From assembly GCF_013137895.1 (NCBI RefSeq), contig NZ_CP053538.1:4185001-4249000 (forward strand): a stretch of 64,000 nt of DNA. Direction: 5' to 3'. This document shows positions 1-64,000 of this stretch, piece after piece. The stretch comes from Hymenobacter taeanensis. Its GTDB lineage: Bacteria; Bacteroidota; Bacteroidia; Cytophagales; Hymenobacteraceae. The notes under the pieces are model-generated. The model did no database searches. It saw nothing but the letters and a program-made list of their open reading frames with translations, and had not been told where the DNA came from. Both the position numbers and the translations under genes were made by a program. The first letter of the stretch is position 1. The number at the start of each line of letters is the position of its first letter.

Positions 1-611
1 AGAGCTTCGAACACCGCCTCCATTTCCTCAAAGTCGCGGAGGCCGGGTTTAATCTCATGACCGCCTTCCAGCACAATACCGGCCGGGCGCACGGTTTCCA
101 CTAACTGCCGGATATCAGTAGGGGCAAAGCCTTCGCCGAGCCAGATAGCATAACGCCGGGCCTGCTCAGTGAGGCGCGTAAGCTGGGTAGTGCTGGGTAA
201 GGGCGAGGGCGCCGCGGCCAGCACAAACCCGGTATAAGAGGCCTGCTGCTCCCGGAACCGTAGCTCAACATCTTCGGGCAGCATATCCGGAATCCAGGAA
301 GTAAGCTTATATACCGGTAGCTCTAGCTCAGCTAACTCCTGGGCTGGGCGGCGCCGGTGCAATAGTACGCCCTGGAGGCCGCAGGTGCGGGCCAGTGTAT
401 TAATCTCGGCCACGGGCAAGGAATCAAACTCGCCAATGAGCTGCACCCCCGAAACCCAGCCGCTGAGCTCCTGTACTGCCTCGGGCGAAAGATGGTCGGG
501 CCAGGCGGGGTCGAGGCGGAACGTGAGGCAATCGGCACCCATGCCGGCGCAATAGCGGGCATCGGAGAGGTTATTGATGCCGCGCACCATAACGGGAACG
601 ATGAGAGCCAT
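1..611 (-). CDS. TrpF-like phosphoribosylanthranilate isomerase family protein (partial)
   Basis: An open reading frame runs from an ATG at 611 leftwards past the window edge, so the C-terminus is missing. The start reads MALIVPVMVRGINNLSDAR, followed by CAGMGADCLTF; this matches the N-terminal pattern of phosphoribosylanthranilate isomerase (xKxCGIxxxxDAxxAxxxGADxxGF). The visible end, with EGGHEIKPGLRDF, resembles the family's C-terminal substrate loop. The catalytic Cys of true TrpF (K-x-C-G) is replaced here by V-R-G, so it may be a TIM-barrel relative rather than the Trp enzyme. It is divergent from mnmA with no other trp gene in view. Family assignment is good, exact function uncertain. 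Confidence 0.7.
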   Translation of the reverse strand, partial: MALIVPVMVRGINNLSDARYCAGMGADCLTFRLDPAWPDHLSPEAVQELSGWVSGVQLIGEFDSLPVAEINTLARTCGLQGVLLHRRRPAQELAELELPVYKLTSWIPDMLPEDVELRFREQQASYTGFVLAAAPSPLPSTTQLTRLTEQARRYAIWLGEGFAPTDIRQLVETVRPAGIVLEGGHEIKPGLRDFEEMEAVFEA

Positions 612-789
612 GGCAGAAGGAAGTACGAGGGTGAAGGTTTGGGAAAAGCCCGGTGCTAAGGCAACAGGCTGCGTTTGCGCCTGCAATAATCGGGGAAAAT
701 AAGGCTAACTGGTTGCTTTGCGGTCTACTTTCTCCCGAAAGTGGCCTGGGCTCTCTGGGTAGCAGCAAACCATACTCCCCAATACCCAC

Positions 790-797
790 TACCTTTG
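790..797 (+). promoter_or_regulatory. TAnnTTTG -7 box for mnmA
   Basis: TACCTTTG matches the Bacteroidetes -7 consensus exactly and lies 47 bases before the ATG at 845. It sits inside the upstream extension of the open frame, which supports the downstream ATG as the true start. Confidence 0.65.
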
Positions 798-844
798 CAC
801 CATCGGCCGGAACCTTTCACGCTCCGGGCGCTTTTCATTCTCTT

Positions 845-1993
845 ATGAATACTACGAAAGGACGGGTGCTGGTTGCCATGAGCGGCGGCATCGACAGCTC
901 AGTGGCAGCCGTGATGCTCCACGAGCAAGGCTATGAGGTGGTCGGGATGACCATGAAAACCTGGGACTACGCCTCGGCGGGCGGCAGCAAGAAGGAAACC
1001 GGGTGCTGCTCCCTCGATAGCATCAACGACGCCCGCCAGATTGCTGTTGATCTGGGCTTCCCACACTACATCATTGACATCCGCGACGAGTTTGGAGACT
1101 TTGTTATCTCCAACTTCACTGAAGAATACTTGGCTGGCCGTACGCCCAATCCGTGCGTACTCTGCAACACACATATTAAGTGGGATGCGCTACTGCGCCG
1201 GGCCGATCAGCTCGGTTGCGAATTCATTGCCACGGGCCACTACGCCCAAGTTCGGCATGAGAATGGCCGCTACGTCATCAGCAAAGGCCTCGACGATAAC
1301 AAAGATCAAAGCTATGCCCTCTGGGGAGTAACTCAAGAGAGCTTGGCGCGCACGCTGTTTCCGCTAGGCCAGTTACGTAAAACGGCCATCTATGACTTCG
1401 CCCGGGAGCGGGGCTTCACGGAGCTGGTCAACAAGCCGGAGAGCTACGAAATCTGCTTTATCCCCGATAACGACTACCGGGGGTTCCTGCGGCGGCGGGT
1501 GCCGGGCCTGGAGGAGCGCGTAGCGGGCGGCGAGTTTGTACTGCGCAACGGCACCGTGGTGGGCAAGCACGAGGGCTATCCGTTTTATACCATCGGGCAG
1601 CGCAAGGGCCTGGGGGTGGCGTTAGGTTTCCCCGCCTACGTTACCGCCATCGACCCTGAAACCAACCGCGTGGTGCTTGGCAACTTTGAGGATCTGGCCA
1701 GCACCCGTACGGTGGTGGGCAAGCTCAACATGGGCAAGTTTGCTTCGTTGGAGGGCCGCGGACTGGTGCCCAGTATCACCAAAATCCGGTATAACCACGA
1801 CGGCGCCCCGGCATTTCTGGAGCAGAAAGGCGACAAAATCTACGTCTACTTTGAAGAGGCCGTGCACGCCGTAACCCCCGGGCAAGCCGCTGTATTTTAT
1901 GAGGGCGAAGATGTGCTGGGGGGCGGCTGGATTGAACGTCACACCATTGGCGAAATACCAGAGCCCACAGAGCTGGTTGCTGATGCCCAATAG
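845..1993 (+). CDS. mnmA: tRNA-specific 2-thiouridylase MnmA
   Basis: MnmA activates U34 of Lys, Glu and Gln tRNAs with ATP and transfers sulfur to form 2-thiouridine in the cytoplasm. The PP-loop SGGIDSS is at residues 13-19. The two catalytic cysteines are visible as Cys104 in NPCVLCN and Cys204 in ESYEICF. GHYAQ, KDQSYALWG and the C-terminal YTIGQRKGLG follow in family order. The frame is open back to 653, but a promoter box at 790-797 and the normal family length favour the ATG at 845, giving 382 aa. It stands as a single gene. Confidence 0.95.
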   Translation: MNTTKGRVLVAMSGGIDSSVAAVMLHEQGYEVVGMTMKTWDYASAGGSKKETGCCSLDSINDARQIAVDLGFPHYIIDIRDEFGDFVISNFTEEYLAGRTPNPCVLCNTHIKWDALLRRADQLGCEFIATGHYAQVRHENGRYVISKGLDDNKDQSYALWGVTQESLARTLFPLGQLRKTAIYDFARERGFTELVNKPESYEICFIPDNDYRGFLRRRVPGLEERVAGGEFVLRNGTVVGKHEGYPFYTIGQRKGLGVALGFPAYVTAIDPETNRVVLGNFEDLASTRTVVGKLNMGKFASLEGRGLVPSITKIRYNHDGAPAFLEQKGDKIYVYFEEAVHAVTPGQAAVFYEGEDVLGGGWIERHTIGEIPEPTELVADAQ

Positions 1994-2139
1994 CGAAGCC
2001 TAGGCCTGCATATTGCTGTTCCCCCTACGGCCCGGCGGCCTTTCATCTGGAAGCGCTACCGGGCCGTTTGGCGGTAATCACTACCCACTCACCGACGACA
2101 ACGGTTTTTGTGCTATTTTTCAGTTGTAAATCATATCCT

Positions 2140-2939
2140 ATGTCGCAAGCCTATTCTTCGGTTTTCAGGTCAGTTACCCAAATTGCCAGGGCGCTACTCC
2201 TGGGGTTAACAGTGAGTGCCGGGCTGGTGGGGTGCAAAAATGAAACCGAGGCCGTACCCGATCAAAGCCAGGAGTACTATCCGCTGTCAGTAGGTGCCTA
2301 TCGGATATATGATGTGGTTGACTCTACCTTCAATGCCAATGTGCCAAGGTTAGCCGTTTCCAGTTCAAGGAAGAGGTAGCATCATCGCAAATGGCTGATG
2401 CCACTGGTCGCTTGGTGTACCAGGTTATACGGTCGCGCCGTATGACTACCGCCGATGCGTGGAAAGTAGATTCCGTACTTACTATTTCTGCCAGCCAGCG
2501 CAATGTGTTGGAGTTGCGCAACAATACGCGTCGGGTCGAGCTGGTTTTCCCTATAACCGAAGGAAAGCAGTGGGATAGTAACGCCTTTAACACGTTAAGC
2601 CTCGAAGATTTGGATCCGGATGCTTTGGCTAACCGGAATTATGAGGTTTTAAATCGTTCCTACATAAACGTAGGTCAGTCGTTTAGCATTGCCAGCAATG
2701 GCAAAACGTACTCGTACCCCAATACCGTCACTACGCTAAATGATTTATCAAATGCCCGGACCGGCGTTAATGCCTACTATTATACAGTACTACGCAACGT
2801 GTATGCGCAGGGCGTAGGGCCAATATATCGGGCACGGCGGCGCTACATTTATTGCCAAACCGGCAACTGCACGCCTAATCCGGCTTACATCTACCTAGGC
2901 CAGTCTCGCAGTGAAGTGCTGGTAGACAGCAGTAAGTAG
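2140..2939 (+). CDS. Hypothetical lipoprotein, frameshifted
   Basis: The N-terminal part encodes a signal peptide ending in a lipobox (GLVGC), so the product should be an outer-surface or periplasmic lipoprotein. The frame ends at 2379. A second frame continues from about 2350 (KVSRFQFKEEVASSQMADATG) to 2939 with consistent composition. One missing G in the AGG-TT run at 2347-2350 would join them as VPRVSRFQFKEEV, about 267 aa. I do not recognise a functional domain; YYPLSVGAYRIYDV is a common opening in Bacteroidetes surface lipoproteins. The start at 2140 is preferred over 2068 because the lipoprotein signal begins there. Probably a sequencing error rather than a dead gene. Confidence 0.65.
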
Positions 2940-2972
2940 CCAATTAGTATCACTACCCCGGATTAGGGCATT

Positions 2973-3013
2973 AAGCCCCGACCTGAATGCTGATTCAGGC
3001 CGGGGCTTTTTTT
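2973..3013 (+). terminator. Intrinsic terminator after the lipoprotein gene
   Basis: Arms 2973-2980/3001-3008 and 2982-2988/2993-2999 form a 15-bp stem with one mismatch and a 4-base loop, followed by seven or more T residues. Confidence 0.85.
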
Positions 3014-3169
3014 ATATTGTATATGGCCTACTCAATAGGGTAGAGGCCTGAAAGCAGAGGCCAGAGAGGTGCCGCAAATGGAGTGGTAATTACCCGCTGA
3101 AATATGACTTTTGGCAGGTATAAAGCGAGGTTTCCTTCGTATCTTCCGGCAAGCTAATTCCCGTTCTGA

Positions 3170-4873
3170 ATGCGCCTTCCTCACTTATTGCTTGTTGCAA
3201 CACTGTGGACGGGTACGCTGCCAGCGTCAGCTGCAGCATCCGGACCGCACCACCCGCCCTCCGCTACTGCCGTGCCAGCTGGCACCGTGCGCAAACATTT
3301 GGTTTACTTTCGCGACAAGGCCAGTTCGCCTTACAGCACCAGTCAGCCCCTGGCCTACTTATCGGCGCGGGCGGTGCAGCGGCGGCAACGGCAGAACATC
3401 GCCATTCTCCCCCGCGACTTGCCCGTGAATCCTACGTACGTGCAGCAGGTAAAGGCCGTGGCGGGTGCCCAGCTGTGGTATACCTCCCGCTGGTTTAATG
3501 CGGCCGTCGTTTCCTGTGACTCAGCTACCCTGGCCCAGCTCCAGACGCTGCCGTGCGTGCAAACCATCAAGACGGTAAACCGGGGCCTGCCGGGTTCACG
3601 CAAGCGCGACGGAGCCGACCAGGAACCGGCTGAACAAAGCCGTGGTACCCGCGCCGAGTACGGTCCGGCCTACACCCAGGCCAAAATGATTGGGGCCGTT
3701 GAGATGCACGATGCGGGCTTCCGCGGCGAAGGCATGCAGATAGCCGTATTTGATGCGGGGTTTCCGGGCGTGAATACTACGGCGCCTTTTGCCTCGCTTC
3801 GCGCTGAGAACCGGTTGGGCAGTGTATTCAATTTTGTGGATAAAAACCAGCAGGTATTTCTGCGCAACAACCACGGCACTAATTGCCTCTCCACCATGGC
3901 CGCCAATCAGCCAGGGTTCTACGTTGGTACGGCCCCCAAAGCCACGTACCACCTGTTTATTACGGAGGACGTTACTTCCGAGCATCCGGTAGAGGAAGTG
4001 AATTGGTTGATAGCAGCTGAATACGCTGACTCCGTGGGTGTTGATGTCATCAGCTCCTCTTTAGGGTACACTACCTTCGATTACCCCTCCATTGATTACA
4101 CCACGAATGATTTGAACGGGCAAACTGCTCTTTCCACTAAGGCCGCAACTATTGCGGCGCGGGTAGGCATGCTGGTAGTAAACAGCGCCGGTAACGAAGG
4201 GGCCAATTCCTGGCGGCATGTCACGGCTCCCGCCGACGCCGACTCAATCCTTACCGTTGGGGCCGTTGACTCATTGCTGAACCGTGCCGGCTTTAGCTCC
4301 GTGGGGCCTACCGCCGATGGGCGCATCAAGCCTAACCTTTCGGCCATGGGCCAGCAAACGGCCATCATTACGCCTTCGGGCACCGCTACGCGTGGTAATG
4401 GCACTTCCTTCTCGTGCCCAGTGCTAGCGGGCATGGCAGCCGGTTTCTGGCAGGCAAATCCCACCTTGACGGCTCAGCAAGTGCTCCGATTTCTGGAACG
4501 ATCGGGCTCCCGGGCCAGCATGCCCAATGATGAAATAGGGTATGGCATTCCTCATTTTGTGCGGGCCTATAACCTGGCTAATCCCAGTACACCCCTGGCC
4601 GCCTCACCTGCTGCCCCCCGCCAGGAACTATACATTTATCCCAATCCTAGTAAGGATAATGAGCTGTTTCTGCAGCTAGCCGAAGCATTCCGCAGCAAGC
4701 CCTTGCACATTCGTATTTATGATGCGCGTGGCGGATTGGTAAATGAGCAACAGCTGGCGGCCACAAGCGCTAGTGAAGTGCGCTTAACGCCTTTACAGCT
4801 GCCTAAGGGAGTGTACACCTGCTCAGTAACCGCTGGCAAGCAGCAGCGCACGGTGCGTTTTGTGAAGCTATAG
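3170..4873 (+). CDS. Secreted S8 subtilisin-like serine peptidase with T9SS C-terminal domain
   Basis: A 567-residue secreted protease. A signal peptide covers about residues 1-22 (ending ASAAAS) and a prodomain-like region runs to about 185. The catalytic triad is visible: Asp195 in IAVFDAGFPG, His235 in NNHGTNC and Ser413 in GTSFSCPVLAG, with oxyanion Asn342 in NSAGNEG. From about residue 485 the chain has the type A sorting domain (LYIYPNPSKD, KGVYTCSV, ending in VRFVKL), which directs export through the type IX secretion system to the cell surface or medium. It stands alone between a terminator upstream and an AT-rich spacer downstream. Substrate unknown. Confidence 0.93.
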   Translation: MRLPHLLLVATLWTGTLPASAAASGPHHPPSATAVPAGTVRKHLVYFRDKASSPYSTSQPLAYLSARAVQRRQRQNIAILPRDLPVNPTYVQQVKAVAGAQLWYTSRWFNAAVVSCDSATLAQLQTLPCVQTIKTVNRGLPGSRKRDGADQEPAEQSRGTRAEYGPAYTQAKMIGAVEMHDAGFRGEGMQIAVFDAGFPGVNTTAPFASLRAENRLGSVFNFVDKNQQVFLRNNHGTNCLSTMAANQPGFYVGTAPKATYHLFITEDVTSEHPVEEVNWLIAAEYADSVGVDVISSSLGYTTFDYPSIDYTTNDLNGQTALSTKAATIAARVGMLVVNSAGNEGANSWRHVTAPADADSILTVGAVDSLLNRAGFSSVGPTADGRIKPNLSAMGQQTAIITPSGTATRGNGTSFSCPVLAGMAAGFWQANPTLTAQQVLRFLERSGSRASMPNDEIGYGIPHFVRAYNLANPSTPLAASPAAPRQELYIYPNPSKDNELFLQLAEAFRSKPLHIRIYDARGGLVNEQQLAATSASEVRLTPLQLPKGVYTCSVTAGKQQRTVRFVKL

Positions 4874-5052
4874 CTTGCGTATGAATCAGTGTGCCAATGT
4901 TTTAGTGACGTTAAGCCAAATCTCAGTCTGGTTTTGCTATTATGATTGGATTTTTGCAAATTTAATTAGTTGTAAGGCAATGATTTCTTTGCCGGAATTG
5001 TTGAATATTACAGCCACAAGGCACAGTAAACTTCTTTTATTTCTTTCCCAGC

Positions 5053-5376
5053 ATGTTACAAATGATGGTCTCCAAGCGCATTGGGCGCCGGCAGTTTCAC
5101 TTCACGGTTCAGGGTCCTAACTTTCACGAAGTAGTAGCCGAATACGACCGGCTTAGTTTTCCTGATGTGCCAAAGTGCGGTATCTGTGGTTCCGACAACC
5201 TCGACCTGACGGCGCGCGTGGCTCAGGATAAGTTTAAGTACACTTCTGTAAAGTGCATTGACTGCCGGGCTGATGTTACGTTTGGCAAGCGCCAAGACGA
5301 TGACCAGACCGTGTTTCTGCGCAAAACAGAGGATGGCAAGCTGGATTGGCGCGCCTGGGAAAAGTCCGACAAATAA
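5053..5376 (+). CDS. Small zinc-ribbon protein of unknown function
   Basis: A 107-aa protein with a four-cysteine zinc ribbon, CGIC in the middle and CIDC about 27 residues later, so it probably binds one zinc ion. The rest is charged and without membrane segments or signal peptide. ATG codons at 5053, 5062 and 5065 are possible starts; the first is used. The upstream 180 bases are AT-rich. Similar small ribbons occur in Bacteroidetes, but I cannot name a function. A nucleic-acid-binding role is only an inference from the fold. Confidence 0.75.
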   Translation: MLQMMVSKRIGRRQFHFTVQGPNFHEVVAEYDRLSFPDVPKCGICGSDNLDLTARVAQDKFKYTSVKCIDCRADVTFGKRQDDDQTVFLRKTEDGKLDWRAWEKSDK

Positions 5377-5605
5377 CGTTGCGCTGGGCGTCGCTTAACT
5401 TCAAACCATAGCACGAAAGCCGCGGGAGTGGCCTAGAGCAGCTGGTATGTTCCTGGAAAAACGTAGCGCTTATGCAATCTGTGTAATGCTCCTACGTTCG
5501 TGCAGGAATCAGCTCCGGTTGGCTCCTGGCTACTTCGGCGGCTTTCTTTGTTTGCGGCACCCAGATAATCCGGGGGCGTCTATCATCCTACTCACCCTAA
5601 TCCTA

Positions 5606-5613
5606 TACCTTCG
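5606..5613 (+). promoter_or_regulatory. Candidate -7 box for rpe
   Basis: TACCTTCG differs from TAnnTTTG at one base. It would start transcription near 5618-5620, which makes the ATG at 5636 a more likely rpe start than the ATG at 5618. Confidence 0.45.
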
Positions 5614-5635
5614 TGGCATGAACCCTACTCGTCGT

Positions 5636-6319
5636 ATGGCCCCGCTGTTGGCCCCATCACTTCTGGCCGCTGATTTTGGCAATCTGCAATCCGAAACCGA
5701 GCGCCTGGCTAATAGCGCCGCCGACTGGCTGCACTTCGACGTAATGGATGGGCGCTTCGTACCAAATATTTCCTTTGGTATGCCCATTTTGCAGGCCGTG
5801 CACCGGTATGCCAAGCAGCCCATCGACGTGCACCTCATGATTGAAGAGCCCCAGCATTACCTGGCCGCTTTCCGCGATGCAGGTGCCACCAACCTTACGG
5901 TGCATTACGAAGCGTGTACGCACCTGCACCGGGTAGTGCAGCAAATCAAACAGCTGGGTTGTCGGGCCGGAGTGGCCTTGAATCCGCACACGCCGGTTTG
6001 GGTGCTGGAAGATATTGCCGCCGACCTTGATCTGGTGCTGGTAATGTCCGTGAACCCGGGGTTTGGTGGCCAGACCTTCATCCCGAACACCCTGAGAAAA
6101 GTGGCGGCTCTGAAAGAGCTACTGGTAGATAGTGGCTCACAGGCGCTAATTGAAATTGATGGGGGCGTAACCCTCGACAATGCCGGCGCCTTGGTTGAAG
6201 CCGGCGCCGATGTGCTGGTAGCCGGCTCCTTCGTGTTTAACTCCGCTGACCCTATTGCGACCCTGGCAGAAATGCGCCAGCAGCTAACGGCGCTAACGGA
6301 ATCCGGCGACCAGGACTAA
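5636..6319 (+). CDS. rpe: Ribulose-phosphate 3-epimerase
   Basis: Interconverts ribulose 5-phosphate and xylulose 5-phosphate in the pentose phosphate pathway. The protein begins MAPLLAPSLLAADF, the usual RPE opening. It contains MDGRFVPNISFG, HLMI, VMSVNPGFGGQTF and IDGGV, which carry the metal-binding His/Asp residues and the phosphate loop. The start at 5636 gives 227 aa, the normal family size; the frame extends upstream to 5447 without similarity. The stop is 5 bases before the TonB receptor ORF, so the two may be co-transcribed. Confidence 0.93.
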   Translation: MAPLLAPSLLAADFGNLQSETERLANSAADWLHFDVMDGRFVPNISFGMPILQAVHRYAKQPIDVHLMIEEPQHYLAAFRDAGATNLTVHYEACTHLHRVVQQIKQLGCRAGVALNPHTPVWVLEDIAADLDLVLVMSVNPGFGGQTFIPNTLRKVAALKELLVDSGSQALIEIDGGVTLDNAGALVEAGADVLVAGSFVFNSADPIATLAEMRQQLTALTESGDQD

Positions 6320-6324
6320 CACGG

Positions 6325-8865
6325 ATGCTGCGCCATTACCTCTCCCGCCACGTTTTCCGGCTTCAGCTGCTAGGCCACCCGCTGAGCGCCATGGCGCTGC
6401 TCTGCACAGTTGCCGCCCCGGCCGCCGTGGCTCAGCAGCCTGAGCGGGTGGTGGTGAGCGGTACCTTGCTCGATGCGGCGGGCAACCCCCTTGATCAGGT
6501 GAGCGTGGGAGTGGAGGGCCAGCCCGGTGGCACCACCTCCGATGAGCTAGGCCACTTTTCCCTCAGTGTGCCCCGCGCTACGGGTGCGCAGGTGCTTGTT
6601 GTGCGGCGGCTGGGGTATAAAACGCAGCGTATTCCGCTGGCTTTAACGGAGCAGCGGGATCTACACCTCACCCTAACCGAAGATACCCGCTCCCTGGGCA
6701 ACGTGACCGTGCGCGGCAACTCCGACGCGGTAAACACCCGTGAGCAGGTAAGCATATTGACCCTGGACCCACGCACCGCCAAGGTCATACCTTCGCCTTT
6801 CGGCGACTTTAATGCCATTCTCAAAACCTTGCCTGGCGTTACCAGTACAAATGAGCTGACCAGCACATACTCCGTTAGGGGCGGCAACTACGAGGAAAAC
6901 CTCGTGTACGTAAACGGCTTTGAGATATACCGGCCGTTTCTGGTAACAGCTGCTGCCCAGGAAGGCTTGAGCTTTATCAACCCCGATCTGGTCAACCGGG
7001 TAGAGTTTTCCACCGGCGGCTGGCAGCCCAGGTTCGGTGATAAGCTCTCCTCGGTGCTTAATATCGACTACAAGCAGCCCACGCGGTTTGGGGCTTCGGC
7101 TTCGGCCAGCCTGGTAGGCGGTACGGCTCACGTGGAAGCCACTTCTCCCAACAAGCGCATCAGCTATCTGACGGGTATCCGGTATAAAAACGCTACTACG
7201 GTGCTTCGGTCACAAGAGCAGCAGCAGGGGGTATATAACCCTACCTTTTACGACGGCCAAAGCCTGATTACCGTGGCCCTGGGCCCGCAAGATAACCCCG
7301 CGCGTACCTCACTGGGAATATTAAATACGTTTGCGCACAACGACTACCGCTTTAGCCCCGATAATGGCGAAAGCACCTTTAGTACGTCAGTAAATCAATA
7401 CACCCGCCTCAAGATTGGCTATAAGGGCCTGGAGCGGATGCAGTATGACACCTACCAGGGTGGGCTCAACCTGCGCCATAACATCCGGCCCGATTTGCAG
7501 GTGGAGGTGCTGGCCGGGCTGCTGTATTCGCGCGAGTTTGAGTACCGCGACGTGGAGGCCAGCTATAGTTTGGGCGAAGTTAACACCGACCCGGATTCTC
7601 AAGATTTCAACAAGACAGCCCGAGAGCGTGATCTGGGGAGCCGCTTTAGCCACTCCCGCAACTACCTAACGGCTCGGATAGCTACGCTGGAAACCCGCGG
7701 CGCCTGGACGCCCGCACAGGCCTACACCGTTAGGTGGGGCTTGAAAGTGGGCCGGGAGAAAATAGATGATATTCTGGATGAATATAGCTTCGCCGATTCT
7801 GCGGGCTTTGTGCCCGACGCCCGACGCACCCGCCTGCGCTCCAACCTGAACCTGGAAAGTACCCGCTACCAAGGGTACGCCCAGCACACCATTGCCTTTG
7901 ATTCTCTGCGCACTCTCACGTATGGGGCACGGGTGAACTACTGGACGGTAAATGGCCAGTTTACTGTTAGCCCCCGGGTGCAGTATTCGTTTATCAGCCC
8001 GAGCCGGCCCAATGTGTCGTGGAAAGCGGCGGCAGGCGTGTATGTGCAGCCGCCATTTTATCGGGAGTTGCGGGCTCAGATTGGAGCACCCCAAGAGCAA
8101 ACGGGTTTCTTAAACCCAGACCTGCGCGCCCAGCGCTCCTTACACTTTATTGTGGGCAACGAGGTACGGTTTAAGCAGTGGGACCGGCCTTTCAAGTTTA
8201 CGGGCGAGGCCTACTACAAGCACCTGACCGATGTAGTACCCTACGATATTGACAATGTGCGTCTGCGCTACTTCGCCAAAAACAACGCTCGTGCTTACGC
8301 GGCGGGTATTGATACCCGGGTGAGTGGGGAGTTTGTGAAGGGAGTGGAGTCCTGGTTTAGCCTGGGGCTGCTCACCACCCGCGAAAACGTAGACGGAGAC
8401 TCCGTTACTACCTATGACGGCAATACACCCACGGGCCGGGTACCGAAGGGATACATTCGGCGCCCCTCAGACCAGCGCATAAACCTCGGCGTATTCTTCC
8501 AGGATAATCTACCGGGAATACCCTCTGTGAAAGGCTACGTGAATCTTGTGTTTGGCAGTGGCCTGCCCTTTAGCCCCCCCGGTTTGCCGGACCTGCGAGG
8601 TACCAGTAAGCTTACCCGCAGCTACAAGCGAGTGGATATGGGTTTCTCGAAGGTACTGGTGTTACGTACCAGTCTGCCCGATCAGGATGCGGCCCAACCT
8701 ATCCGCCTCGAAAGCCTATGGCTGGGACTCGAAATCCTCAATATTTTGGGAGCAGATAATATAGCAGGGTACAATTACCTCCAGGATCTGAACGGTCAGA
8801 TATACTCCGTACCCAATTTTCTTTCGCAGCGCGTAGTAAATCTGCGGGCTATTGTGCGATTCTAG
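6325..8865 (+). CDS. TonB-dependent outer-membrane receptor
   Basis: An 846-aa outer-membrane protein. A signal peptide ends near residue 38 (AAVAQQ). A carboxypeptidase-regulatory-like beta-sandwich follows at about residues 42-115 (VSGTLLDAAGNPL, TTSDELGHFSL), then a plug (LKTLPGVTSTNEL, YSVRGGNYEENLVYVNGFEIYRPF) and a long barrel ending in hydrophobic VVNLRAIVRF. This is the usual Bacteroidetes receptor layout for energised uptake of a large ligand or siderophore. No SusD gene follows, so a polysaccharide role is not indicated. Ligand unknown. Confidence 0.9.
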   Translation: MLRHYLSRHVFRLQLLGHPLSAMALLCTVAAPAAVAQQPERVVVSGTLLDAAGNPLDQVSVGVEGQPGGTTSDELGHFSLSVPRATGAQVLVVRRLGYKTQRIPLALTEQRDLHLTLTEDTRSLGNVTVRGNSDAVNTREQVSILTLDPRTAKVIPSPFGDFNAILKTLPGVTSTNELTSTYSVRGGNYEENLVYVNGFEIYRPFLVTAAAQEGLSFINPDLVNRVEFSTGGWQPRFGDKLSSVLNIDYKQPTRFGASASASLVGGTAHVEATSPNKRISYLTGIRYKNATTVLRSQEQQQGVYNPTFYDGQSLITVALGPQDNPARTSLGILNTFAHNDYRFSPDNGESTFSTSVNQYTRLKIGYKGLERMQYDTYQGGLNLRHNIRPDLQVEVLAGLLYSREFEYRDVEASYSLGEVNTDPDSQDFNKTARERDLGSRFSHSRNYLTARIATLETRGAWTPAQAYTVRWGLKVGREKIDDILDEYSFADSAGFVPDARRTRLRSNLNLESTRYQGYAQHTIAFDSLRTLTYGARVNYWTVNGQFTVSPRVQYSFISPSRPNVSWKAAAGVYVQPPFYRELRAQIGAPQEQTGFLNPDLRAQRSLHFIVGNEVRFKQWDRPFKFTGEAYYKHLTDVVPYDIDNVRLRYFAKNNARAYAAGIDTRVSGEFVKGVESWFSLGLLTTRENVDGDSVTTYDGNTPTGRVPKGYIRRPSDQRINLGVFFQDNLPGIPSVKGYVNLVFGSGLPFSPPGLPDLRGTSKLTRSYKRVDMGFSKVLVLRTSLPDQDAAQPIRLESLWLGLEILNILGADNIAGYNYLQDLNGQIYSVPNFLSQRVVNLRAIVRF

Positions 8866-8894
8866 AAATGCGGGCTATTGTGCGATTCTAGAAA
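8843..8894. repeat. Perfect 26-bp tandem duplication across the receptor stop codon
   Basis: Bases 8843-8868 are repeated exactly at 8869-8894. The unit includes the last codons and stop (TAG at 8863-8865) of the TonB receptor, so the second copy is an untranslated echo of the gene end. Confidence 0.95.
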
Positions 8895-8896
8895 GG

Positions 8897-9376
8897 CTAC
8901 AGTAAGTAGCCCAGGGAATATGGATTCAGAAACTCGTAGCCTAACCCGGCAAAAAAGTAGAGGTACACACTGAGCACTGCCGGAAAAAGCAGGGCCATGC
9001 CTACACGAGTGCGTAGCGGCCATTCTTTGTGATGGGTTGCCTGATACAGGATATACCCATACGCCGGGAGTACGCCCATAAACAGTAAGGCGTGAACAAG
9101 TCCCTGACCTTCTGCATCATGCGCGCCACCGGCAAATAGCTTGGTGCCTACATCGTGGGCGCAAATCAGCAGGGCCAACCAGAGCACCCGCTGCAGGCTC
9201 ATGGAATACGTGGCATAAAGGGGCAGCAGTGTGCCAGTTAGAATCAAAACGACTATGGGAGTCAGCAAAATCCCGAAGGGAGCTGCGTAGTGGCCTAGCA
9301 GGGTATTGGCCGCAACGAGCAATATGCTGAGTAATAGGTTGTAGCCTAGAGGCCTGGCTGGAGGATGGCTAGTCAT
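8897..9376 (-). CDS. Small multi-pass membrane protein, unknown
   Basis: A 159-aa hydrophobic protein with about four predicted membrane segments (LLLSILLVAANTLLG, ILLTPIVVLILTGTLLPLY, LVHALLFMGVLPAYGYIL, VGMALLFPAVLSVYLYFF). The frame is open to 9481, but the ATG at 9376 overlaps the stop of the upstream desaturase-like gene by 8 bases, the typical coupling of two genes in one operon. It may therefore work with that membrane enzyme. No family recognised. Confidence 0.75.
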   Translation of the reverse strand: MTSHPPARPLGYNLLLSILLVAANTLLGHYAAPFGILLTPIVVLILTGTLLPLYATYSMSLQRVLWLALLICAHDVGTKLFAGGAHDAEGQGLVHALLFMGVLPAYGYILYQATHHKEWPLRTRVGMALLFPAVLSVYLYFFAGLGYEFLNPYSLGYLL

Positions 9377-10157
9377 CCTGATGCACATCTTTGAAGAACA
9401 GCATAGGCAAGAGCTTCTCCTCCTTGTCGGCATCAAACCCACAGGTGGCCTGAAACTCCCGGGGATTATGGTAGGTGCCAAACAGCCAGTCCCACACTAC
9501 TAGGTCGCCGTAGTTGTGGCTGTGCTTCTGGTACTCGTGGTGAATGCGGTGCATCTCGGGGCGCTGGAAAATATAGCCCACCCACTGCGGGGTCCGGACG
9601 TTGGTATAATAGAAGAACTCGCCCAGGGCCGTACAGAGCGTATACACGGCCCCCGCCGCCGGACTGAGACCTAGCACCGTATATACCAGCAGGCCACCCA
9701 GCAAGGAGTTTACCGTCATTTCCAGCGGGTGCTTATAGAAGGAGGTAATTACCTCAATGCGCTGGGGGCTGTGGTGAATCTGGTGGAAGTGCTGCCAGAG
9801 GAAATCCTGAGTGTGGCGCCAGCGGTGCCACCAATAAAACACGAAAGTGGCCACCACGTAGGCCAGTAGGCCGCCCACCACCGGTCCTACGTGCCGGGAG
9901 AGGTTGAATACGGAGTACGCCGAAAACCACTCTTCCCAAGTGATACCCGCCAGCAGCACCACCAGCAGCTGTGCCAGGTTAATGGTAAGCACGCGTAGCG
10001 GCCAGGTAGGCACCCGAGGCAGCTTCCAGCCGGGTACTATGCGTTCTAACACAAAGCAAAACACGAATGCCGCCAGGATGACTGTCAGCAGGGGCGGCGG
10101 GCTCCAGGTAGATAAGCTGTTAACGCACAGCAGCAGGCCAGTGGGGGCACAAAACAT
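9369..10157 (-). CDS. Sterol desaturase / fatty acid hydroxylase superfamily protein
   Basis: A 262-aa integral membrane di-iron enzyme. Several hydrophobic segments surround the His clusters HRWRH, HQIHH and HRIHH (with a further His in HSHNYG), the di-iron ligands of the fatty acid hydroxylase superfamily. Members hydroxylate or desaturate lipids such as sterols, carotenoids or ceramides; the substrate here cannot be read from sequence. Translationally coupled to the small membrane protein downstream, and immediately downstream of a Crp/Fnr regulator on the same strand. Confidence 0.88.
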   Translation of the reverse strand: MFCAPTGLLLCVNSLSTWSPPPLLTVILAAFVFCFVLERIVPGWKLPRVPTWPLRVLTINLAQLLVVLLAGITWEEWFSAYSVFNLSRHVGPVVGGLLAYVVATFVFYWWHRWRHTQDFLWQHFHQIHHSPQRIEVITSFYKHPLEMTVNSLLGGLLVYTVLGLSPAAGAVYTLCTALGEFFYYTNVRTPQWVGYIFQRPEMHRIHHEYQKHSHNYGDLVVWDWLFGTYHNPREFQATCGFDADKEEKLLPMLFFKDVHQDD

Positions 10158-10226
10158 AGGACGAGGCGTTTAGTAAAACCATGTCCCAAAGGTGCTGGTT
10201 GCGCCCACTAATCTCCTTGATATATA

Positions 10227-10793
10227 TCAAGAACGGCGGGCCCGCAAGCGGCTTAGCGTTTCCGGCGTTAGGCCAAGGTGGGAGGCAATCAGCTTGAGTG
10301 GTACCCGTTGAAAGATGTCGGGAAACTCAGTGCGCAGCTGGTCGTAGCGCTCGGCGGCGGAGTGCATGCGCAGGTGCAGGGCCCGCTGCTCACTTAGCAC
10401 GTAGTACTTCTCGGTGAGAATGCGGCCAATAAAGTTGAATTCCGGAAACCGAGTGTACAGCTCCTGCAACTGCTGATGGCCCAGTGTCCAAACCACGCTG
10501 GGCGTCAGGGCCTGAATGTACTCGTGCGAAGATTGGCGGGAGAAGAAACTTAGAATAGAAATTACAAAGTCGCCCTCCTTCATAAACCACGAGCTGACTT
10601 CCTTGCCGTCTTTGAGGTAGTAGCCCCGCACCACACCCGTTTCCAGGAAATAGAGCCGATTAGCCACTTGCCCCGCCTGCAGCAAATGCTCCCGGGCAGG
10701 TAGCTCCTCGCGTTGCACAAGCTGCTGCAGTGCCTCCCGGAGCGGCAATGATAGAGGCTGGATGGATTGGCAAACGGAAAGGAAGGAGTGCAT
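10227..10793 (-). CDS. Crp/Fnr-family transcriptional regulator
   Basis: A 188-aa cytoplasmic regulator. The N-terminal cyclic-nucleotide-binding fold spans about residues 15-120 (LLQAGQVANRLYFLETGVVRGYY, WFMKEGDFVIS). The C-terminal helix-turn-helix is VPLKLIASHLGLTPETLSRLR. Bacteroidetes homologs of this type mostly lack the cAMP-binding Arg, and none is obvious here. The frame opens at 10856, but the ATG at 10793 starts where the family begins (MHSFLSVCQSIQPLS). The adjacent desaturase pair is a possible target by position only. Confidence 0.88.
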   Translation of the reverse strand: MHSFLSVCQSIQPLSLPLREALQQLVQREELPAREHLLQAGQVANRLYFLETGVVRGYYLKDGKEVSSWFMKEGDFVISILSFFSRQSSHEYIQALTPSVVWTLGHQQLQELYTRFPEFNFIGRILTEKYYVLSEQRALHLRMHSAAERYDQLRTEFPDIFQRVPLKLIASHLGLTPETLSRLRARRS

Positions 10794-10840
10794 TTGCAAA
10801 GAGTAATAGAGGTAAGCTACTTGGAATCCCAGGTACACTA

Positions 10841-10884
10841 TACAGCGCAGAGCCACCTTCCTCAGAAAGTGGCTCTGCGCTGTA
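10841..10884. terminator. Strong hairpin between the DUF2911 gene and the Crp/Fnr gene
   Basis: A perfect 16-bp inverted repeat (10841-10856 and 10869-10884) with a 12-base loop. T-rich sequence is weak on either side, so it may be a terminator for the upstream minus-strand gene or an mRNA-stabilising structure. Confidence 0.55.
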
Positions 10885-10914
10885 CTGCTTTTATAAACGG
10901 GCTAAGCGAGTGGC

Positions 10915-11859
10915 CTAGTACGCTTTCGACTGCCATTCGGTGAGAGCAATCCGCATGCTGGGCAACTGGGGCTTCAGGGCTTCATCCTTATCGACGAGCT
11001 TGATGGCTTTGCGGGCATACACAATGGCAGTGCCAAAATCCTGCTGCTGGGCCAGTAAGCGAGCCTTAATCCAGTTGTTAGTAGCCACGTCCTGCAGCTT
11101 CAATGATTCATTAATATAGGTGAGCGCGCGCTCGGGCTGAAGGTTGTTCTGCACGAGGTAGTCGGCGGCCTGAGCCAGAAGCTGCCAGTCGTTGGGCTTC
11201 TGCTGCAGGACTTGCTCAATACTGGAAAGCACTTGCTTGTGGACCTCCGTTTCAATAGGCAGCACCAGCGTGCGCTTTTCCCAGGTCAGGTTGAGGTGCG
11301 CCCCGGTGGGTTGCACGTCAGAAAACCAGTAGAGTAAGGTTTCATGGAACGGCGCTGTTTCCGGCATTACCGGTACCCGAACAACATCGGCGTTGGCATC
11401 GTAGCCCTCGGAGCCCCAGTGGTTTATTACCCGGTTCAGAATCAGCTCCCACTCCCGGTCGGCGTGGGGTAGCACATAAATAGAGTACTGACCCGCCACC
11501 ACCGTTTGGCCCCGCAGTATCACCGGGGTTGAGAAGCGAATGATAGTATTTTCATTGGCTCCTGCCCGCCATATCTGTTCATACGGCACCAGGCCACCCC
11601 ACACGGTACGGTTTCGCACGCTGGGAGCGTGGTAATCCACCACTACCTCCGTCAGCCCAATGGTTTGGGAAGTAAGGGCGTGCGGACTGGCCTGGGGCAG
11701 CGGCAACAGGACGGGTTGGGCATTCTCCGGCGCATTGGTGGGTGGCGTGATGGAGGTCGGCGTCGGCTCCGATACCGTCTGACCCAGCGCCCCGCAGGTA
11801 TAAAAAACTGCAAGACTGATGCTTAGGCCCAAACGTGCCAATAACCGGTCTTTCATCAT
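10915..11859 (-). CDS. Secreted DUF2911 protein with C-terminal helical repeats
   Basis: About 314 aa. A signal peptide (RLGLSISLAVFYTCGALGQ) is followed by a proline-rich linker. The DUF2911 domain covers about residues 65-205 (VDYHAPSVRNRTVWGGLVPY, WRAGANENTIIRF, GQYSIYVLP). The last 110 residues are helical, TPR-like (NDWQLLAQAADYLVQNNLQPERAL). DUF2911 is common in secreted Bacteroidetes proteins and has no assigned activity. The start at 11859/11856 is chosen because the signal peptide begins there; the open frame reaches 11907. A shorter paralog lies at 61586-62140. Confidence 0.85.
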   Translation of the reverse strand: MMKDRLLARLGLSISLAVFYTCGALGQTVSEPTPTSITPPTNAPENAQPVLLPLPQASPHALTSQTIGLTEVVVDYHAPSVRNRTVWGGLVPYEQIWRAGANENTIIRFSTPVILRGQTVVAGQYSIYVLPHADREWELILNRVINHWGSEGYDANADVVRVPVMPETAPFHETLLYWFSDVQPTGAHLNLTWEKRTLVLPIETEVHKQVLSSIEQVLQQKPNDWQLLAQAADYLVQNNLQPERALTYINESLKLQDVATNNWIKARLLAQQQDFGTAIVYARKAIKLVDKDEALKPQLPSMRIALTEWQSKAY

Positions 11860-12010
11860 ATGCAAAAGGCAATAAGTGGTGAGCAGGCAGCCAACTGACT
11901 TGCCCAAGTGGAGCGGAACTTCTCATCCCGAAACAATGGTGCCAGTTGTAAGTTACAAGGGTATTATTACTGCAAAGGTGGGTCTTTGATGTAAATTTTT
12001 GCTTGAAAAG

Positions 12011-12041
12011 TTTTCATCCTACCTTCCGGCGCGTACATTTG
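12011..12041 (+). promoter_or_regulatory. Histidine operon promoter
   Basis: TACATTTG at 12034-12041 is an exact TAnnTTTG -7 box. TTTT at 12011-12014 is 19 bases upstream, where the -33 element is expected. It lies about 60 bases before the His-rich leader ORF and about 340 before hisG. A weaker TACCTTCC sits at 12020. Confidence 0.6.
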
Positions 12042-12099
12042 CCTCGCTATTCAGCCCTTTATGCCCTTCAACGCGCTTTCTATCTGCACCCTTCGCCAC

Positions 12100-12180
12100 A
12101 TGGCCGCCCCCACGCTGGGCGCCCTGGCCGGGCTGCGCGCGGTGCATCATCATCTGCACGGGCATCATTCCTCTTTCTAG
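12100..12180 (+). CDS. hisL: Putative histidine operon leader peptide
   Basis: A 26-codon ORF starting ATG at 12100 and ending TAG at 12178-12180. Residues 16-23 read HHHLHGHH, six His in eight codons, placed between a promoter and hisG. This is the layout of a his attenuator leader, in which ribosome stalling at His codons under His starvation sets the fold of the downstream RNA. The ORF is too short for ordinary gene calling. I see the ORF, its composition and its position; the regulatory role is inference from the enterobacterial paradigm. Confidence 0.8.
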   Translation: MAAPTLGALAGLRAVHHHLHGHHSSF

Positions 12181-12287
12181 AGGAATATACGCATCATATT
12201 GACCCCGTTGGGCGAACCGCACCTGGTTCCCCGGCCCCCGAAACAGGTGGCCCCGGCCGTGTATGGCCGCTATACAACGTTGGGGTC
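12167..12287 (+). promoter_or_regulatory. Candidate attenuator RNA structures of the his leader
   Basis: Several nested pairings follow the His codons. A perfect 8-bp stem with TTCT loop (12167-12174/12179-12186) includes the leader stop codon. CACCTG/CAGGTG (12220-12225/12244-12249) and CGGCC/GGCCG (12254-12258/12265-12269) are possible inner stems. A long-range GACCCC/GGGGTC pairing (12201-12206/12282-12287), extended by GTTG/CAAC, encloses them. No clear poly-T terminator is visible, so control may act by another route than a classic intrinsic terminator. Confidence 0.5.
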
Positions 12288-12384
12288 TCCTTCGTATTAG
12301 TGCTGAAATTCCCTCACCAACACCGGACTATTATAAGCACCTACCGTTTGCTTAGCCGGTATCCGTCATTTCCCCCTTACCCGT

Positions 12385-13237
12385 ATGATTCGTCTTGCCA
12401 TCCAGAAATCGGGCCGTCTGAGCGAAGACTCCCTCAACCTGATTCGTGAATGCGGCATCAGCTTCCAGACCAGCTCTTACAAGCTCAAAACCGAAGCCAC
12501 CAACTTTCCCCTCGAAATCCTGTACCTGCGCGACGACGATATTCCCGGCTACGTGCAGGATGGTGTGGGCCGATTTGGGCATTGTAGGCCAGAACGTGCT
12601 GGTTGAAGCCGGCATGCCGGCACTGGAGTTGGAGCCGCTGGGCTTTAGCAAGTGTCGCCTGAGCTTGGCCGTGCCCCGCGCTGCTGGTTACGACTCAGTG
12701 CAGGACCTGCAGGGGAAGAACATTGCCACCTCGTATCCCCAGATTCTGGGCGACTACCTTGCGGAGCGGGGCGTGAAGGCAAACTTGCACACTATTAGCG
12801 GCTCCGTAGAAATTGCCCCCAGCATTGGGCTGGCCGAAGCCATCTGCGACATCGTGAGCAGCGGCTCTACCTTGCTGGGCAACGGCCTGCGCGAAGTAGA
12901 AACCGTGTTCCGCTCCGAGGCCGTGCTGATTGCCAACCAGAACCTGTCGGCGGAAAAGCGGGAGATTCTGGAGCAGTTGCAGTTCCGGATGCAGGCCGTG
13001 CGCCGCGCGCGCCGCAACAAATACATTCTGCTGAACGCGCCCACTGCCTCGCTGGATGCCGTGAAGGCGCTGCTGCCGGGCATTAAGTCGCCCACGGTGA
13101 CGCCGCTGGCCGAGGAAGGGTGGGTGTCGGTGCAGTCGGTGGTGAATGAAGATGACTTCTGGCACATCACAGGGCAGCTGAAAGCCGTAGGCGCCGAGGG
13201 TATTCTGGTGCTGCCGATTGAAAAGATGATTGCCTAA
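12385..13237 (+). CDS. hisG: ATP phosphoribosyltransferase HisG, frameshifted
   Basis: The first enzyme of histidine synthesis, joining ATP and PRPP. The frame from 12385 (MIRLAIQKSGRLSEDSL to DDDIPGYVQDGV) switches at a GGG run, 12567-12569, into a second frame continuing as ADLGIVGQNVLVE and running to 13237. One G too many explains the break; removing it gives a 283-aa long-form HisG with its C-terminal regulatory domain (YILLNAPTASLDAV, HITGQLKAVGAEGILVLPIEKM). Long HisG is normally feedback-inhibited by histidine. All other his genes are intact, so a sequencing error is the likeliest cause. Confidence 0.93.
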
Positions 13238-13353
13238 CGGCTGATAGGGTAGAAACTGGGTGGTGCAGCCTGCTGATAATGCAGCTGCCCACTTGGTTCT
13301 TTGCCTGAGTGCTATATCACCTTGTTAGACCCACCCAGAATCAGTTTTTCATT

Positions 13354-14652
13354 ATGCAAGTTTTTCAATATCCCGACCAGACGCAGTGGGCCGCGCTCCA
13401 ACAGCGAGCTGCGGCGCAGGAAGCGCAGGAAATAGAGCAGCGCGTGCTGGGCATATTTCAGGATGTGCGCCAGCGCGGCGACGCGGCCCTGCGCGACTAC
13501 GCCCAGCAGTTTGACGGTGTGCAGCTGCAGGATCTGCGGGTAACGCCCGAGGAGATTACGGCCGCCGTAGCCCAGGTGCCCGCCGAGCTGCAAACGGCCA
13601 TCCGGCAGGCCCACGCCAACATCTGGAAGTTTCATGCTAGTCAGCGGACAGAAGAGAAGCCCGTGGAAACGATGCCGGGCGTAACGTGCTGGCGCCGCTC
13701 GGTGCCGGTGCAGCGCGTGGGCCTCTATATTCCGGGCGGCACCGCCCCGCTGTTTAGTACCTTATTAATGCTGGGCGTGCCTGCCCGGCTGGCGGGTTGC
13801 CCGGAAGTGGTGCTTACCACGCCCCCCCAGAAAGACGGTTCCGTGAACTCCGTTATCCTGTTCACGGCCCAGCTCCTGGGCATTAGCACGATTATCAAAG
13901 CCGGCGGCGCCCAGGCAATTGCGGCCCTCACTGGCGGCACCGATTCAGTGCCCGCCGTGGATAAGATTTTTGGTCCTGGCAACCGCTACGTAACGGCGGC
14001 TAAGCAGCTGGCAACCCGCTACGGGGTGGCCATTGATATGCCGGCCGGTCCATCGGAAGTGCTTGTTATTGCCGATTCATCGGCTAACCCCGCGTTTGTG
14101 GCCGCCGACTTGCTCAGCCAGGCTGAGCACGGACCAGACTCCCAGGTGATCCTGGTTTCTGACTCCATGACCGTAATTGAGCAGACCCAAGCGGAAATTG
14201 AGCGCCAGCTGGCTACGCTGCCCCGGGCGGCCGTGGCCACGCAAGCACTCACCGAAAGCCGCGCCATTCTGCTGCGCACACCCGAAGACATGCTCTACTT
14301 CTCGAATCAGTACGCCCCCGAGCACTTGATTCTGGCAGTACAACATCCTGAGCAATTGGCGGAAGGCGTGACCAGCGCCGGCTCCGTGTTCCTAGGCCAC
14401 TACACACCCGAAGCGGCCGGCGACTATGCCTCCGGCACTAACCACACGCTGCCCACCAACGGCTACGCCCGCAATTACAGCGGTGTTTCCCTGGATTCCT
14501 TCCTGAAGAAAATCACTTACCAGCGCATCACCGCCGAAGGTCTCCTCAACGTGGGACCAGTAGTTGAAACCATGGCTGAGGCTGAAGGCCTCAGTGCCCA
14601 CGCCCGCGCCGTGACCTTACGCCTGGAAGCCGTAGCCAGCCAGCAACAGTAA
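13354..14652 (+). CDS. hisD: Histidinol dehydrogenase HisD
   Basis: Catalyses the last two steps, histidinol to histidine with two NAD+. A 432-aa protein with VQRVGLYIPGGTAPLFST, GPGNRYVTAAKQL, DMPAGPSEVLV and QAEHGPDSQ, the last holding zinc ligands. SAGSVFLGHYTPEAAGDY and NHTLPTNGYAR complete the family signature. The ATG at 13354 is chosen because the family homology starts there; the frame extends to 13309. It follows hisG by 116 bases. Confidence 0.96.
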   Translation: MQVFQYPDQTQWAALQQRAAAQEAQEIEQRVLGIFQDVRQRGDAALRDYAQQFDGVQLQDLRVTPEEITAAVAQVPAELQTAIRQAHANIWKFHASQRTEEKPVETMPGVTCWRRSVPVQRVGLYIPGGTAPLFSTLLMLGVPARLAGCPEVVLTTPPQKDGSVNSVILFTAQLLGISTIIKAGGAQAIAALTGGTDSVPAVDKIFGPGNRYVTAAKQLATRYGVAIDMPAGPSEVLVIADSSANPAFVAADLLSQAEHGPDSQVILVSDSMTVIEQTQAEIERQLATLPRAAVATQALTESRAILLRTPEDMLYFSNQYAPEHLILAVQHPEQLAEGVTSAGSVFLGHYTPEAAGDYASGTNHTLPTNGYARNYSGVSLDSFLKKITYQRITAEGLLNVGPVVETMAEAEGLSAHARAVTLRLEAVASQQQ

Positions 14653-14705
14653 CAACTCAAATCAGGTTTGTGCGGAGCAGCCTTCACCAGGTCCATAAGT
14701 GTCAG

Positions 14706-14740
14706 GGCCATTCCAGGCCTGGAACAAGCATGGAATGGCC
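14706..14740. repeat. Hairpin and repeat-like spacer between hisD and hisC
   Basis: GGCCATTCCA at 14706-14715 pairs perfectly with 14731-14740. The rest of the 138-base spacer ends in ATCCGTCTAAATCCGTGATC just before hisC, a phrase that looks like an intergenic repeat. No T-run follows the hairpin, so it should not stop transcription. Confidence 0.5.
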
Positions 14741-14790
14741 AGCTGAACAAAATCCGCGCACTCCTCAACATCCGTCTAAATCCGTGATCT

Positions 14791-15846
14791 ATGTTTGATC
14801 TGACCAGCCTCGTTCGCCCCAACATTCGGGCAATGAAACCCTACTCTTCGGCCCGCGACGAATTTCAGGGCGAGGCACATGTGATGCTCGACGCTAATGA
14901 GAACAGCCTGGGCAGCGCCGGTCCCGAGCGGTTCAACCGTTACCCCGACCCGCTGCAGCGCGCCGTAAAGACGGAACTGGCTAAGCTGAAGGGCGTGGCA
15001 GAAAACCAGATTTTCCTGGGTAACGGTTCCGACGAAGCCATCGACCTACTGGTGCGCCTGGTGTGCATTCCGGACCAGGACAGCATTGTGATTCTGCCGC
15101 CCACCTACGGCATGTACGAGGTAGCCGCCAACCTTAACGATGTGCGCATTGAGCGCCAGCCTCTCACCCCCGACTTTCAGATTTCCCCGGAAGCAATTAC
15201 TCAAATCGTAGCTTCCGACGCGAAAATCGTTTTCCTGTGTTCCCCCAACAACCCCACCGGCAACCTGCTGCATGCCGATGCCATTGAGCAGGTGCTGCGC
15301 GGCTTCCGGGGGCTGGTGGTGGTGGATGAGGCCTACGCCGATTTTGCGGCGGCTCCCAGCTGGACCACCCGCCTGGCGGAGTTTCCCAACCTGGTAGTGA
15401 TGCAAACGTTCTCCAAGGCCTGGGGCCTGGCCGGCTTGCGCCTGGGTATGGCTTTCGCCTCGTCGGAGGTAATCAGCTACCTCAACAAAATCAAGCCTCC
15501 TTATAATATATCGGAAGCCACGCAGCAGCATGCTCTGGCCGCCCTGCAGGATGCGCCCCGCTTCGAGCAGATGCGCCAGCAGCTCCTCATTGGCCGCGAC
15601 TGGCTGGCCGAGCGGCTGCCAGGGCTGAGCATTGTGGAGGAGGTATTCCCTTCGGATGCCAACTTCCTGCTGACGCGCTTCCGGCCCGATGCCACCGCCG
15701 TGTATGATTACCTGGTGGGCCGTGGCATCATCGTGCGCAACCGCACCACCCAGCCCGGCTGCGTGGGCACGCTTCGCCTGACGGTAGGCTCGCCCACCGA
15801 AAACAAAGAGCTGCTGCAGGCGCTGCAGGAATTTAAGGAAGCGTAA
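14791..15846 (+). CDS. hisC: Histidinol-phosphate aminotransferase HisC
   Basis: PLP-dependent transamination of imidazole-acetol phosphate with glutamate. A 351-aa fold-type I enzyme: ANENSLG near the N-terminus, [19 protein letters not shown] and the PLP-lysine motif [32 protein letters not shown] near the end carries the substrate-phosphate Arg region. Length and start fit the family. Confidence 0.95.
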
Positions 15847-15955
15847 TTTTCTGGGAGTGGCCTACGGAGCATCAACCTTGATTTCGTCGGCCACTCCTTT
15901 ACGTAACGTAGTACATCGACTACTCGCGCAGCTTTTGCTTGCGCCAACCAACCTC

Positions 15956-17068
15956 ATGAAAAAAGTACTCTTCATCGACCGCGACGGCACCATCTTGATC
16001 GAGCCGCCCACCGATTTTCAGGTTGACTCGCTCAGCCGCGAAAAATTTCAGTTTGTGCCCGGTGCCATTACTGGCCTAGCCCGCATTGCCCGCGAGCTGG
16101 ATTATGAGCTAGTGCTGGTGAGCAACCAGGATGGCCTCGGCACCGACAGCTTCCCGGAGGATACTTTCTGGCCGGCCCACACCATGATGCTTGACATTCT
16201 GCGCTCGGAAGGAGTGGAGTTCGTGCGTGAGCACATTGACCGGAGCTTCCCCCACGAGAACCTGCCCACGCGCAAGCCCGGCATCGGCATGCTGCAGCAG
16301 TATCTCGGTGAGGCAGCAGGGTATGACCTGCAACATTCTTTCGTTATCGGCGACCGGCTGACGGATGTGGAGCTAGCACAAAACCTGGGTTGCCAGTCTA
16401 TTTTGCTGAAGCCGGAAGGGGAGGAGGACGAGCGCGCTGCGTTGACTACTTTGAGCTGGGAAAAAATATACCAGTTTCTACGCCTGCCTGCGCGCACCGC
16501 GGTAGTACAACGCGACACGAACGAAACGAAAATCAGCATTGAGCTGAACCTCGACGGCAACGGCCGTCCGGCTATGCACACGGGTCTGGGTTTCTTTGAT
16601 CATATGCTCGACCAGCTCAGCAAGCACTCCGGTGTCGACATGAAAATCACGGTGCAGGGCGACTTGCACATTGATGAGCACCACACCATTGAAGATACGG
16701 CCATTGCTCTAGGCGAAGCCTTCACCCAAGCCCTCGGCGACAAGCGTGGCCTAGCGCGCTACGGGTTCTTACTACCCATGGATGATGTGTTAGCACAAGC
16801 CGCCATTGACTTCTCTGGCCGCCCCTGGATTGTGTGGGAAGCGGAGTTCAAGCGCGAAAAAATTGGGGATATGCCGACGGAAATGTTTTACCATTTCTTC
16901 AAGAGTTTCTCTGACGCGGCCCGCTGCAACCTTAACATCAAGGCCGAAGGACAGAATGAGCATCATAAGATTGAGGCAATATTCAAGGCAGTAGCCAAGT
17001 CAATAAAGATGGCTTTGATGCGTGATGCCGGCAAGATGGAAATCCCCAGTACGAAAGGCATTCTATAG
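15956..17068 (+). CDS. hisB: Bifunctional histidinol-phosphatase / imidazoleglycerol-phosphate dehydratase HisB
   Basis: A fused enzyme performing steps 7 and 9 of the pathway. The N-terminal HAD phosphatase domain (about residues 1-165) starts [13 protein letters not shown] with the DxDGT nucleophile. The C-terminal dehydratase domain (about 180-370) has [32 protein letters not shown] and [15 protein letters not shown], the His/Glu manganese ligands. The ATG at 15956 gives 370 aa, matching the fused form; the open frame reaches 15857. Confidence 0.95.
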
Positions 17069-17070
17069 TA

Positions 17071-17096
17071 TACCCATATGTTTAAACATATGGGTA
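17071..17096. repeat. Perfect 26-bp palindrome just after hisB
   Basis: The sequence reads identically on both strands over 26 bases, with half-site TACCCATATGTTT. It begins two bases after the hisB stop. A diverged copy is at 17194-17219. Such symmetry suggests a dimeric-protein operator; no regulator gene is adjacent. Confidence 0.75.
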
Positions 17097-17193
17097 ATGT
17101 TTTGATGCCGTGGTAATTGTGGTTCGTGCTCGATTGATACTAGCTTAAATGGGTTGTATGTGAAGTCAGCTACAATAATGCGAGCAGGTGCTT

Positions 17194-17219
17194 TATCCAT
17201 ATGTATAAACAAATGTGTA
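17194..17219. repeat. Diverged copy of the 26-bp palindrome, upstream of hisH
   Basis: Matches the 17071 palindrome at 22 of 26 positions, including CCATATGT and ATAAACA, and ends 28 bases before the hisH ATG. The two sites are 123 bp apart, start to start, in an AT-rich spacer. Confidence 0.6.
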
Positions 17220-17247
17220 AACCGGGAAATCCTCAATTTATATTCAA

Positions 17248-17838
17248 ATGGAAATAGCCGTAATTGATTACAAAGGAGGTAACGTTCAGTCGGTAATTTT
17301 TGCGTTGGAACGCTTAGGAGTGCAAGCAACTTTAACGGCCGATCATGACGTGATACGTCGGGCCGACAAGGTGCTTTTTCCTGGTGAGGGCGAAGCTGCC
17401 TCGGCCATGCGTGAGCTCCAGGCGCAAGGGCTTGATAAGCTATTGCCCACGCTTACTCAACCCTTCCTGGGTATATGCCTGGGCATGCAGTTGCTAGGCC
17501 AGCATAGCGAAGAAGGCGGTGGTACTGATTTACTCGGTGTCCTGCCGTTTGACGTGGTACGTTTTCCGGCGTCGGCCGAGTACAAAGTTCCGCACATGGG
17601 TTGGAACACTTTGAGCCAACTTCGCTCTCCGTTATTTGCCGGGCTTCAGGAAGAAGACTACGTGTACTTTGTGCACAGCTACTATGCTCCCGTAGGCCAG
17701 TATACCATTGCCCAGGGGCAGTACCCCACACCGTTCAGCGCGGCCGTGCAGCATGAGAACTTTTATGCCGTGCAGTTCCACACGGAAAAGAGCAGTACCG
17801 TGGGCACACGCATCCTGGAAAACTTTCTGAACCTGTAA
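17248..17838 (+). CDS. hisH: Imidazole glycerol phosphate synthase glutaminase subunit HisH
   Basis: Hydrolyses glutamine and channels ammonia to HisF. A 196-aa class I amidotransferase with nucleophile Cys77 in GICLGMQLLG and the His/Glu pair in VQFHTEKSS near the C-terminus. HMGWN and HSYYAP are HisH-specific. It follows a 179-base AT-rich spacer holding two palindromic sites, unlike the other his junctions. Confidence 0.95.
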   Translation: MEIAVIDYKGGNVQSVIFALERLGVQATLTADHDVIRRADKVLFPGEGEAASAMRELQAQGLDKLLPTLTQPFLGICLGMQLLGQHSEEGGGTDLLGVLPFDVVRFPASAEYKVPHMGWNTLSQLRSPLFAGLQEEDYVYFVHSYYAPVGQYTIAQGQYPTPFSAAVQHENFYAVQFHTEKSSTVGTRILENFLNL

Positions 17839-17933
17839 TACTGGAAGTGGGGTGATAAAGTAAAGAAGCTTAGGGCTTAGACTCTCAATGCTTTTGTCTC
17901 TTCATCCCCTCACCACTTCATCGCTCAACCAAC

Positions 17934-18650
17934 ATGGAAATAATCCCCGCCATAGACCTGATAAATGGCCAGTGCGTACGCCTCACCGAAGGCGACTTCG
18001 CCCAGCAGACCACCTACGACTCTGACCCGTTGGCCGTGGCCCAGCGCTTTGAGCAGCACGGTGTGAAGCGCCTGCACCTGGTAGACCTGGACGGTGCCCG
18101 CGCCAAACGCCCCGTCAACCTGCCCGTGCTGGAGCGCATTGCCCGCCATACTGGTTTGGTAGTGGACTACGGCGGTGGCCTGCAAAGTGACGAAGCCCTG
18201 CGGCAGGCTTTCGGGGCGGGCGCTACCCAGATTACGGCGGGCAGTATTGCCGTGCGGGAGCCGGAAACTGTCAACAACTGGCTACAAACCTTCGGGGCCG
18301 AGAAGATCATTGTAGGGGCTGACTTCCGTGACAATCATATTTCCATCAACGCCTGGGCGGAGCAGAGTGAACGCACCCTGCAGGAGTTTCTAGGCCAGTA
18401 CCTGAGTGCCGGAGCTACTACCTTTATCTGCACCGATGTAAGCAAGGATGGTAAGCTGCAAGGCCCGGCCCTGGACACGTATCGGGAGCTGCGGCAGGCG
18501 CTGCCGGCCGCCCGCCTCATTGCCAGCGGCGGCGTCACGACGATTGCCGACGTGGAGGCGTTAGCGCAAATCGGCATGCACGGCGCCATTATTGGCAAGG
18601 CCATCTATGAAGGCACCATCATCCTCGACGAGCTTAAAAGCTGGCTGTAA
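17934..18650 (+). CDS. hisA: ProFAR isomerase HisA
   Basis: Amadori isomerase opening the ribose of ProFAR to PRFAR. A 238-aa TIM barrel starting MEIIPAIDLINGQCVRL, with catalytic Asp in AIDL and in CTDVSKDGKLQGP, and phosphate loops at DYGGGLQ and ASGGVTT. Length and start are standard. The stop is 19 bases from hisF. Confidence 0.95.
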   Translation: MEIIPAIDLINGQCVRLTEGDFAQQTTYDSDPLAVAQRFEQHGVKRLHLVDLDGARAKRPVNLPVLERIARHTGLVVDYGGGLQSDEALRQAFGAGATQITAGSIAVREPETVNNWLQTFGAEKIIVGADFRDNHISINAWAEQSERTLQEFLGQYLSAGATTFICTDVSKDGKLQGPALDTYRELRQALPAARLIASGGVTTIADVEALAQIGMHGAIIGKAIYEGTIILDELKSWL

Positions 18651-18669
18651 CTGTTGACCTCACAACTCT

Positions 18670-19428
18670 ATGCTGACTAAAAGAATCATTCCCTGCCTCG
18701 ATGTGAAGGATGGCCGCACCGTGAAGGGCGTCCGGTTTGAGGGCCTGCGCGATGCCGGCGACCCAGTGGCACTGGCGTCGCGCTACGCTCGCGAAGGTGC
18801 CGATGAGCTGGTGTTTTTGGATATTACCGCCACCAACCAGAAACGGGCTACGCTAGTGGCTCTGGTGCGTGACGTGGCCCGGGAGCTGGATATTCCGTTC
18901 ACCGTGGGCGGCGGTATTGGTACTGTTACGGATGTGGAAGCGCTGCTGCTGAACGGGGCCGACAAAGTCAGCATCAACTCGGCGGCGCTGGCGCGGCCGG
19001 AGCTAATTGACGAGTTGGCTGCCCGGTTCGGAAGCCAGTGCATTGTGGTGGCTGCTGATGCCCGCTACAATGACGCCGATGGCTGGCAGATCTACACCCG
19101 CGCCGGTACTAACAACACCGGCCGCAATGCTGTGGAGTGGTGCCGGGAAGCAGCGGACCGTGGCGCCGGCGAAATCCTGCTGACCTCCATGAGCAACGAC
19201 GGCACCAAGGATGGCTTTGCCCTGGATATCACGGGCGCCGTGAGCCGGGCGGTAACTATTCCGGTGGTGGCCTCGGGCGGGGCTGGCTCCAAGCAGGATT
19301 TCACCAATGTATTCCAGCAGGCCTACGCCGATGCAGGCCTGGCCGCCAGTATCTTCCACTTCGGGGAAATCGGCATCCGGGAGCTGAAAGAGCACCTGCG
19401 CCAGGACGGCATCCCCGTTCGATTATAA
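18670..19428 (+). CDS. hisF: Imidazole glycerol phosphate synthase cyclase subunit HisF
   Basis: Forms imidazole glycerol phosphate and AICAR from PRFAR and ammonia supplied by HisH. A 252-aa TIM barrel beginning [20 protein letters not shown], with Asp in [28 protein letters not shown] and VASGGAGS. All catalytic positions are present. Confidence 0.96.
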
Positions 19429-19492
19429 TTTTTGAGAGATGAGGTGTTGAAGTGATAGGGTGAAGTGTAGTACTCTCTTAACCTGTCTTTCT

Positions 19493-19524
19493 ATCACCTC
19501 ATCACCTCATCACCTCATCACCTC
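19493..19524 (+). repeat. 8-bp tandem repeat (ATCACCTC x4) between hisF and hisIE
   Basis: Four exact copies of ATCACCTC in a row, then a partial copy. The start of the same spacer (around 19438) has the complementary GATGAGGTG, so the RNA can fold back. Similar CCTCACC/CACTTC text lies before hisA. No protein frame uses it. Confidence 0.85.
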
Positions 19525-19539
19525 ATCATCATAAAATTG

Positions 19540-20178
19540 ATGGATTTCGCCAAAATGCCCGATGGGCTAATACCCGTAATTGTGCAGGATGCTCAGACGG
19601 GGCAGGTGCTGATGTTGGGCTACCAGAACGAGGAAGCCCAGCGCGTAACGACTGAAACGGGCCGCGTCACGTTCTTTTCGCGCTCTAAGCAGCGCCTCTG
19701 GACCAAGGGCGAGACCAGTGGCCATTACCTCACTGTGGTGAGCCAACACCCCGACTGCGACCAGGACGCCCTGCTGATTCGGGCCATTCCGGATGGGCCT
19801 ACCTGCCACCGCGGTACCACCAGTTGCTTCGAGCAGGTTGAGCAGAGGGCTTACCCAACGGCGCCGGTGGGTTTCATTGCCGAGTTAGAGCGCCTGGTGC
19901 AGCGCCGCCAGCAATTCCCCGACGAGGACCCGAAGTCTTACACGGTTTCGCTCTTTAAGAAAGGTATGCCGAAAATCGCCCAAAAAGTGGGAGAGGAGGC
20001 CGTGGAAACCGTTATTGATGCCGTTGGGGGCAACATCGAAGGCCTTAAAGGAGAAGCTGCCGATTTGCTTTACCATTTGGTGGTATTGCTCACGGCATCC
20101 GGCCTGACCCTGGAAGATATTGTGGCGGTGCTGCGTCAGCGCCATACTACTATTTCCGGGGGAGTGCGCCGGGAGTAG
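19540..20178 (+). CDS. hisI: Bifunctional phosphoribosyl-AMP cyclohydrolase / phosphoribosyl-ATP pyrophosphatase HisIE
   Basis: Performs steps 2 and 3 of the pathway. The HisI part (about residues 1-105) has the zinc motif DCDQDALLI and GPTCHRGTTSCF. The HisE part (about 115-212) has SLFKKGMPKIAQKVGEEAVETVIDA and ADLLYHLVVLL, a MazG-like helical fold. A TTG three bases upstream could also start it; the ATG at 19540 is used (212 aa). It is the last gene of the operon, followed by a terminator. Confidence 0.95.
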   Translation: MDFAKMPDGLIPVIVQDAQTGQVLMLGYQNEEAQRVTTETGRVTFFSRSKQRLWTKGETSGHYLTVVSQHPDCDQDALLIRAIPDGPTCHRGTTSCFEQVEQRAYPTAPVGFIAELERLVQRRQQFPDEDPKSYTVSLFKKGMPKIAQKVGEEAVETVIDAVGGNIEGLKGEAADLLYHLVVLLTASGLTLEDIVAVLRQRHTTISGGVRRE

Positions 20179-20211
20179 TGTCGCACCTGATCTAGTGGCC
20201 TACACGCGTTC

Positions 20212-20254
20212 AAACCCGCCGACGGATAGATACAGGTACCCGTCGGCGGGTTTT
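20212..20254 (+). terminator. Terminator of the his operon
   Basis: A perfect 14-bp stem (20212-20225/20240-20253) with a 14-base loop, ending in TTTT. Confidence 0.85.
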
Positions 20255-20316
20255 GTCGTACAGTATACTTTCCTGGGGAAATACGTGCACTTTCGAATCA
20301 TTTTCTAATCTTACCC

Positions 20317-20324
20317 TACCTTGC
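20317..20324 (+). promoter_or_regulatory. Candidate -7 box for the GT2/LAB_N pair
   Basis: TACCTTGC, a near match to TAnnTTTG, 26 bases before the GT2 ATG and just after the his terminator. Confidence 0.4.
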
Positions 20325-20349
20325 GCAGCTAAATGCTTGCCTCGTCTGT

Positions 20350-21108
20350 ATGTCTGATAACGCTGCCTATCTGGCCACGCAAAGTCTCACCGTGCTGGTG
20401 CCGGTGTATAATGAAGAAGAAAGCCTGCAGCAGTTTGCAGTCGAGATGAACAAGTTTCTGGACCAAACGCCCGTGGCTACCACGGTCCTATTTGTGAATG
20501 ATGGCTCCACGGATGGCTCCCTGGCCATTCTGCGCGACATCTGCCGGCAGGATTCGCACTACGAGTTCATCAGTCTCAGTCAGAACCGGGGGCTAAGCAC
20601 GGCCATTAAAGCAGGCATTGACCACTGCCGCACCACGCTGCTGGGCTACATCGACTCCGACATTCAGACCTCACCCCTGGACTTCCTCAAGTTTTTTGAG
20701 TTTTTCCCGCAGTATGATATGGTGAATGGCATTCGGGCTAAGCGCCAGGATACGTTTGTGAAAAAGCTTTCCTCCAAAATTGCCAACGGTGTGCGTCGTA
20801 CGCTCATTAACGATGGCATTCAGGACACCGGTTGCCCGCTCAAGATCATGAAGATTGAGTATGCCCGCCGGATTCCGCTTTTCCACGGCATGCACCGCTT
20901 CCTGGGGGCGCTGGTGCAGCTGCAGGGTGGCAAAGTGCACCAAATGCCCGTGCAGCACTTCCCGCGCTTTGCCGGTACGGCTAAGTACAACCTCTGGAAC
21001 CGTGCCTGGAAGCCGCTGGTGGATACCTTCGGTTTCCGTTGGATCCGGAGCCGCTGGAAGAACTATGAAATTGGGGAGGAACAGCGCGCTACGGCGGCCT
21101 CAGCATAG
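20350..21108 (+). CDS. Family 2 glycosyltransferase (polyprenyl-phosphate sugar synthase type)
   Basis: A 252-aa GT-A glycosyltransferase. Signature parts are VLVPVYNEEESL, FVNDGSTDGS (nucleotide binding), NRGLSTAIKAGID, GYIDSDIQTSP (DxD metal motif) and DTGCPLKIMK. This pattern belongs to DPM1/ArnC-like enzymes that move a sugar from a nucleotide to a polyprenyl phosphate. It lacks the C-terminal membrane helices of ArnC; the adjacent LAB_N membrane protein may supply anchoring. Sugar unknown. Confidence 0.88.
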   Translation: MSDNAAYLATQSLTVLVPVYNEEESLQQFAVEMNKFLDQTPVATTVLFVNDGSTDGSLAILRDICRQDSHYEFISLSQNRGLSTAIKAGIDHCRTTLLGYIDSDIQTSPLDFLKFFEFFPQYDMVNGIRAKRQDTFVKKLSSKIANGVRRTLINDGIQDTGCPLKIMKIEYARRIPLFHGMHRFLGALVQLQGGKVHQMPVQHFPRFAGTAKYNLWNRAWKPLVDTFGFRWIRSRWKNYEIGEEQRATAASA

Positions 21109-21125
21109 CTTAGGCCACGCGCATT

Positions 21126-21776
21126 ATGAGCACCGAAGTGGTTGCCCGTATCATCGGGCTGGTGTCGCAGGGGCTGTTTAGCAGCCGTATTATTCTGCAA
21201 TGGATCAAGAGTGAGCGGGCCAAGCAGGTGCTGGTACCCGCGCTGTTTTGGCAGATCAGCCTGATATCATCCTTCCTGATGATTATCTATGGCATACTCC
21301 GGCACGACCCGGTTATTCTGGGAGCTCAGCTGATCAGTTACGGCATCTACATCCGCAACCTGCAGCTGCTGGGCGAGTGGCGTAAGCTCAATGGCATTTT
21401 TCGGGCCGGGGCGTATGTTTTCCCGCTGGCCACGCTGGTGCTGTTCTTCGTGGGTACGCCTAATTTCAGCTTCCAGCGCATGCTGCACACGCCCATTCCG
21501 GGTGGCTGGCTGGCGCTGGGGGCCGTAGGCCAGGCAGTGTTTCTGCTCCGCTTCGTGTACCAGTGGCTATACTCTGAGCGTAAGGGCGAATCAGTGCTGC
21601 CGTTAGGGTTTTGGGTGGTGAGCCTAGTAGGCTCGTTTCTAGTGCTCATCTACGCCATACTGCGTCACGATGAGGTGCTGATTCTGGGCAACGTACCTGG
21701 TATGGTGGTCTATACCCGCAACATTGTGCTGTTGCGCCGGGAGCAGGCCAGCCAAGGGCAGATGCCGGTGGCCTAG
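21126..21776 (+). CDS. Tandem LAB_N-domain membrane protein
   Basis: A 216-aa membrane protein built of two similar halves. Each has the lipid-A-disaccharide-synthase N-terminal (LAB_N) pattern: residues about 10-85 (FSSRIILQWIKSERAKQVLVP, YGILRHDPVILGAQ, IRNLQLL) and about 130-210 (FLLRFVYQWLYSERKGESVLP, YAILRHDEVLILG, TRNIVLL). LAB_N units are small helical membrane modules found in lipid A genes. It lies 17 bases after the GT2 gene, implying one operon and a shared envelope-lipid role. Confidence 0.88.
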   Translation: MSTEVVARIIGLVSQGLFSSRIILQWIKSERAKQVLVPALFWQISLISSFLMIIYGILRHDPVILGAQLISYGIYIRNLQLLGEWRKLNGIFRAGAYVFPLATLVLFFVGTPNFSFQRMLHTPIPGGWLALGAVGQAVFLLRFVYQWLYSERKGESVLPLGFWVVSLVGSFLVLIYAILRHDEVLILGNVPGMVVYTRNIVLLRREQASQGQMPVA

Positions 21777-21815
21777 CCTATGCGTGCGTACGAGGAATCA
21801 ACATCATTCAAGCAA

Positions 21816-21864
21816 CACCATAGAAAAGGCCCCTCGGTAGTACTGAGGGGCCTTTTCTATGGTG
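21816..21864. terminator. Bidirectional terminator between convergent genes
   Basis: A 20-bp perfect stem (21816-21835/21845-21864) with A-rich and T-rich arms, between the LAB_N gene and the convergent epimerase gene, so it can serve both strands. Confidence 0.85.
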
Positions 21865-21884
21865 TATTGTATATGTTCAGGAGG

Positions 21885-22862
21885 TTACGCCAGTGGGTCC
21901 TGCCCATCCATCCACTCTACAAACTGGCGCAGGCCATCTGTTAGTGAAGTTTTAGGGGCATACCCCAGCAACTGCTGGGCTTTGGTTATATCAGCGTAGG
22001 TGATGTCAACGTCGCCGGCCTGCATGGGCTGAAATGCCAGCTGCGGGGAGTGGCCTACCGCTTCTCCCACGGCCGTAATCAGTTCTATCAGCGTAACGGG
22101 CCGGTTGTTTCCGAGGTTAATGGTTTCATATACGCCCTGGTTATCCAGCAGATACTGTACCCCGCGGGCAATACCATCCACGGTATCCAGCACGAAGGTG
22201 TAGTCGCGGGCGGTAGTACCATCACCGAATACGGGAATAGGCTGCGCCGCTCGCAATAACCGCACGAACTTATGGATGGCGAGGTCGGGGCGTTGGCGGG
22301 GGCCATATACCGTAAAGAAGCGGGCATTCAGCACATCCATCTTATAGAGATGGTGGTAGGTATACGTGAGCTGCTCACCCGCCAGCTTAGATGCGGCGTA
22401 GGGTGAAATGCAGGCCGCCAGCAGGTTTTGCTCTTCCCGGAAGGGTAGCTCCTTGGTATTACCGTACACTGAGGAGGACGAGGCAAAGAACAGCTTCTTG
22501 ATATCTCGCAGCCGCATCCACTCCAGCAGATGCGTTGTCCCGAGTACATTGTTTTCCAGGTAAGCCACGGGCTCCCGCACTGAGGGTCCGACTCCGGCCT
22601 TCGCCGCCAAGTGTACTACTACCTCAATGGGGTCGGCGGGCAGGGCGTCTACCAGGGCATCGAGGCCGTTACGCAGATCTACCTCATGAAAGCTAAAGCG
22701 TGGGTGCGTGAGGCACTGGCCTAGGTTGGTTTGTTTGAGGGTCCGGTCGTAGAACGGATCAAAGTTGTCGAGGCCTACAACGCGGTGCCCATCCTGGAGC
22801 AGCCGCTCGGCGAGGTGCGAGCCAATGAAGCCCGCGCAGCCGGTAACCAGAATGGATGCCAT
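21885..22862 (-). CDS. NAD-dependent epimerase, UDP-glucuronate 4-epimerase type
   Basis: A 325-aa SDR enzyme. The Rossmann motif TGCAGFIGSHLAERL starts at residue 6. The catalytic SSSSVYG and YAASK (Tyr-x3-Lys) follow, with FTVYGPRQRPDLAIHKF and a C-terminal FVEWM. The combination of GPRQRPDLA with this length is typical of UDP-GlcA/UDP-GalA 4-epimerases. The start at 22862 is used because the Rossmann fold begins there; the frame reaches 22946. Neighbouring glycosyltransferases suggest it provides a UDP-uronate donor. Confidence 0.85.
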   Translation of the reverse strand: MASILVTGCAGFIGSHLAERLLQDGHRVVGLDNFDPFYDRTLKQTNLGQCLTHPRFSFHEVDLRNGLDALVDALPADPIEVVVHLAAKAGVGPSVREPVAYLENNVLGTTHLLEWMRLRDIKKLFFASSSSVYGNTKELPFREEQNLLAACISPYAASKLAGEQLTYTYHHLYKMDVLNARFFTVYGPRQRPDLAIHKFVRLLRAAQPIPVFGDGTTARDYTFVLDTVDGIARGVQYLLDNQGVYETINLGNNRPVTLIELITAVGEAVGHSPQLAFQPMQAGDVDITYADITKAQQLLGYAPKTSLTDGLRQFVEWMDGQDPLA

Positions 22863-22909
22863 GCGCAGAAGCGGGGAGAAAGTGAAATCCACGGGTAAAC
22901 CGCGGGGCG

Positions 22910-22917
22910 CAAAGGTA
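22910..22917 (-). promoter_or_regulatory. TAnnTTTG -7 box for the epimerase gene
   Basis: On the minus strand the bases read TACCTTTG, an exact match, 48 bases before the chosen ATG at 22862. This supports the shorter start. Confidence 0.65.
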
Positions 22918-23007
22918 ATGGAATTGCCCAGCTGGCAGTTTTTCACGTATACAATCTCCTATCAGCCCGTTTTCTCTTTCCCCTCATCTGCGGGCTGGCT
23001 ATGCTGT

Positions 23008-23976
23008 ATGCAATCATCTTTATTCTGGTTGGGCTGCCGAGTATTGCCCGTGCTTCTGAGTGGCCTAGGTATGGCGGGTAGTCCTGCTGCAGCCCAAACT
23101 AAGAGCTCTGGTATGACCTCCCGCCCGCCCGTGCGGGCAGTGCTGCAGCCCGTGGTACTAGGCCATGCGGGCTCAGGCTTTTTCACCCCGTTTCTTCCGT
23201 TTAACCCCTTGCCGCCCAGCAGCCTGCGCAGCATCAACCGGGCGCTGCGCCATAAGGCAGCAGGAGTGGAGGTCGATGTTCGGTTGTCTCAGGATGGGGT
23301 ACCCGTACTCTACCACGACCATACTTTGGGCTCGATGACGGATGGGCAGGGGTGCGTAAGTCAAACCTCAGCGGCCGCACTGCAGCGCCAACAGTACCGC
23401 GGGGGGTGGCCCTACGATTGGTTTCAGCGCGAGAAAATCAGCACGTTTGAAACTTTGCTAGGCCAGCTTGCACAGCGGCCGGTTTTTCCCTACCTGCACC
23501 TTGATTTGCACGAAGATGATGCCTGTTCAGCCAACGATACTACTCGCAGCCGCCTACTGGCTCGCCAGCTGGTAACCTTGTTAGGCCAGTACCAGGTACC
23601 ACCAGAGCGAGTCTTGATTTTAACCAACCGGCCCGCTACCCTGGCGTACTTCCGTCGGCTACACCCATCTGTTCCACTGGGGCTCGAATTTACTGATGAG
23701 TTTGAGCAGGGAATGGCTGCCTTGGCTACTACCGATGTGCAGGCTGTAGTACTGCATAAAGATGATGTAACACCCGAGCGGGTAGCGCGCCTGCACCAGA
23801 CCGGCCACCAGGTGGTGGTGTTTGGGGGGCGTTCTGGCAAAGCCATAACCCGGGTGGTAGCGGCCCATCCCGACGCTTACGAGGTAGATAATGTTCGGCG
23901 TTTACTACGGGAGCTTCACCATGAGCAAGGCGTCGCCCCTCAGGTTCTCACCATGACTAAGGCAGATCTTAAATAG
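23008..23976 (+). CDS. Glycerophosphodiester phosphodiesterase family protein
   Basis: A 322-aa predicted exported protein. A signal-like segment ends near residue 29 (SPAAAQ). The GDPD fold follows: VVLGHAGSG in place of the usual AHRG, then GVEVDVRLSQDGVPVLYHD with the catalytic Glu/Asp and His, HLDLHED, and a C-terminal YEVDNVRRL. The first catalytic His is kept (GHAG). Members hydrolyse glycerophosphodiesters to glycerol 3-phosphate and alcohols. The ATG at 23008 is chosen for the signal peptide; the frame is open back to 22765. Confidence 0.85.
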   Translation: MQSSLFWLGCRVLPVLLSGLGMAGSPAAAQTKSSGMTSRPPVRAVLQPVVLGHAGSGFFTPFLPFNPLPPSSLRSINRALRHKAAGVEVDVRLSQDGVPVLYHDHTLGSMTDGQGCVSQTSAAALQRQQYRGGWPYDWFQREKISTFETLLGQLAQRPVFPYLHLDLHEDDACSANDTTRSRLLARQLVTLLGQYQVPPERVLILTNRPATLAYFRRLHPSVPLGLEFTDEFEQGMAALATTDVQAVVLHKDDVTPERVARLHQTGHQVVVFGGRSGKAITRVVAAHPDAYEVDNVRRLLRELHHEQGVAPQVLTMTKADLK

Positions 23977-24027
23977 GTTTAGCATATATCTCGCCAATTT
24001 ATTGCCAACACAGTAACACGTTAATTT

Positions 24028-25746
24028 ATGCAGCAAGAAAGCACCCGGCCTCTGCGCCTTCGTGCCTGGGGGCGGTGGGTATCCGTCGTAGTCGTTTGTA
24101 TTACAAGTTTCTTTGTGCACGGCGGGGCACCCGCAGTCAGCCTGATGGAGGCGCGCAATTTTGTAGCGGCCCGTGAAATGGTAGCCGGCGGCTCTTGGTT
24201 AATCCCGACTATGAACGGGGAGCTCCGCCTTGCCAAACCGCCGGTACCCACTTGGGCTGTAGCAGGGCTGCAGAAAGTAGTAGGCCCTACAGAAAACCTG
24301 GCGCTGCTTCGGCTTCCCGCCGCATTGGCCGCTACCTTACTGGTGCTGTTTTTTTGGGGACTCGTACGTGAATTAACCCGTCACCAGTCTGGTGATGCTG
24401 ATGATCCAGGTCGGACTGCCTGGCTGGGCGCTTTAGTGCTGGCTAGCAGCTTACTGGTTATTACCACCGGGCGAGAGGGCCAATGGGATATTTTCGCTGT
24501 TAGCCTAATGGTAGGGGCCCTTTGGCTTATGGTGAAGGGCTGGCAGCACGTTGGCCATGCTTCATGGGCGTGGCTCGCGGCGGCTGGAGTAGTAGGGGGG
24601 CTGTCGTTACTGAGTAAAGGCCCCGTGGCTCTGTACACCGTTTTTTTTCCGTTTCTGTTAATATACTTCGTCGGTTATCCTAAGCATCGGCAACAAGTAC
24701 GCCGTCGTATTGCGGGCACGGTACTAGGGGCAGGCTTGCTGTTAATGATTGGCTGCAGCTGGCCCTTGTATATTTATCAGCACGTTGCGCCGGCCGCTAT
24801 AATGGTAGCGCGCACAGAAATATCTTCCTGGGGAGAGCGGCATGTGAAACCCGTGTGGTTTTACGCACCTTTTGCGGCTTTCACAGGGATTTGGGCTCTG
24901 GTGGCGTTGTCTTCCCTGGTGTGGCCTTATGCCCGGCCTCGGGTGCAGCGGTATATTCCGTATCTGCTAGCCTTGGGGTGGGCGTTGCTAGCACTACTAT
25001 TGCTCAGTCTGGTTCCGGAGAAGAAAGAGCGTTATATGCTGCCGTTAATGCCGCCACTAGCCTTACTAGTTGCTGGTATGCTTCGGTTCTGGGAAGAAGC
25101 CGTCGCAACAAAACAGGCAACTCGTTCTGACCAATGGGTACTGCGGGCCTGGGGAGTTATTCTGCTGGTGGTATGCCTGGCCGTACCGGTGTTTATGCTG
25201 ATTATACATCTCCCTGGTACCAAGGGTCCCCGGTTGTGGGCGGCCTTGGTTGTGTTTGGGTTGCTCGGGGTGTATGTACTACGGCAGGTGGTACGCTTAC
25301 CTCGGCCTACGGCTCTCACAGGAGCCTCCTTAACGGGCATGGCGGCTCTGCTAGTGCTGTTGCTGCCGTTCTATCCTTTATGGGAGCGGCGCCGCGACAA
25401 TGCTGGCCTGCGTCAGATGCGGGATATCCGGCGGCATGTGGCGTTACAACGTATCCCGTGGTATAGTCTCGATACCTTACACGTTAAACAAGTATGGGCA
25501 GCAGGTAGGGCAGTCCCTATTTGGCACTTGCCCGCAACCGCTATCAGTGCACCTACTACTCAGGGGAGGCTATCTGAACCCGTGGCAGTGTTTTCAGCAG
25601 CCCCCTTAATCCCTCGTTTGCCCTTAGTTTGGCGCAGGGCAGGCTATAGCATCACCCAAGCTGACAGCTTTTATTTGGGTGGCAAAAAGGAGTCAGGGTA
25701 TTGGTACGTCGGTATTCTTGCTAGAAATGCACAAAACACGCATTAA
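24028..25746 (+). CDS. ArnT-like family 39 glycosyltransferase
   Basis: A 572-aa membrane protein with about 11 hydrophobic segments. Near the N-terminus VSLMEARNFVAAREM and NGELRLAKPPVPTW give the ArnT/PMT pattern: an acidic catalytic residue in the first periplasmic loop and the KPP motif. ArnT enzymes move a sugar from undecaprenyl phosphate onto lipid A or other periplasmic acceptors. The GT2 at 20350 could make its lipid-linked donor. Slightly lower GC than neighbours by eye. Followed by a terminator. Confidence 0.88.
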   Translation: MQQESTRPLRLRAWGRWVSVVVVCITSFFVHGGAPAVSLMEARNFVAAREMVAGGSWLIPTMNGELRLAKPPVPTWAVAGLQKVVGPTENLALLRLPAALAATLLVLFFWGLVRELTRHQSGDADDPGRTAWLGALVLASSLLVITTGREGQWDIFAVSLMVGALWLMVKGWQHVGHASWAWLAAAGVVGGLSLLSKGPVALYTVFFPFLLIYFVGYPKHRQQVRRRIAGTVLGAGLLLMIGCSWPLYIYQHVAPAAIMVARTEISSWGERHVKPVWFYAPFAAFTGIWALVALSSLVWPYARPRVQRYIPYLLALGWALLALLLLSLVPEKKERYMLPLMPPLALLVAGMLRFWEEAVATKQATRSDQWVLRAWGVILLVVCLAVPVFMLIIHLPGTKGPRLWAALVVFGLLGVYVLRQVVRLPRPTALTGASLTGMAALLVLLLPFYPLWERRRDNAGLRQMRDIRRHVALQRIPWYSLDTLHVKQVWAAGRAVPIWHLPATAISAPTTQGRLSEPVAVFSAAPLIPRLPLVWRRAGYSITQADSFYLGGKKESGYWYVGILARNAQNTH

Positions 25747-25806
25747 CATAATGTAAAAACAGAATAAAGTAAATTTTCCTTCCGTGTAGGAGTAGGGGTT
25801 CCCAAA

Positions 25807-25845
25807 AACAAGGGCCGCGCTTAATCCCGCGGCCCTTGTTATGTT
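25807..25845. terminator. Bidirectional terminator
   Basis: A perfect 13-bp stem (25807-25819/25828-25840) between convergent genes, with A-rich sequence before and T-rich after. Confidence 0.8.
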
Positions 25846-25846
25846 T

Positions 25847-26875
25847 CTAACGTAGTTGCCGCCTTATCTTATCAAGCAGTGCGCTCACTAGTATTAAGTC
25901 TTCTGCATCCTCAATAACCATCTGAGTGTCTAGGCCAGGGCCACTAATACTAATGCTGTAACCAGAGCTAGGTGTAGTACCTGCATACTTCGTCGCAGGC
26001 GGTGATTCTACACGGCTGCCTGATGTTGCAGGGCTTTGTGAAGTGCTAGGTGTTACGGGCGCAGCGGATGAGACTGAAGGAGCCGAAATGTCCCTTGGCT
26101 TCTGTATAGCGTCGGCAGCAACAGCTGACGGTACATAGTTTCCGTTAAACTTATCGTTTGTACCAGTTATTTCTTCAGAGGTATCGTCAAGGTCTTCCGT
26201 GTCAAGGCCAAACAGGCTGGATACGGGATCTACACCTTGTTGAGGGGGTACATAAGCGGGGGAAGGTGATATACCCAAAGTATTAGTATCCGGCGGTGTC
26301 CTAGTGTCACTGGTAGCAGGAGATGATACAGAACTCTTAAATAGATTAAGGGGCATCTCTGATTTGCTTAACTCTTTGCGAGGGCCCTGTTGAGCGTCAA
26401 GCTGATCTATATCAACAATAATGTTTCTCTCATCTAAAATAGAGACCATTCTCGCTCCGTCAATAAAAGCCTTGGCTACGCCTTGAGCATTGATTTCCTC
26501 AACACCGAACTCCCGTAATAACATCACATCGAGCATATGCACGGGTAGTTCACGATTACGAAACTTCCGGCATATCTGAGTGAATAGTGGGGGATGTAGA
26601 AAGGCCTCCCGATGGTAGATTCTTTCTTCCTGTTTGTCATAAGCATGTTTTATGCGTCTAAATAGGTTTGTAGTAGTGAGCAACTCCCGCTTACTGGTTA
26701 ATAGCCCAAACTTTACAGCAGATCCTATAATTGCCTTAAAAGAGCCGCTAACCTTTCTATTGAGTTTGCGTGCTGCTGTTTCAATAGCACATTTGCCACC
26801 AGTGTCATCAACGACTTCGGCTACTTCCCAGGCACTGGTATAACTGGTGCGTGGATAATCTATGGTTTTTGGCAT
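25847..26875 (-). CDS. DUF5343-like protein of unknown function
   Basis: A 342-aa cytoplasmic protein. The N-terminal half looks like a winged-helix module (AWEVAEVVDDTGGKCAIETAARKLNR, FKAIIGSAVKFGLL, then a helical stretch LFTQICRKFRNRELPVHMLDVML), resembling DUF5343. A long Ser/Thr/Pro-rich linker spans about residues 175-300. The C-terminal tail VIEDAEDLILVSALLDKIRRQL is helical. The start at 26875 (MPKTIDYP) is preferred over 26947. It is AT-richer than its neighbours and next to 1.4 kb of gene-free DNA, suggesting acquired DNA. Function unknown. Confidence 0.6.
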   Translation of the reverse strand: MPKTIDYPRTSYTSAWEVAEVVDDTGGKCAIETAARKLNRKVSGSFKAIIGSAVKFGLLTSKRELLTTTNLFRRIKHAYDKQEERIYHREAFLHPPLFTQICRKFRNRELPVHMLDVMLLREFGVEEINAQGVAKAFIDGARMVSILDERNIIVDIDQLDAQQGPRKELSKSEMPLNLFKSSVSSPATSDTRTPPDTNTLGISPSPAYVPPQQGVDPVSSLFGLDTEDLDDTSEEITGTNDKFNGNYVPSAVAADAIQKPRDISAPSVSSAAPVTPSTSQSPATSGSRVESPPATKYAGTTPSSGYSISISGPGLDTQMVIEDAEDLILVSALLDKIRRQLR

Positions 26876-28295
26876 GGGTAGGAAGACTTTAGTGGTATTT
26901 ATAACTACACTACGCGAAAGCAAGGTAATAAGATAACAGAACATCAAGCATAAATCAGTAGTACAAAGTATAAATTGGCATAAACGTATAGTATTTTTTG
27001 GACCTTTTTATGCTTTTATGAGCTATTATTAATTGACTAGTGCACGGGTTTATATACTCTAGTTTTACACACTGTAATAACCAATAAAAAAATAATACCC
27101 TTTGCCGTATGGGCGGGGCAGGGCTAATGCCTCAGGAATGCGTGTAACTAGCCAGTTCTTTTGCTTACAAGCGCTTTCAAGTGGTTTTTTCTCAGAAAGG
27201 ATTATTATAGATTTGCCTTAATTAGAATCGCTGTTATACTGCCTTTATAGTTCATATCTCAGGACTCCAAATTTATTGTAGCTTTCAGCTACTCATAAAG
27301 AAACTGACTGTGTAGATAGGAGGGAGGGCTATTTGATAAAGCCTTAACCATTTCTTGCCTCATGCCAGTGGCACGTAATTGTAGGCAATGGTCTCCAGCC
27401 AGGATAATTCGTCAATGGAACAATTTCCGGTCGCCCATCTTTCACCATCTATAATAGGTGCTTTAGTAAGGTATCGGAAAAGCCCCTAATGGAATACCTA
27501 TACGACTGGCACATCAGCGTTATGACCATAGCAGTACTCATTTCAATAGCCTTAATGCAATTGATTCCGCAGCACAGTCGGAGTAGCCACGCCTTGAGCA
27601 AAACCGATGCCCAGTGTAATTAGTGAATTCCTTGCCAGCAAATCATTGCCTACGCACTGCCAGATGCTTCTAGCATCTATCCACTGGTACTGCAGGTCTT
27701 AGAACTCTCACCTGAGTGGTTTACCTTAATATGTATGTCGCTGTTTAAAGCACAGAAGACGATGCTCTAAACTCTCCGGAATCTTTAACCTCTATATCGA
27801 GCATCATAAACGCTAAACTGTTCTAACAGCCCTGAGAATATTCTTCTGTTAATTCTCATCTGGAAAGTTCAGTAATGCTGTGCGTTCTATTTGCCTCGGT
27901 AGCTGCCCATTTTCTAGACTTTAATGCCACAGTACCTGCAAGATTAACTGAGCTAAAACTAGTAAGGTAAATTAATAGTTATGATTTGTCTTACTCATTG
28001 CTTGAGCCAGAATGGAAGCAACTAAAACTTCAATAGCAACAGGCACTGAAGCAACTTTTACTGATCTGACTTTGCATGGACTTCTGACTTGTTCAGCAAT
28101 TGAAAGCTAGCAAAAGCCAACAGCAAGCAGTTAAGCCGGGGATTTCTCATGCTTGGCATTATAATAGTTTACGCCATGTGTCTGTGTATTACTGCCTAGA
28201 CTTGACCATATCTGTATAAGAAACCATTCTTAATCAGCTTGTAATCCGCCATGTTCATTTGTCTTATAATTTATATTATGTTAAGTAGTGTTTTC
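26876..28295. other. AT-rich gene-free island, 1.4 kb
   Basis: No frame over 60 codons on either strand. Short frames occur (for instance 27489-27620, about 43 codons with a hydrophobic stretch), but none shows a known motif. It may hold the remains of decayed genes or an RNA. Composition matches the DUF5343-like gene rather than the flanking core genes. Confidence 0.6.
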
Positions 28296-28340
28296 AAAAA
28301 CACAGCCCGAACCATTACTTCATCTGCCCGGGCTGTGTTT
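28296..28340 (-). terminator. Terminator of the TPR-protein gene
   Basis: A 12-bp perfect stem (28298-28309/28329-28340). On the minus strand it ends in a T-run, 37 bases after the TPR gene stop. Confidence 0.8.
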
Positions 28341-28376
28341 AACTCCCCTACCTACACAGGTGGTAGAGCTATAAAC

Positions 28377-29516
28377 CTATTTTGCTGCTTCCAGCTTTGC
28401 TGCCATGCGCTCTGAATCTGCAGTACGACCTACACGCAGATACGCTTTCTGCAAGGATGAAATAGTTGAGCGGTCATTTGGCTGCACCTGCAGAGCCTTC
28501 TCAAAGTACGGCAGTGAATCCTGGAAATACTTCTTGCCATCGGCTTCATATTTCTTACCCGTTTTCTGATACTCGGCCAAGCTCATCTTGCTTGCTCTGG
28601 TGTACAAATCAGCAGCCTTATTGTAATTATATACTCCAAGGTTGAAATTGGCGTCGAAATTCTCAGGCTCAATCTCCACAGCCTTTTTATAAGCCTCTAG
28701 TGCTTGCGCTGGCTGCTTAGCCTGATCCAACAACGAGCCTTTCACTGCGTACAGGTTCGCATTCTTAGGGTCAGCGGCAATGGCTTTGTCAATTTTAGCC
28801 AGCGCTTCTTTGCTACGACCTGAGCTTAGATCAGCATTCAGGTCTTCCAGCATAAAGGCTTTATTTGTTGGGTACGCCTGCAACGCTTGCTGCAATACCT
28901 TGCTAGCCTCGGCATCATTTTTTTCCTGGCGTGCCATCTGCAGCAAGGCCGTATACATCTGCGGCGACTTGTACCCAATGCCCTGAAGCTTGGTGTACTG
29001 GTCTTTGGCTGCTGAGAAATCTTCTTTGGCTGCCGCCGCATAGGCTGCGTAGAGATATGCCGTCGTGTCCTGGGGGCGAATCTGCTGAGCCATCTGGTAC
29101 GACTTTAGCGCTTCATCGTAATTCTTGCCGTTGTAGTTTTCTACCCCAGCGTTCAGTGCTAGGCCATACAGGCCATCGAGCTTTTCGGTAGCTTTTTTAC
29201 CGAACTCGCCATCCTTACCATCGAGCTGAATTGCCTTCTGATACGATTCAAAGGCCACTTTCGCGCCTTCACCGGCGGGTAATGATTTGCCGTAGATGGG
29301 GCTGGATACCATAGCATCGTAAATCTCACCGCGGGTATACCAGGTCTTGGCCTTGTTAGAGGTTTTCTCGTTGGTTATAGCCTTGTCAATTTCAGTACGG
29401 GCTTTGTCTAGGGTACCCTGGCGCTGAAATAGTACGGCATTCGTTACAGCTGAATTCTGGGCGGAAGCTGTGTGTAGAGCGGCCGCTGCCACGAGCGTCA
29501 AAATTGTCTTCTTCAT
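28377..29516 (-). CDS. Exported tetratricopeptide-repeat protein
   Basis: A 379-aa protein with signal peptide MKKTILTLVAAAALHTASAQ, then TPR units across most of its length (for example NYDEALKSYQMAQQIRPQD, PAQALEAYKKAVEIEPENFDANFNLGVYNYNKA, SLPYFEKALQVQPNDRSTIS). TPRs build protein-interaction scaffolds; a periplasmic location is expected. The ATG at 29516 fits the signal peptide; the frame is open to 29561. It follows gyrA after a hairpin, so it probably has its own control. Confidence 0.9.
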   Translation of the reverse strand: MKKTILTLVAAAALHTASAQNSAVTNAVLFQRQGTLDKARTEIDKAITNEKTSNKAKTWYTRGEIYDAMVSSPIYGKSLPAGEGAKVAFESYQKAIQLDGKDGEFGKKATEKLDGLYGLALNAGVENYNGKNYDEALKSYQMAQQIRPQDTTAYLYAAYAAAAKEDFSAAKDQYTKLQGIGYKSPQMYTALLQMARQEKNDAEASKVLQQALQAYPTNKAFMLEDLNADLSSGRSKEALAKIDKAIAADPKNANLYAVKGSLLDQAKQPAQALEAYKKAVEIEPENFDANFNLGVYNYNKAADLYTRASKMSLAEYQKTGKKYEADGKKYFQDSLPYFEKALQVQPNDRSTISSLQKAYLRVGRTADSERMAAKLEAAK

Positions 29517-29565
29517 GGGAGTTTGTCGAAGAGTGGTCAGGTTGATTGAAAGGAATTGCAAAGCA

Positions 29566-29597
29566 AACGGCAGAACTCAGGGTTGAGTTCTGCCGTT
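29566..29597 (-). terminator. Terminator of gyrA
   Basis: A perfect 14-bp stem with a GGGT loop (29566-29579/29584-29597), six bases after the gyrA stop. A TTTGCTTTGC tail follows on the minus strand. Confidence 0.75.
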
Positions 29598-29602
29598 GCA
29601 AG

Positions 29603-32166
<2,564 letters not shown>

Positions 32167-32297
32167 AGGGAGATCTAAGTGGCCTAGAATCCCGTGAAAA
32201 ACGGGAGCTTTTTCGGCCCGTGAGTGTGTACTTCGTTAAGACCGCAAGATAGGCAAAAAAGGCCATTTTACCTAACTTAAAGCCATCTTTGCCGCCC

Positions 32298-32537
32298 TTA
32301 CAAGGTCTTCTTTTTATCGTTCTGATGCTTGCCCTGATTCTGGCTGTGCACCTTGATTTTTTCGCCGATTGCGGGGTTCTGCTTTTTAAACCACGGTTGC
32401 CCGCGGTACTTGGTCCCGTTGTGCAAATGCACCTTGCGCGTATGGCATGCAGCCATGGGGCAAGTGCGGCAGGAGGCCACTAGCAGCAGCCCCAGCAGGG
32501 GCATGAGCAGGCGAGAAAAGAGTACGCGTAGATTCAT
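32298..32537 (-). CDS. Small lipoprotein
   Basis: A 79-aa protein with a lipoprotein signal ending LLLVASC. The mature part is short, basic and polar (TRKVHLHNGTKYRGQPWFKK) with Cys in CRTCPMAAC. A TACCTTTA near-promoter lies at 32543-32550, just before the ATG at 32537, so transcription may be close to leaderless. Not recognised further. Confidence 0.65.
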   Translation of the reverse strand: MNLRVLFSRLLMPLLGLLLVASCRTCPMAACHTRKVHLHNGTKYRGQPWFKKQNPAIGEKIKVHSQNQGKHQNDKKKTL

Positions 32538-32610
32538 ATGGTTAAAGGTATTAGGTTCTGGGCTACGGTGGAGTATAACAGGGCCAGGCATCAAGCCCTA
32601 CTATACTGGC

Positions 32611-33288
32611 CTAGGCATGGGTGCTGACGTCGGTGCTGTCCCATTCCCGCAGAAACTGCTCCAGAAACTGCTCCATGAAGTGGTGCCGCTCCTCGGCCAC
32701 CCGCCGGGCCGCGGGCGTATTCAGCCGTCCCCGCAGGTGCAGCAGCTTCTCGTAGAAGTGGTTGATGGTTGGGGCCGTGTTTTGCTTATAGCTCTCGAAG
32801 GAATCGTGCGTGATAGGTGGCACGGCCGGGTCATGTAATGGCCGACCCTTGTGGCCCCCGTAAGCAAACGCCCGGGCTACTCCTATGGCCCCAATAGCAT
32901 CCAAGCGGTCTGCATCTTGCACCAGCTCACCCTCCACCGTGCTCATGGGCGTGGCCACCCCCAGGCCCTTAAAGCTAATCTCACGGATTATAGCTTCTAC
33001 GCGCTCAATGATGCCTTCATCAGCCTGCTGGCTTTCCAGCCACAACCGGGCCGCCCTTGGGCCGGCCTCCTCGTCGCCATCATGAAACTTCCAGTCGGCC
33101 ACGTCGTGGAGTAAGGCTCCTAGCTCAGTTACCACGGGGTCGGCTTCGGGGGTTTGCTGAGCCAGCGCCCGGGCCACGTGCCATACCCGGCGAATGTGGG
33201 CCCAGTCGTGGCCGGAGCCTTCATTCAGAAATTTATCACGGACGAAGTCCGCCGTTTGAGCAATGAGTTGTTGCGCGTTGAGCATCAT
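32611..33288 (-). CDS. HD-domain phosphohydrolase
   Basis: A 225-aa cytoplasmic protein with the HD metal site: His in GSGHDWAHIRRVW, then LLHDVADWK and VQDADRLDAIGAIGVARAF. This arrangement matches the YedJ/YpgQ type of HD hydrolases, reported to act on nucleotides. MMLNAQQLIAQTADFV starts the fold. A TACCTTTG box at 33320-33327 lies upstream on the same strand. Exact substrate unknown. Confidence 0.88.
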   Translation of the reverse strand: MMLNAQQLIAQTADFVRDKFLNEGSGHDWAHIRRVWHVARALAQQTPEADPVVTELGALLHDVADWKFHDGDEEAGPRAARLWLESQQADEGIIERVEAIIREISFKGLGVATPMSTVEGELVQDADRLDAIGAIGVARAFAYGGHKGRPLHDPAVPPITHDSFESYKQNTAPTINHFYEKLLHLRGRLNTPAARRVAEERHHFMEQFLEQFLREWDSTDVSTHA

Positions 33289-33319
33289 GACGGTGGCCTA
33301 TGCCAGTATTAGAACGCGG

Positions 33320-33327
33320 CAAAGGTA
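33320..33327 (-). promoter_or_regulatory. TAnnTTTG -7 box for the HD hydrolase
   Basis: Reads TACCTTTG on the minus strand, 32 bases before the ATG at 33288. It separates this gene from kptA upstream. Confidence 0.6.
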
Positions 33328-33373
33328 TCACTCTACCCCGACGCCTTGACCATGCCCCGTTGCCGGCTTCAGC

Positions 33374-33925
33374 TTAAAAAGGCAACTCCCGTAAGTATTG
33401 CGGTGGCACATGATCAGTGAGCCAAACGCCATTACCCGCTTGATAGAATAGTGTCCCGGCGGCATACAGAGCTGCTGCATCTATTACCAATAATACTGGC
33501 CGCCCCCGCCGGCTGCCCACGCGGCGGGCCGTTTCCACATCGGGTGATAAGTGCACATGGTGGCGGGTCATCTTTTGCAACCCATGCTGCCTAATTGCCG
33601 GTAAAGCCGACGCTACAGTGCCATGGTACAGCTCCGATGGTGGCACCTGGGGTACCAGGCCTAGCTCAACTGGTACGCTGTGCCCTTGCTGCGCCCGAAT
33701 GCGGGTACCCGTTTCATCAAAGGCAAAGCGCTGTTTGTCGCTGTTGCTTACTATGGCTTCCAGTTGCGCCTTGGTTAGTGGAAATTTATGGTGGGCACAG
33801 GCGGCCAGCAGTGCCTTCACCCCTACCCAGCCTCCGGGCTCCAGTGTTAAACCCAGCAACTCCGGCCGGTGGCGCAAATGCAAACTCAGGAACTTGCTGA
33901 TCCGCGTTTGATGGGTGTTATCCAT
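33374..33925 (-). CDS. kptA: RNA 2'-phosphotransferase KptA/Tpt1
   Basis: Removes a 2'-phosphate from RNA by transferring it to NAD+, giving ADP-ribose 1'',2''-cyclic phosphate. The 183-aa chain shows SKFLSLHLRHRPE, SDKQRF, IRAQQGHSV, LYHGT, RHHVHLS and GVWLTDHVPP, which together include the Arg-His-Arg-Arg active-site region. In bacteria its natural substrate is unclear. It is transcribed divergently from an Xre/RES toxin-antitoxin pair, another NAD+-linked system. Confidence 0.92.
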   Translation of the reverse strand: MDNTHQTRISKFLSLHLRHRPELLGLTLEPGGWVGVKALLAACAHHKFPLTKAQLEAIVSNSDKQRFAFDETGTRIRAQQGHSVPVELGLVPQVPPSELYHGTVASALPAIRQHGLQKMTRHHVHLSPDVETARRVGSRRGRPVLLVIDAAALYAAGTLFYQAGNGVWLTDHVPPQYLRELPF

Positions 33926-34015
33926 GTTTATCTATAAATTAAAGTGGTGGCCTAACAGCCTGGAGCCGGATGACTGGAATCTTTTAGCGAATGTTTTTCG
34001 TTCCTGCATATATTG

Positions 34016-34029
34016 CCGTCAAATGACGG
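34016..34029. promoter_or_regulatory. Candidate operator of the Xre/RES module
   Basis: CCGTCA-AA-TGACGG is an inverted repeat 15 bases before the antitoxin ATG, where autoregulating Xre-type antitoxins usually bind. AAATGAC recurs at 34043-34049. Confidence 0.4.
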
Positions 34030-34044
34030 TTTAAAGACCCGCAA

Positions 34045-34497
34045 ATGACAGTCGTCCGTAAAACTTCCGTAGCCAGCATGGTTGACCTGATGGGTGGGCC
34101 GGCCGTAATTCCCCAGCTCGTGCGCAATGAGCTGGACCTGCTAGGCGTGGCCATTAAGGGCATGTCGGTACAGGCGGTACGGGCGCTACAGCAGCGTCTG
34201 CAGTTCTCTAATAAGGAAATCAGCGCCGTACTGGGCATTTCAGAAAGTACGCTGGCCCGCCGCGAGCAGGCCCAACGTGCCCTCACGCTTGATGAAGGCG
34301 AGAAAACTATTCAGCTTTCCGGGGTGCTGGCCAAGGGCCTGGAGGTGTTTGAAGACCAGGATGACTTTCAGCACTGGCTGGCCACCTCTAACCCAGCCTT
34401 GGGCGGCATTAAGCCGAAGGCGCTGTTATCGTCGGCCATTGGGCGTGAGCAGATCTGCGACATTCTGGGTCGTATTCAATACGGGCATTACTCCTAG
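34045..34497 (+). CDS. Xre/MbcA/ParS-type antitoxin
   Basis: A 150-aa protein of the RES-associated antitoxin family. The N-terminal helix-turn-helix lies around residues 50-75 (FSNKEISAVLGISESTLARREQ). The C-terminal toxin-binding domain (DUF2384 type) has GLEVFEDQDDFQHWLATSNPALGGIKPKAL. It should neutralise the toxin encoded next and repress the shared promoter. The stop is 8 bases before the toxin gene. Confidence 0.9.
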   Translation: MTVVRKTSVASMVDLMGGPAVIPQLVRNELDLLGVAIKGMSVQAVRALQQRLQFSNKEISAVLGISESTLARREQAQRALTLDEGEKTIQLSGVLAKGLEVFEDQDDFQHWLATSNPALGGIKPKALLSSAIGREQICDILGRIQYGHYS

Positions 34498-34505
34498 GCC
34501 ACTTC

Positions 34506-34958
34506 ATGCTGCTCTACCGCCTGGGTAAGGCCCCCTACATTTCGGATACCTCCGGACAGGGTGGCCTGTACTACGGAGGTCGCTGGCACGAAATCGGGAC
34601 GCTGATTCTTTATACATCAGAGCATCTCTCGCTAGCCAAGCTGGAAGTGCTGGCCAACTCCCCCACTTTACCCCGTAATTACTTTTCCCTGACCCTGGAG
34701 GTTCCGGATACGGCTTCCGTCCGGCACGTAACCCTGGAGGAACTGCCTAGCAGCTGGCAGCAGCTGCCGTATCCGCTGGAACTGGCGCAGCTCACCCGGG
34801 CCTGGATTGAGCAGGGCCAGGAGTGGCTAATGCGGGTACCCTCGGCCCACGCCCCCCATGAGTGGAATTACCTGCTTAATCCCTTGCACCCCGATCATCG
34901 GCAGCTACGCATTGTAGCACTGGAGCCTCACCCCTTCGACCCACGGCTGAAGCCCTAA
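34506..34958 (+). CDS. RES-domain toxin (NAD+ phosphorylase family)
   Basis: A 150-aa RES protein. Family residues are visible: the conserved Arg in LLYRLGK, GGRWHEIGTLILYTSEHLSLAKLE (Arg, Tyr and Glu of the active site) and VPSAHAPHEWNYLLNPLHPDH with the conserved Ser and Asn. RES toxins deplete NAD+ in the cytoplasm, with an ADP-ribosyltransferase-like fold. Paired with the Xre antitoxin at 34045. All key residues are present, so it is probably active. Confidence 0.9.
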   Translation: MLLYRLGKAPYISDTSGQGGLYYGGRWHEIGTLILYTSEHLSLAKLEVLANSPTLPRNYFSLTLEVPDTASVRHVTLEELPSSWQQLPYPLELAQLTRAWIEQGQEWLMRVPSAHAPHEWNYLLNPLHPDHRQLRIVALEPHPFDPRLKP

Positions 34959-35332
34959 GCTGTACGCAACGGCCTTAAACAACCTTCCTGCTTATTATGG
35001 TAGTTGCGCTAGTGATGCCCATCTCCCTGCGTACTAAACCTGCCAAACCAAGCAGGGCCGCCGGCAGCTCCTACCCGACATCGATGAAAGTGCTGCTCTC
35101 CTAACGGCAACTATATTTAGACAACTGTAATTACCAGGGTAAATTTTCAAGTAATTATCCGAGTTAAAAAACAAATTATTTAAGCGCATTAAAGCCCTGC
35201 GTATAAATAAGTAGCCTATTCAAATTAAGGGGATTTGAAAATTATTTAGGCGCGAGTAAATCCAGTATTGAGCAAGGTGGCGTAGATGCCCTCAAATAAA
35301 CCAATCTACCTTCCCCTTACTCATTACAACAC
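34959..35332. other. AT-rich spacer before the fasciclin gene
   Basis: No gene seen. TACCTTCC at 35307-35314, 19 bases before the fasciclin ATG, is a near-consensus -7 box. The central part (35100-35260) is strongly AT-rich. Confidence 0.5.
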
Positions 35333-35905
35333 ATGAAGAAGCACCTGCTTTCCCTCGCAGTAGTAGCCCTGATGGGCGCAGCCACTGCCACTTCGGCCTC
35401 GGCTCAGGCCAAAATGGTTGCCGGTACCGTTTCAGTTGGCGGCGAAGCCATGTACCCCAACAAAAACATCGTAGAAAACGCGGTTAACTCCAAAGACCAC
35501 ACCACCCTGGTGGCCGCCGTGAAAGCAGCTGGCCTGGTGGAAACGTTACAAGGCAAAGGCCCTTTCACGGTATTTGCACCTACCAACGCTGCCTTCAATG
35601 CCCTGCCCGCTGGCACCGTTGAAACACTGGTAAAGCCCGAAAACAAGGCTACCCTAACCAAAATCCTGACCTATCACGTGGTAGCTGGCAACATGACCGC
35701 CGACAAGATCATGGCGGCTATTAAGGCTGGCAAAGGAACTGCTTCACTGAAGACCGTGAGCGGTGGCACCCTGAAGGCCATGATGAACGGCCCCAAGAAC
35801 ATTGTGCTGGTTGACGAAAAAGGTGGTGTTTCAACCATTTCAACGTATGATGTTACGCAGAGCAACGGCGTAATTCACGTAATTGACAAAGTGTTGATGC
35901 CCTAA
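35333..35905 (+). CDS. Secreted fasciclin-domain protein
   Basis: A 190-aa protein. Signal peptide [19 protein letters not shown] ends at SASAQ, followed by one fasciclin (FAS1) domain: [42 protein letters not shown] and the C-terminal [16 protein letters not shown]1 domains act in adhesion and matrix binding. Single-domain secreted forms are frequent in Bacteroidetes. An independent unit, ended by a very long terminator stem. Confidence 0.93.
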
Positions 35906-35913
35906 TTAACTTG

Positions 35914-35981
35914 ATAAATAATAAAAGCGCACCCGTAATTCTATGTTTACATAGAATTACGGGTGCGCTTTTATTATTTAT
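35914..35981. terminator. Very long perfect stem terminator
   Basis: A 32-bp perfect inverted repeat (35914-35945/35950-35981) with a 4-base loop and T-rich end, unusually long for an intrinsic terminator. Works for the fasciclin gene. Confidence 0.85.
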
Positions 35982-36096
35982 ATTTATTTAAATTGAATTA
36001 TTGCGGTGCCGAAAATAGCATATCCTAACTATAAACCCCATGCTGCGTTATAGAGACAAATAGTATAGATACGGTTGAGCCTTCAACCACCAGCAA

Positions 36097-36207
36097 ATGA
36101 AACGGAACGAGATAGAGCCCCGTCAGAACCGCGTTATCTACACCCTAATGGTAGTGGCCGCGATACTAGCCCTTTCACTGGCCATTTGGTATCATGTAAA
36201 TCACTGA
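36097..36207 (+). CDS. 36-aa single-pass membrane peptide
   Basis: A short ORF encodes MKRNEIEPRQNR, then one hydrophobic helix (VIYTLMVVAAILALSLAIWY) and HVNH. A charged head plus one clean transmembrane helix is typical of genuine small membrane proteins. No RBS is needed in this phylum. No homolog recognised. It sits between the fasciclin terminator and the convergent tlpA-like gene. Confidence 0.5.
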   Translation: MKRNEIEPRQNRVIYTLMVVAAILALSLAIWYHVNH

Positions 36208-36236
36208 GGCCTAACAGCTACTATCGTTCACCCGGC

Positions 36237-36854
36237 TTACTGTTTCTGATTCTGCCAGCGGTGCAACAGGCCTAGCATTTCAGGTGTGTCGTATTCCGCC
36301 ATGCCTTCGTGTGAGCCAATGATTTGTCCGGCGGGAGAAATCAGGAAGGTTGCCGGTATCCCCCCAGTTTGGTAGGCGGCCGGCAAGGGCAAGCCTGGCG
36401 AATACGCCGGCACCGTAATACCCCGACGGGCCAGAAAGCGCCGGGCTTTCTCTGGATTTTGATCAAGGGAGAGAAGAACAAAGGCCACGCTATCGGGGTT
36501 AGTGCGCCCGGCCAACCGCGCAAGGCTGGGCATTTCCGCTATGCAGGGTGGACACCAGCTCGCCCAGATGTTGAGCACTATCACCTTCCCGCGCAAGGCA
36601 GAAAATGGCACCGCCGGCCCCGGGTTATTAAGCGGCAGCAGTAGCAGGCTGTAGTCTGCGGAGGGGTACGTTGATAAGGGCGCTATAGCTGGCTCAGGCA
36701 GCTTGGGTTGCCATAACCCGGTACTAAGCAGGCCTTGCTGAGCCCGACCCAGCAGTTCAGTATGCCAGCCCGACAAATATAGGCCTAGCCCAAGGGCTAC
36801 GTAGAACAGTGGCTCTAGCCAAGCAGGCCGCCGACGAAACAATCGTTGAAACAT
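36237..36854 (-). CDS. TlpA-like thiol:disulfide oxidoreductase
   Basis: A 205-aa membrane-anchored thioredoxin. An N-terminal helix (LEPLFYVALGLGLYLSGW) anchors it. The fold follows with the redox site WCPPC (Cys101, Cys104) and the cis-Pro region GGIPATFLISPAG. TlpA/ResA proteins reduce extracytoplasmic disulfides, for example for cytochrome c assembly. No partner gene is adjacent. Confidence 0.9.
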   Translation of the reverse strand: MFQRLFRRRPAWLEPLFYVALGLGLYLSGWHTELLGRAQQGLLSTGLWQPKLPEPAIAPLSTYPSADYSLLLLPLNNPGPAVPFSALRGKVIVLNIWASWCPPCIAEMPSLARLAGRTNPDSVAFVLLSLDQNPEKARRFLARRGITVPAYSPGLPLPAAYQTGGIPATFLISPAGQIIGSHEGMAEYDTPEMLGLLHRWQNQKQ

Positions 36855-36905
36855 CTGGCAAAGGTCGGGACTTGCATATAACTCCGTCTTATTACTTCAC
36901 AACTG

Positions 36906-37547
36906 ATGCCACACTTCACCGCCGACGACCTTGCTGGTCTAGAGAAAGTATTCCGCCTGAACCTGGTTAACTCCGTAACCGGCTACAAGCCCGCCAACCT
37001 AGTCGGAACAGTATCGGCTGATGGTGCCACTAACCTGAGCGTTATCAGCTCGGTGGTGCACCTGGGCTCCAACCCCGCCCTGATTGGCTTTGTGATGCGC
37101 CCCGCCAGCGTACCGCGCCACACGTATGAGAATATCAAGGCTACGGGTTTCTACACCATCAACCACGTTCATAGTGGCATTATGCGGGAGGCGCACCTCA
37201 CCTCCGCTAACTTTCCGCGAGAGGTGTCAGAGTTTGAGGCGTGCGGGCTTACCCCCGAGTACCGCGACGAGTTTTTGGCACCGTACGTACAGGGGTGCCG
37301 CATTCAGATGGGTATGGAGCTGGCGCAGGAAGTACCTATTGAATTAAACGGCACCCTTCTACTCATTGGGCGGGTTAAGCACCTCTACCTCGCCGAGGAG
37401 GTGCTACGGCCAGATGGCTCCCTGAACTTACCCACCGCTGATACAGTATGCGTTTCCGGGCTCGATACGTACCACACGGCCGTTGCCCAAGCACGCTATG
37501 GCTACGCCAGGCCTAACCAGCCCCTGCCTGAGTTACCCCTGCGCTAA
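36906..37547 (+). CDS. Flavin reductase-like (FMN-binding) protein
   Basis: A 213-aa flavin reductase domain protein. The split-barrel pattern is seen in YKPANLVGTVSADGATNLSV, NPALIGFVMRP and NIKATGFYTINHV. Such proteins bind FMN and either reduce free flavin or serve as oxidoreductases. The long C-terminal segment is typical of the DIM6/NTAB group. Substrate unknown. Confidence 0.87.
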   Translation: MPHFTADDLAGLEKVFRLNLVNSVTGYKPANLVGTVSADGATNLSVISSVVHLGSNPALIGFVMRPASVPRHTYENIKATGFYTINHVHSGIMREAHLTSANFPREVSEFEACGLTPEYRDEFLAPYVQGCRIQMGMELAQEVPIELNGTLLLIGRVKHLYLAEEVLRPDGSLNLPTADTVCVSGLDTYHTAVAQARYGYARPNQPLPELPLR

Positions 37548-37601
37548 GCTTGTTACCACCAGGTTACCACCGGGGTTCTTTCCTCTCCGCTGCTGCACCC
37601 C

Positions 37602-37609
37602 TATCTTTG
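37602..37609 (+). promoter_or_regulatory. TAnnTTTG -7 box for the first DUF4259 gene
   Basis: TATCTTTG, exact consensus, 26 bases before the ATG at 37636. Confidence 0.65.
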
Positions 37610-37635
37610 CGCTTTCACGTATTGCTTAACTACGC

Positions 37636-38031
37636 ATGGGTACTTTCGGCTACCAGAATTTCGACAACGACGATGCAGCCGACTTTTTAGCCGACTTCGC
37701 CGATGACCCCAGCGAATTACTGCTGCTGGAAACTTTAATAACCGCGGCGGAAGAGGAAGGCTACATTGAAGCAGACGTAGCCGCTCAGGCCCTGGCGGCC
37801 GCCGAAATTGTAGCGGCCTGGCAGGGCCAGCCTGCCGCCGACTTTCCGGAGGACCTTCAGGAGGTGGCCTACGAGCTGGATGTTAGTGATGAAGATGAGC
37901 TTACGGAGCTGGCGCGCCGCGCCGTGGCAACCGTACTGCAGCGCTCGGAGCTGCTAGAGCTGTGGCAGGAGTCCAAGGAATTTCCGCAGTGGCAGCAGGC
38001 GCAGCAAGATCTGCTCAAGCGCCTGGAATAG
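37636..38031 (+). CDS. DUF4259 protein
   Basis: A 131-aa acidic helical protein starting MGTFGYQNFDNDDAADFLADF, the DUF4259 signature. An ALAAAEIVAAWQG segment and a C-terminal LWQESKEFPQWQQAQQDLLKRL follow. Function unknown. A clear paralog with the same plan is at 52882-53274. Confidence 0.88.
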   Translation: MGTFGYQNFDNDDAADFLADFADDPSELLLLETLITAAEEEGYIEADVAAQALAAAEIVAAWQGQPAADFPEDLQEVAYELDVSDEDELTELARRAVATVLQRSELLELWQESKEFPQWQQAQQDLLKRLE

Positions 38032-38040
38032 CCCAGTCAG

Positions 38041-38088
38041 AAAACGAATGCGCCCCCAAACCTTGCAGTTTGCGGGCGCATTCGTTTT
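38041..38088. terminator. Bidirectional terminator
   Basis: A stem of 14 perfect pairs (38041-38054/38075-38088) with further inner pairing and A/T-rich outer ends, between convergent DUF4259 and maf genes. Confidence 0.85.
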
Positions 38089-38094
38089 ATTCAA

Positions 38095-38706
38095 CTACAG
38101 GCCTACCGCGCCAAATTTCTCTAACTCTTCCCACACGCGGTGTACGGGCAGCCCCATCACGTTGAAGTAGGAGCCTTCCAGTTGCGTAACGGCCACCATA
38201 CCAATCCAATCTTGGGCCCCGTAGGCGCCGGCTTTGTCCAGGGGCTTGTAGTGAGTTACGTAATGCTCGATTTCGGGCAGGGAGAGTGGTCGGAAGTGCA
38301 CGCGAGTCTGGTCTGAGAACACCACGCGGCGCCCATCACCCGCCAGCAAGCACACACCCGTGTACACCTCGTGGGCGCGGCCCTGCAAACGCTGTAACAT
38401 CTGAATGGCTTCCGCGGCATCGGCGGGCTTGTTGAGCACATCGTTGTCCAGGCACACAATGGTATCGGCCGTCAGCAGGAGTTCATCGGGGGCCAGCTCT
38501 GAGGCGTAAGCAGAGGCCTTGTGCGCGGCCAGATATTCGGCTACTTCCGCCCGCACCAGGTGCGGCGGAAAAGATTCATCCACTTCCCGCAGGCGCACCT
38601 CATAGTCCACTCCCAGCTCCGTGAGCAGCTGCCGCCGGCGGGGCGAGTTCGAGGCCAGCACCAGACGGGGCCGATGATGAAGTGAGTCAGGGGCGGAAGA
38701 CGGCAT
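38095..38706 (-). CDS. Maf-family nucleoside triphosphate pyrophosphatase
   Basis: Hydrolyses dTTP/UTP or modified nucleotides as a house-cleaning enzyme. The 203-aa chain shows LVLASNSPRRRQLL, the KASAYA region, LLTADTIVCLD and KAGAYGAQDW, all Maf motifs. The ATG at 38706 overlaps the end of the DUF1015 gene by 20 bases, so the two are probably coupled. The frame itself reaches 38760. Confidence 0.92.
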   Translation of the reverse strand: MPSSAPDSLHHRPRLVLASNSPRRRQLLTELGVDYEVRLREVDESFPPHLVRAEVAEYLAAHKASAYASELAPDELLLTADTIVCLDNDVLNKPADAAEAIQMLQRLQGRAHEVYTGVCLLAGDGRRVVFSDQTRVHFRPLSLPEIEHYVTHYKPLDKAGAYGAQDWIGMVAVTQLEGSYFNVMGLPVHRVWEELEKFGAVGL

Positions 38707-40009
38707 AAAAAGGGTGTTCAGTTTCGGAGTCGCGGATGCTGGTGAACAGGAATCCGCCAATGGTTTTGGGATAGAAGAAGGTGGATTTGGGCGGCATAAC
38801 GGCCCCGGAATGACATACCCGCTCTACCTCTTCCATGGTTACCTCGTTGGTGATGAATGCGGCCCGCGCCTCGCCGCGGTCAACCCGCGACAGGCACTCC
38901 GGAAAATTACGCACGTAGGCCACTCCCGTCCACTGCCGCTGGGCCTCAGCCCCCACAACTCCCAGCACCTTTTCCAGCACGAAGAAGTGCAGCACCGTGA
39001 GGTCAAGAGCCTTCACCTCGGGCGTGGTAGGCCAGTCGAGCAGCGCATGTACTTCCGGCTTCAGCCGAATCTTATACACCTGCCCTTCGCCCAGATACAC
39101 ACCAAAGGCCCAGGGCTTGCCGGCAATGCGCTCGGGCAAATCATAGGGGTCATCCAGGGTCAGCACCGTAAAATAGGTAGCCAGGCGAGCCAGTAGCTCT
39201 TGCGTTGAAAGCGCAACGGGAAACTCCAGCACCAAGCGGTGGGTGGGCAGGATACGCAGATCATCGGCAGCCGCATTGGTCAGGTACATCAGGTGGAAGT
39301 TCCAGGCTTCCGCCCCCGTGTAGGCCTCCCCGGCGGCTACCCGGCGCGCCAGCCGGTACGCCAAAGAGCCCTCATAGCGATGGTGCCCATCGGCCAGAAT
39401 AACCTCCCGGGAAGCCAGCACCCGCTGAAAGCGCTGAATAATCCGCACGTCCTGAATTACGGCCAGCACATCCCGCGCTCCTTGGTAATCCTCCTCGGTT
39501 TGGTACAAGGGGTTTTGCATGGCCTCATCCATGTACTGCTCCAACTCAAAGGCATCATCGCGGTACAGGCCGTGGGTGGCGCTGGTCTGAAACTCAGTGC
39601 GGCTCAGTAGCTCAGCCCGGTCGTTGACTGAAGCAGGCAGCGTGTTCTCGTGGCGCAACACCACGCTTTCAGCCCAGTCATAGGCCCTGATATGGCACAT
39701 AAAGCCTTTGCGACAGTACTCGCGGGCACTGCCGGGCAGCCGGAAATACTGATAATACACGTAGATCCCGGGTAGCTCATCCTGCTGCAATACGCCCTGC
39801 TGTTGCCACTCCTGCAGCCGTTGGCGCGCCGCACCCGCGGCATCATCTCCCCGCGGCACCGATAAATGAATGCTGTTAAGTGGGTTCTGGTACAACGCCT
39901 CCCGCTGCTTCATCGACACCACATCGAAGAGCGGAGAAACGTACCGGTCTATCTGCTGGCTTAAGACTGCGTTATAGCGCCAGCCACGTACGGGTTGTAT
40001 TTCGGCCAC
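38687..40009 (-). CDS. DUF1015 protein
   Basis: A 440-aa cytoplasmic protein, the usual DUF1015 length. Typical parts are IQPVRGWRYN and PLFDVVS near the start, QNPLNSIHLS, the central ILADGHHRYEGSLAYR, and a C-terminal MPPKSTFFYPK. The GHHRY site suggests a metal or phosphate-binding enzyme, possibly a kinase-related fold, but no activity is established to my knowledge. Overlaps maf downstream. Confidence 0.88.
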   Translation of the reverse strand: MAEIQPVRGWRYNAVLSQQIDRYVSPLFDVVSMKQREALYQNPLNSIHLSVPRGDDAAGAARQRLQEWQQQGVLQQDELPGIYVYYQYFRLPGSAREYCRKGFMCHIRAYDWAESVVLRHENTLPASVNDRAELLSRTEFQTSATHGLYRDDAFELEQYMDEAMQNPLYQTEEDYQGARDVLAVIQDVRIIQRFQRVLASREVILADGHHRYEGSLAYRLARRVAAGEAYTGAEAWNFHLMYLTNAAADDLRILPTHRLVLEFPVALSTQELLARLATYFTVLTLDDPYDLPERIAGKPWAFGVYLGEGQVYKIRLKPEVHALLDWPTTPEVKALDLTVLHFFVLEKVLGVVGAEAQRQWTGVAYVRNFPECLSRVDRGEARAAFITNEVTMEEVERVCHSGAVMPPKSTFFYPKTIGGFLFTSIRDSETEHPFYAVFRP

Positions 40010-40071
40010 TGAAAGTAGGGACGTAAAGTGAAAGGTGGAACGGAGTGGCCTAGCCAGGCCAGCGGCATTCC

Positions 40072-40722
40072 TCAGGGTGCCAGGCGAGAGATGGACCAGC
40101 CTTGCTCATGAATTTCATACACTATCCGGTCGTGCAGCCGGCTGGGCCTGCCCTGCCAAAACTCAATGCGCTGGGGCCGCAGAATGTATCCGCCCCAGTG
40201 CGGCGGCCGAGGCAAGGGGTTTTGCTCAGAGAAGCGGGCCTCTATCTCATGCTCCCGCTGTTCCAACTCTTCCCGGCTTTTAATAGGCTGGCTTTGCGGC
40301 GATGCCCACGCGCCAATCTGACTACCCCGCGGCCGACTCTGAAAATACTCAGTCGATAATTCTTCGGGGGCTTTCTCCACGCGGCCTTCCACACGCACCT
40401 GCCGCTCCAGGGCGGGCCAGAAGAACGTCATGGCCGCCAGGGCACCCGTGGCCAGCTCTTGCCCTTTACGGGAGTTGTAGTTGGTGAAGAATAGAAAACC
40501 CGCATCATCAGGCAGCCCTTTCAGCAGCACCACCCGGGCGGAGGGCTGTCCGGCTTCGCTAACCGTCGACAGCGTCAGTGCCGTTGGCTCCTCTACCTGC
40601 GCGCTCATGGCCTCATCCAGCCACGCCCGAAACTGACGAACTGCGTCTGGCTGCACATCGGCTTCGGTGAGCGTACGTTGGGCGTATGTTTTGCGCAGAT
40701 CAGCAAGCTGGGGGTCAATCAT
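40072..40722 (-). CDS. pdxH: Pyridoxamine 5'-phosphate oxidase
   Basis: FMN enzyme oxidising pyridoxamine or pyridoxine phosphate to PLP. The 216-aa chain has [50 protein letters not shown] and the C-terminal [16 protein letters not shown], with FMN- and substrate-binding Arg/His residues present. PLP made here serves enzymes such as HisC. Confidence 0.95.
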
Positions 40723-40810
40723 GCAGGCAGGCTATAAAGGAGTGAGAGCAATAGTAAAGGCCAACAGCAGCAGCAAGCTTTAGTTGCCATTGAGAAGGAT
40801 ACAACCGCCG

Positions 40811-40818
40811 CAAAAATA
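40811..40818 (-). promoter_or_regulatory. TAnnTTTG -7 box for pdxH
   Basis: TATTTTTG on the minus strand, exact consensus, about 90 bases before the pdxH ATG. The rest of the 380-base gap 40723-41102 holds nothing else recognised. Confidence 0.5.
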
Positions 40819-41102
40819 CGAGACCGGCGCAAAGCCCTTATACTAGTGGTTGGTAGATTTCGTAGGCCTGTTCAGTAGCCCGGATAGTACCTAAAAAAGG
40901 GCAATGCGCCTTAGTAAGACTGCAAGGTAGTACAATACAACCGGCAAACGGAACCTGTGCCCCCCTGCCCAACGTACTCTTCTCATAAACATACCGCTCC
41001 GGTTCGGGCTGCAGGAAGCGCTAGTCTCGCTTTGCTTTTCGGCACTTTCTGACCCGCTCTCTTCGTTCCCCTCTGCCTTCTTTCAACCAATCACCTTCTC
41101 CA

Positions 41103-41669
41103 ATGCCACGCATTCGATCTGGTAGTTTGCTGATTTCTCAGCCCTTTCTCGGCGACCCTAACTTCGAGCGAACCGTAGTACTCATCTGTAGCCACTCCGA
41201 TGACGAGGGCTCTTTTGGGTTGGTTTTAAACCGGCCGGCGTCGTTGCAGTTGGGCGACGTGCTGGAACTACCCGGTGGTGATGCCCTCCCGCTCGCGCGT
41301 CTGCCGCTAGGCCTGGGTGGCCCCGTGCAGCCCGATACGCTTCACTATGTGCACCGCCGTGCCAATTTACCAAACGCTGTGGCCCTAGGCCAGGATATTT
41401 ATTGGGGAGGTGATTTTCGGCAGCTGATGGAGGAGTTGCAAACTGATCCATCGCCCACGGAAGATGTGCGTATGTACGTAGGATATTCTGGCTGGACAGC
41501 TGGGCAACTTGCTGAAGAAGTGAAGGAAAATGTTTGGATTGTGCATCCCAATGCTGCCGGGAAAGTATTTACTTTGGATAACGATGCCTTCTGGCAGTCA
41601 ATCTTGCGTGAAAAAGGGGGCCGCTTCCGTATGTTGTCCAATTACCCCACAGACCCTCGTCTGAATTAA
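41103..41669 (+). CDS. YqgE/AlgH family protein
   Basis: A 188-aa member of the UPF0301 family: GSLLISQPFLGDPNFERTVVLI, GSFGLVLNRP, LGGPVQPDTL and YVGYSGWTAGQLAEEV. The AlgH name comes from a Pseudomonas alginate regulator, but the molecular role is unknown. It precedes the DUF349 gene by 43 bases and may share its transcript. Confidence 0.93.
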   Translation: MPRIRSGSLLISQPFLGDPNFERTVVLICSHSDDEGSFGLVLNRPASLQLGDVLELPGGDALPLARLPLGLGGPVQPDTLHYVHRRANLPNAVALGQDIYWGGDFRQLMEELQTDPSPTEDVRMYVGYSGWTAGQLAEEVKENVWIVHPNAAGKVFTLDNDAFWQSILREKGGRFRMLSNYPTDPRLN

Positions 41670-41712
41670 TCGCGCCCACTGCCCGCCTCCGGGCCTATCT
41701 CCCTTGAATCTT

Positions 41713-44007
41713 ATGCTACCTGAAAACGATAACACCGCCCCCACAAACGCCAATGATGATTCAGAGTCGCCAATGAGCATTCTGGAGCGTCGCTTGGCTG
41801 AAATCAGCGCCAAGCAGGATCCGGCCAATGAATCCGTTGCCCCTCCCGCTGAGCCTTCCGGCGCGGTAAACAATGTTCCGGCAGCCCCCATTGTTCCTGA
41901 AACCGACAGTGAGCAACCCAGCCACACTGTAGCAGCCGATACAAATGAGCCCAGCGGCAATGGCCCTGCTGAAGCAACGCCCTCACCCGAAGAAACCGCC
42001 GCCGCTGAATCCGCGACTCATATCCCCACGGGAACGACAGGAACAGTCCATTCTGCCGGCGAGGCCCGGTCCCTGGCCCATTACGGCACTACGGAACCCA
42101 GCCCTGATGCTAGTCAAGAGGAGGCTCCTGAACCAGAAGCTCCGCACGTGAAACCCGTGGTAGAGGTAACGCTTGGCGAGAATCTGGACGCAGCATTAGA
42201 ACAAGCCCCGGCCGTGGCTTCATTGCATACCTCGTCTGATGCCGCTGCTACCGACGAGGAGGAAGAGTACGTCCCCGAAGCGACTGCCCCAGACTTTGCC
42301 AGCCTTGACTTAACAGCTCAGACCGCGTATCTGCAGTCACTGCTGCAACGCCCCGACGCCCGACAGAACCGCAAACAGATTTTTGACTTGTATCGCCAGT
42401 ACGATACTAATATTCAGAATGACCGGGCTGCTGCGCGTCAGCGCGCAAGCCAACCCGCGAGCAACGATACGGATGATGTTGCCTATACCGGGCCTAGCGG
42501 CTACCAGGAGCTAACCAAGTCCTTTCAGGAGTTCCGAGACAGCCGCGTGCGCGATGCCAAGGCGGAGGATGAGCAGCGCGCCAAAAACCTGGCTCACAAG
42601 CAATATCTCCTCTCTCAGCTTCGTCAATTAGTAGAATCAGCTGAAACCAAGGACAGCTCTACTCGCATTAAAGCCCTGCAAAACGACTGGAAGGCAACAG
42701 GCCCAGTGCCACAGAAAGACACGCAGGAGCTGTGGAATAACTACCACGCCCTGCTAGATATTTTTTACAATAACCGGGGTCTGTTCTTCGAGATGAAAGA
42801 ACTGGACCGGCGGCGCAACCAGGAAGCCAAGGAAGTCTTAATCACGCGGGCGGAGGCATTACAGCAGCAGCCAAGTATTAATAAGGCCCTGCAGGAGCTC
42901 CGTCAACTACACGAAGAATGGAAGCACATTGGCCCCGTGCCAAATGAGCACCGCGAAACTCTTTGGCAGCGCTTTTTGCTAGCCTCCGAGAAAGTACATG
43001 ACCGTAAGAAGGAGTTTCTTTCAACCCGCTCTGCTCAGGAAAATGCCAACCTGGAACGTAAAACTGCCCTTTTAGCACAGTTGCAGCCATTCGGGGAGTT
43101 TCAAACGGATCGGGTGAACGAATGGCGTTCCAAAACCGATGAGCTGCAGAAGCTGAAAGAAGAATGGGACGCTGCTGGGCTGGTTCCTCGCGAGAAAGCC
43201 GAGCAGATGAACAAGCAGTTCTGGGGAGCCTATAAAGGATTTTTCCAGCGCAAAAATCAGTTCTTTAAGGCACTTGATGAGGAGAAGAATGCCAACCTCA
43301 AGCGCAAGCTTGACTTGTGTGAGCAAGCCGAGGCCGCTCTGCAAAGCCCCAACTGGGAGGATGCGCGGGAGACCGTAATCCGTTTGCAGAAAGAGTGGAA
43401 ACTTATCGGTCGCGTACCAGAGAAGCAGTCAGACAAAGTCTGGAACCGTTTCCGCACGGCCTGTGACTCCTTTTTTGATCGTAAGAAGGAAGAGGTTCGG
43501 CAGCGGGAGCAGCAAGTGCAACAGGCTAGCCGTGAGCAGGTGCAGCACTTAGATTCAGTGGCCGAAACGGTAGCAGCACTTTCAGCCGACACCCCCGGTA
43601 CCCTGGAGGGCTTCCGGCAGCTCGTGACTGAGTGGCGTAACTTTGATAGCGGCACCTCGCGGGGAAGTGAGCGCACCGAAGAGAAATTCCAGGCGTTAAT
43701 GGCCAAATACCTGGACGCAGTACCGGGGTTATCCTACGCTGAGCGCACTGAGCTGCTCTTTACTTTACAAATAGAGCGCCTCAAACTGGCCCCTGATGCC
43801 CAACAACAACTCTACAAAAAGGAGCAGTTACTACGGCGCGAAATCAATGAGCTTGAAAATGATATTTCCACGCTGAGAACAAACCTTGAGTTTTTTGCGC
43901 GTTCTAAAAACGCCGGCCAGCTCCGGGAAGAATATCAGGGCCGTATCGACGAGGCGCAGGCTCGAATTGACACTTTGAAAAAGCAGCTTCGCATGGTGCG
44001 TAGTTAA
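41713..44007 (+). CDS. Five-repeat DUF349 protein with acidic disordered N-terminus
   Basis: A 764-aa cytoplasmic protein. About 200 N-terminal residues are acidic, Pro/Ala-rich and probably disordered. Five DUF349 repeats follow at about residues 300-650, recognised by motifs such as NDWKATGPVPQ, EEWKHIGPVPNE, EEWDAAGLVPRE, KEWKLIGRVPEK and TEWRNFDSG. The chain ends in a coiled coil (LLRREINELENDISTLRTNLEF). A TTG at 41704 is an alternative start. DUF349 proteins of this size are conserved in Bacteroidetes; function not settled. Confidence 0.92.
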   Translation: MLPENDNTAPTNANDDSESPMSILERRLAEISAKQDPANESVAPPAEPSGAVNNVPAAPIVPETDSEQPSHTVAADTNEPSGNGPAEATPSPEETAAAESATHIPTGTTGTVHSAGEARSLAHYGTTEPSPDASQEEAPEPEAPHVKPVVEVTLGENLDAALEQAPAVASLHTSSDAAATDEEEEYVPEATAPDFASLDLTAQTAYLQSLLQRPDARQNRKQIFDLYRQYDTNIQNDRAAARQRASQPASNDTDDVAYTGPSGYQELTKSFQEFRDSRVRDAKAEDEQRAKNLAHKQYLLSQLRQLVESAETKDSSTRIKALQNDWKATGPVPQKDTQELWNNYHALLDIFYNNRGLFFEMKELDRRRNQEAKEVLITRAEALQQQPSINKALQELRQLHEEWKHIGPVPNEHRETLWQRFLLASEKVHDRKKEFLSTRSAQENANLERKTALLAQLQPFGEFQTDRVNEWRSKTDELQKLKEEWDAAGLVPREKAEQMNKQFWGAYKGFFQRKNQFFKALDEEKNANLKRKLDLCEQAEAALQSPNWEDARETVIRLQKEWKLIGRVPEKQSDKVWNRFRTACDSFFDRKKEEVRQREQQVQQASREQVQHLDSVAETVAALSADTPGTLEGFRQLVTEWRNFDSGTSRGSERTEEKFQALMAKYLDAVPGLSYAERTELLFTLQIERLKLAPDAQQQLYKKEQLLRREINELENDISTLRTNLEFFARSKNAGQLREEYQGRIDEAQARIDTLKKQLRMVRS

Positions 44008-44018
44008 AGAGCATAGCT

Positions 44019-44066
44019 AAAAAGCAAAGCCGGCTGAAACATCTGTTTCAGCCGGCTTTGCTTTTT
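44019..44066 (+). terminator. Terminator of the DUF349 gene
   Basis: A 22-bp perfect stem (44019-44040/44045-44066) with an ATCT loop and terminal TTTTT. Confidence 0.88.
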
Positions 44067-44254
44067 GAGTGCACGTGGTGAATGCCTAGAGTCTATGCAT
44101 TCATAGGCTATGTCAAACAAATAGAAAAAAATTACGCCTGCAAGGATAAACGCACTTGCCAAATAATCAGAAGCTTCCATCATTTTTAAACCTTGAAAGG
44201 ATAAAGTAGGGACACTTTTTTTCAGGAAGCGCTTGAGAATATCAATTCCGTATG

Positions 44255-44262
44255 TAGTTTTG
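44255..44262 (+). promoter_or_regulatory. TAnnTTTG -7 box of tRNA-Thr
   Basis: TAGTTTTG, exact consensus, 13 bases before the mature tRNA 5' end. Confidence 0.7.
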
Positions 44263-44274
44263 CACCACTTAAAC

Positions 44275-44347
<73 letters not shown>

Positions 44348-44359
44348 CATAGGTAAATT

Positions 44360-44396
44360 AACGCCTTGTAAATCATTGATTTGCAAGGCGTTTTTT
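44360..44396 (+). terminator. Terminator of tRNA-Thr
   Basis: A 16-bp stem including one G-T pair (44360-44375/44375-44391 region) followed by TTTTTT. Confidence 0.8.
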
Positions 44397-44461
44397 GTTG
44401 AATAGATTTCTTCTAAGTATCCTGTGAACTAAGTAAGCTTCACCAACTGCGTGAGAGTCCC

Positions 44462-44489
44462 AGCAACAGAAACAGCGGTTGCTGCGCTA
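44462..44489 (+). repeat. 28-bp direct repeat, left copy
   Basis: Matches 47595-47622 at 25 of 28 positions, same orientation. Both contain AGCAACAGAA and GGTTGCTGCGCTA and can form a small AGCAAC/GTTGCT hairpin. Confidence 0.7.
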
Positions 44490-44507
44490 AAGTCAACCCG
44501 TTTGTAA

Positions 44508-44563
44508 GCACTAACAAGCTGCTCCGACCGTCACGTCAGAAGGTCGGAGCAGCTTGTTAGTGC
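44508..44563. repeat. 22-bp perfect inverted repeat
   Basis: Arms 44508-44529/44542-44563 around a 12-base loop. No T-run follows on either strand. It lies just past the end of the minus-strand gene 44596-44940 and may still terminate it. Confidence 0.75.
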
Positions 44564-44595
44564 ACGCATAGTACATCTAGGCCAAAGGAGATGGA

Positions 44596-44940
44596 TTATG
44601 GTGTATCCGACGACGCATCAGCAGGGTCCAGTGATTTCTCCGGGCTGGGCAACACAATGGCAGAAGCCTCACTCTTACTTGTGCCGCTATCAGGGCGGTA
44701 CACTACATTCAACCCTAGTTGTACCAACACGCCCTGCGGATGCACCGTGTAGCGAATCTCCTGGATCGCAAATACGAGTGGATTGGCTACGATCTGACTC
44801 TGTAAGCCCGGCATACCACTCGCCTGACAGATTGCCGCCACTTGGTTCTGCAACACCGGAACGTATGCTGCTGGAACATTTTGATCAACTATGCATTGCA
44901 TGTACAAGCTATTGGTGACTCTAGTGGGCGAAGTAGGCAT
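44596..44940 (-). CDS. Hypothetical protein
   Basis: A 114-aa soluble protein starting MPTSPTRVTNSLYMQ. No signal peptide or membrane helix. The central part mixes strands and helices (YVPVLQNQVAAICQASGM, YTVHPQGVLVQLGLNVVY) and the tail is Ser/Asp-rich. The same strand carries the larger orphan gene 45089-46654 upstream, so the two may form a unit. Not recognised. Confidence 0.45.
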   Translation of the reverse strand: MPTSPTRVTNSLYMQCIVDQNVPAAYVPVLQNQVAAICQASGMPGLQSQIVANPLVFAIQEIRYTVHPQGVLVQLGLNVVYRPDSGTSKSEASAIVLPSPEKSLDPADASSDTP

Positions 44941-45088
44941 AAGCAACGAAGTAAGTTAAGAAGGCTGGTTCCGTATCTAGGTTAAAGCTCTCATTAATCT
45001 CGCTCCAGTGCCATCCGTGCCAGCACGTATTTCTACTTCTATCTCGGTACTGAGTTAAACTTTGGCGATGATATAAATCAAGTTGCGC

Positions 45089-46654
45089 TTACTTGTCCTT
45101 AGTCACGAAACCGGGTAGGGATGCCGAGAGGTTGAAGCCAAATGACCAAGGCTTCGGTTCCTTCACATCCGCCCACTTCAGCTGGGGCATAAATAAAAGA
45201 GTAGATTCGCCAGCATTGATTGGGAAAAACACGCCCAGGTAGGCTTCATTCTTATCTGTGTAGTCCTTCGCAAATTTGCCCTTGTAGCTCAGGTCAACAC
45301 CAATTGTCTTCGTCCAGTATGTAGCAGCCTGCAACTGCACCGTTTTGACGGTAACCTCCTTAGGTAGTTCCGGGTACGCCGTGCTTTGCTTGACGACTTC
45401 GATGAATCCCGTACCGTTGGGCTGCTGCGTGGTGACCTGGTACGTGCGCTGGTTGTCTTTTATAAAGTCCAGCTTATTGCTAATACCCACTCCCGCCGAC
45501 ACGTAGTTTTTGCTTTTCGTGTGAATTGCTAAGTGGTTAAAGGCTACTTGAAATTCTCCATACTCATCATCATATGTGCGCTTGTAAGCCTTATCAGGTA
45601 GCGTAGGATCGAATAGGGGCTGCTTGGCATTATTGTAAGAAGCCTTCAGGCTAAACCAGTTTCGGTACCGGTGCGACCACGTTGACTTCGCTTGAACGGT
45701 ATCATACAGGGCCAGACTCTGCTTATACTTTCGGTAGGTATCCTGCCGGTAGCGGACCTGTAGATATCTATCTAAATTCGTCTGCAGGCTGTCTCTGATA
45801 TACTCATCTTCTTTCTTTTTGCCCCACGCAGGCCAGTTAGCCGAAAGGATCTGCTTTATTTGCTGCTCAGCAAGCAGATATGCCCTGTAACTGCTCCTCG
45901 CAACGGGATCTTTGGCTTCGGCATCAGTTAGCTCATCCTTATAGAATCGCTTTATCCAATCCGCATCACCTCGCAAACCGGTCATGTGAAACGCGGTACG
46001 TTTGTTAATAAAATCAGTGATCAAAGCACTTTGGGTCACTTTCCATGTAGCCTCGTCATTAGGTACCGTAGGCGTTGCCCACTTCTTGCTATTACCGGTT
46101 TGTCCGGGAAATTGCGCCGCGAATTGTCCCTCGTTCTGGAAGCGCTTGGTGCGTAATTCGCTATGTAAACGCAGCCGTTCGGCTTCCATGTAACGGGATT
46201 TGTTCCAGGGCAAAAACAGCAGCACGGTTCCCCCTATACTCAAGGTTTTCTGGTAATCACCATCGGAAAACACGTTGACGAACCCGTCCTCAGAACTACC
46301 CCGTAGGTTGGCCTGAAATGCCACCTTTTTCCAGTACACCGGAGTGCCTCCATTTACTGTCACAGCACTTTCTTCTACGGTGGCATTGAAGCCAATGACT
46401 TTTCCTTCCCGGATAATACTGCCTCCAATGGACTGCTGGTCTTTATAGATCAATTTGGAAAAAGCCCGACTTGTAACCATCTGCTTTGCAAATGGGTTTT
46501 CAGCCAACTTATCCAACTTCTCAATATCTCGTTTAGCTGTGGCATTAAGCTTGTCCAAATCCGTTAGTACCCGCCTTAACCCTACATCCGTATTTTGCGC
46601 GTAAGCAGGCATGCAACTAAGTAGAAGCACGAGCAGTAAGTATCTTGTTTTCAT
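45089..46654 (-). CDS. Exported hypothetical protein, possible outer-membrane barrel
   Basis: A 521-aa protein. Signal peptide MKTRYLLLVLLLSCMPAYAQ is clear. The C-terminal half has alternating strands with aromatic residues (FSLKASYNN, YVSAGVGISNKLDF, TIGVDLSYKGKF, PWSFGFNLSASLPGF), compatible with a beta-barrel. The middle is charged and helical. No known family. It lies in the AT-rich segment bounded by the 28-bp repeats. Confidence 0.8.
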   Translation of the reverse strand: MKTRYLLLVLLLSCMPAYAQNTDVGLRRVLTDLDKLNATAKRDIEKLDKLAENPFAKQMVTSRAFSKLIYKDQQSIGGSIIREGKVIGFNATVEESAVTVNGGTPVYWKKVAFQANLRGSSEDGFVNVFSDGDYQKTLSIGGTVLLFLPWNKSRYMEAERLRLHSELRTKRFQNEGQFAAQFPGQTGNSKKWATPTVPNDEATWKVTQSALITDFINKRTAFHMTGLRGDADWIKRFYKDELTDAEAKDPVARSSYRAYLLAEQQIKQILSANWPAWGKKKEDEYIRDSLQTNLDRYLQVRYRQDTYRKYKQSLALYDTVQAKSTWSHRYRNWFSLKASYNNAKQPLFDPTLPDKAYKRTYDDEYGEFQVAFNHLAIHTKSKNYVSAGVGISNKLDFIKDNQRTYQVTTQQPNGTGFIEVVKQSTAYPELPKEVTVKTVQLQAATYWTKTIGVDLSYKGKFAKDYTDKNEAYLGVFFPINAGESTLLFMPQLKWADVKEPKPWSFGFNLSASLPGFVTKDK

Positions 46655-47038
46655 AACTATGTAAGGTTACAGTGACTAAAACCTTACACCATGGCGAAGC
46701 AGCTTGTCTTGGTGTAAGCTGGGATAATGAAAGACCAAGCAAATATTCACGCGCTTTAATATTAAATCAATCAGTGTCAGCACGTATTTTTATCCTATTC
46801 CTTTATATTTTGCTTTAACCACTAACTACAACTATTAGCAATTTGCTACCTTGGCTATCCATTTTGTTACCTTTGTTACCTTACTATACCAATTCGTTTT
46901 TATCTGCACACCTACGCGCGCACTGTTGGCAATCGGCTCATTTGCGTGGATATTCGCTGAAGTCGCGGAGCGGCGGCAAGGGAGCCTGAATCGCGCCTGC
47001 GCACCTCCTCGAGACAGAGTTGCCATCCCCGTAACTGA

Positions 47039-47311
47039 AACGAGGATAAGCAGCGGATCAAATCCGCTGAAACCGGACATGCTAAGGCCAACAATAAGCT
47101 AGCTGATCTGGAGCGCAATGCTGGCCGCATAATTGAGCAGGCTGAACTCGACGGCACTATTATCACCGCGGACGGGCTACTTTCTCAACTGCAACTCGTC
47201 GAGCCTACCAAGCGGCAAGCCTGCTGCCCCGAAGCTAGTAGACGCTCCCGCTACGGCCCGTACTCTGGCCGGTCTATGCCGACTAGAACTCTGCCTATCG
47301 GGCGCGCCTAG
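47039..47311 (+). pseudogene. Relic of a tyrosine-recombinase (phage-type integrase) N-terminal region
   Basis: A stop-free stretch without a start reads KSAETGHAKANNKLADLERNAG then IIEQAELDGTIITADGLLSQL. This pattern (Asn, helical linker, then xxGxxxTxxxLxxxL) matches the arm- and core-binding segment of Bacteroidetes tyrosine integrases. No catalytic domain follows; the reading soon becomes incoherent and stops at 47309. Assignment is by eye and should be held loosely. Confidence 0.4.
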
Positions 47312-47708
47312 CAGCCAAAACGCTCAGCAATTAACAGGGCTTAATAAACCGCCTACCACAGGAGTTTCAGCCCGATGCTCATGGCCGCTGCCACCCACTG
47401 GAAGAGCTCTGCACCTGGCTGGTAGAAGAAGTCAAACTGAACGGCAAGAATGGTAACAAGCGCAATGGGGTCTTCACAACTATGGCGCTGGTTTTGTCCA
47501 CAAAAGGGGAGAACGGCACCTCTCTCGGTAGCCGACGAGCTGAGCAAGCTGCAGCGCTTTCACGAGCAGGGCGTACTCACTGCCTAAGGGCTCAAGCAAC
47601 AGAAGCAAAGGTTGCTGCGCTAGGCCACTGTTAGGTTGCCGAAGAACTTGTCGTAATACCCCCCGCAAGTTGACGCATTCAGCGTCGTTCTATGGCCTAT
47701 TTGGCTGC
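47312..47708. other. Gene-poor tail of the decayed segment
   Basis: No complete gene. At 47528-47586 a short frame ends VADELSKLQRFHEQGVLTA and stop, resembling the C-terminal SHOCT motif, probably a leftover of a lost gene. The 28-bp repeat copy is at 47595-47622. Confidence 0.4.
47595..47622 (+). repeat. 28-bp direct repeat, right copy
   Basis: Partner of 44462-44489 (25/28 identical). Together they bracket 3.1 kb containing two orphan genes and the integrase relic. Confidence 0.7.
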
Positions 47709-47716
47709 TACTTTTG
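47709..47716 (+). promoter_or_regulatory. TAnnTTTG -7 box for the VOC gene
   Basis: TACTTTTG, exact consensus, 27 bases before the ATG at 47744. Confidence 0.65.
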
Positions 47717-47743
47717 CTGTGTACCCACTACCTCATTACTCAC

Positions 47744-48181
47744 ATGGCAACTAGTATTTTTATCAACTTGCCCGTCAAAAATCTAAACGCTTCAGTAGCT
47801 TTCTTCACCCAGTTGGGGTTTAGCTTCAATGCAGAGTATACCAACGAACAGGGCACTTGCATGATAATTAGCGACACTATCTCCGTAATGCTACTAGTGG
47901 AGTCCTTTTTCCAGACATTTACGGGCAAGCCGCTGGTAAATGCCCACCAGGCCAACGAAGCTATTCTCTGTTTATCAACTGACAGCCGCGCGGAAGTAGA
48001 CCGAATTGCCAATGCGGCCGTAGCAGCCGGGGGAAAACCTGTGCCGCAGCAGTCGCAAAACGAAATGGAATTCATGTACGACCGCAACTTCCAGGACCTC
48101 GATGGCCACCTTTGGAACATCCTGTACATGGACCTGAACTTAGCTCAGCAGACAGCCCGCCCCGAAGTTGCCACCCAGTAA
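47744..48181 (+). CDS. VOC (glyoxalase/bleomycin-resistance-like) family protein
   Basis: A 145-aa protein of the vicinal oxygen chelate fold. MATSIFINLPVKNLNASVAFFTQLGFSFN opens the first beta-alpha-beta unit. The second ends YDRNFQDLDGHLWNILYMD, with the usual metal-site Asp-x-x-Asp-Gly-His region. Close to the group annotated as PhnB- or glyoxalase-like. The ATG at 47744 follows the promoter. Substrate unknown. Confidence 0.9.
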   Translation: MATSIFINLPVKNLNASVAFFTQLGFSFNAEYTNEQGTCMIISDTISVMLLVESFFQTFTGKPLVNAHQANEAILCLSTDSRAEVDRIANAAVAAGGKPVPQQSQNEMEFMYDRNFQDLDGHLWNILYMDLNLAQQTARPEVATQ

Positions 48182-48220
48182 CAGCGGATGTTCCGGTAGA
48201 AGCAAGTTTACTAATAAGAA

Positions 48221-48256
48221 ACAGCCCCGGCCTCTGGTAGGTCGGGGCTGTGGTTT
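48221..48256 (+). terminator. Terminator of the VOC gene
   Basis: A 9-bp GC-rich stem (48221-48229/48243-48251) with a 13-base loop and GGTTTT tail. Confidence 0.75.
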
Positions 48257-48283
48257 TGCTAGGCCAGTAGACTAGGCATTCGC

Positions 48284-48496
48284 TTATCGCACGAAAAATC
48301 CTTTCTCTTCCCAAGCTTTAACATTTTGGGTGCGCACGAAGCGCGTTTCAATGTGGCCCCACGCATCTTGCTTGTACATTACCGTTTTGCCTTCCTCCCG
48401 CTTTTGCAAAGCCTGGAGTTGATCGGCATGAGATAGTACCGGCGCAGCTTCTTCGCTGGCTTTACGGGGACGGGAGCGTTTAACTGAAGTCGACAT
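48284..48496 (-). CDS. Small basic hypothetical protein
   Basis: A 70-aa protein starting MSTSVKRSRPRKASEE. The C-terminal part MYKQDAWGHIETRFVRTQNVKAWEEKGFFVR has a regular sequence that looks conserved. No membrane segment. ATG at 48496 is preferred to 48535. Not recognised. Confidence 0.6.
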   Translation of the reverse strand: MSTSVKRSRPRKASEEAAPVLSHADQLQALQKREEGKTVMYKQDAWGHIETRFVRTQNVKAWEEKGFFVR

Positions 48497-48910
48497 ACCA
48501 GGGCTAACGTAAGGAGACAACAAATAAGTGCACAATCACTCTTCAAGTCCCAGAAAGCTGACGAATAAGTATTAACTACAACAGTTGGCAACTCCGATTT
48601 TAGGTGGTGCAGCCATATGTTGGTGCGCACAAACCCAACTTAATTAGAGTTATGCCTTCCCCGCTATTGTCATGCGTACATGCCCATTCTCCGGCATACT
48701 ACACCTAAGCCCAAGAGTTTATTGTACTAATCTAGCGGAGCCGTATATCTGGTTCATTGATCCGGCTCAGGTCGCAACTGGTTCTTGCCTTTCGAACTAT
48801 TAACGCATACCTGTGTGTCGTACTCACGTACCTCAACAGCACAACCTGTATGTCTGTATGGTACACTGGGACGAGAGATGCGTCAGGCTATGCTAGCATC
48901 AGGCATTTCA

Positions 48911-48940
48911 TTCTTACTCTTAGCGTTCTTACTCTTAGCG
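48911..48940. repeat. 15-bp exact tandem duplication
   Basis: TTCTTACTCTTAGCG occurs twice in a row. In the frame of the small peptide it repeats FLLLA. Confidence 0.85.
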
Positions 48941-49136
48941 TTGGCGTTACACTCTTTCCTGGCTTCTATGTTGCTTAAAGTGGTACGTAAAGACAACTTC
49001 TATTGGTTATGTAAGAACCGGAGGTTTTTTTAGCAAACTTGTAATATTCATGTTATCCAAACCACTACTTTCTTGTAATTTTCCACTAATATTGCATTTA
49101 GATAAGGACTCGATTTTGTGAGAAAATGACAGTCTG

Positions 49137-49172
49137 GAGCGGTAGAGCCTAATACAGGGGGCGCTACCGCTC
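49137..49172. other. Isolated GC-rich hairpin
   Basis: GAGCGGTAG pairs with CTACCGCTC, extended by GCC/GGC after a mismatch, about 12 pairs in all. It stands in AT-rich DNA about 115 bases before a terminator-like stem, so it may be part of a small RNA. Confidence 0.4.
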
Positions 49173-49286
49173 TTATCTTCCTTGGACTGCTGTTTTAACT
49201 TGAAATTAATCAGGCTAAAAACTGGTAGTTAAACGTTACTTTCTCTGTCTCCATTGGAAATGGTTAGTCACTGGAAGAGAAATGTA

Positions 49287-49318
49287 AACGAGGCGGCTCT
49301 TTTCAGAGCCGCCTCGTT
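49287..49318. terminator. Orphan terminator-like stem
   Basis: A 14-bp perfect stem with TTTC loop (49287-49300/49305-49318) followed by CGTTTAT. No gene ends nearby on either strand. Confidence 0.6.
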
Positions 49319-49993
49319 CGTTTATAATAGGTTACGTAATGCTACGAACTACAAGCTTATAGGCAAAAGTTTATCAGCATAACTCTCTAAACAACAATAT
49401 ATTATATAAAACAAGGTACTAATTGGCTACTAGATAATAGAATACGAAAAAACCCCGGTGTTAGCGAGGCTTTTTCTGTTTCAATAGGCATGCAATACCT
49501 ATACTGAGAGCTTTAAGTAATAAGCATAGGTATAAGCAAATATACTCCGTCAACATGATAAAAAGATGATAATCTACTTATGCATAATCGTTAAACTACA
49601 TGTCACAAATTTACAGCCTTTAACACAGCATTAGTTATTACTGTTTCTCAACAGAAGAGCTCTCACTCTTTAATATAAAATAAATTATACTTATTGATAA
49701 AATACTACTTGTCACAATTCAGCTAAACAGTGCCTTTATGAAGTAATGAATAAAGAAGAGTTTTGTATCATAAAGCCTTTAATTATGCTCCCTACTGTCT
49801 GCCGCCCCGCTACCTTATCACAGTTACCGGCACTTTCTGTGCTTGCTATCTTACTCATGACGGGAGAAGGTATTCCTTCTATTAAATAAGCAAGTATATA
49901 GAATACCAACCTTTACGTGCCTGTGAATCACGAGAACAAACTTTAGGCTAGACATTTATCAATCAGCACTGGGCAGGCGCTATATTCACATTT

Positions 49994-52057
49994 ATGATAC
50001 GATGTGGATGTAGAGTTTTAGTAATCAACCTGCTAATAGGGTTTAGCCATGTTGTACAGGCCCAGAGCCCGCAGACCAAAAGGATACGCGTTGCCTTATC
50101 CACAGCTACTGCTGATACCAGCCGCGTACTACTACTGGCTGATCTAAGCGCCACCTATCGTTACTCCCGGTTCGACTCTGTGTTGTTCTATGCTCGGCAA
50201 GGGTTGGCGCTGGCCCGACGCATTGATTACCCCAAAGGTGAAGGGCGTTGCTTGTCTCGTCTTGGCATTTTACATAGTGAACGTGGCAATTTGCCTCAAG
50301 CCCTGCGCGTAGATTTACAGGCTCTGAGCTTAAATGAAGCCTCGCATGATACCGAGGGCACAGCTCGCACGCTCAATCAAACAGGGTTACTTTACTATGC
50401 TCTAGAAGATTATCAGCCTTCCCTGCGCTACTATTTCAGGGCCCTGCACTTGTATGACACGGCCCCGAACAGTGACCCATCTCAGGTGGTAAGCGTGCTC
50501 ACAAACATTGGAGCAAGCTATATGGGCACGGGTCAATTAGACTCTGCGGCTTACTTTCTTAATAAAGCCTGGCTGCTTACGCGCACCTCCCCCGCTGTGC
50601 ACCGGAGTTGCTGGGGTAACCCCGCCCCTTACGTGTTACGGGAGCTAGGTCTGTTAGAAGCTTCCCGCAAGCGCTCCCATGAAGCCCTTTCCTATTACCG
50701 CCAAAGCGCGAAAGTAGCGGGCCCCGAAAATGACTTGCGCAGTGCCTGCCGCTCCTATCAGTATATTTCAGAGCTGTACCAACAGAACGGACAGCTTGAT
50801 TCCTGCATTATTTATGCCCGCAAGGCCCTGGTGCTAAGCCAATCATTACCCTATGTGCTGGGCGTAGTGCGTAGCAGTAATTTGCTGACGGACAGCTTCA
50901 AGAAGCTAGATAAAGGGGATAGTACGCTCAAGTATATGAGCATCATGCTAGTGGCACAGGATAGCCTGTATAACCCTCAGCGTATCAAACAGCTGGATGC
51001 AATTGGCTTTGCGGAACAGCAACGGCTGCGCCAGTTGGAAGATGAGCAAGTGGCCTATGCTGCCAGAGTGCGCTTACTAGCGGCCATTGCGGGGGTTAGT
51101 GGGTTGCTCCTATTGGTTACCATACTCTGGCGCAACAACCGACAACAGCAGCATGCCAACCAACGGCTGCGAGCCCTTAATGAACAGGTAACCCACCAGG
51201 CCGAAGAACTCCTGGCGCAACGCGATAGTGTAACCCGCACCCTCCAAGAGCTAAAGATTACGCAAGGCCAGCTAGTGCTACGCGAAAGAATGGCCTCGTT
51301 AGGGGAATTGATGGCTGGGGTGGCCTACGAGATTCAAAATCCGGTTAGTTGCGTACGAAAGTACGCCGCCATTAGCGTTGACCTGTGCCAGGAAATAAAG
51401 ACGGAGCTCACGCAAACCGTTTTACCACTCGATGACAAAGAGCTAGTCGACGAGATGCTTCAGAACCTTGGGCGTAATCAGGAGAAGATTATGCACCATA
51501 GCCAGCGGGCCGAGTCAATTGTGCGGGGCATGTTGGAGTACTCGCACGCAGGCAATCAACCCAGGCAAGCTACTAACCTGAACCAGCTTGCGGAGGAATA
51601 TTTGCGCTTAACGTACCACGATATGCGAGCTAAAAGCCACTTGTTTAACGTGGCCTTGCTTCTCTACCCTGATCCGGCAGTAGGCTGGGTGGATATAGTT
51701 CGGCAGGACTTGGGGCGAGCTTTGGCAGGTGTGTATACCACGGCTTTTGCCTCCATTCAGCAGCGTTTGCTCCAGGGTGATGAAGAATATGTTCCGCAGG
51801 TCTCCCTCACCACTAAACGAATTGATTCAGAAGTGGAGATTTGCGTGCGTGATAATGGGGCTGGATATTCCGAAGCCACACAGCAGGCCTTATTCAAGCG
51901 CTTTCCAACGACGGATAGTATTTCAGATGCCACACTAGGCCTAGCGCTGAGTAACGACCTGCTAACAAAGAGCTACCGCGGCAAACTTTCTATGGTGTCA
52001 TTCGAGAATGAGTACACCGAGTATTTGATTTATCTGTCCTTGCCTCTATTGAGCTAA
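49994..52057 (+). CDS. TPR histidine-kinase-like protein lacking the phospho-acceptor His
   Basis: A 687-aa membrane sensor. A signal segment (LVINLLIGFSHVVQAQ) is followed by TPR repeats over about residues 30-340, one transmembrane helix near 360-378 (LLAAIAGVSGLLLLVTILW), a coiled coil and a kinase-like domain. Where relatives have AHEIQNP this one has AYEIQNP: Tyr445 (codon TAC, 51326-51328) replaces the His. The N-box is also changed (GRALAGVYTTAFASI in place of the NLxNNA type). DNGAGYSE and LGLALS remain. It is therefore probably a signalling pseudokinase. No response regulator is adjacent. Confidence 0.88.
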   Translation: MIRCGCRVLVINLLIGFSHVVQAQSPQTKRIRVALSTATADTSRVLLLADLSATYRYSRFDSVLFYARQGLALARRIDYPKGEGRCLSRLGILHSERGNLPQALRVDLQALSLNEASHDTEGTARTLNQTGLLYYALEDYQPSLRYYFRALHLYDTAPNSDPSQVVSVLTNIGASYMGTGQLDSAAYFLNKAWLLTRTSPAVHRSCWGNPAPYVLRELGLLEASRKRSHEALSYYRQSAKVAGPENDLRSACRSYQYISELYQQNGQLDSCIIYARKALVLSQSLPYVLGVVRSSNLLTDSFKKLDKGDSTLKYMSIMLVAQDSLYNPQRIKQLDAIGFAEQQRLRQLEDEQVAYAARVRLLAAIAGVSGLLLLVTILWRNNRQQQHANQRLRALNEQVTHQAEELLAQRDSVTRTLQELKITQGQLVLRERMASLGELMAGVAYEIQNPVSCVRKYAAISVDLCQEIKTELTQTVLPLDDKELVDEMLQNLGRNQEKIMHHSQRAESIVRGMLEYSHAGNQPRQATNLNQLAEEYLRLTYHDMRAKSHLFNVALLLYPDPAVGWVDIVRQDLGRALAGVYTTAFASIQQRLLQGDEEYVPQVSLTTKRIDSEVEICVRDNGAGYSEATQQALFKRFPTTDSISDATLGLALSNDLLTKSYRGKLSMVSFENEYTEYLIYLSLPLLS

Positions 52058-52442
52058 TTCAGTTGGCAATTTACTCAACCAGATTATTCCGATAAAATAG
52101 TGTGACGTTGGGTTATGCTTATGTCACGATAAAAGTGAATAAGGCTAAATTATACAGCCTTCAAGTAGCGTTTCTTTACTCTTCAACGCCTTTTACATCG
52201 CCAGGCTGCTGTTAAAACCAGCTGGAATAGCATGTCACGAATTGCGGGATTTAGGCCTTGGTTACCCCTGTGGATAGGTGCACTTTTGTATCACCCTCCG
52301 GCTAAGGAGCACATCGCCACTTAGCCTCGACCGTCCCCTTTCCACAACCAAATGCGCAAGCCGGAAAAGAGATTTTCCGGCTTGCGCATGGGTGCGTATA
52401 CATACTTCCTCGCTTCACAACGCAGCCAAGTAGCTGCTCAGC
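52058..52442. other. Spacer between convergent genes with a strong hairpin
   Basis: No gene seen. A 17-bp perfect stem with a GAGA-type loop (52352-52368/52373-52389) probably terminates one or both flanking genes, although T-runs are weak. Confidence 0.6.
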
Positions 52443-52871
52443 CTAGTGCCCACGCGCTAACAGGCCTATACCGAGTACAATACTAACTAAACCCAGCGCT
52501 TGCGACCAGGTAAGTGCTTCCCGCAACACAACCAGGCCCAAGACTGCCGTAAGCAGCACTGAGCCACCCACAATTACTGGGGTGCCTACGGATGAGGGCA
52601 CCCCTCTGCCAAAAACCACGAACGTTAGAATTTCGGCTAAGCCCACCCCTGCACCCGCTAGCATGGCCAGGCCCACTCCCGTACTACTCACTTCAAGTGG
52701 CTGCCCTTTATACCGCAGCCATAACAGCCATACGCTACCCAAACCAGCCGCTACCAGCTGTAAAATAACTGCGCCCGCCGCCGCTGAAATATGGCCGGCC
52801 GCCAGCTTGATAAAGAAATTATAGAGTGCCAGGAAAAGCGCCGTGAGGAGCGCAAGAATAAGCCAATGCAT
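52443..52871 (-). CDS. Half-size EamA-type transporter
   Basis: A 142-aa membrane protein with four to five hydrophobic helices, one EamA unit rather than the usual two. MHWLILALLTALFLALYNFFIKLAAG opens the unit and VLREALTWSQALGLVSIVLGIGLLARGH closes it with the EamA pattern. Such half-size DMT proteins are expected to dimerise. ATG at 52871; the frame reaches 52937 inside the neighbouring DUF4259 gene. Substrate unknown. Confidence 0.85.
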   Translation of the reverse strand: MHWLILALLTALFLALYNFFIKLAAGHISAAAGAVILQLVAAGLGSVWLLWLRYKGQPLEVSSTGVGLAMLAGAGVGLAEILTFVVFGRGVPSSVGTPVIVGGSVLLTAVLGLVVLREALTWSQALGLVSIVLGIGLLARGH

Positions 52872-52881
52872 AGAACGTGGT

Positions 52882-53274
52882 TTACTGCAAACGCTCAAGT
52901 ACTTCCTTCTGCAGCTCCTGCCAGGCTTGAGCATCATCGCTGTTCGCCCAATGCTGCTGCAGCGCCGACTGCTTGGCTATGGTTTGCACCGCCGCCCGGG
53001 CCATTCGCTTAAAGCTGGGGGCTTCAGCGGGAGTAAGCTGCACCGTGAGGGGGAGCAGATCGGCGGGCAGGTCGCGGCCGGGCTTACCCACTAGGGCCGC
53101 AACAATTTCGGCGGCGGCTAAAGCTTCCTGGGCAATTTCAGCCTCCAGCGGAGCAGAAGAGTCAGCGGCGGCTAGTGCTTCTGAAAGCAGAGCCAGGCTA
53201 TGCGTTGCGCGAAATTTGGCAGAAAAATCAGCTGCCGCATCGTTATCAAAATTGTGGTAGCCCCAGGTTGCCAT
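52882..53274 (-). CDS. DUF4259 protein, second copy
   Basis: A 130-aa paralog of the 37636 gene. It shares MATWGYHNFDNDAAADF, EALAAAEIVAALVGKPG and a C-terminal WQELQKEVLERL. It lies 10 bases before the small EamA gene on the same strand, probably one operon. Function unknown. Confidence 0.88.
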   Translation of the reverse strand: MATWGYHNFDNDAAADFSAKFRATHSLALLSEALAAADSSAPLEAEIAQEALAAAEIVAALVGKPGRDLPADLLPLTVQLTPAEAPSFKRMARAAVQTIAKQSALQQHWANSDDAQAWQELQKEVLERLQ

Positions 53275-53507
53275 ACGGTCTTCGGTAAGTGAGTGGTAGT
53301 AATACCAGACGAGATAACAGCCATTTTGTTCCGTACCGGGTGTTTACCTGGTTACCAGCAGAGTAGCTAACCTGCTTTCAGCCTAGGCATAGCTGTACAC
53401 CTTAACCTGAATATGAGAGCCAGTCTTAGGCCACTGCCAGCAACGTGTACTAAACCAGCAAGCTGGCAGAGACGCCTACACCCCGCAATAAACTAACCTG
53501 GCAGCAT

Positions 53508-54524
53508 TTACCGCAGCCTTTCCTTGAGCAACTCAATTTCTACTGCCGGCGAGATTTTCTCATACAGTACATGATAAGCGGCAGAAGTAATGGGCATGGG
53601 CACCTGTAGCTTCTTATTCAGCTCATAAATGCTCTTAACGGCATAGTACCCCTCTGCCACCATGTTCATCTCCATTTGCGCCGATTTTACGCTGTAGCCC
53701 CGGCCTATCATATTCCCGAACGTGCGGTTGCGCGAGAATTGCGAGTAGGCAGTTACCAGCAGGTCACCCAGATAGGCCGAAGCCGATAAGTCGCGGGGCT
53801 GTGGGTTGAGGGCATGTACAAAGCGGCGCATTTCCTGCACGGCATTCGACACTAGTACCGCCTGAAAATTATCACCGTAGCCCAGGCCGTGGGCAATGCC
53901 ACAGGTAAGCGCAATAATGTTTTTCATAACGGCACAGTACTCAATACCGTCGAGGTCCTGGGCGGGGTTTGCTTTCACATACCGGTTGCGCAAAAGGCAG
54001 CTGAATTCCTCTGCCAGCTCGGCATCGGGCGAGCCTATGGTGAGGTAGCTTTGTTTCTCCAGCGCTACCTCCTCGGCATGACAAGGCCCGGCCACCACGC
54101 CCAACCGGGTATGCGGCAGGCGAAACCGCTCGGCCACGTAATCGGTCACGAGCACATTCTTCCCCGGTATCATGCCTTTTATGGCCGAGATAACTCGCTT
54201 GTGCTTGAGAGAGTCGCGGTCCAGCTTATCAAGGGTGCTCTGCACGAAGGCCGCAGGAACAGCCAGCACCAGCCAATCAGCCTCCTGCACGGCGTCTTCT
54301 AAATCAGTTGTAGGATGCACCCGCGCCAAATCAAGCGCTACCGAGGACAAGTAGCGGGGATTGTGGCGCGTGCGTAGCAGGTGCTGCACGTCGTCTTTAC
54401 TGCGCATCCACCAGCCCACGCGTGCTCCGTTTTCTGATAGTATTTTGGTGAGTGCAGTAGCCCAAGAGCCGCCGCCAAGCATGGCAATTTTTTCCAAGCT
54501 GAGTTCGGATAATAAAGTGGTCAC
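53508..54524 (-). CDS. gpsA: NAD(P)H-dependent glycerol-3-phosphate dehydrogenase
   Basis: Makes sn-glycerol 3-phosphate from DHAP for phospholipids. The 338-aa protein has the Rossmann motif AMLGGGSWATALTKIL, VLAVPAAFV, SAIKGM, VAGPCHAEEV, the catalytic Lys in AVMKNIIALTCGIAHGLGYGDN, and TFGNMIGRGYSV. Length is typical. It is separated from the upstream efflux genes by a terminator. Confidence 0.95.
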   Translation of the reverse strand: MTTLLSELSLEKIAMLGGGSWATALTKILSENGARVGWWMRSKDDVQHLLRTRHNPRYLSSVALDLARVHPTTDLEDAVQEADWLVLAVPAAFVQSTLDKLDRDSLKHKRVISAIKGMIPGKNVLVTDYVAERFRLPHTRLGVVAGPCHAEEVALEKQSYLTIGSPDAELAEEFSCLLRNRYVKANPAQDLDGIEYCAVMKNIIALTCGIAHGLGYGDNFQAVLVSNAVQEMRRFVHALNPQPRDLSASAYLGDLLVTAYSQFSRNRTFGNMIGRGYSVKSAQMEMNMVAEGYYAVKSIYELNKKLQVPMPITSAAYHVLYEKISPAVEIELLKERLR

Positions 54525-54637
54525 AAAAGCAGAGAAACCGCCAGCAGTGTCTGCTCAGCTAACTCCTGACAGAGTACGGCATAGCTGCCGAGCCTACGCT
54601 AGGCCAGCCTGCATCTGCTAATCCTTCAATCTTAGCC

Positions 54638-54684
54638 AAAAAAAACGAGAGGCCGCCAGTGCTAGATGCACTGGCGGCCTCTCG
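54638..54684 (-). terminator. Terminator of the efflux adaptor gene
   Basis: A 16-bp perfect stem (54646-54661/54669-54684) followed on the minus strand by a run of eight T. Confidence 0.9.
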
Positions 54685-54734
54685 CATAGGCCTAGCGCGC
54701 AATTACTCAGGCAAATGCCAGTATTAGGTAAGGC

Positions 54735-56144
54735 TTAATTTTCTTCCTCCTGATCTTCTTTCAGCGCTGACTTATCTAGGGACTTTAGATCCTTAATGAC
54801 CACCGGGGCCCCATCTTTCAGGGTTTTAGACACGGCGCGGTAAGGGCCACTCACTAATTGGTCGCCGGCCTGAATGCCGCTCAGAACCTCCATGTTGTTC
54901 CGGTCGCTGATGCCGGTTTTCACTGGCGTCATAACGGCTTTACCATTCCGGATCAGGAATACGACCTGTTCCACCGGCTCCTCATTTACACTGGTTTGGT
55001 CTGCTGCGGAAGTACCTGCTCCGCCGCGGCTCACACGCACGGCTGGGGTGCCTTTGCCCTCAGCAGAAGTAGTGGCGCTGTCGGAACGGGTAGTCACGGC
55101 CATTAGGGGCACACTTAGCACGTTGGCTTTGCGCTCCGTGATGATATCAACGGAGGCCGTCATGCCCGGGCGGAAAGGCACTACCGCGCGCCCCTTCTCT
55201 GAGCGCAGCAGCTGCTGATAAGAAGCCGGCAGCAAACGGATGCGCACCTCAAACTCCGTAACGGCTTCTGCCGTGAGGGCATCTTTCGCCGTGTTGGCAA
55301 TGCTAGTCACCACGCCCCGAAACTTCTGGTTTTTGCTGGCATAGCTGTCCACCTCTACGTCGGCTGAGTCGCCGAGGCTGACGTTGATAATGTCATTCTC
55401 ATTCACACTTACGCGCACCTCCATGTTGTTGAGGTTGGCAATGCGCATAATTTCGGTACCTGCCATCTGCGAAGTACCAACTACCCGCTCGCCCTTCTTC
55501 ACGTTGAGCTTGCTCACGGTGCCACTAACGGGCGCGTAGATGGTGGTCTTGTCTAGGTTTTTGCGGGCTTCATCAAGGGAAGCCTGCGCGCTCTGCACGT
55601 TGCTTTGAGCCGCCCGAATGCTCTGCCGGGCCGAATTGATTTCTTCCTGTGAAGCCTCGTAGGCCGCTTTGCTGGCTTCAAAATCAGCCTGAGAAATTAC
55701 TTTCTGCTTATAGAGGGAAGCATTGCGCCGGTAGGTTAGCTCCGTTTGCTTGGCATTTGCCAGCAACTGCTGCAGCCGGGCCTGGGTTTGGGCTACGTTA
55801 GCCCGCTGCGTACCCACGGAAGCGGTTTGCATGTTCACCATGGCCTGATAGTTATCGGGGCGGATGCGCAGCAGCAGCTGGCCTTTCTTTACCGAATCAC
55901 CCTCCTCCACGTTAAGCTCAATAATTTCACCTGATACGTCGGGTGAGATTTTCACTTCCGTTTCCGGCTGCACCTTACCCGAGGCGCTTACCGTTTCAAC
56001 AATAGTGTTCGGACTGGCTTTAACGGCTAGTACTTCCGTGCCGGCAGGCTTACCGATCAGGCCCTGCTTTTTCGCCACAATATAGCCAACCAGCAGCAGC
56101 ACCACTATCCCCAGCAAAATGTACAGTACGCGGTTATTTTTCAT
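54735..56144 (-). CDS. Membrane-fusion adaptor of a tripartite efflux system
   Basis: A 469-aa HlyD/MacA-type periplasmic adaptor. An N-terminal helix (VLYILLGIVVLLLVGYIVA) anchors it. A split biotinyl-lipoyl domain (VSASGKVQPETEVKISPDVSGEI and IYAPVSGTVSKLNVKKGERV) surrounds a long coiled-coil hairpin rich in Gln/Ala. The beta-barrel and C-terminal DQLVSGPYRAVSKTLKDGAPV follow. It links an inner-membrane pump to TolC. The TolC gene is just upstream, but no pump gene follows; a terminator comes instead. Confidence 0.92.
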   Translation of the reverse strand: MKNNRVLYILLGIVVLLLVGYIVAKKQGLIGKPAGTEVLAVKASPNTIVETVSASGKVQPETEVKISPDVSGEIIELNVEEGDSVKKGQLLLRIRPDNYQAMVNMQTASVGTQRANVAQTQARLQQLLANAKQTELTYRRNASLYKQKVISQADFEASKAAYEASQEEINSARQSIRAAQSNVQSAQASLDEARKNLDKTTIYAPVSGTVSKLNVKKGERVVGTSQMAGTEIMRIANLNNMEVRVSVNENDIINVSLGDSADVEVDSYASKNQKFRGVVTSIANTAKDALTAEAVTEFEVRIRLLPASYQQLLRSEKGRAVVPFRPGMTASVDIITERKANVLSVPLMAVTTRSDSATTSAEGKGTPAVRVSRGGAGTSAADQTSVNEEPVEQVVFLIRNGKAVMTPVKTGISDRNNMEVLSGIQAGDQLVSGPYRAVSKTLKDGAPVVIKDLKSLDKSALKEDQEEEN

Positions 56145-56288
56145 TTATCTGCTAATCTAGTAGAGACTTACGTTATCAAAACCAAAGCTTCGCTTTAGTA
56201 ATGTCGTCTGGTATCTCCGTTCTGAGCTACCAGAGTAAAATCGTACTTCAAGCCGCTTTATTCCCGACCGAAAGTGTAGCCCGTGACC

Positions 56289-57797
56289 TTACAAGGCAAT
56301 GGGGCGGCCTTGGTAGAAGTCGAGCACTTTGCGGCGGAAGATGAACTCGTACTTGGCCTGAATCATGGTAGACTCGGCGGCGGTAAGGTTATTTTTCGCG
56401 ATGTTAAACTCTGTGCCATTCAGCAAGCCATTGTTAAACCGTATCTCGGCGTTGCGGTAGGCCGCGGTGAGGGCTTCCGTCTGGCGGCGAGATGAAAGGT
56501 AGCGGCGCTGAGCCGCAATGGCATCCGCGTAGGCCTGTTGAATATTTTGCCGGAGCGTGAGACGAGCCTGTTCAGCTCGCAGCTCCTGTTGCTGAATGTT
56601 TATCTGGGCCCGCTGCACGCTCGTTCGCGTCTGGAGGCCATTGAGAATGGGAACCTGCAAGGAGAACTGCAGGCTCTTACCCAGGTTGTCTTTCAGCTGC
56701 TGAGAAAACCTGGAGGGCAGCAGCTCCGGAATAGCCTGCTTAGGCTGCAGCAGGAAATACTGTGATGGAATGGGCTGTCCTCCTAGCCCTGATTGAAATA
56801 CGGGCACCTGCACGGCCGAGGTTGAGTCGCCGTTGAATACGCGAGCCAGGCGAGACGAAGAGAAACCAGTGAAAATACCAGCTCCGAAGGCCAGACGCGG
56901 ATAGTACCCTCCGCGGGCAATATCCAGGCTGCGTTGAGCAGAGCGCACGCGCAACTCGGCAGCCTTGATTTCTGGTAGCAGGCCCTGCGCCGTTTGGAAT
57001 GTGCCATCGGGGTCGGCCTCCACCAGGGGCTGATCATCAGGATCGGCCAGCACGGGCACATCAATCGCTAGGCCTGTGGGTGAGGGCAGGTTGAGTAGTT
57101 GGGCGAGCGTAAGCCGGGCCAGATCACGCTGGTTCTGCGAGGTAATCAGGTTAACCTCATCGGAGGCCTGCTGCGCCTGAATGTCGAGCAGGTTGCTTTC
57201 GGGTATGGCGCCTGCCTTCAGCAGCTTTTGCGTGCGCTCTACCTGCTGCACGGTGCTGTTTACGCGCACCTCATTGGTACGCACCAGCTCCTCAGCCAGC
57301 ACCAGCTGCAAAAAGGCGGAGGCTACGTTTAGGGCCAGATCATTGCGCGACTTCTCAATATCCAAGCTGCTGGCCTCCGAGTCGAGGGCATTGCGCTTGA
57401 CGGTGTTGCGCAGCTGAAAGCCCGAAAACAGCGTTACCTGGGTATTTGCCGAGAAATTGTTGGACCGAATAGTCTGACTAACGAAATCGTTGGTCAGGGG
57501 GTCAAGGCTGGTACCGTAGTTCCAGGCTTGAGTGCCGGATAGGTTGGCGGAAGGCAGCAGCGCCGCCCGGCTTTGGCGCAACGTGGCATTCTGTAGCTCC
57601 GAGGTAAGCTGCTGCTGGCGAACGGTGAGGTTGTTCTGCAGGGCATAATCAATCGCGCGTTGCAGGGTAAACGGGCCGGTGGGCGCAGTGGCCGCTAAGC
57701 TACCCGCGGGTGGCTGAGCGGGCGGAGTAGTCTGGGCTACAGCCGGAGTTGCTAGCAGGCCGGCCGAGAGGGGTAACAACCAGTAGAAACGCTTCAT
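56289..57797 (-). CDS. TolC-family outer-membrane efflux protein
   Basis: A 502-aa protein with signal peptide ending TPAVAQ. It has two related helical-barrel halves: LQRAIDYALQNNLTVRQQQL, then LRQSRAALLPSANLS, and later LQTAQGLLPEIKAAELRVRSAQRSLDIARGGYYPRLAFGAG. The C-terminal AAYRNAEIRFNNGLLNGTEFNIAKNNL is the repeat ending. It forms the outer-membrane channel for the adaptor encoded downstream on the same strand. Confidence 0.93.
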   Translation of the reverse strand: MKRFYWLLPLSAGLLATPAVAQTTPPAQPPAGSLAATAPTGPFTLQRAIDYALQNNLTVRQQQLTSELQNATLRQSRAALLPSANLSGTQAWNYGTSLDPLTNDFVSQTIRSNNFSANTQVTLFSGFQLRNTVKRNALDSEASSLDIEKSRNDLALNVASAFLQLVLAEELVRTNEVRVNSTVQQVERTQKLLKAGAIPESNLLDIQAQQASDEVNLITSQNQRDLARLTLAQLLNLPSPTGLAIDVPVLADPDDQPLVEADPDGTFQTAQGLLPEIKAAELRVRSAQRSLDIARGGYYPRLAFGAGIFTGFSSSRLARVFNGDSTSAVQVPVFQSGLGGQPIPSQYFLLQPKQAIPELLPSRFSQQLKDNLGKSLQFSLQVPILNGLQTRTSVQRAQINIQQQELRAEQARLTLRQNIQQAYADAIAAQRRYLSSRRQTEALTAAYRNAEIRFNNGLLNGTEFNIAKNNLTAAESTMIQAKYEFIFRRKVLDFYQGRPIAL

Positions 57798-57849
57798 ACA
57801 GTGTGATGCTTGCCTGCCTACAGGAAACAGGGTTAAAATAATTGTAGCC

Positions 57850-57865
57850 AGTGGCCTAGGCCACT
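57850..57865. repeat. 16-bp perfect palindrome of the recurrent word
   Basis: AGTGGCCTAGGCCACT joins two opposite copies of the window-wide word TGGCCTA, in the spacer upstream of the tolC-like gene. Confidence 0.8.
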
Positions 57866-57960
57866 AAGGTATAGGAACGCCAGGCCACTCTGGGGGCAAA
57901 TCAACGAACCGCCCCAATTCAGCCTCTAATCAGACTATTTTACCCATTAGCTTGCTTGCC

Positions 57961-58640
57961 TTACTCAATGGTTGGAATGTACGTTACCCGGTGTACCCAC
58001 CGCAGCTGCCGGAGGTACTCCAGGGTTATATCACGCAGGCCAGAGTCAATCTCGATGAACTGCCGGGCGGCATCGTTTTTACCCTTCCGGGATACAAACA
58101 TGGTGGCAATGTTGCACTCATCGTGGGCAATGACTGAGGCAATAAAGGCAATGGAGCCCGGCACGTCATCGGCATCAATAATGAGCGTGTGCAGAGAGGC
58201 TGAAAAATCAGCCGGAAAGCCATCCACTTCCACAATGCGAATAACTCCCCCCCGCGGCTCTGCCCAATAACCTCAACGGCGGTGCCAGCGCGCTCATCAC
58301 GCAGCTGAAGCTTAATGGTGTTGGGGTGCATGGTAGAAGCGTTGCCGACACTTTGAAACGTGTACTGCAAACCCGCTTCCTTGGCATGGTCAAAGGCCTC
58401 CCGAATGCGCACATCATCGGTGGGCATGCCCAACAGGCCGGCCACAATAGCGCGGTCGGAGCCGTGCCCTTCGTAGGTGCGGGCAAAGGAGTTGTAGAAC
58501 GTGATGGTCGCGTGGGTGGGCACAGAGCCCAAAATGCGGATTGCGGCGCGCGCAATGCGTACCACCCCCGCCGTGTGCGAAGAACTCGGCCCGATCATTA
58601 CCGGCCCGATCATATCGAAAATGCTGCTTTTTTCGGCCAT
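57961..58640 (-). CDS. L-serine dehydratase beta-type subunit (SdaAB-like), frameshifted
   Basis: A two-domain protein of about 226 aa. The first domain has SSIFDMIGPVMIGPSSSHTAG, FYNSFARTYEGHGSDRAIVAGLLG and MHPNTIKL, the conserved beta-domain motifs of iron-sulfur L-serine dehydratase. An ACT domain follows (LIIDADDVPGSIAFIASVI). The frame breaks at a run of seven C (58247-58253). One more base would give GQSRGGGVIRIVEVDGF and restore one protein. The alpha subunit is not in view. Likely a homopolymer error. Confidence 0.88.
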
Positions 58641-58911
58641 AAACGTGGTAAAGGTAGAAGTTTACCCGATTCAGCGCAGCAGCAATTCCCAGAGGCCGTT
58701 AAATCGATGGTTACGAAACACAAAACCGCTTTTTTTCAAGCCCCTGCTCCAAGAGCTTGGTTCCTACCAGAGTGGCTCAGCGCCGACCCAGAGGTGCTTG
58801 CTGAATGCTGCTCAGCAACACTCAACGGGCAAGCAGTTCATGATTCAGCGGCTTTTTCGTTCTTTGTGCTCCACCCCGCATTTCCTTTCCCTCCTTTCCG
58901 CAATTACTCTT

Positions 58912-59898
58912 ATGACCACCCCCGAGGAAGAATTTTCGCCGGAGGTCTGGCAACAGCTGCGCCGCCTCCAAACCAAATATGCCGCCGATGGCCAAGACCT
59001 GGCCGCTTACCTGGAAGGCCTCTATTACGCCGACTACGTTAATTACTGGGACTATATTAAGCTGGATACGCTGCTCTCCCTGCAGCAGCCCCTGACCAAG
59101 ATTCCGGATGAGCGTATATTTATCATGTACCACCAAATCACGGAGTTGTACTTCAAGCTCTGCCTGTGTGAGTACGAGCAGCTCGGCGACCTGGGCGAGC
59201 CTACGCTACAGGAAGTAGTGCTACGCGTGGGCCGCGTAAACCGCTACTTTGAGAACCTGATTGACTCGTTTGATGTGATGGTGGATGGCATGGACAAGCA
59301 GCAGTTTCTGCAGTTCCGGATGAGCCTGATGCCGGCCTCGGGGTTTCAGAGTGTGCAGTACCGCATGATTGAGCTAGCCAGCACGGCGTTATCCAACTTA
59401 GTGCCCGAAGAGCGCCGCCGCCTGCTCGGCGAGGCCGCCGCCCACGACGAGTTGCTGGGCTGCATTTACTGGAAATCGGGTGCTACCGTAGAAGATACCG
59501 GCGCTAAAGCCCTCACGCTGGTGCAGTTTGAGGAGAAATACACGGCGCAGCTCATGGAGCACGCCCGCCACTTTCAGGACCGCAACCTGTGGGCCGTGGT
59601 ACAGCGCCTTCCCGAGGAAGACCGCCAGCACCCGCGCCTGCTCCGGCAACTCCGGCAGCTGGATGTAAACGTGAACGTTAACTGGCCCCTGATGCACTAC
59701 AAGTCAGCGGTGCGCTACCTGGAACGCCACCCCGATGCCATTGCGGCTACCGGCGGCACCAACTGGCGCAAATACTTACCGCCCAAGTTCCAGCGCCGCA
59801 TCTTCTACCCCCAAATCTGGAGCCCGCAGGAGCTAGAGGACTGGGGCAAAGGCTGGGTAGAAAGCGTGCTAGGTGAGGAAGTGGCCTACGACGGTTAG
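58912..59898 (+). CDS. Tryptophan 2,3-dioxygenase family protein
   Basis: A 328-aa cytoplasmic heme-protein relative. VNYWDYIKLDTLLSLQQPL, MYHQITELYFKL, FRMSLMPASGFQSVQYRMIE and the C-terminal ATGGTNWRKYLPP match the TDO family substrate and heme region. TDO opens the indole ring of tryptophan to N-formylkynurenine. No other kynurenine gene is adjacent, so the substrate stays open. The ATG at 58912 fits the family; the long upstream frame to 58501 overlaps sdaA antisense and is discounted. Confidence 0.85.
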   Translation: MTTPEEEFSPEVWQQLRRLQTKYAADGQDLAAYLEGLYYADYVNYWDYIKLDTLLSLQQPLTKIPDERIFIMYHQITELYFKLCLCEYEQLGDLGEPTLQEVVLRVGRVNRYFENLIDSFDVMVDGMDKQQFLQFRMSLMPASGFQSVQYRMIELASTALSNLVPEERRRLLGEAAAHDELLGCIYWKSGATVEDTGAKALTLVQFEEKYTAQLMEHARHFQDRNLWAVVQRLPEEDRQHPRLLRQLRQLDVNVNVNWPLMHYKSAVRYLERHPDAIAATGGTNWRKYLPPKFQRRIFYPQIWSPQELEDWGKGWVESVLGEEVAYDG

Positions 59899-59939
59899 AA
59901 AGTAAAGTATGTTTATTTACTCTTAGCCCTACCTAGTTC

Positions 59940-60695
59940 GTGCTTAAACCTGTATTAATCACTGTAGTCACCAGCATATTATGGTGTTTGTGTGGATCGG
60001 CTTACGGTCAAACACGTTTACATCGTGTTTACAAAGTTGAACAAACAGATGGTAGAGTGGCCATTTTCGGGATAAACCAGGAAGTTGTGCCTTATTCCGT
60101 ACTGCTTGAGGCTACGCTAACGCACATGCAGAGCAGCACTCCACTGCCCGCTAGAGTTGTATTGGCGCCTGCAGAGCAACCGCAGCTACTGGCCATTTTC
60201 ACTCCTACAGGTGCAGGATCCCACTATAACTATACCTACCATTTCGACTTAGGGGCCTATACTGGCCTAGCTCCGGATACCAGCGCCGTGTATGCACTTC
60301 CATGCAACACTGCCATCGACTCTCTAACGATAGGACGAGCCGATAACCAGTACCTTTATACCTTCCGGTTACATGAAAATGCTCCTGTACTCGCCGCCCG
60401 CGAAGGGGTTGTAGCCGCTATACATTATGGTCAACGGAATAGTACGGCCATAAATAGTAACTTGATTTACGTTTACCACAACGATGGCACTCATGCTTGT
60501 TATGAAAATATTAAAACAGGGAGTGCAACCGTTCAGGTTGGCCAATGGGTAAAGCAAGGTGAACTCATTGCTTACTTTGGGCACAGGAAGCAAAACCCTT
60601 ATTTATGGTTTTCTGTGGAGCATTCAGGAGCCACCGAATCAGAAGCCATACCGGTTACTTTCCGTACAGGCAGCCGTTTAGTTCGGCCTCGATAA
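59940..60695 (+). CDS. Exported M23-peptidase-like protein lacking zinc ligands (copy 1)
   Basis: A 251-aa protein with a GTG start and a signal peptide (VTSILWCLCGSAYGQ). The C-terminal 110 residues follow the LytM/M23 plan: VLAAREGVVAAIHYG, NLIYVYHNDGTHACYENI, VQVGQWVKQGELIAYFG, NPYLWFSVE. In active enzymes the last two motifs read YxHL and HLHFE; here they are YENI and YLWFS, so the zinc-binding His residues are gone. It may bind peptidoglycan without cutting it. The next gene is a paralog. Confidence 0.8.
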   Translation: MLKPVLITVVTSILWCLCGSAYGQTRLHRVYKVEQTDGRVAIFGINQEVVPYSVLLEATLTHMQSSTPLPARVVLAPAEQPQLLAIFTPTGAGSHYNYTYHFDLGAYTGLAPDTSAVYALPCNTAIDSLTIGRADNQYLYTFRLHENAPVLAAREGVVAAIHYGQRNSTAINSNLIYVYHNDGTHACYENIKTGSATVQVGQWVKQGELIAYFGHRKQNPYLWFSVEHSGATESEAIPVTFRTGSRLVRPR

Positions 60696-60745
60696 GCCAT
60701 TATTTTATCGGCTATACTATCCGTTTATACTACAGAAACTCAACT

Positions 60746-61486
60746 ATGCCCAAATTTCTAGCATTCGCTCTAGGCATCAGTCTACTCGTGTTTATACGCA
60801 TCCCGGCACTATGCCAAGCCGCTCTCTACAAGATATATCAGGTAAAAAACGAGAATGGTACTGTGTCGATTATGGGAGAGAACCACGGGGTGGTACCAGT
60901 ATCTGTTCTCTTAGAAGCGAAGCTAGTACTGATGCACAGCACCGTTGCGTTACCTGCTAGAATTGCCTTGCCGCCAGCCGAATCCCCCCAGTTGCTAACG
61001 GTCTTTGTTCCAGAAGCCTTAGACCCTTATTACCGCTATACTTACAATATTGATCCGGGCGTCTATACCGGCCACGCTCCCGACAGTAGCCTTGTATACG
61101 CACTGCCCTTTCGGGTCCAGACAGATACCATCAAGATCAGACGGCAATTGCGGAATCAATACCCATTTGCTCTTCCGGTGGGTACTCCCATTGTGGCAGC
61201 ACGGGAAGGTATTGTTGCCTTTGTTCGCCACGACAAGAAAAACGCACTTGTACGCAAAAACGGAAACGTGATTTTAGTTTACCATGCTGATGGCACTCAA
61301 GGCAGGTACGAGAATATTACGCAGAACAGCGCCGTTGTACAAGTCGGTCAACAGGTAAAACAGGGTGAGCTTCTGGGATACTTTGGTGGAAACAAATATG
61401 AACCTCATTTTTGGTTCGTGGTGGTATATCTGACCAAGCTGGGACTTGAGGCAGCACCAGTAACTTTCAATGATAAAAAAGAGTGA
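60746..61486 (+). CDS. Exported M23-peptidase-like protein lacking zinc ligands (copy 2)
   Basis: A 246-aa tandem paralog of the previous gene, 50 bases downstream. Signal peptide MPKFLAFALGISLLVFIRI ends near ALCQA. It shares YKIYQVKNENGTVSIMGEN, the linker region with YTGHAPDSS, and the M23-like end: VAAREGIVAFV, VILVYHADGTQGRYENI, VQVGQQVKQGELLGYFG and EPHFWFVVV. One His is kept in PHFWF but the HxH pair is not. ATG at 60746 chosen for the signal peptide. Confidence 0.8.
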   Translation: MPKFLAFALGISLLVFIRIPALCQAALYKIYQVKNENGTVSIMGENHGVVPVSVLLEAKLVLMHSTVALPARIALPPAESPQLLTVFVPEALDPYYRYTYNIDPGVYTGHAPDSSLVYALPFRVQTDTIKIRRQLRNQYPFALPVGTPIVAAREGIVAFVRHDKKNALVRKNGNVILVYHADGTQGRYENITQNSAVVQVGQQVKQGELLGYFGGNKYEPHFWFVVVYLTKLGLEAAPVTFNDKKE

Positions 61487-61520
61487 ATTAACTCTGATGT
61501 AGTTAACCCGATATAACCAG

Positions 61521-61568
61521 AACGGCCCCCGCTCCTACTCAGCTGAGTAAGAACGGGGGCCGTTTTGT
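61521..61568. terminator. Bidirectional terminator
   Basis: Perfect 11-bp outer arms (61521-61531/61554-61564) with an inner self-complementary TACTCAGCTGAGTA and TTTT end, between convergent genes. Confidence 0.85.
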
Positions 61569-61585
61569 TGAGTGGCCTAGGGCTG

Positions 61586-62140
61586 TTACTTGCTCACGGT
61601 GAAGCTGGCCTGCGTGTTTTCCCAAGCCATAGTTACGTTGCCTTTCTTATCGGAAGAAATGGTGAACTGCTCTACCAGCGAAGGGGTTTTGCTGGGTTTT
61701 ACGGTTACACGCAGGGCATCCTGCTCTTGTTTGTACTCATAAGCACCCCACTGATTGGCCGTCTTGTTGAAGATAATGGTCCACTCCTGCTCGCCGGGGA
61801 TGGTAAACAGCGCATACTTGCCAGCTGGCAGGGCCTGGCCGTTGATTTTTACGGGCTGTTTTACTTCAAACGTAGTAGCCTCGTTGGCACCAGTGCGCCA
61901 TACTTTGCCATACTGCTCCAGCCCACCGAATATTTTGCGGCCTTTCACCGAAGGGCGGCTGTAGTCAATGGTGTAGGCCACTCCGCCGGGCGCAGTGCCC
62001 GTTACGGTTGCGGGCGGGCTGGGGCGCTTCGATTTATCCTCGGGAGCCTTTGTGGTCATGGTGCCTTGCGCGAAGGAAGTAGCCGCCAGCAGAAAGGTGC
62101 ACAGGAACAGAAAGAGGAATTTTGGGGTGAGGGTACGCAT
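61586..62140 (-). CDS. Exported DUF2911 protein
   Basis: A 184-aa protein. Signal peptide LTPKFLFLFLCTFLLAATSFAQ, then one DUF2911 domain: IDYSRPSVKGRKIFGGLEQYGKVWRTGANEATTF, KYALFTIPGEQEWTIIFNK and a C-terminal VTMAWENTQASF. It aligns with the N-terminal part of the longer protein at 10915-11859 but lacks its helical tail. Start at 62140; the frame reaches 62170. Function unknown. Confidence 0.9.
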   Translation of the reverse strand: MRTLTPKFLFLFLCTFLLAATSFAQGTMTTKAPEDKSKRPSPPATVTGTAPGGVAYTIDYSRPSVKGRKIFGGLEQYGKVWRTGANEATTFEVKQPVKINGQALPAGKYALFTIPGEQEWTIIFNKTANQWGAYEYKQEQDALRVTVKPSKTPSLVEQFTISSDKKGNVTMAWENTQASFTVSK

Positions 62141-62340
62141 ACTGATGAAGGGGGGTTTAGGAGAGAACACTGGAACAGAAAGCTCAACTTACGCACTTTG
62201 TTTTCACAGCAGCACGCCTGAGGTTAAAAACAGGTACTTGACAAGCCAATGGACAACGCCAGGGTTCAATAGGTTGCCTATACTTTTCTCACTTGATTAG
62301 CCTACACCACTTCGGTCCCACTTAGCCCACTGGTACTAGG

Positions 62341-63642
62341 TTAGTCTTCTCGCATCCGGGAGGTGTCGCGGGTATCGCTCATGCGCAGGTATACCAGCAG
62401 CGAGATGGCCGCACAGGCCGTTACATACCAGTAAAACCAGGTTTCCACGCCCCGGTCTTTGGCCAGCAGCGCCACATACTCCGCCGACCCGCCAAAAATT
62501 GCCACGGTAAGCGCATACGGTAGCCCCACCCCCAACGCCCTGATTTCCGTGGGGAACAGCTCGGCTTTCACTACCGCATTAATGGAGGTATACCCACTCA
62601 CAATGAACAAGGCCAGCACCAGCAGCCCAAACGCGGCACCGGGCCCGGCCGAGTGGCCTAGCGCCGTGAGCAGCGGATACGTGCCGAGCGTAGCTCCAAA
62701 CCCAAAGAACAGGAGGACCGGCCGCCGCCCTACGCGGTCGGAGATGGCGCCCAGCACGGGCTGCAGCAGCATGGCTACCCCCAGCGCCGCAAACGATACC
62801 ATAGTAGCCTCGGCCTTGCTAAACCCGGCCGTATTCACCAAAAACTTCTGCGCGTACGTGGTAAATGTGTAAAAAACCACCGTGCCGCCCAGTGTCAGGC
62901 CCACGACCGTAAGTATCTCCCGCGGGTAGCTTAGCAGCAGTGTGAGCTTGCTGGGTTGAGCGGTACTGGTGCTGGTCTGCTTGGTGAAGGCATCGGTTTC
63001 TTCCATGGTGCGGCGCAGGTACAGGGCTACCAGTGCTGCTCCCGCCCCAATGGCAAACGGCACGCGCCAACCCCAGGCATACAGCTCCTCGGTGCTCAGC
63101 ACGGCCTGTAGGCCTAGCTGTACCAGCAGCGCCAGCAACTGCCCGGCAATCAGGGTCACGTACTGAAAGCTTGAGAAGAACCCCCGGTTACGCTGATCAG
63201 CCATTTCGCTCAGGTACGTAGCCGAGGTGCCGTATTCCCCGCCTACGCTCAGGCCCTGCAGCAGGCGCGCTATTACGAGGAGCACGGGTGCTGCCACGCC
63301 AATTTGCCCATACGAAGGCGTAAGAGCAATCAGCAATGAGCCTCCACACATCAGCAGCACCGAGAGCAGCAATGCTGCTTTCCGCCCGTGCCGGTCGGCG
63401 TAAATACCCATCAGCCAGCCGCCCAGGGGCCGCATCAGAAAGCCGACCGCAAAAATGGCTGCCGAGTTGAGCAGCTGGGCCGTAAGGTCGCCCTTAGGAA
63501 AGAAGGCCGGGGCAAAGTACAAGGCAAAGGCTGAGTACACGTACCAGTCGTACCACTCTACCAGGTTGCCCACCGAGCCGCTGAAGATGGAGCGAATACG
63601 GGAGGCCATGGTGCGCGGCGCGGGAGTAGTAGAGGGTGCCAT
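62341..63642 (-). CDS. MFS transporter, metabolite:H+ symporter type
   Basis: A 433-aa protein with 12 predicted membrane helices. GNLVEWYDWYVYSAFALYFAPAFFP is the hallmark of the MHS group (KgtP, ProP, citrate carriers). GIYADRHGRKAALL is the MFS loop 2-3 motif, repeated as GAISDRVGRRPVLL in the second half. LQGLSVGGEYGTSATYLSE also fits. Substrates of this group are organic acids or osmolytes; not decidable here. ATG at 63609 is an alternative start. Confidence 0.92.
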   Translation of the reverse strand: MAPSTTPAPRTMASRIRSIFSGSVGNLVEWYDWYVYSAFALYFAPAFFPKGDLTAQLLNSAAIFAVGFLMRPLGGWLMGIYADRHGRKAALLLSVLLMCGGSLLIALTPSYGQIGVAAPVLLVIARLLQGLSVGGEYGTSATYLSEMADQRNRGFFSSFQYVTLIAGQLLALLVQLGLQAVLSTEELYAWGWRVPFAIGAGAALVALYLRRTMEETDAFTKQTSTSTAQPSKLTLLLSYPREILTVVGLTLGGTVVFYTFTTYAQKFLVNTAGFSKAEATMVSFAALGVAMLLQPVLGAISDRVGRRPVLLFFGFGATLGTYPLLTALGHSAGPGAAFGLLVLALFIVSGYTSINAVVKAELFPTEIRALGVGLPYALTVAIFGGSAEYVALLAKDRGVETWFYWYVTACAAISLLVYLRMSDTRDTSRMRED

Positions 63643-63701
63643 AGGCCAGTATTGAAGGGGGAAGGGAACAGCCGCAAAATAGCATGAACTAACGCCACAG
63701 C

Positions 63702-63835
63702 TGTCATTACGAGCCGAAGGTGAGGAATCTGAGGTATCTTCTAGATGCGAGTGACTAGCTCGCGTTCTGTTTTAAGTTGTGCATACATCCGTCCTACGGC
63801 CAAGTAGTAGATTCCTCACCGCGTTCGGAGTGACA
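63702..63835. repeat. MITE-like element with long terminal inverted repeats
   Basis: 63702-63730 and 63809-63835 are imperfect inverted repeats sharing TGTCATT/AGTGACA ends, a CGAA core and TGAGGAATCT/AGATTCCTCA. They enclose about 78 bases without a frame. The TGTCATTxCGAG start is the form of short dispersed repeats in related genomes. No other copy is seen in this window. Confidence 0.65.
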
Positions 63836-63849
63836 CTGATGCATTCTGC

Positions 63850-63857
63850 TACCTTTG
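63850..63857 (+). promoter_or_regulatory. TAnnTTTG -7 box for the riboswitch transcript
   Basis: TACCTTTG, exact consensus, 42 bases before the riboswitch core. Confidence 0.65.
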
Positions 63858-63898
63858 GCCCATAGTTCTTTGTCTGCTTATTCCAGTCAGACGAGCGG

Positions 63899-64000
63899 CA
63901 GGTGTTTGGCTTCGGCCAGAATGAAAAGGGAACCGGGTGCAACTCCCGGACAGACGCGCTACTGTAAGTAACCATCAGCCAGTGCTTTCCAACTACGGCC
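63899..64000 (+). promoter_or_regulatory. Cobalamin riboswitch (5' part, cut by the window end)
   Basis: The sequence shows the cobalamin-aptamer core in order: CAGGTGTTTGGC, then AAAAGGGAACCGGGTGCAAC, CTCCCGGACAGACGCGCTACTGTAAG split over the junction, and CAGCCAGTGC. These match the conserved GGGAA, GxCCxGCxACTGT and B12-box regions. The controlled gene lies past 64000. Genes under this switch usually encode B12 transport (TonB receptors) or B12-independent isozymes. Confidence 0.88.

Follow-up and report, generated by a model that had tools for sequence, protein, structure and literature searches.

A conserved histidine-rich leader with a hairpin over its stop codon upstream of hisG in Hymenobacter

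The his operon of Hymenobacter taeanensis is preceded by a leader RNA that encodes a short histidine-rich peptide and carries a hairpin over the stop codon of that peptide. The first-pass annotation of the window (the whole stretch of DNA that was analysed, 64,000 nucleotides long) had described such a leader; comparison with relatives confirms the observation as far from chance and extends it to what appears, from sequence, to be a conserved regulatory RNA specific to hisG. A histidine-sensing leader peptide 5' of a Bacteroidota his operon is strongly supported, since the His run occurs on the sense strand only, uses a mixture of CAT and CAC codons, follows a promoter box, precedes an operon, and is conserved. 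A lack of histidine is very probably sensed by way of a stalling ribosome. Amino-acid attenuation is a textbook form of RNA control, yet it is little described for Bacteroidota in the literature found. The comparison also yields a conserved RNA missing from Rfam, and an initial map of the three kinds of his leader seen in the phylum. The cell also offers a natural comparison between two leaders with shared sensing logic, the trp leader with a terminator and the his leader without one, and the locus could show whether leader-peptide control in Bacteroidota uses a non-intrinsic output, for example Rho.

Genomes and locus

The hisG loci from named genomes are the best 80 of at least 557 relatives. 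HisG was found in 118 of 120 genomes of the genus (the other two being G006 and G097, the latter 81% complete), in 56 of 119 of the class, and in 112 of 148 of the order, and sequence was taken for only part of the HisG-bearing genomes across genus, class and order. Together with the window, 270 loci make up a set of 271 regions. In 252 of these the start of hisG was located, giving 229 distinct regions, and 19 had no start by the pattern used.

The source genome of the window is one contig of 4.88 Mb, and its operon consists of eight his genes (Table 1). The closest named relative among the matches listed is Hymenobacter fodinae, with 98% identity in HisG over 213 residues. The hisG frame of the window is interrupted at a run of G where relatives such as L001 read through, through either a sequencing error or a true mutation. 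HisG is likewise in two pieces in two other Hymenobacter genomes (G061 and G062).

Table 1. Features of the his leader and operon, in window coordinates
Feature	Position	Strand	Basis and remarks
TACATTTG, TAnnTTTG promoter box	12034..12041	+	window sequence; conserved in group
Leader peptide ORF, 39 aa, MPFNALSICTLRHMAAPTLGALAGLRAVHHHLHGHHSSF and stop	12061..12180	+	conserved start ATG 12061
His run HHHLHGHH	12145..12168	+	last His codon 12166-12168
P1 stop hairpin	12167..12186	+	ATTCCTCT 12167-12174 / AGAGGAAT 12179-12186, 8 bp
CATATTG	12195..12201	+	CATAT(T/C)G in 48/48 aligned Hymenobacter leaders
P0, probable long-range stem	12201..12287	+	12201-12210 with 12275-12279 and 12283-12287; closes domain
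P2 stem	12211..12231	+	12211-12218 with 12225-12231; 5/8 pairs changed on both sides
P3 stem	12233..12252	+	12233-12239 with 12246-12252; 3/7 pairs changed on both sides
P4, short possible stem, weakly supported	12255..12268	+	12255-12258 with 12265-12268; 73% of cells paired
hisG, operon gene 1	12385..13237	+	ORF and NCBIfam; frame broken near 12567-12569
hisD, hisC, hisB, hisH, hisA, hisF, hisIE	13309..20178	+	ORFs and NCBIfam

The leader peptide and its promoter

It had been claimed that a 26-codon ORF with HHHLHGHH lies between an exact TAnnTTTG promoter and hisG. That ORF is present, from an inner in-frame ATG at 12100 to the TAG at 12178-12180, but the conserved start lies further upstream, so that the peptide has 39 amino acids. 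It ends in HHHLHGHHSSF, with six His among its last eleven residues. The exact box is present as described. The box, which we take to be of the Bacteroidota promoter type, is found upstream of 59 of the 62 stop-hairpin leaders of the Hymenobacter group, where 1.6 would be expected, and the other three have no exact box. In each of the 59, an ATG in frame follows 16-25 nt after the box and opens a peptide of 36-44 amino acids. A TTG 18 nt 5' of the box was seen in 11 of the 62 leaders; the window has no TTG at this spacing. A promoter downstream of the leader was also considered, and was rejected because the box occurs between leader stop and hisG in only one of the 62; nothing points to a promoter 3' of 12180.

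A short sense-strand ORF with at least four His within 10 residues lies 5' of hisG in 87 of 92 distinct Hymenobacter-group regions and in 62 of 137 others. By the same criterion, the antisense strand gives 0/92 and 0/137, and shuffled sequences 14/1145. Ala is frequent in Hymenobacter short ORFs as well, nearly equally so in antisense (76/92 sense vs 59/92 antisense), and Pro is frequent but rarer in antisense (61/92 vs 20/92). In all 62 Hymenobacter-group leaders the last His codon is CAT, its A and T belonging to the hairpin P1, and the remaining His codons are a mixture of CAT and CAC, as would be the case if it is the peptide that matters. A short ORF with a run of cognate codons upstream of the operon, as in leader-peptide attenuators, thus appears to be in place. 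A second short ORF after P1 was rejected, its frame not being conserved (L002).

The hairpin over the stop codon

The perfect 8-bp hairpin that had been drawn over the stop codon is there. P1 begins in the last His codon, and the stop codon spans its loop into the 3' arm; a hairpin directly after the regulatory codons is also a feature of classical attenuators. The leader RNA of the window is predicted to fold more stably than every one of 100 shuffles (z -3.2). Among 149 His leaders, 77 have a P1-like hairpin of at least 7 bp, starting at the last His codon and spanning the stop, compared with 401 of 14900 controls in which the 40 nt 3' of the stop were shuffled. A looser scan (at least 5 bp, stop enclosed or touched) finds 96 of 229 regions and also 547 of 3000 shuffles, so short stems alone carry little weight. 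Manual curation removed 14 of these 96 script matches, which were weak or belonged to classical leaders. The remaining stop-hairpin set, called type 2 below, comprises 82 of the 229 regions, 62 from Hymenobacter and Solirubrum and 20 from others; L043, L062, L073 and L115 resemble it, but escaped the script and stand outside the 82.

Within Hymenobacter, P1 is nearly invariant (one compensated pair in 48 leaders), and since it hardly varies there, its covariation inside the genus says little. In distant relatives the two arms have changed together, as in CACTCC/GGAGTG (L052 and L072), ATCTCTC/GAGAGAT (L064) and TGGCTCTCT/AGAGAGCCA (L186). L052 and L072 are also minimal: just the His run and P1 remain, and roughly 70 nt of AU-rich RNA follow.

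Stems downstream of the stop codon

P2 and P3 covary in Hymenobacter leaders. Of the 62 leaders in the Hymenobacter group, alignment A1 comprises 48 (L014, L020, L040 and near-copies were omitted), and in it 93.6% of the cells of P1-P3 are paired, against at most 58.7% when the structure is slid. An alignment of Hymenobacter hisG upstream regions had been proposed as a check on the leader, and a lack of conservation of His run or stems as grounds for dropping it; both are conserved.

The long-range stem P0 is less uniform. For the strand that follows CATAT, the best partner is found 72-78 nt further downstream at z < -1 in 33 of 59 leaders, and 37 of 59 have a partner with z < -1 anywhere (mean z -1.69). 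Compensatory changes are few, with C-G for A-U in three leaders and U-A for C-G in one, in a sequence-anchored count over 30 leaders selected for the 3' motif; within alignment A3, no P0 pair is changed on both sides. For the whole structure in A3, further pair types are not above shuffles (426 of 500 as high), and the other four measures exceed them. It is probable that P0 is real in part of the group. A sequence resembling CATAT(T/C)G is also seen in Pontibacter and Belliella, with no role found. A pause site between CATATT and G, with G at -10, was rejected by eye as not conserved.

Distribution and leader types

A covariance model of P1-P3 matches 66 of 120 Hymenobacter genomes, once per genome, in a search whose filters may lose weak matches. 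All 66 matches share contig and strand with hisG and precede the HisG domain by 210-276 nt. In the order sample the model matches 8 of 148 genomes, six of which belong to Hymenobacter. Rfam (4227 families including His_leader) has no match in the leader region, whether at gathering score or at E up to 5.

The His leaders fall into three types. Type 1, a His leader with a U-tract terminator, is found in Chitinophaga, Allomuricauda and many other genomes of the class; as an example, L065 has its hairpins in the classical order, legible by eye. Type 2 is the window's own. Type 3 belongs to other Hymenobacter (HHHHHLWEAGLCAGC and relatives), where 24 leaders could be aligned; here too a large hairpin spans the stop codon, its 5' end lying immediately 3' of the last His codons. 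The type-3 pattern fits 24 of 30 other Hymenobacter regions. By eye, L031, L039, L089 and L131 are type 3, L115 is type 2, and L112 is neither. In some Cytophagales no His leader was detected by the ORF scan. Arg/His-rich leader-like ORFs (FRHRRHHRG) were seen 5' of hisG in Spirosoma and relatives (L054, L245 and L251).

A quick HisG tree (149 rows) shows the type labels clustered, with 8 changes for type 2 (48.2 when shuffled) and 2 for type 3 (18.1 when shuffled); 57 of the 145 inner branches of this tree are weak, and L043 was manually given the type-2 label, whereas L062 and L073 were not. The type-1 relatives are complete classical attenuators, which suggests a sensing logic that is ancestral, or shared across the phylum.

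Terminators in the his, trp and ilvD leaders

The absence of an evident poly-T terminator, which had been remarked on at the outset, was borne out. In the window leader no U-tract terminator was found by a first scan (0, with 0.9 in shuffles) or by a laxer score. Between leader and hisG, a strict scan for a hairpin and U-run finds 4 of 82 type-2 leaders, vs 40 of 61 other His leaders, and two of these four matches are P1 itself, in AT-rich relatives. By the laxer score, terminators are assigned to 79% of the other His leaders (3% in shuffles), 29% of type-2 Hymenobacter (11%), 20% of other type-2 leaders (0%) and 53% of the remaining Hymenobacter (42%). As the laxer score is above shuffles in type 2, individual species or one subclade may possess such a terminator.

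Within the genus, the trp leader is different. A GC hairpin with a U-run is found by the strict scan over 400 nt in 23 of 24 trpE loci, and a Trp-rich leader ORF in all 20 of those loci with a gene start. The window's own genome has such a Trp leader (QAWWWPLGNSGRDSLCVR) with a classical terminator before trpE (L285, near 3526291), so the lack of a terminator 5' of hisG is not genome-wide. The suggestion that the his switch may work differently from the classical one is backed by the missing terminator and by this contrast with trp. In front of ilvD, Ile/Val-rich leaders (e.g. ISVVIILTLTG) occur in 3 of 14 loci (L314, L315 and L316) and form a hairpin, followed by a T-run, that the strict scan does not report; in the other 11 loci no Ile/Val leader was seen.

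A ribosome-based sensor and its possible outputs

The comparative evidence covers the His run, the box, P1 and the covarying P2 and P3; from these sequence features we infer the stalling, the response of expression and the output. Our reading, which we think somewhat probable as far as the sensor and a non-intrinsic output go (Rho is judged apart), is that the 5' leader senses histidine by means of the ribosome. Transcription from the promoter at 12034 would give a leader RNA of about 340 nt, on which ribosomes would translate the 39-residue peptide with its His run near the end. When charged His-tRNA is scarce, the ribosome would stall on the His run, and with the last His codons occupied its front edge would lie over the P1 5' arm and block P1. 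With ample histidine, it would reach the stop inside P1 and depart, and P1 would fold. Starvation would in this way raise his expression. The output may be early Rho-dependent termination of the untranslated leader RNA, which a ribosome stalled on the leader, or the opening of P1, would avert. As a single choice of output, termination that needs no intrinsic terminator, most likely through Rho, ranks first, yet clearly below an even chance, and nothing in the leader points specifically to Rho. Control of mRNA stability ranks next and would be rather unlikely, and a weak hairpin terminator without a U-run comes after it, less likely again.

The stalling logic that had been proposed at the outset thus fares well on the side of sensing, where a histidine-sensing leader peptide is supported, and poorly on the side of the switch, where P1 lacks a specific partner and the hisG start is unaffected in silico. 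No downstream partner for the P1 3' arm exceeds shuffles (mean z +0.7, with 2 of 82 below -2). With the 5' arm masked, the 3' arm is predicted to pair downstream at a mean probability of 0.62 (27 leaders), which we read as unspecific. The mean predicted probability of P0 is 0.64 with P1 formed, 0.70 with the ribosome on the His codons and 0.67 with the ribosome at the stop, and thus there is no ribosome-dependent change on average over 27 leaders; strong shifts are seen singly in L003, L114 and L010. Around the hisG start (-20..+15) the mean unpaired probability in silico is 0.616, 0.612 and 0.622 in the three states, computed on every second type-2 leader (41 of 82), and access shifts by more than 0.15 in one of the 41. 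With no P1 partner, a steady mean P0 and unchanged access to the hisG start, neither a classical switch nor start-codon control is supported.

How far do these results leave room for other explanations? It is unlikely that the leader is a classical attenuator in which a hairpin of the P0-P4 region terminates without a clear U-run and is switched by the ribosome. There are GC-rich hairpins 3' of P1, the laxer terminator score is above shuffles, and in a subgroup (L011, L018, L143 and others) a short T-run follows a GC hairpin, all in favour of it. But the U-run is not conserved, T is barely raised after the P0 3' arm (2.4 of 8 vs 2.0 expected, in 26 leaders), P1 has no partner, mean P0 is steady across ribosome states, and the trp leader shows how terminators look in this genus. 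Less likely still would be control of stability, with the stalled ribosome shielding the mRNA and termination unaffected. The minimal relatives L052 and L072, with only the His run and P1, would fit it in that a terminator is unnecessary there; the classical relatives, however, control termination.

The domain P0-P4 could also be a separate sensor of a protein or small molecule, so that the operon has two inputs. CATAT(T/C)G next to covarying stems, invariant in the 48 aligned leaders, points that way, as does a domain fold that is on average independent of the ribosome's position, but P0 is present in just 33 of 59 leaders, the minimal relatives lack the domain, and Rfam has no match, which leaves this reading improbable. 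Control of the start codon is known for other leader peptides. A precedent described in the available part of one study (topAI/toiL, PMC12121999) would suggest that leader structures open and close the hisG start here too; the start is equally open in the three ribosome states, so closing by leader structures was rejected, and we regard this reading as very improbable. CATATTG pairing with the hisG start is not beyond shuffles on average (mean z -0.18), the start being among the best 10% of windows for such pairing in 22% of 74 leaders. Base composition was tried as a sign of Rho and is unspecific, the leader having C > G and the same being true before trpE. A T-box (UGGG), which would have a tRNA-binding stem I with specifier and UGGN bulge, was rejected: the GGG after CCCC is not kept as TGGG in Pontibacter, and Rfam has no match.

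Relation to known leaders

In the hisL attenuator of enterobacteria, translation of the leader switches between terminator and antiterminator. The Hymenobacter leader resembles it in having a His-run peptide directly 5' of hisG and a hairpin beside the His codons. It differs from hisL in its lack of a conserved U-tract terminator and of a B:C partner, in the position of the hairpin over the stop, and in having no Rfam match; neither an intrinsic terminator in the window nor an antiterminator pairing of the freed P1 3' arm was found. The type-1 leaders of Bacteroidota are alike in the leader peptide before hisG and the hairpin after the His codons, and differ in the U-tract terminator (40/61 other His leaders). 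The Hymenobacter trp leader differs from the his leader by its textbook terminator in 23 of 24 loci. On these sequence comparisons Cytophagales could hold a distinct attenuator class, with the sensing hairpin around the leader's own stop and an output that relies neither on an intrinsic terminator nor on sequestration of the start codon; its counterpart in other Bacteroidota would be the classical his attenuator, and a classical trp attenuator would operate alongside it within one cell. We put this forward tentatively, at just short of even confidence.

Leader ORFs linked to Rho are known from tna and mgtL/corL. With these and topAI/toiL the his leader shares the possibility that the ribosome's position decides Rho action. 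As described in the part of the paper available, toiL acts via the ribosome-binding site (PMC12121999), and no such effect is seen at hisG in silico. Leader peptides without terminators, for which Rho has been proposed, are described for cys operons of Mycobacterium in the available part of another paper (PMC1262725). These are alike in the cognate-codon peptide, the absence of a terminator hairpin and the proposal of Rho; they differ in being Cys leaders of Actinobacteria, and in that no conserved hairpins are reported in that part of the text, whereas P1-P3 are conserved here.

Within Bacteroidota, the available part of a study of Flavobacterium psychrophilum reports leader-peptide attenuation 5' of operons for amino acids, as well as a 5' element of hisG, uncharacterised but conserved in Flavobacteriaceae (PMC9723704); going by relatives (L063), our guess is that this element is a type-1 leader. 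For Bacteroides thetaiotaomicron there is mention of short ORFs that resemble leader peptides (PMC7366714), and for bacilli of His leaders (PMC2965389), in the available parts of those papers. In the available text of a his-gene study of the same superphylum (PMC8305728), 'leader' is absent and 'attenuat' occurs once, about enterobacteria. No description of the stop-hairpin type was found in the literature searched, mostly without subscription papers, and one may be in print. Elsewhere in the window there is a tRNA gene at 44275-44347, and the start of a cobalamin riboswitch at 63883-64000, truncated by the window end.
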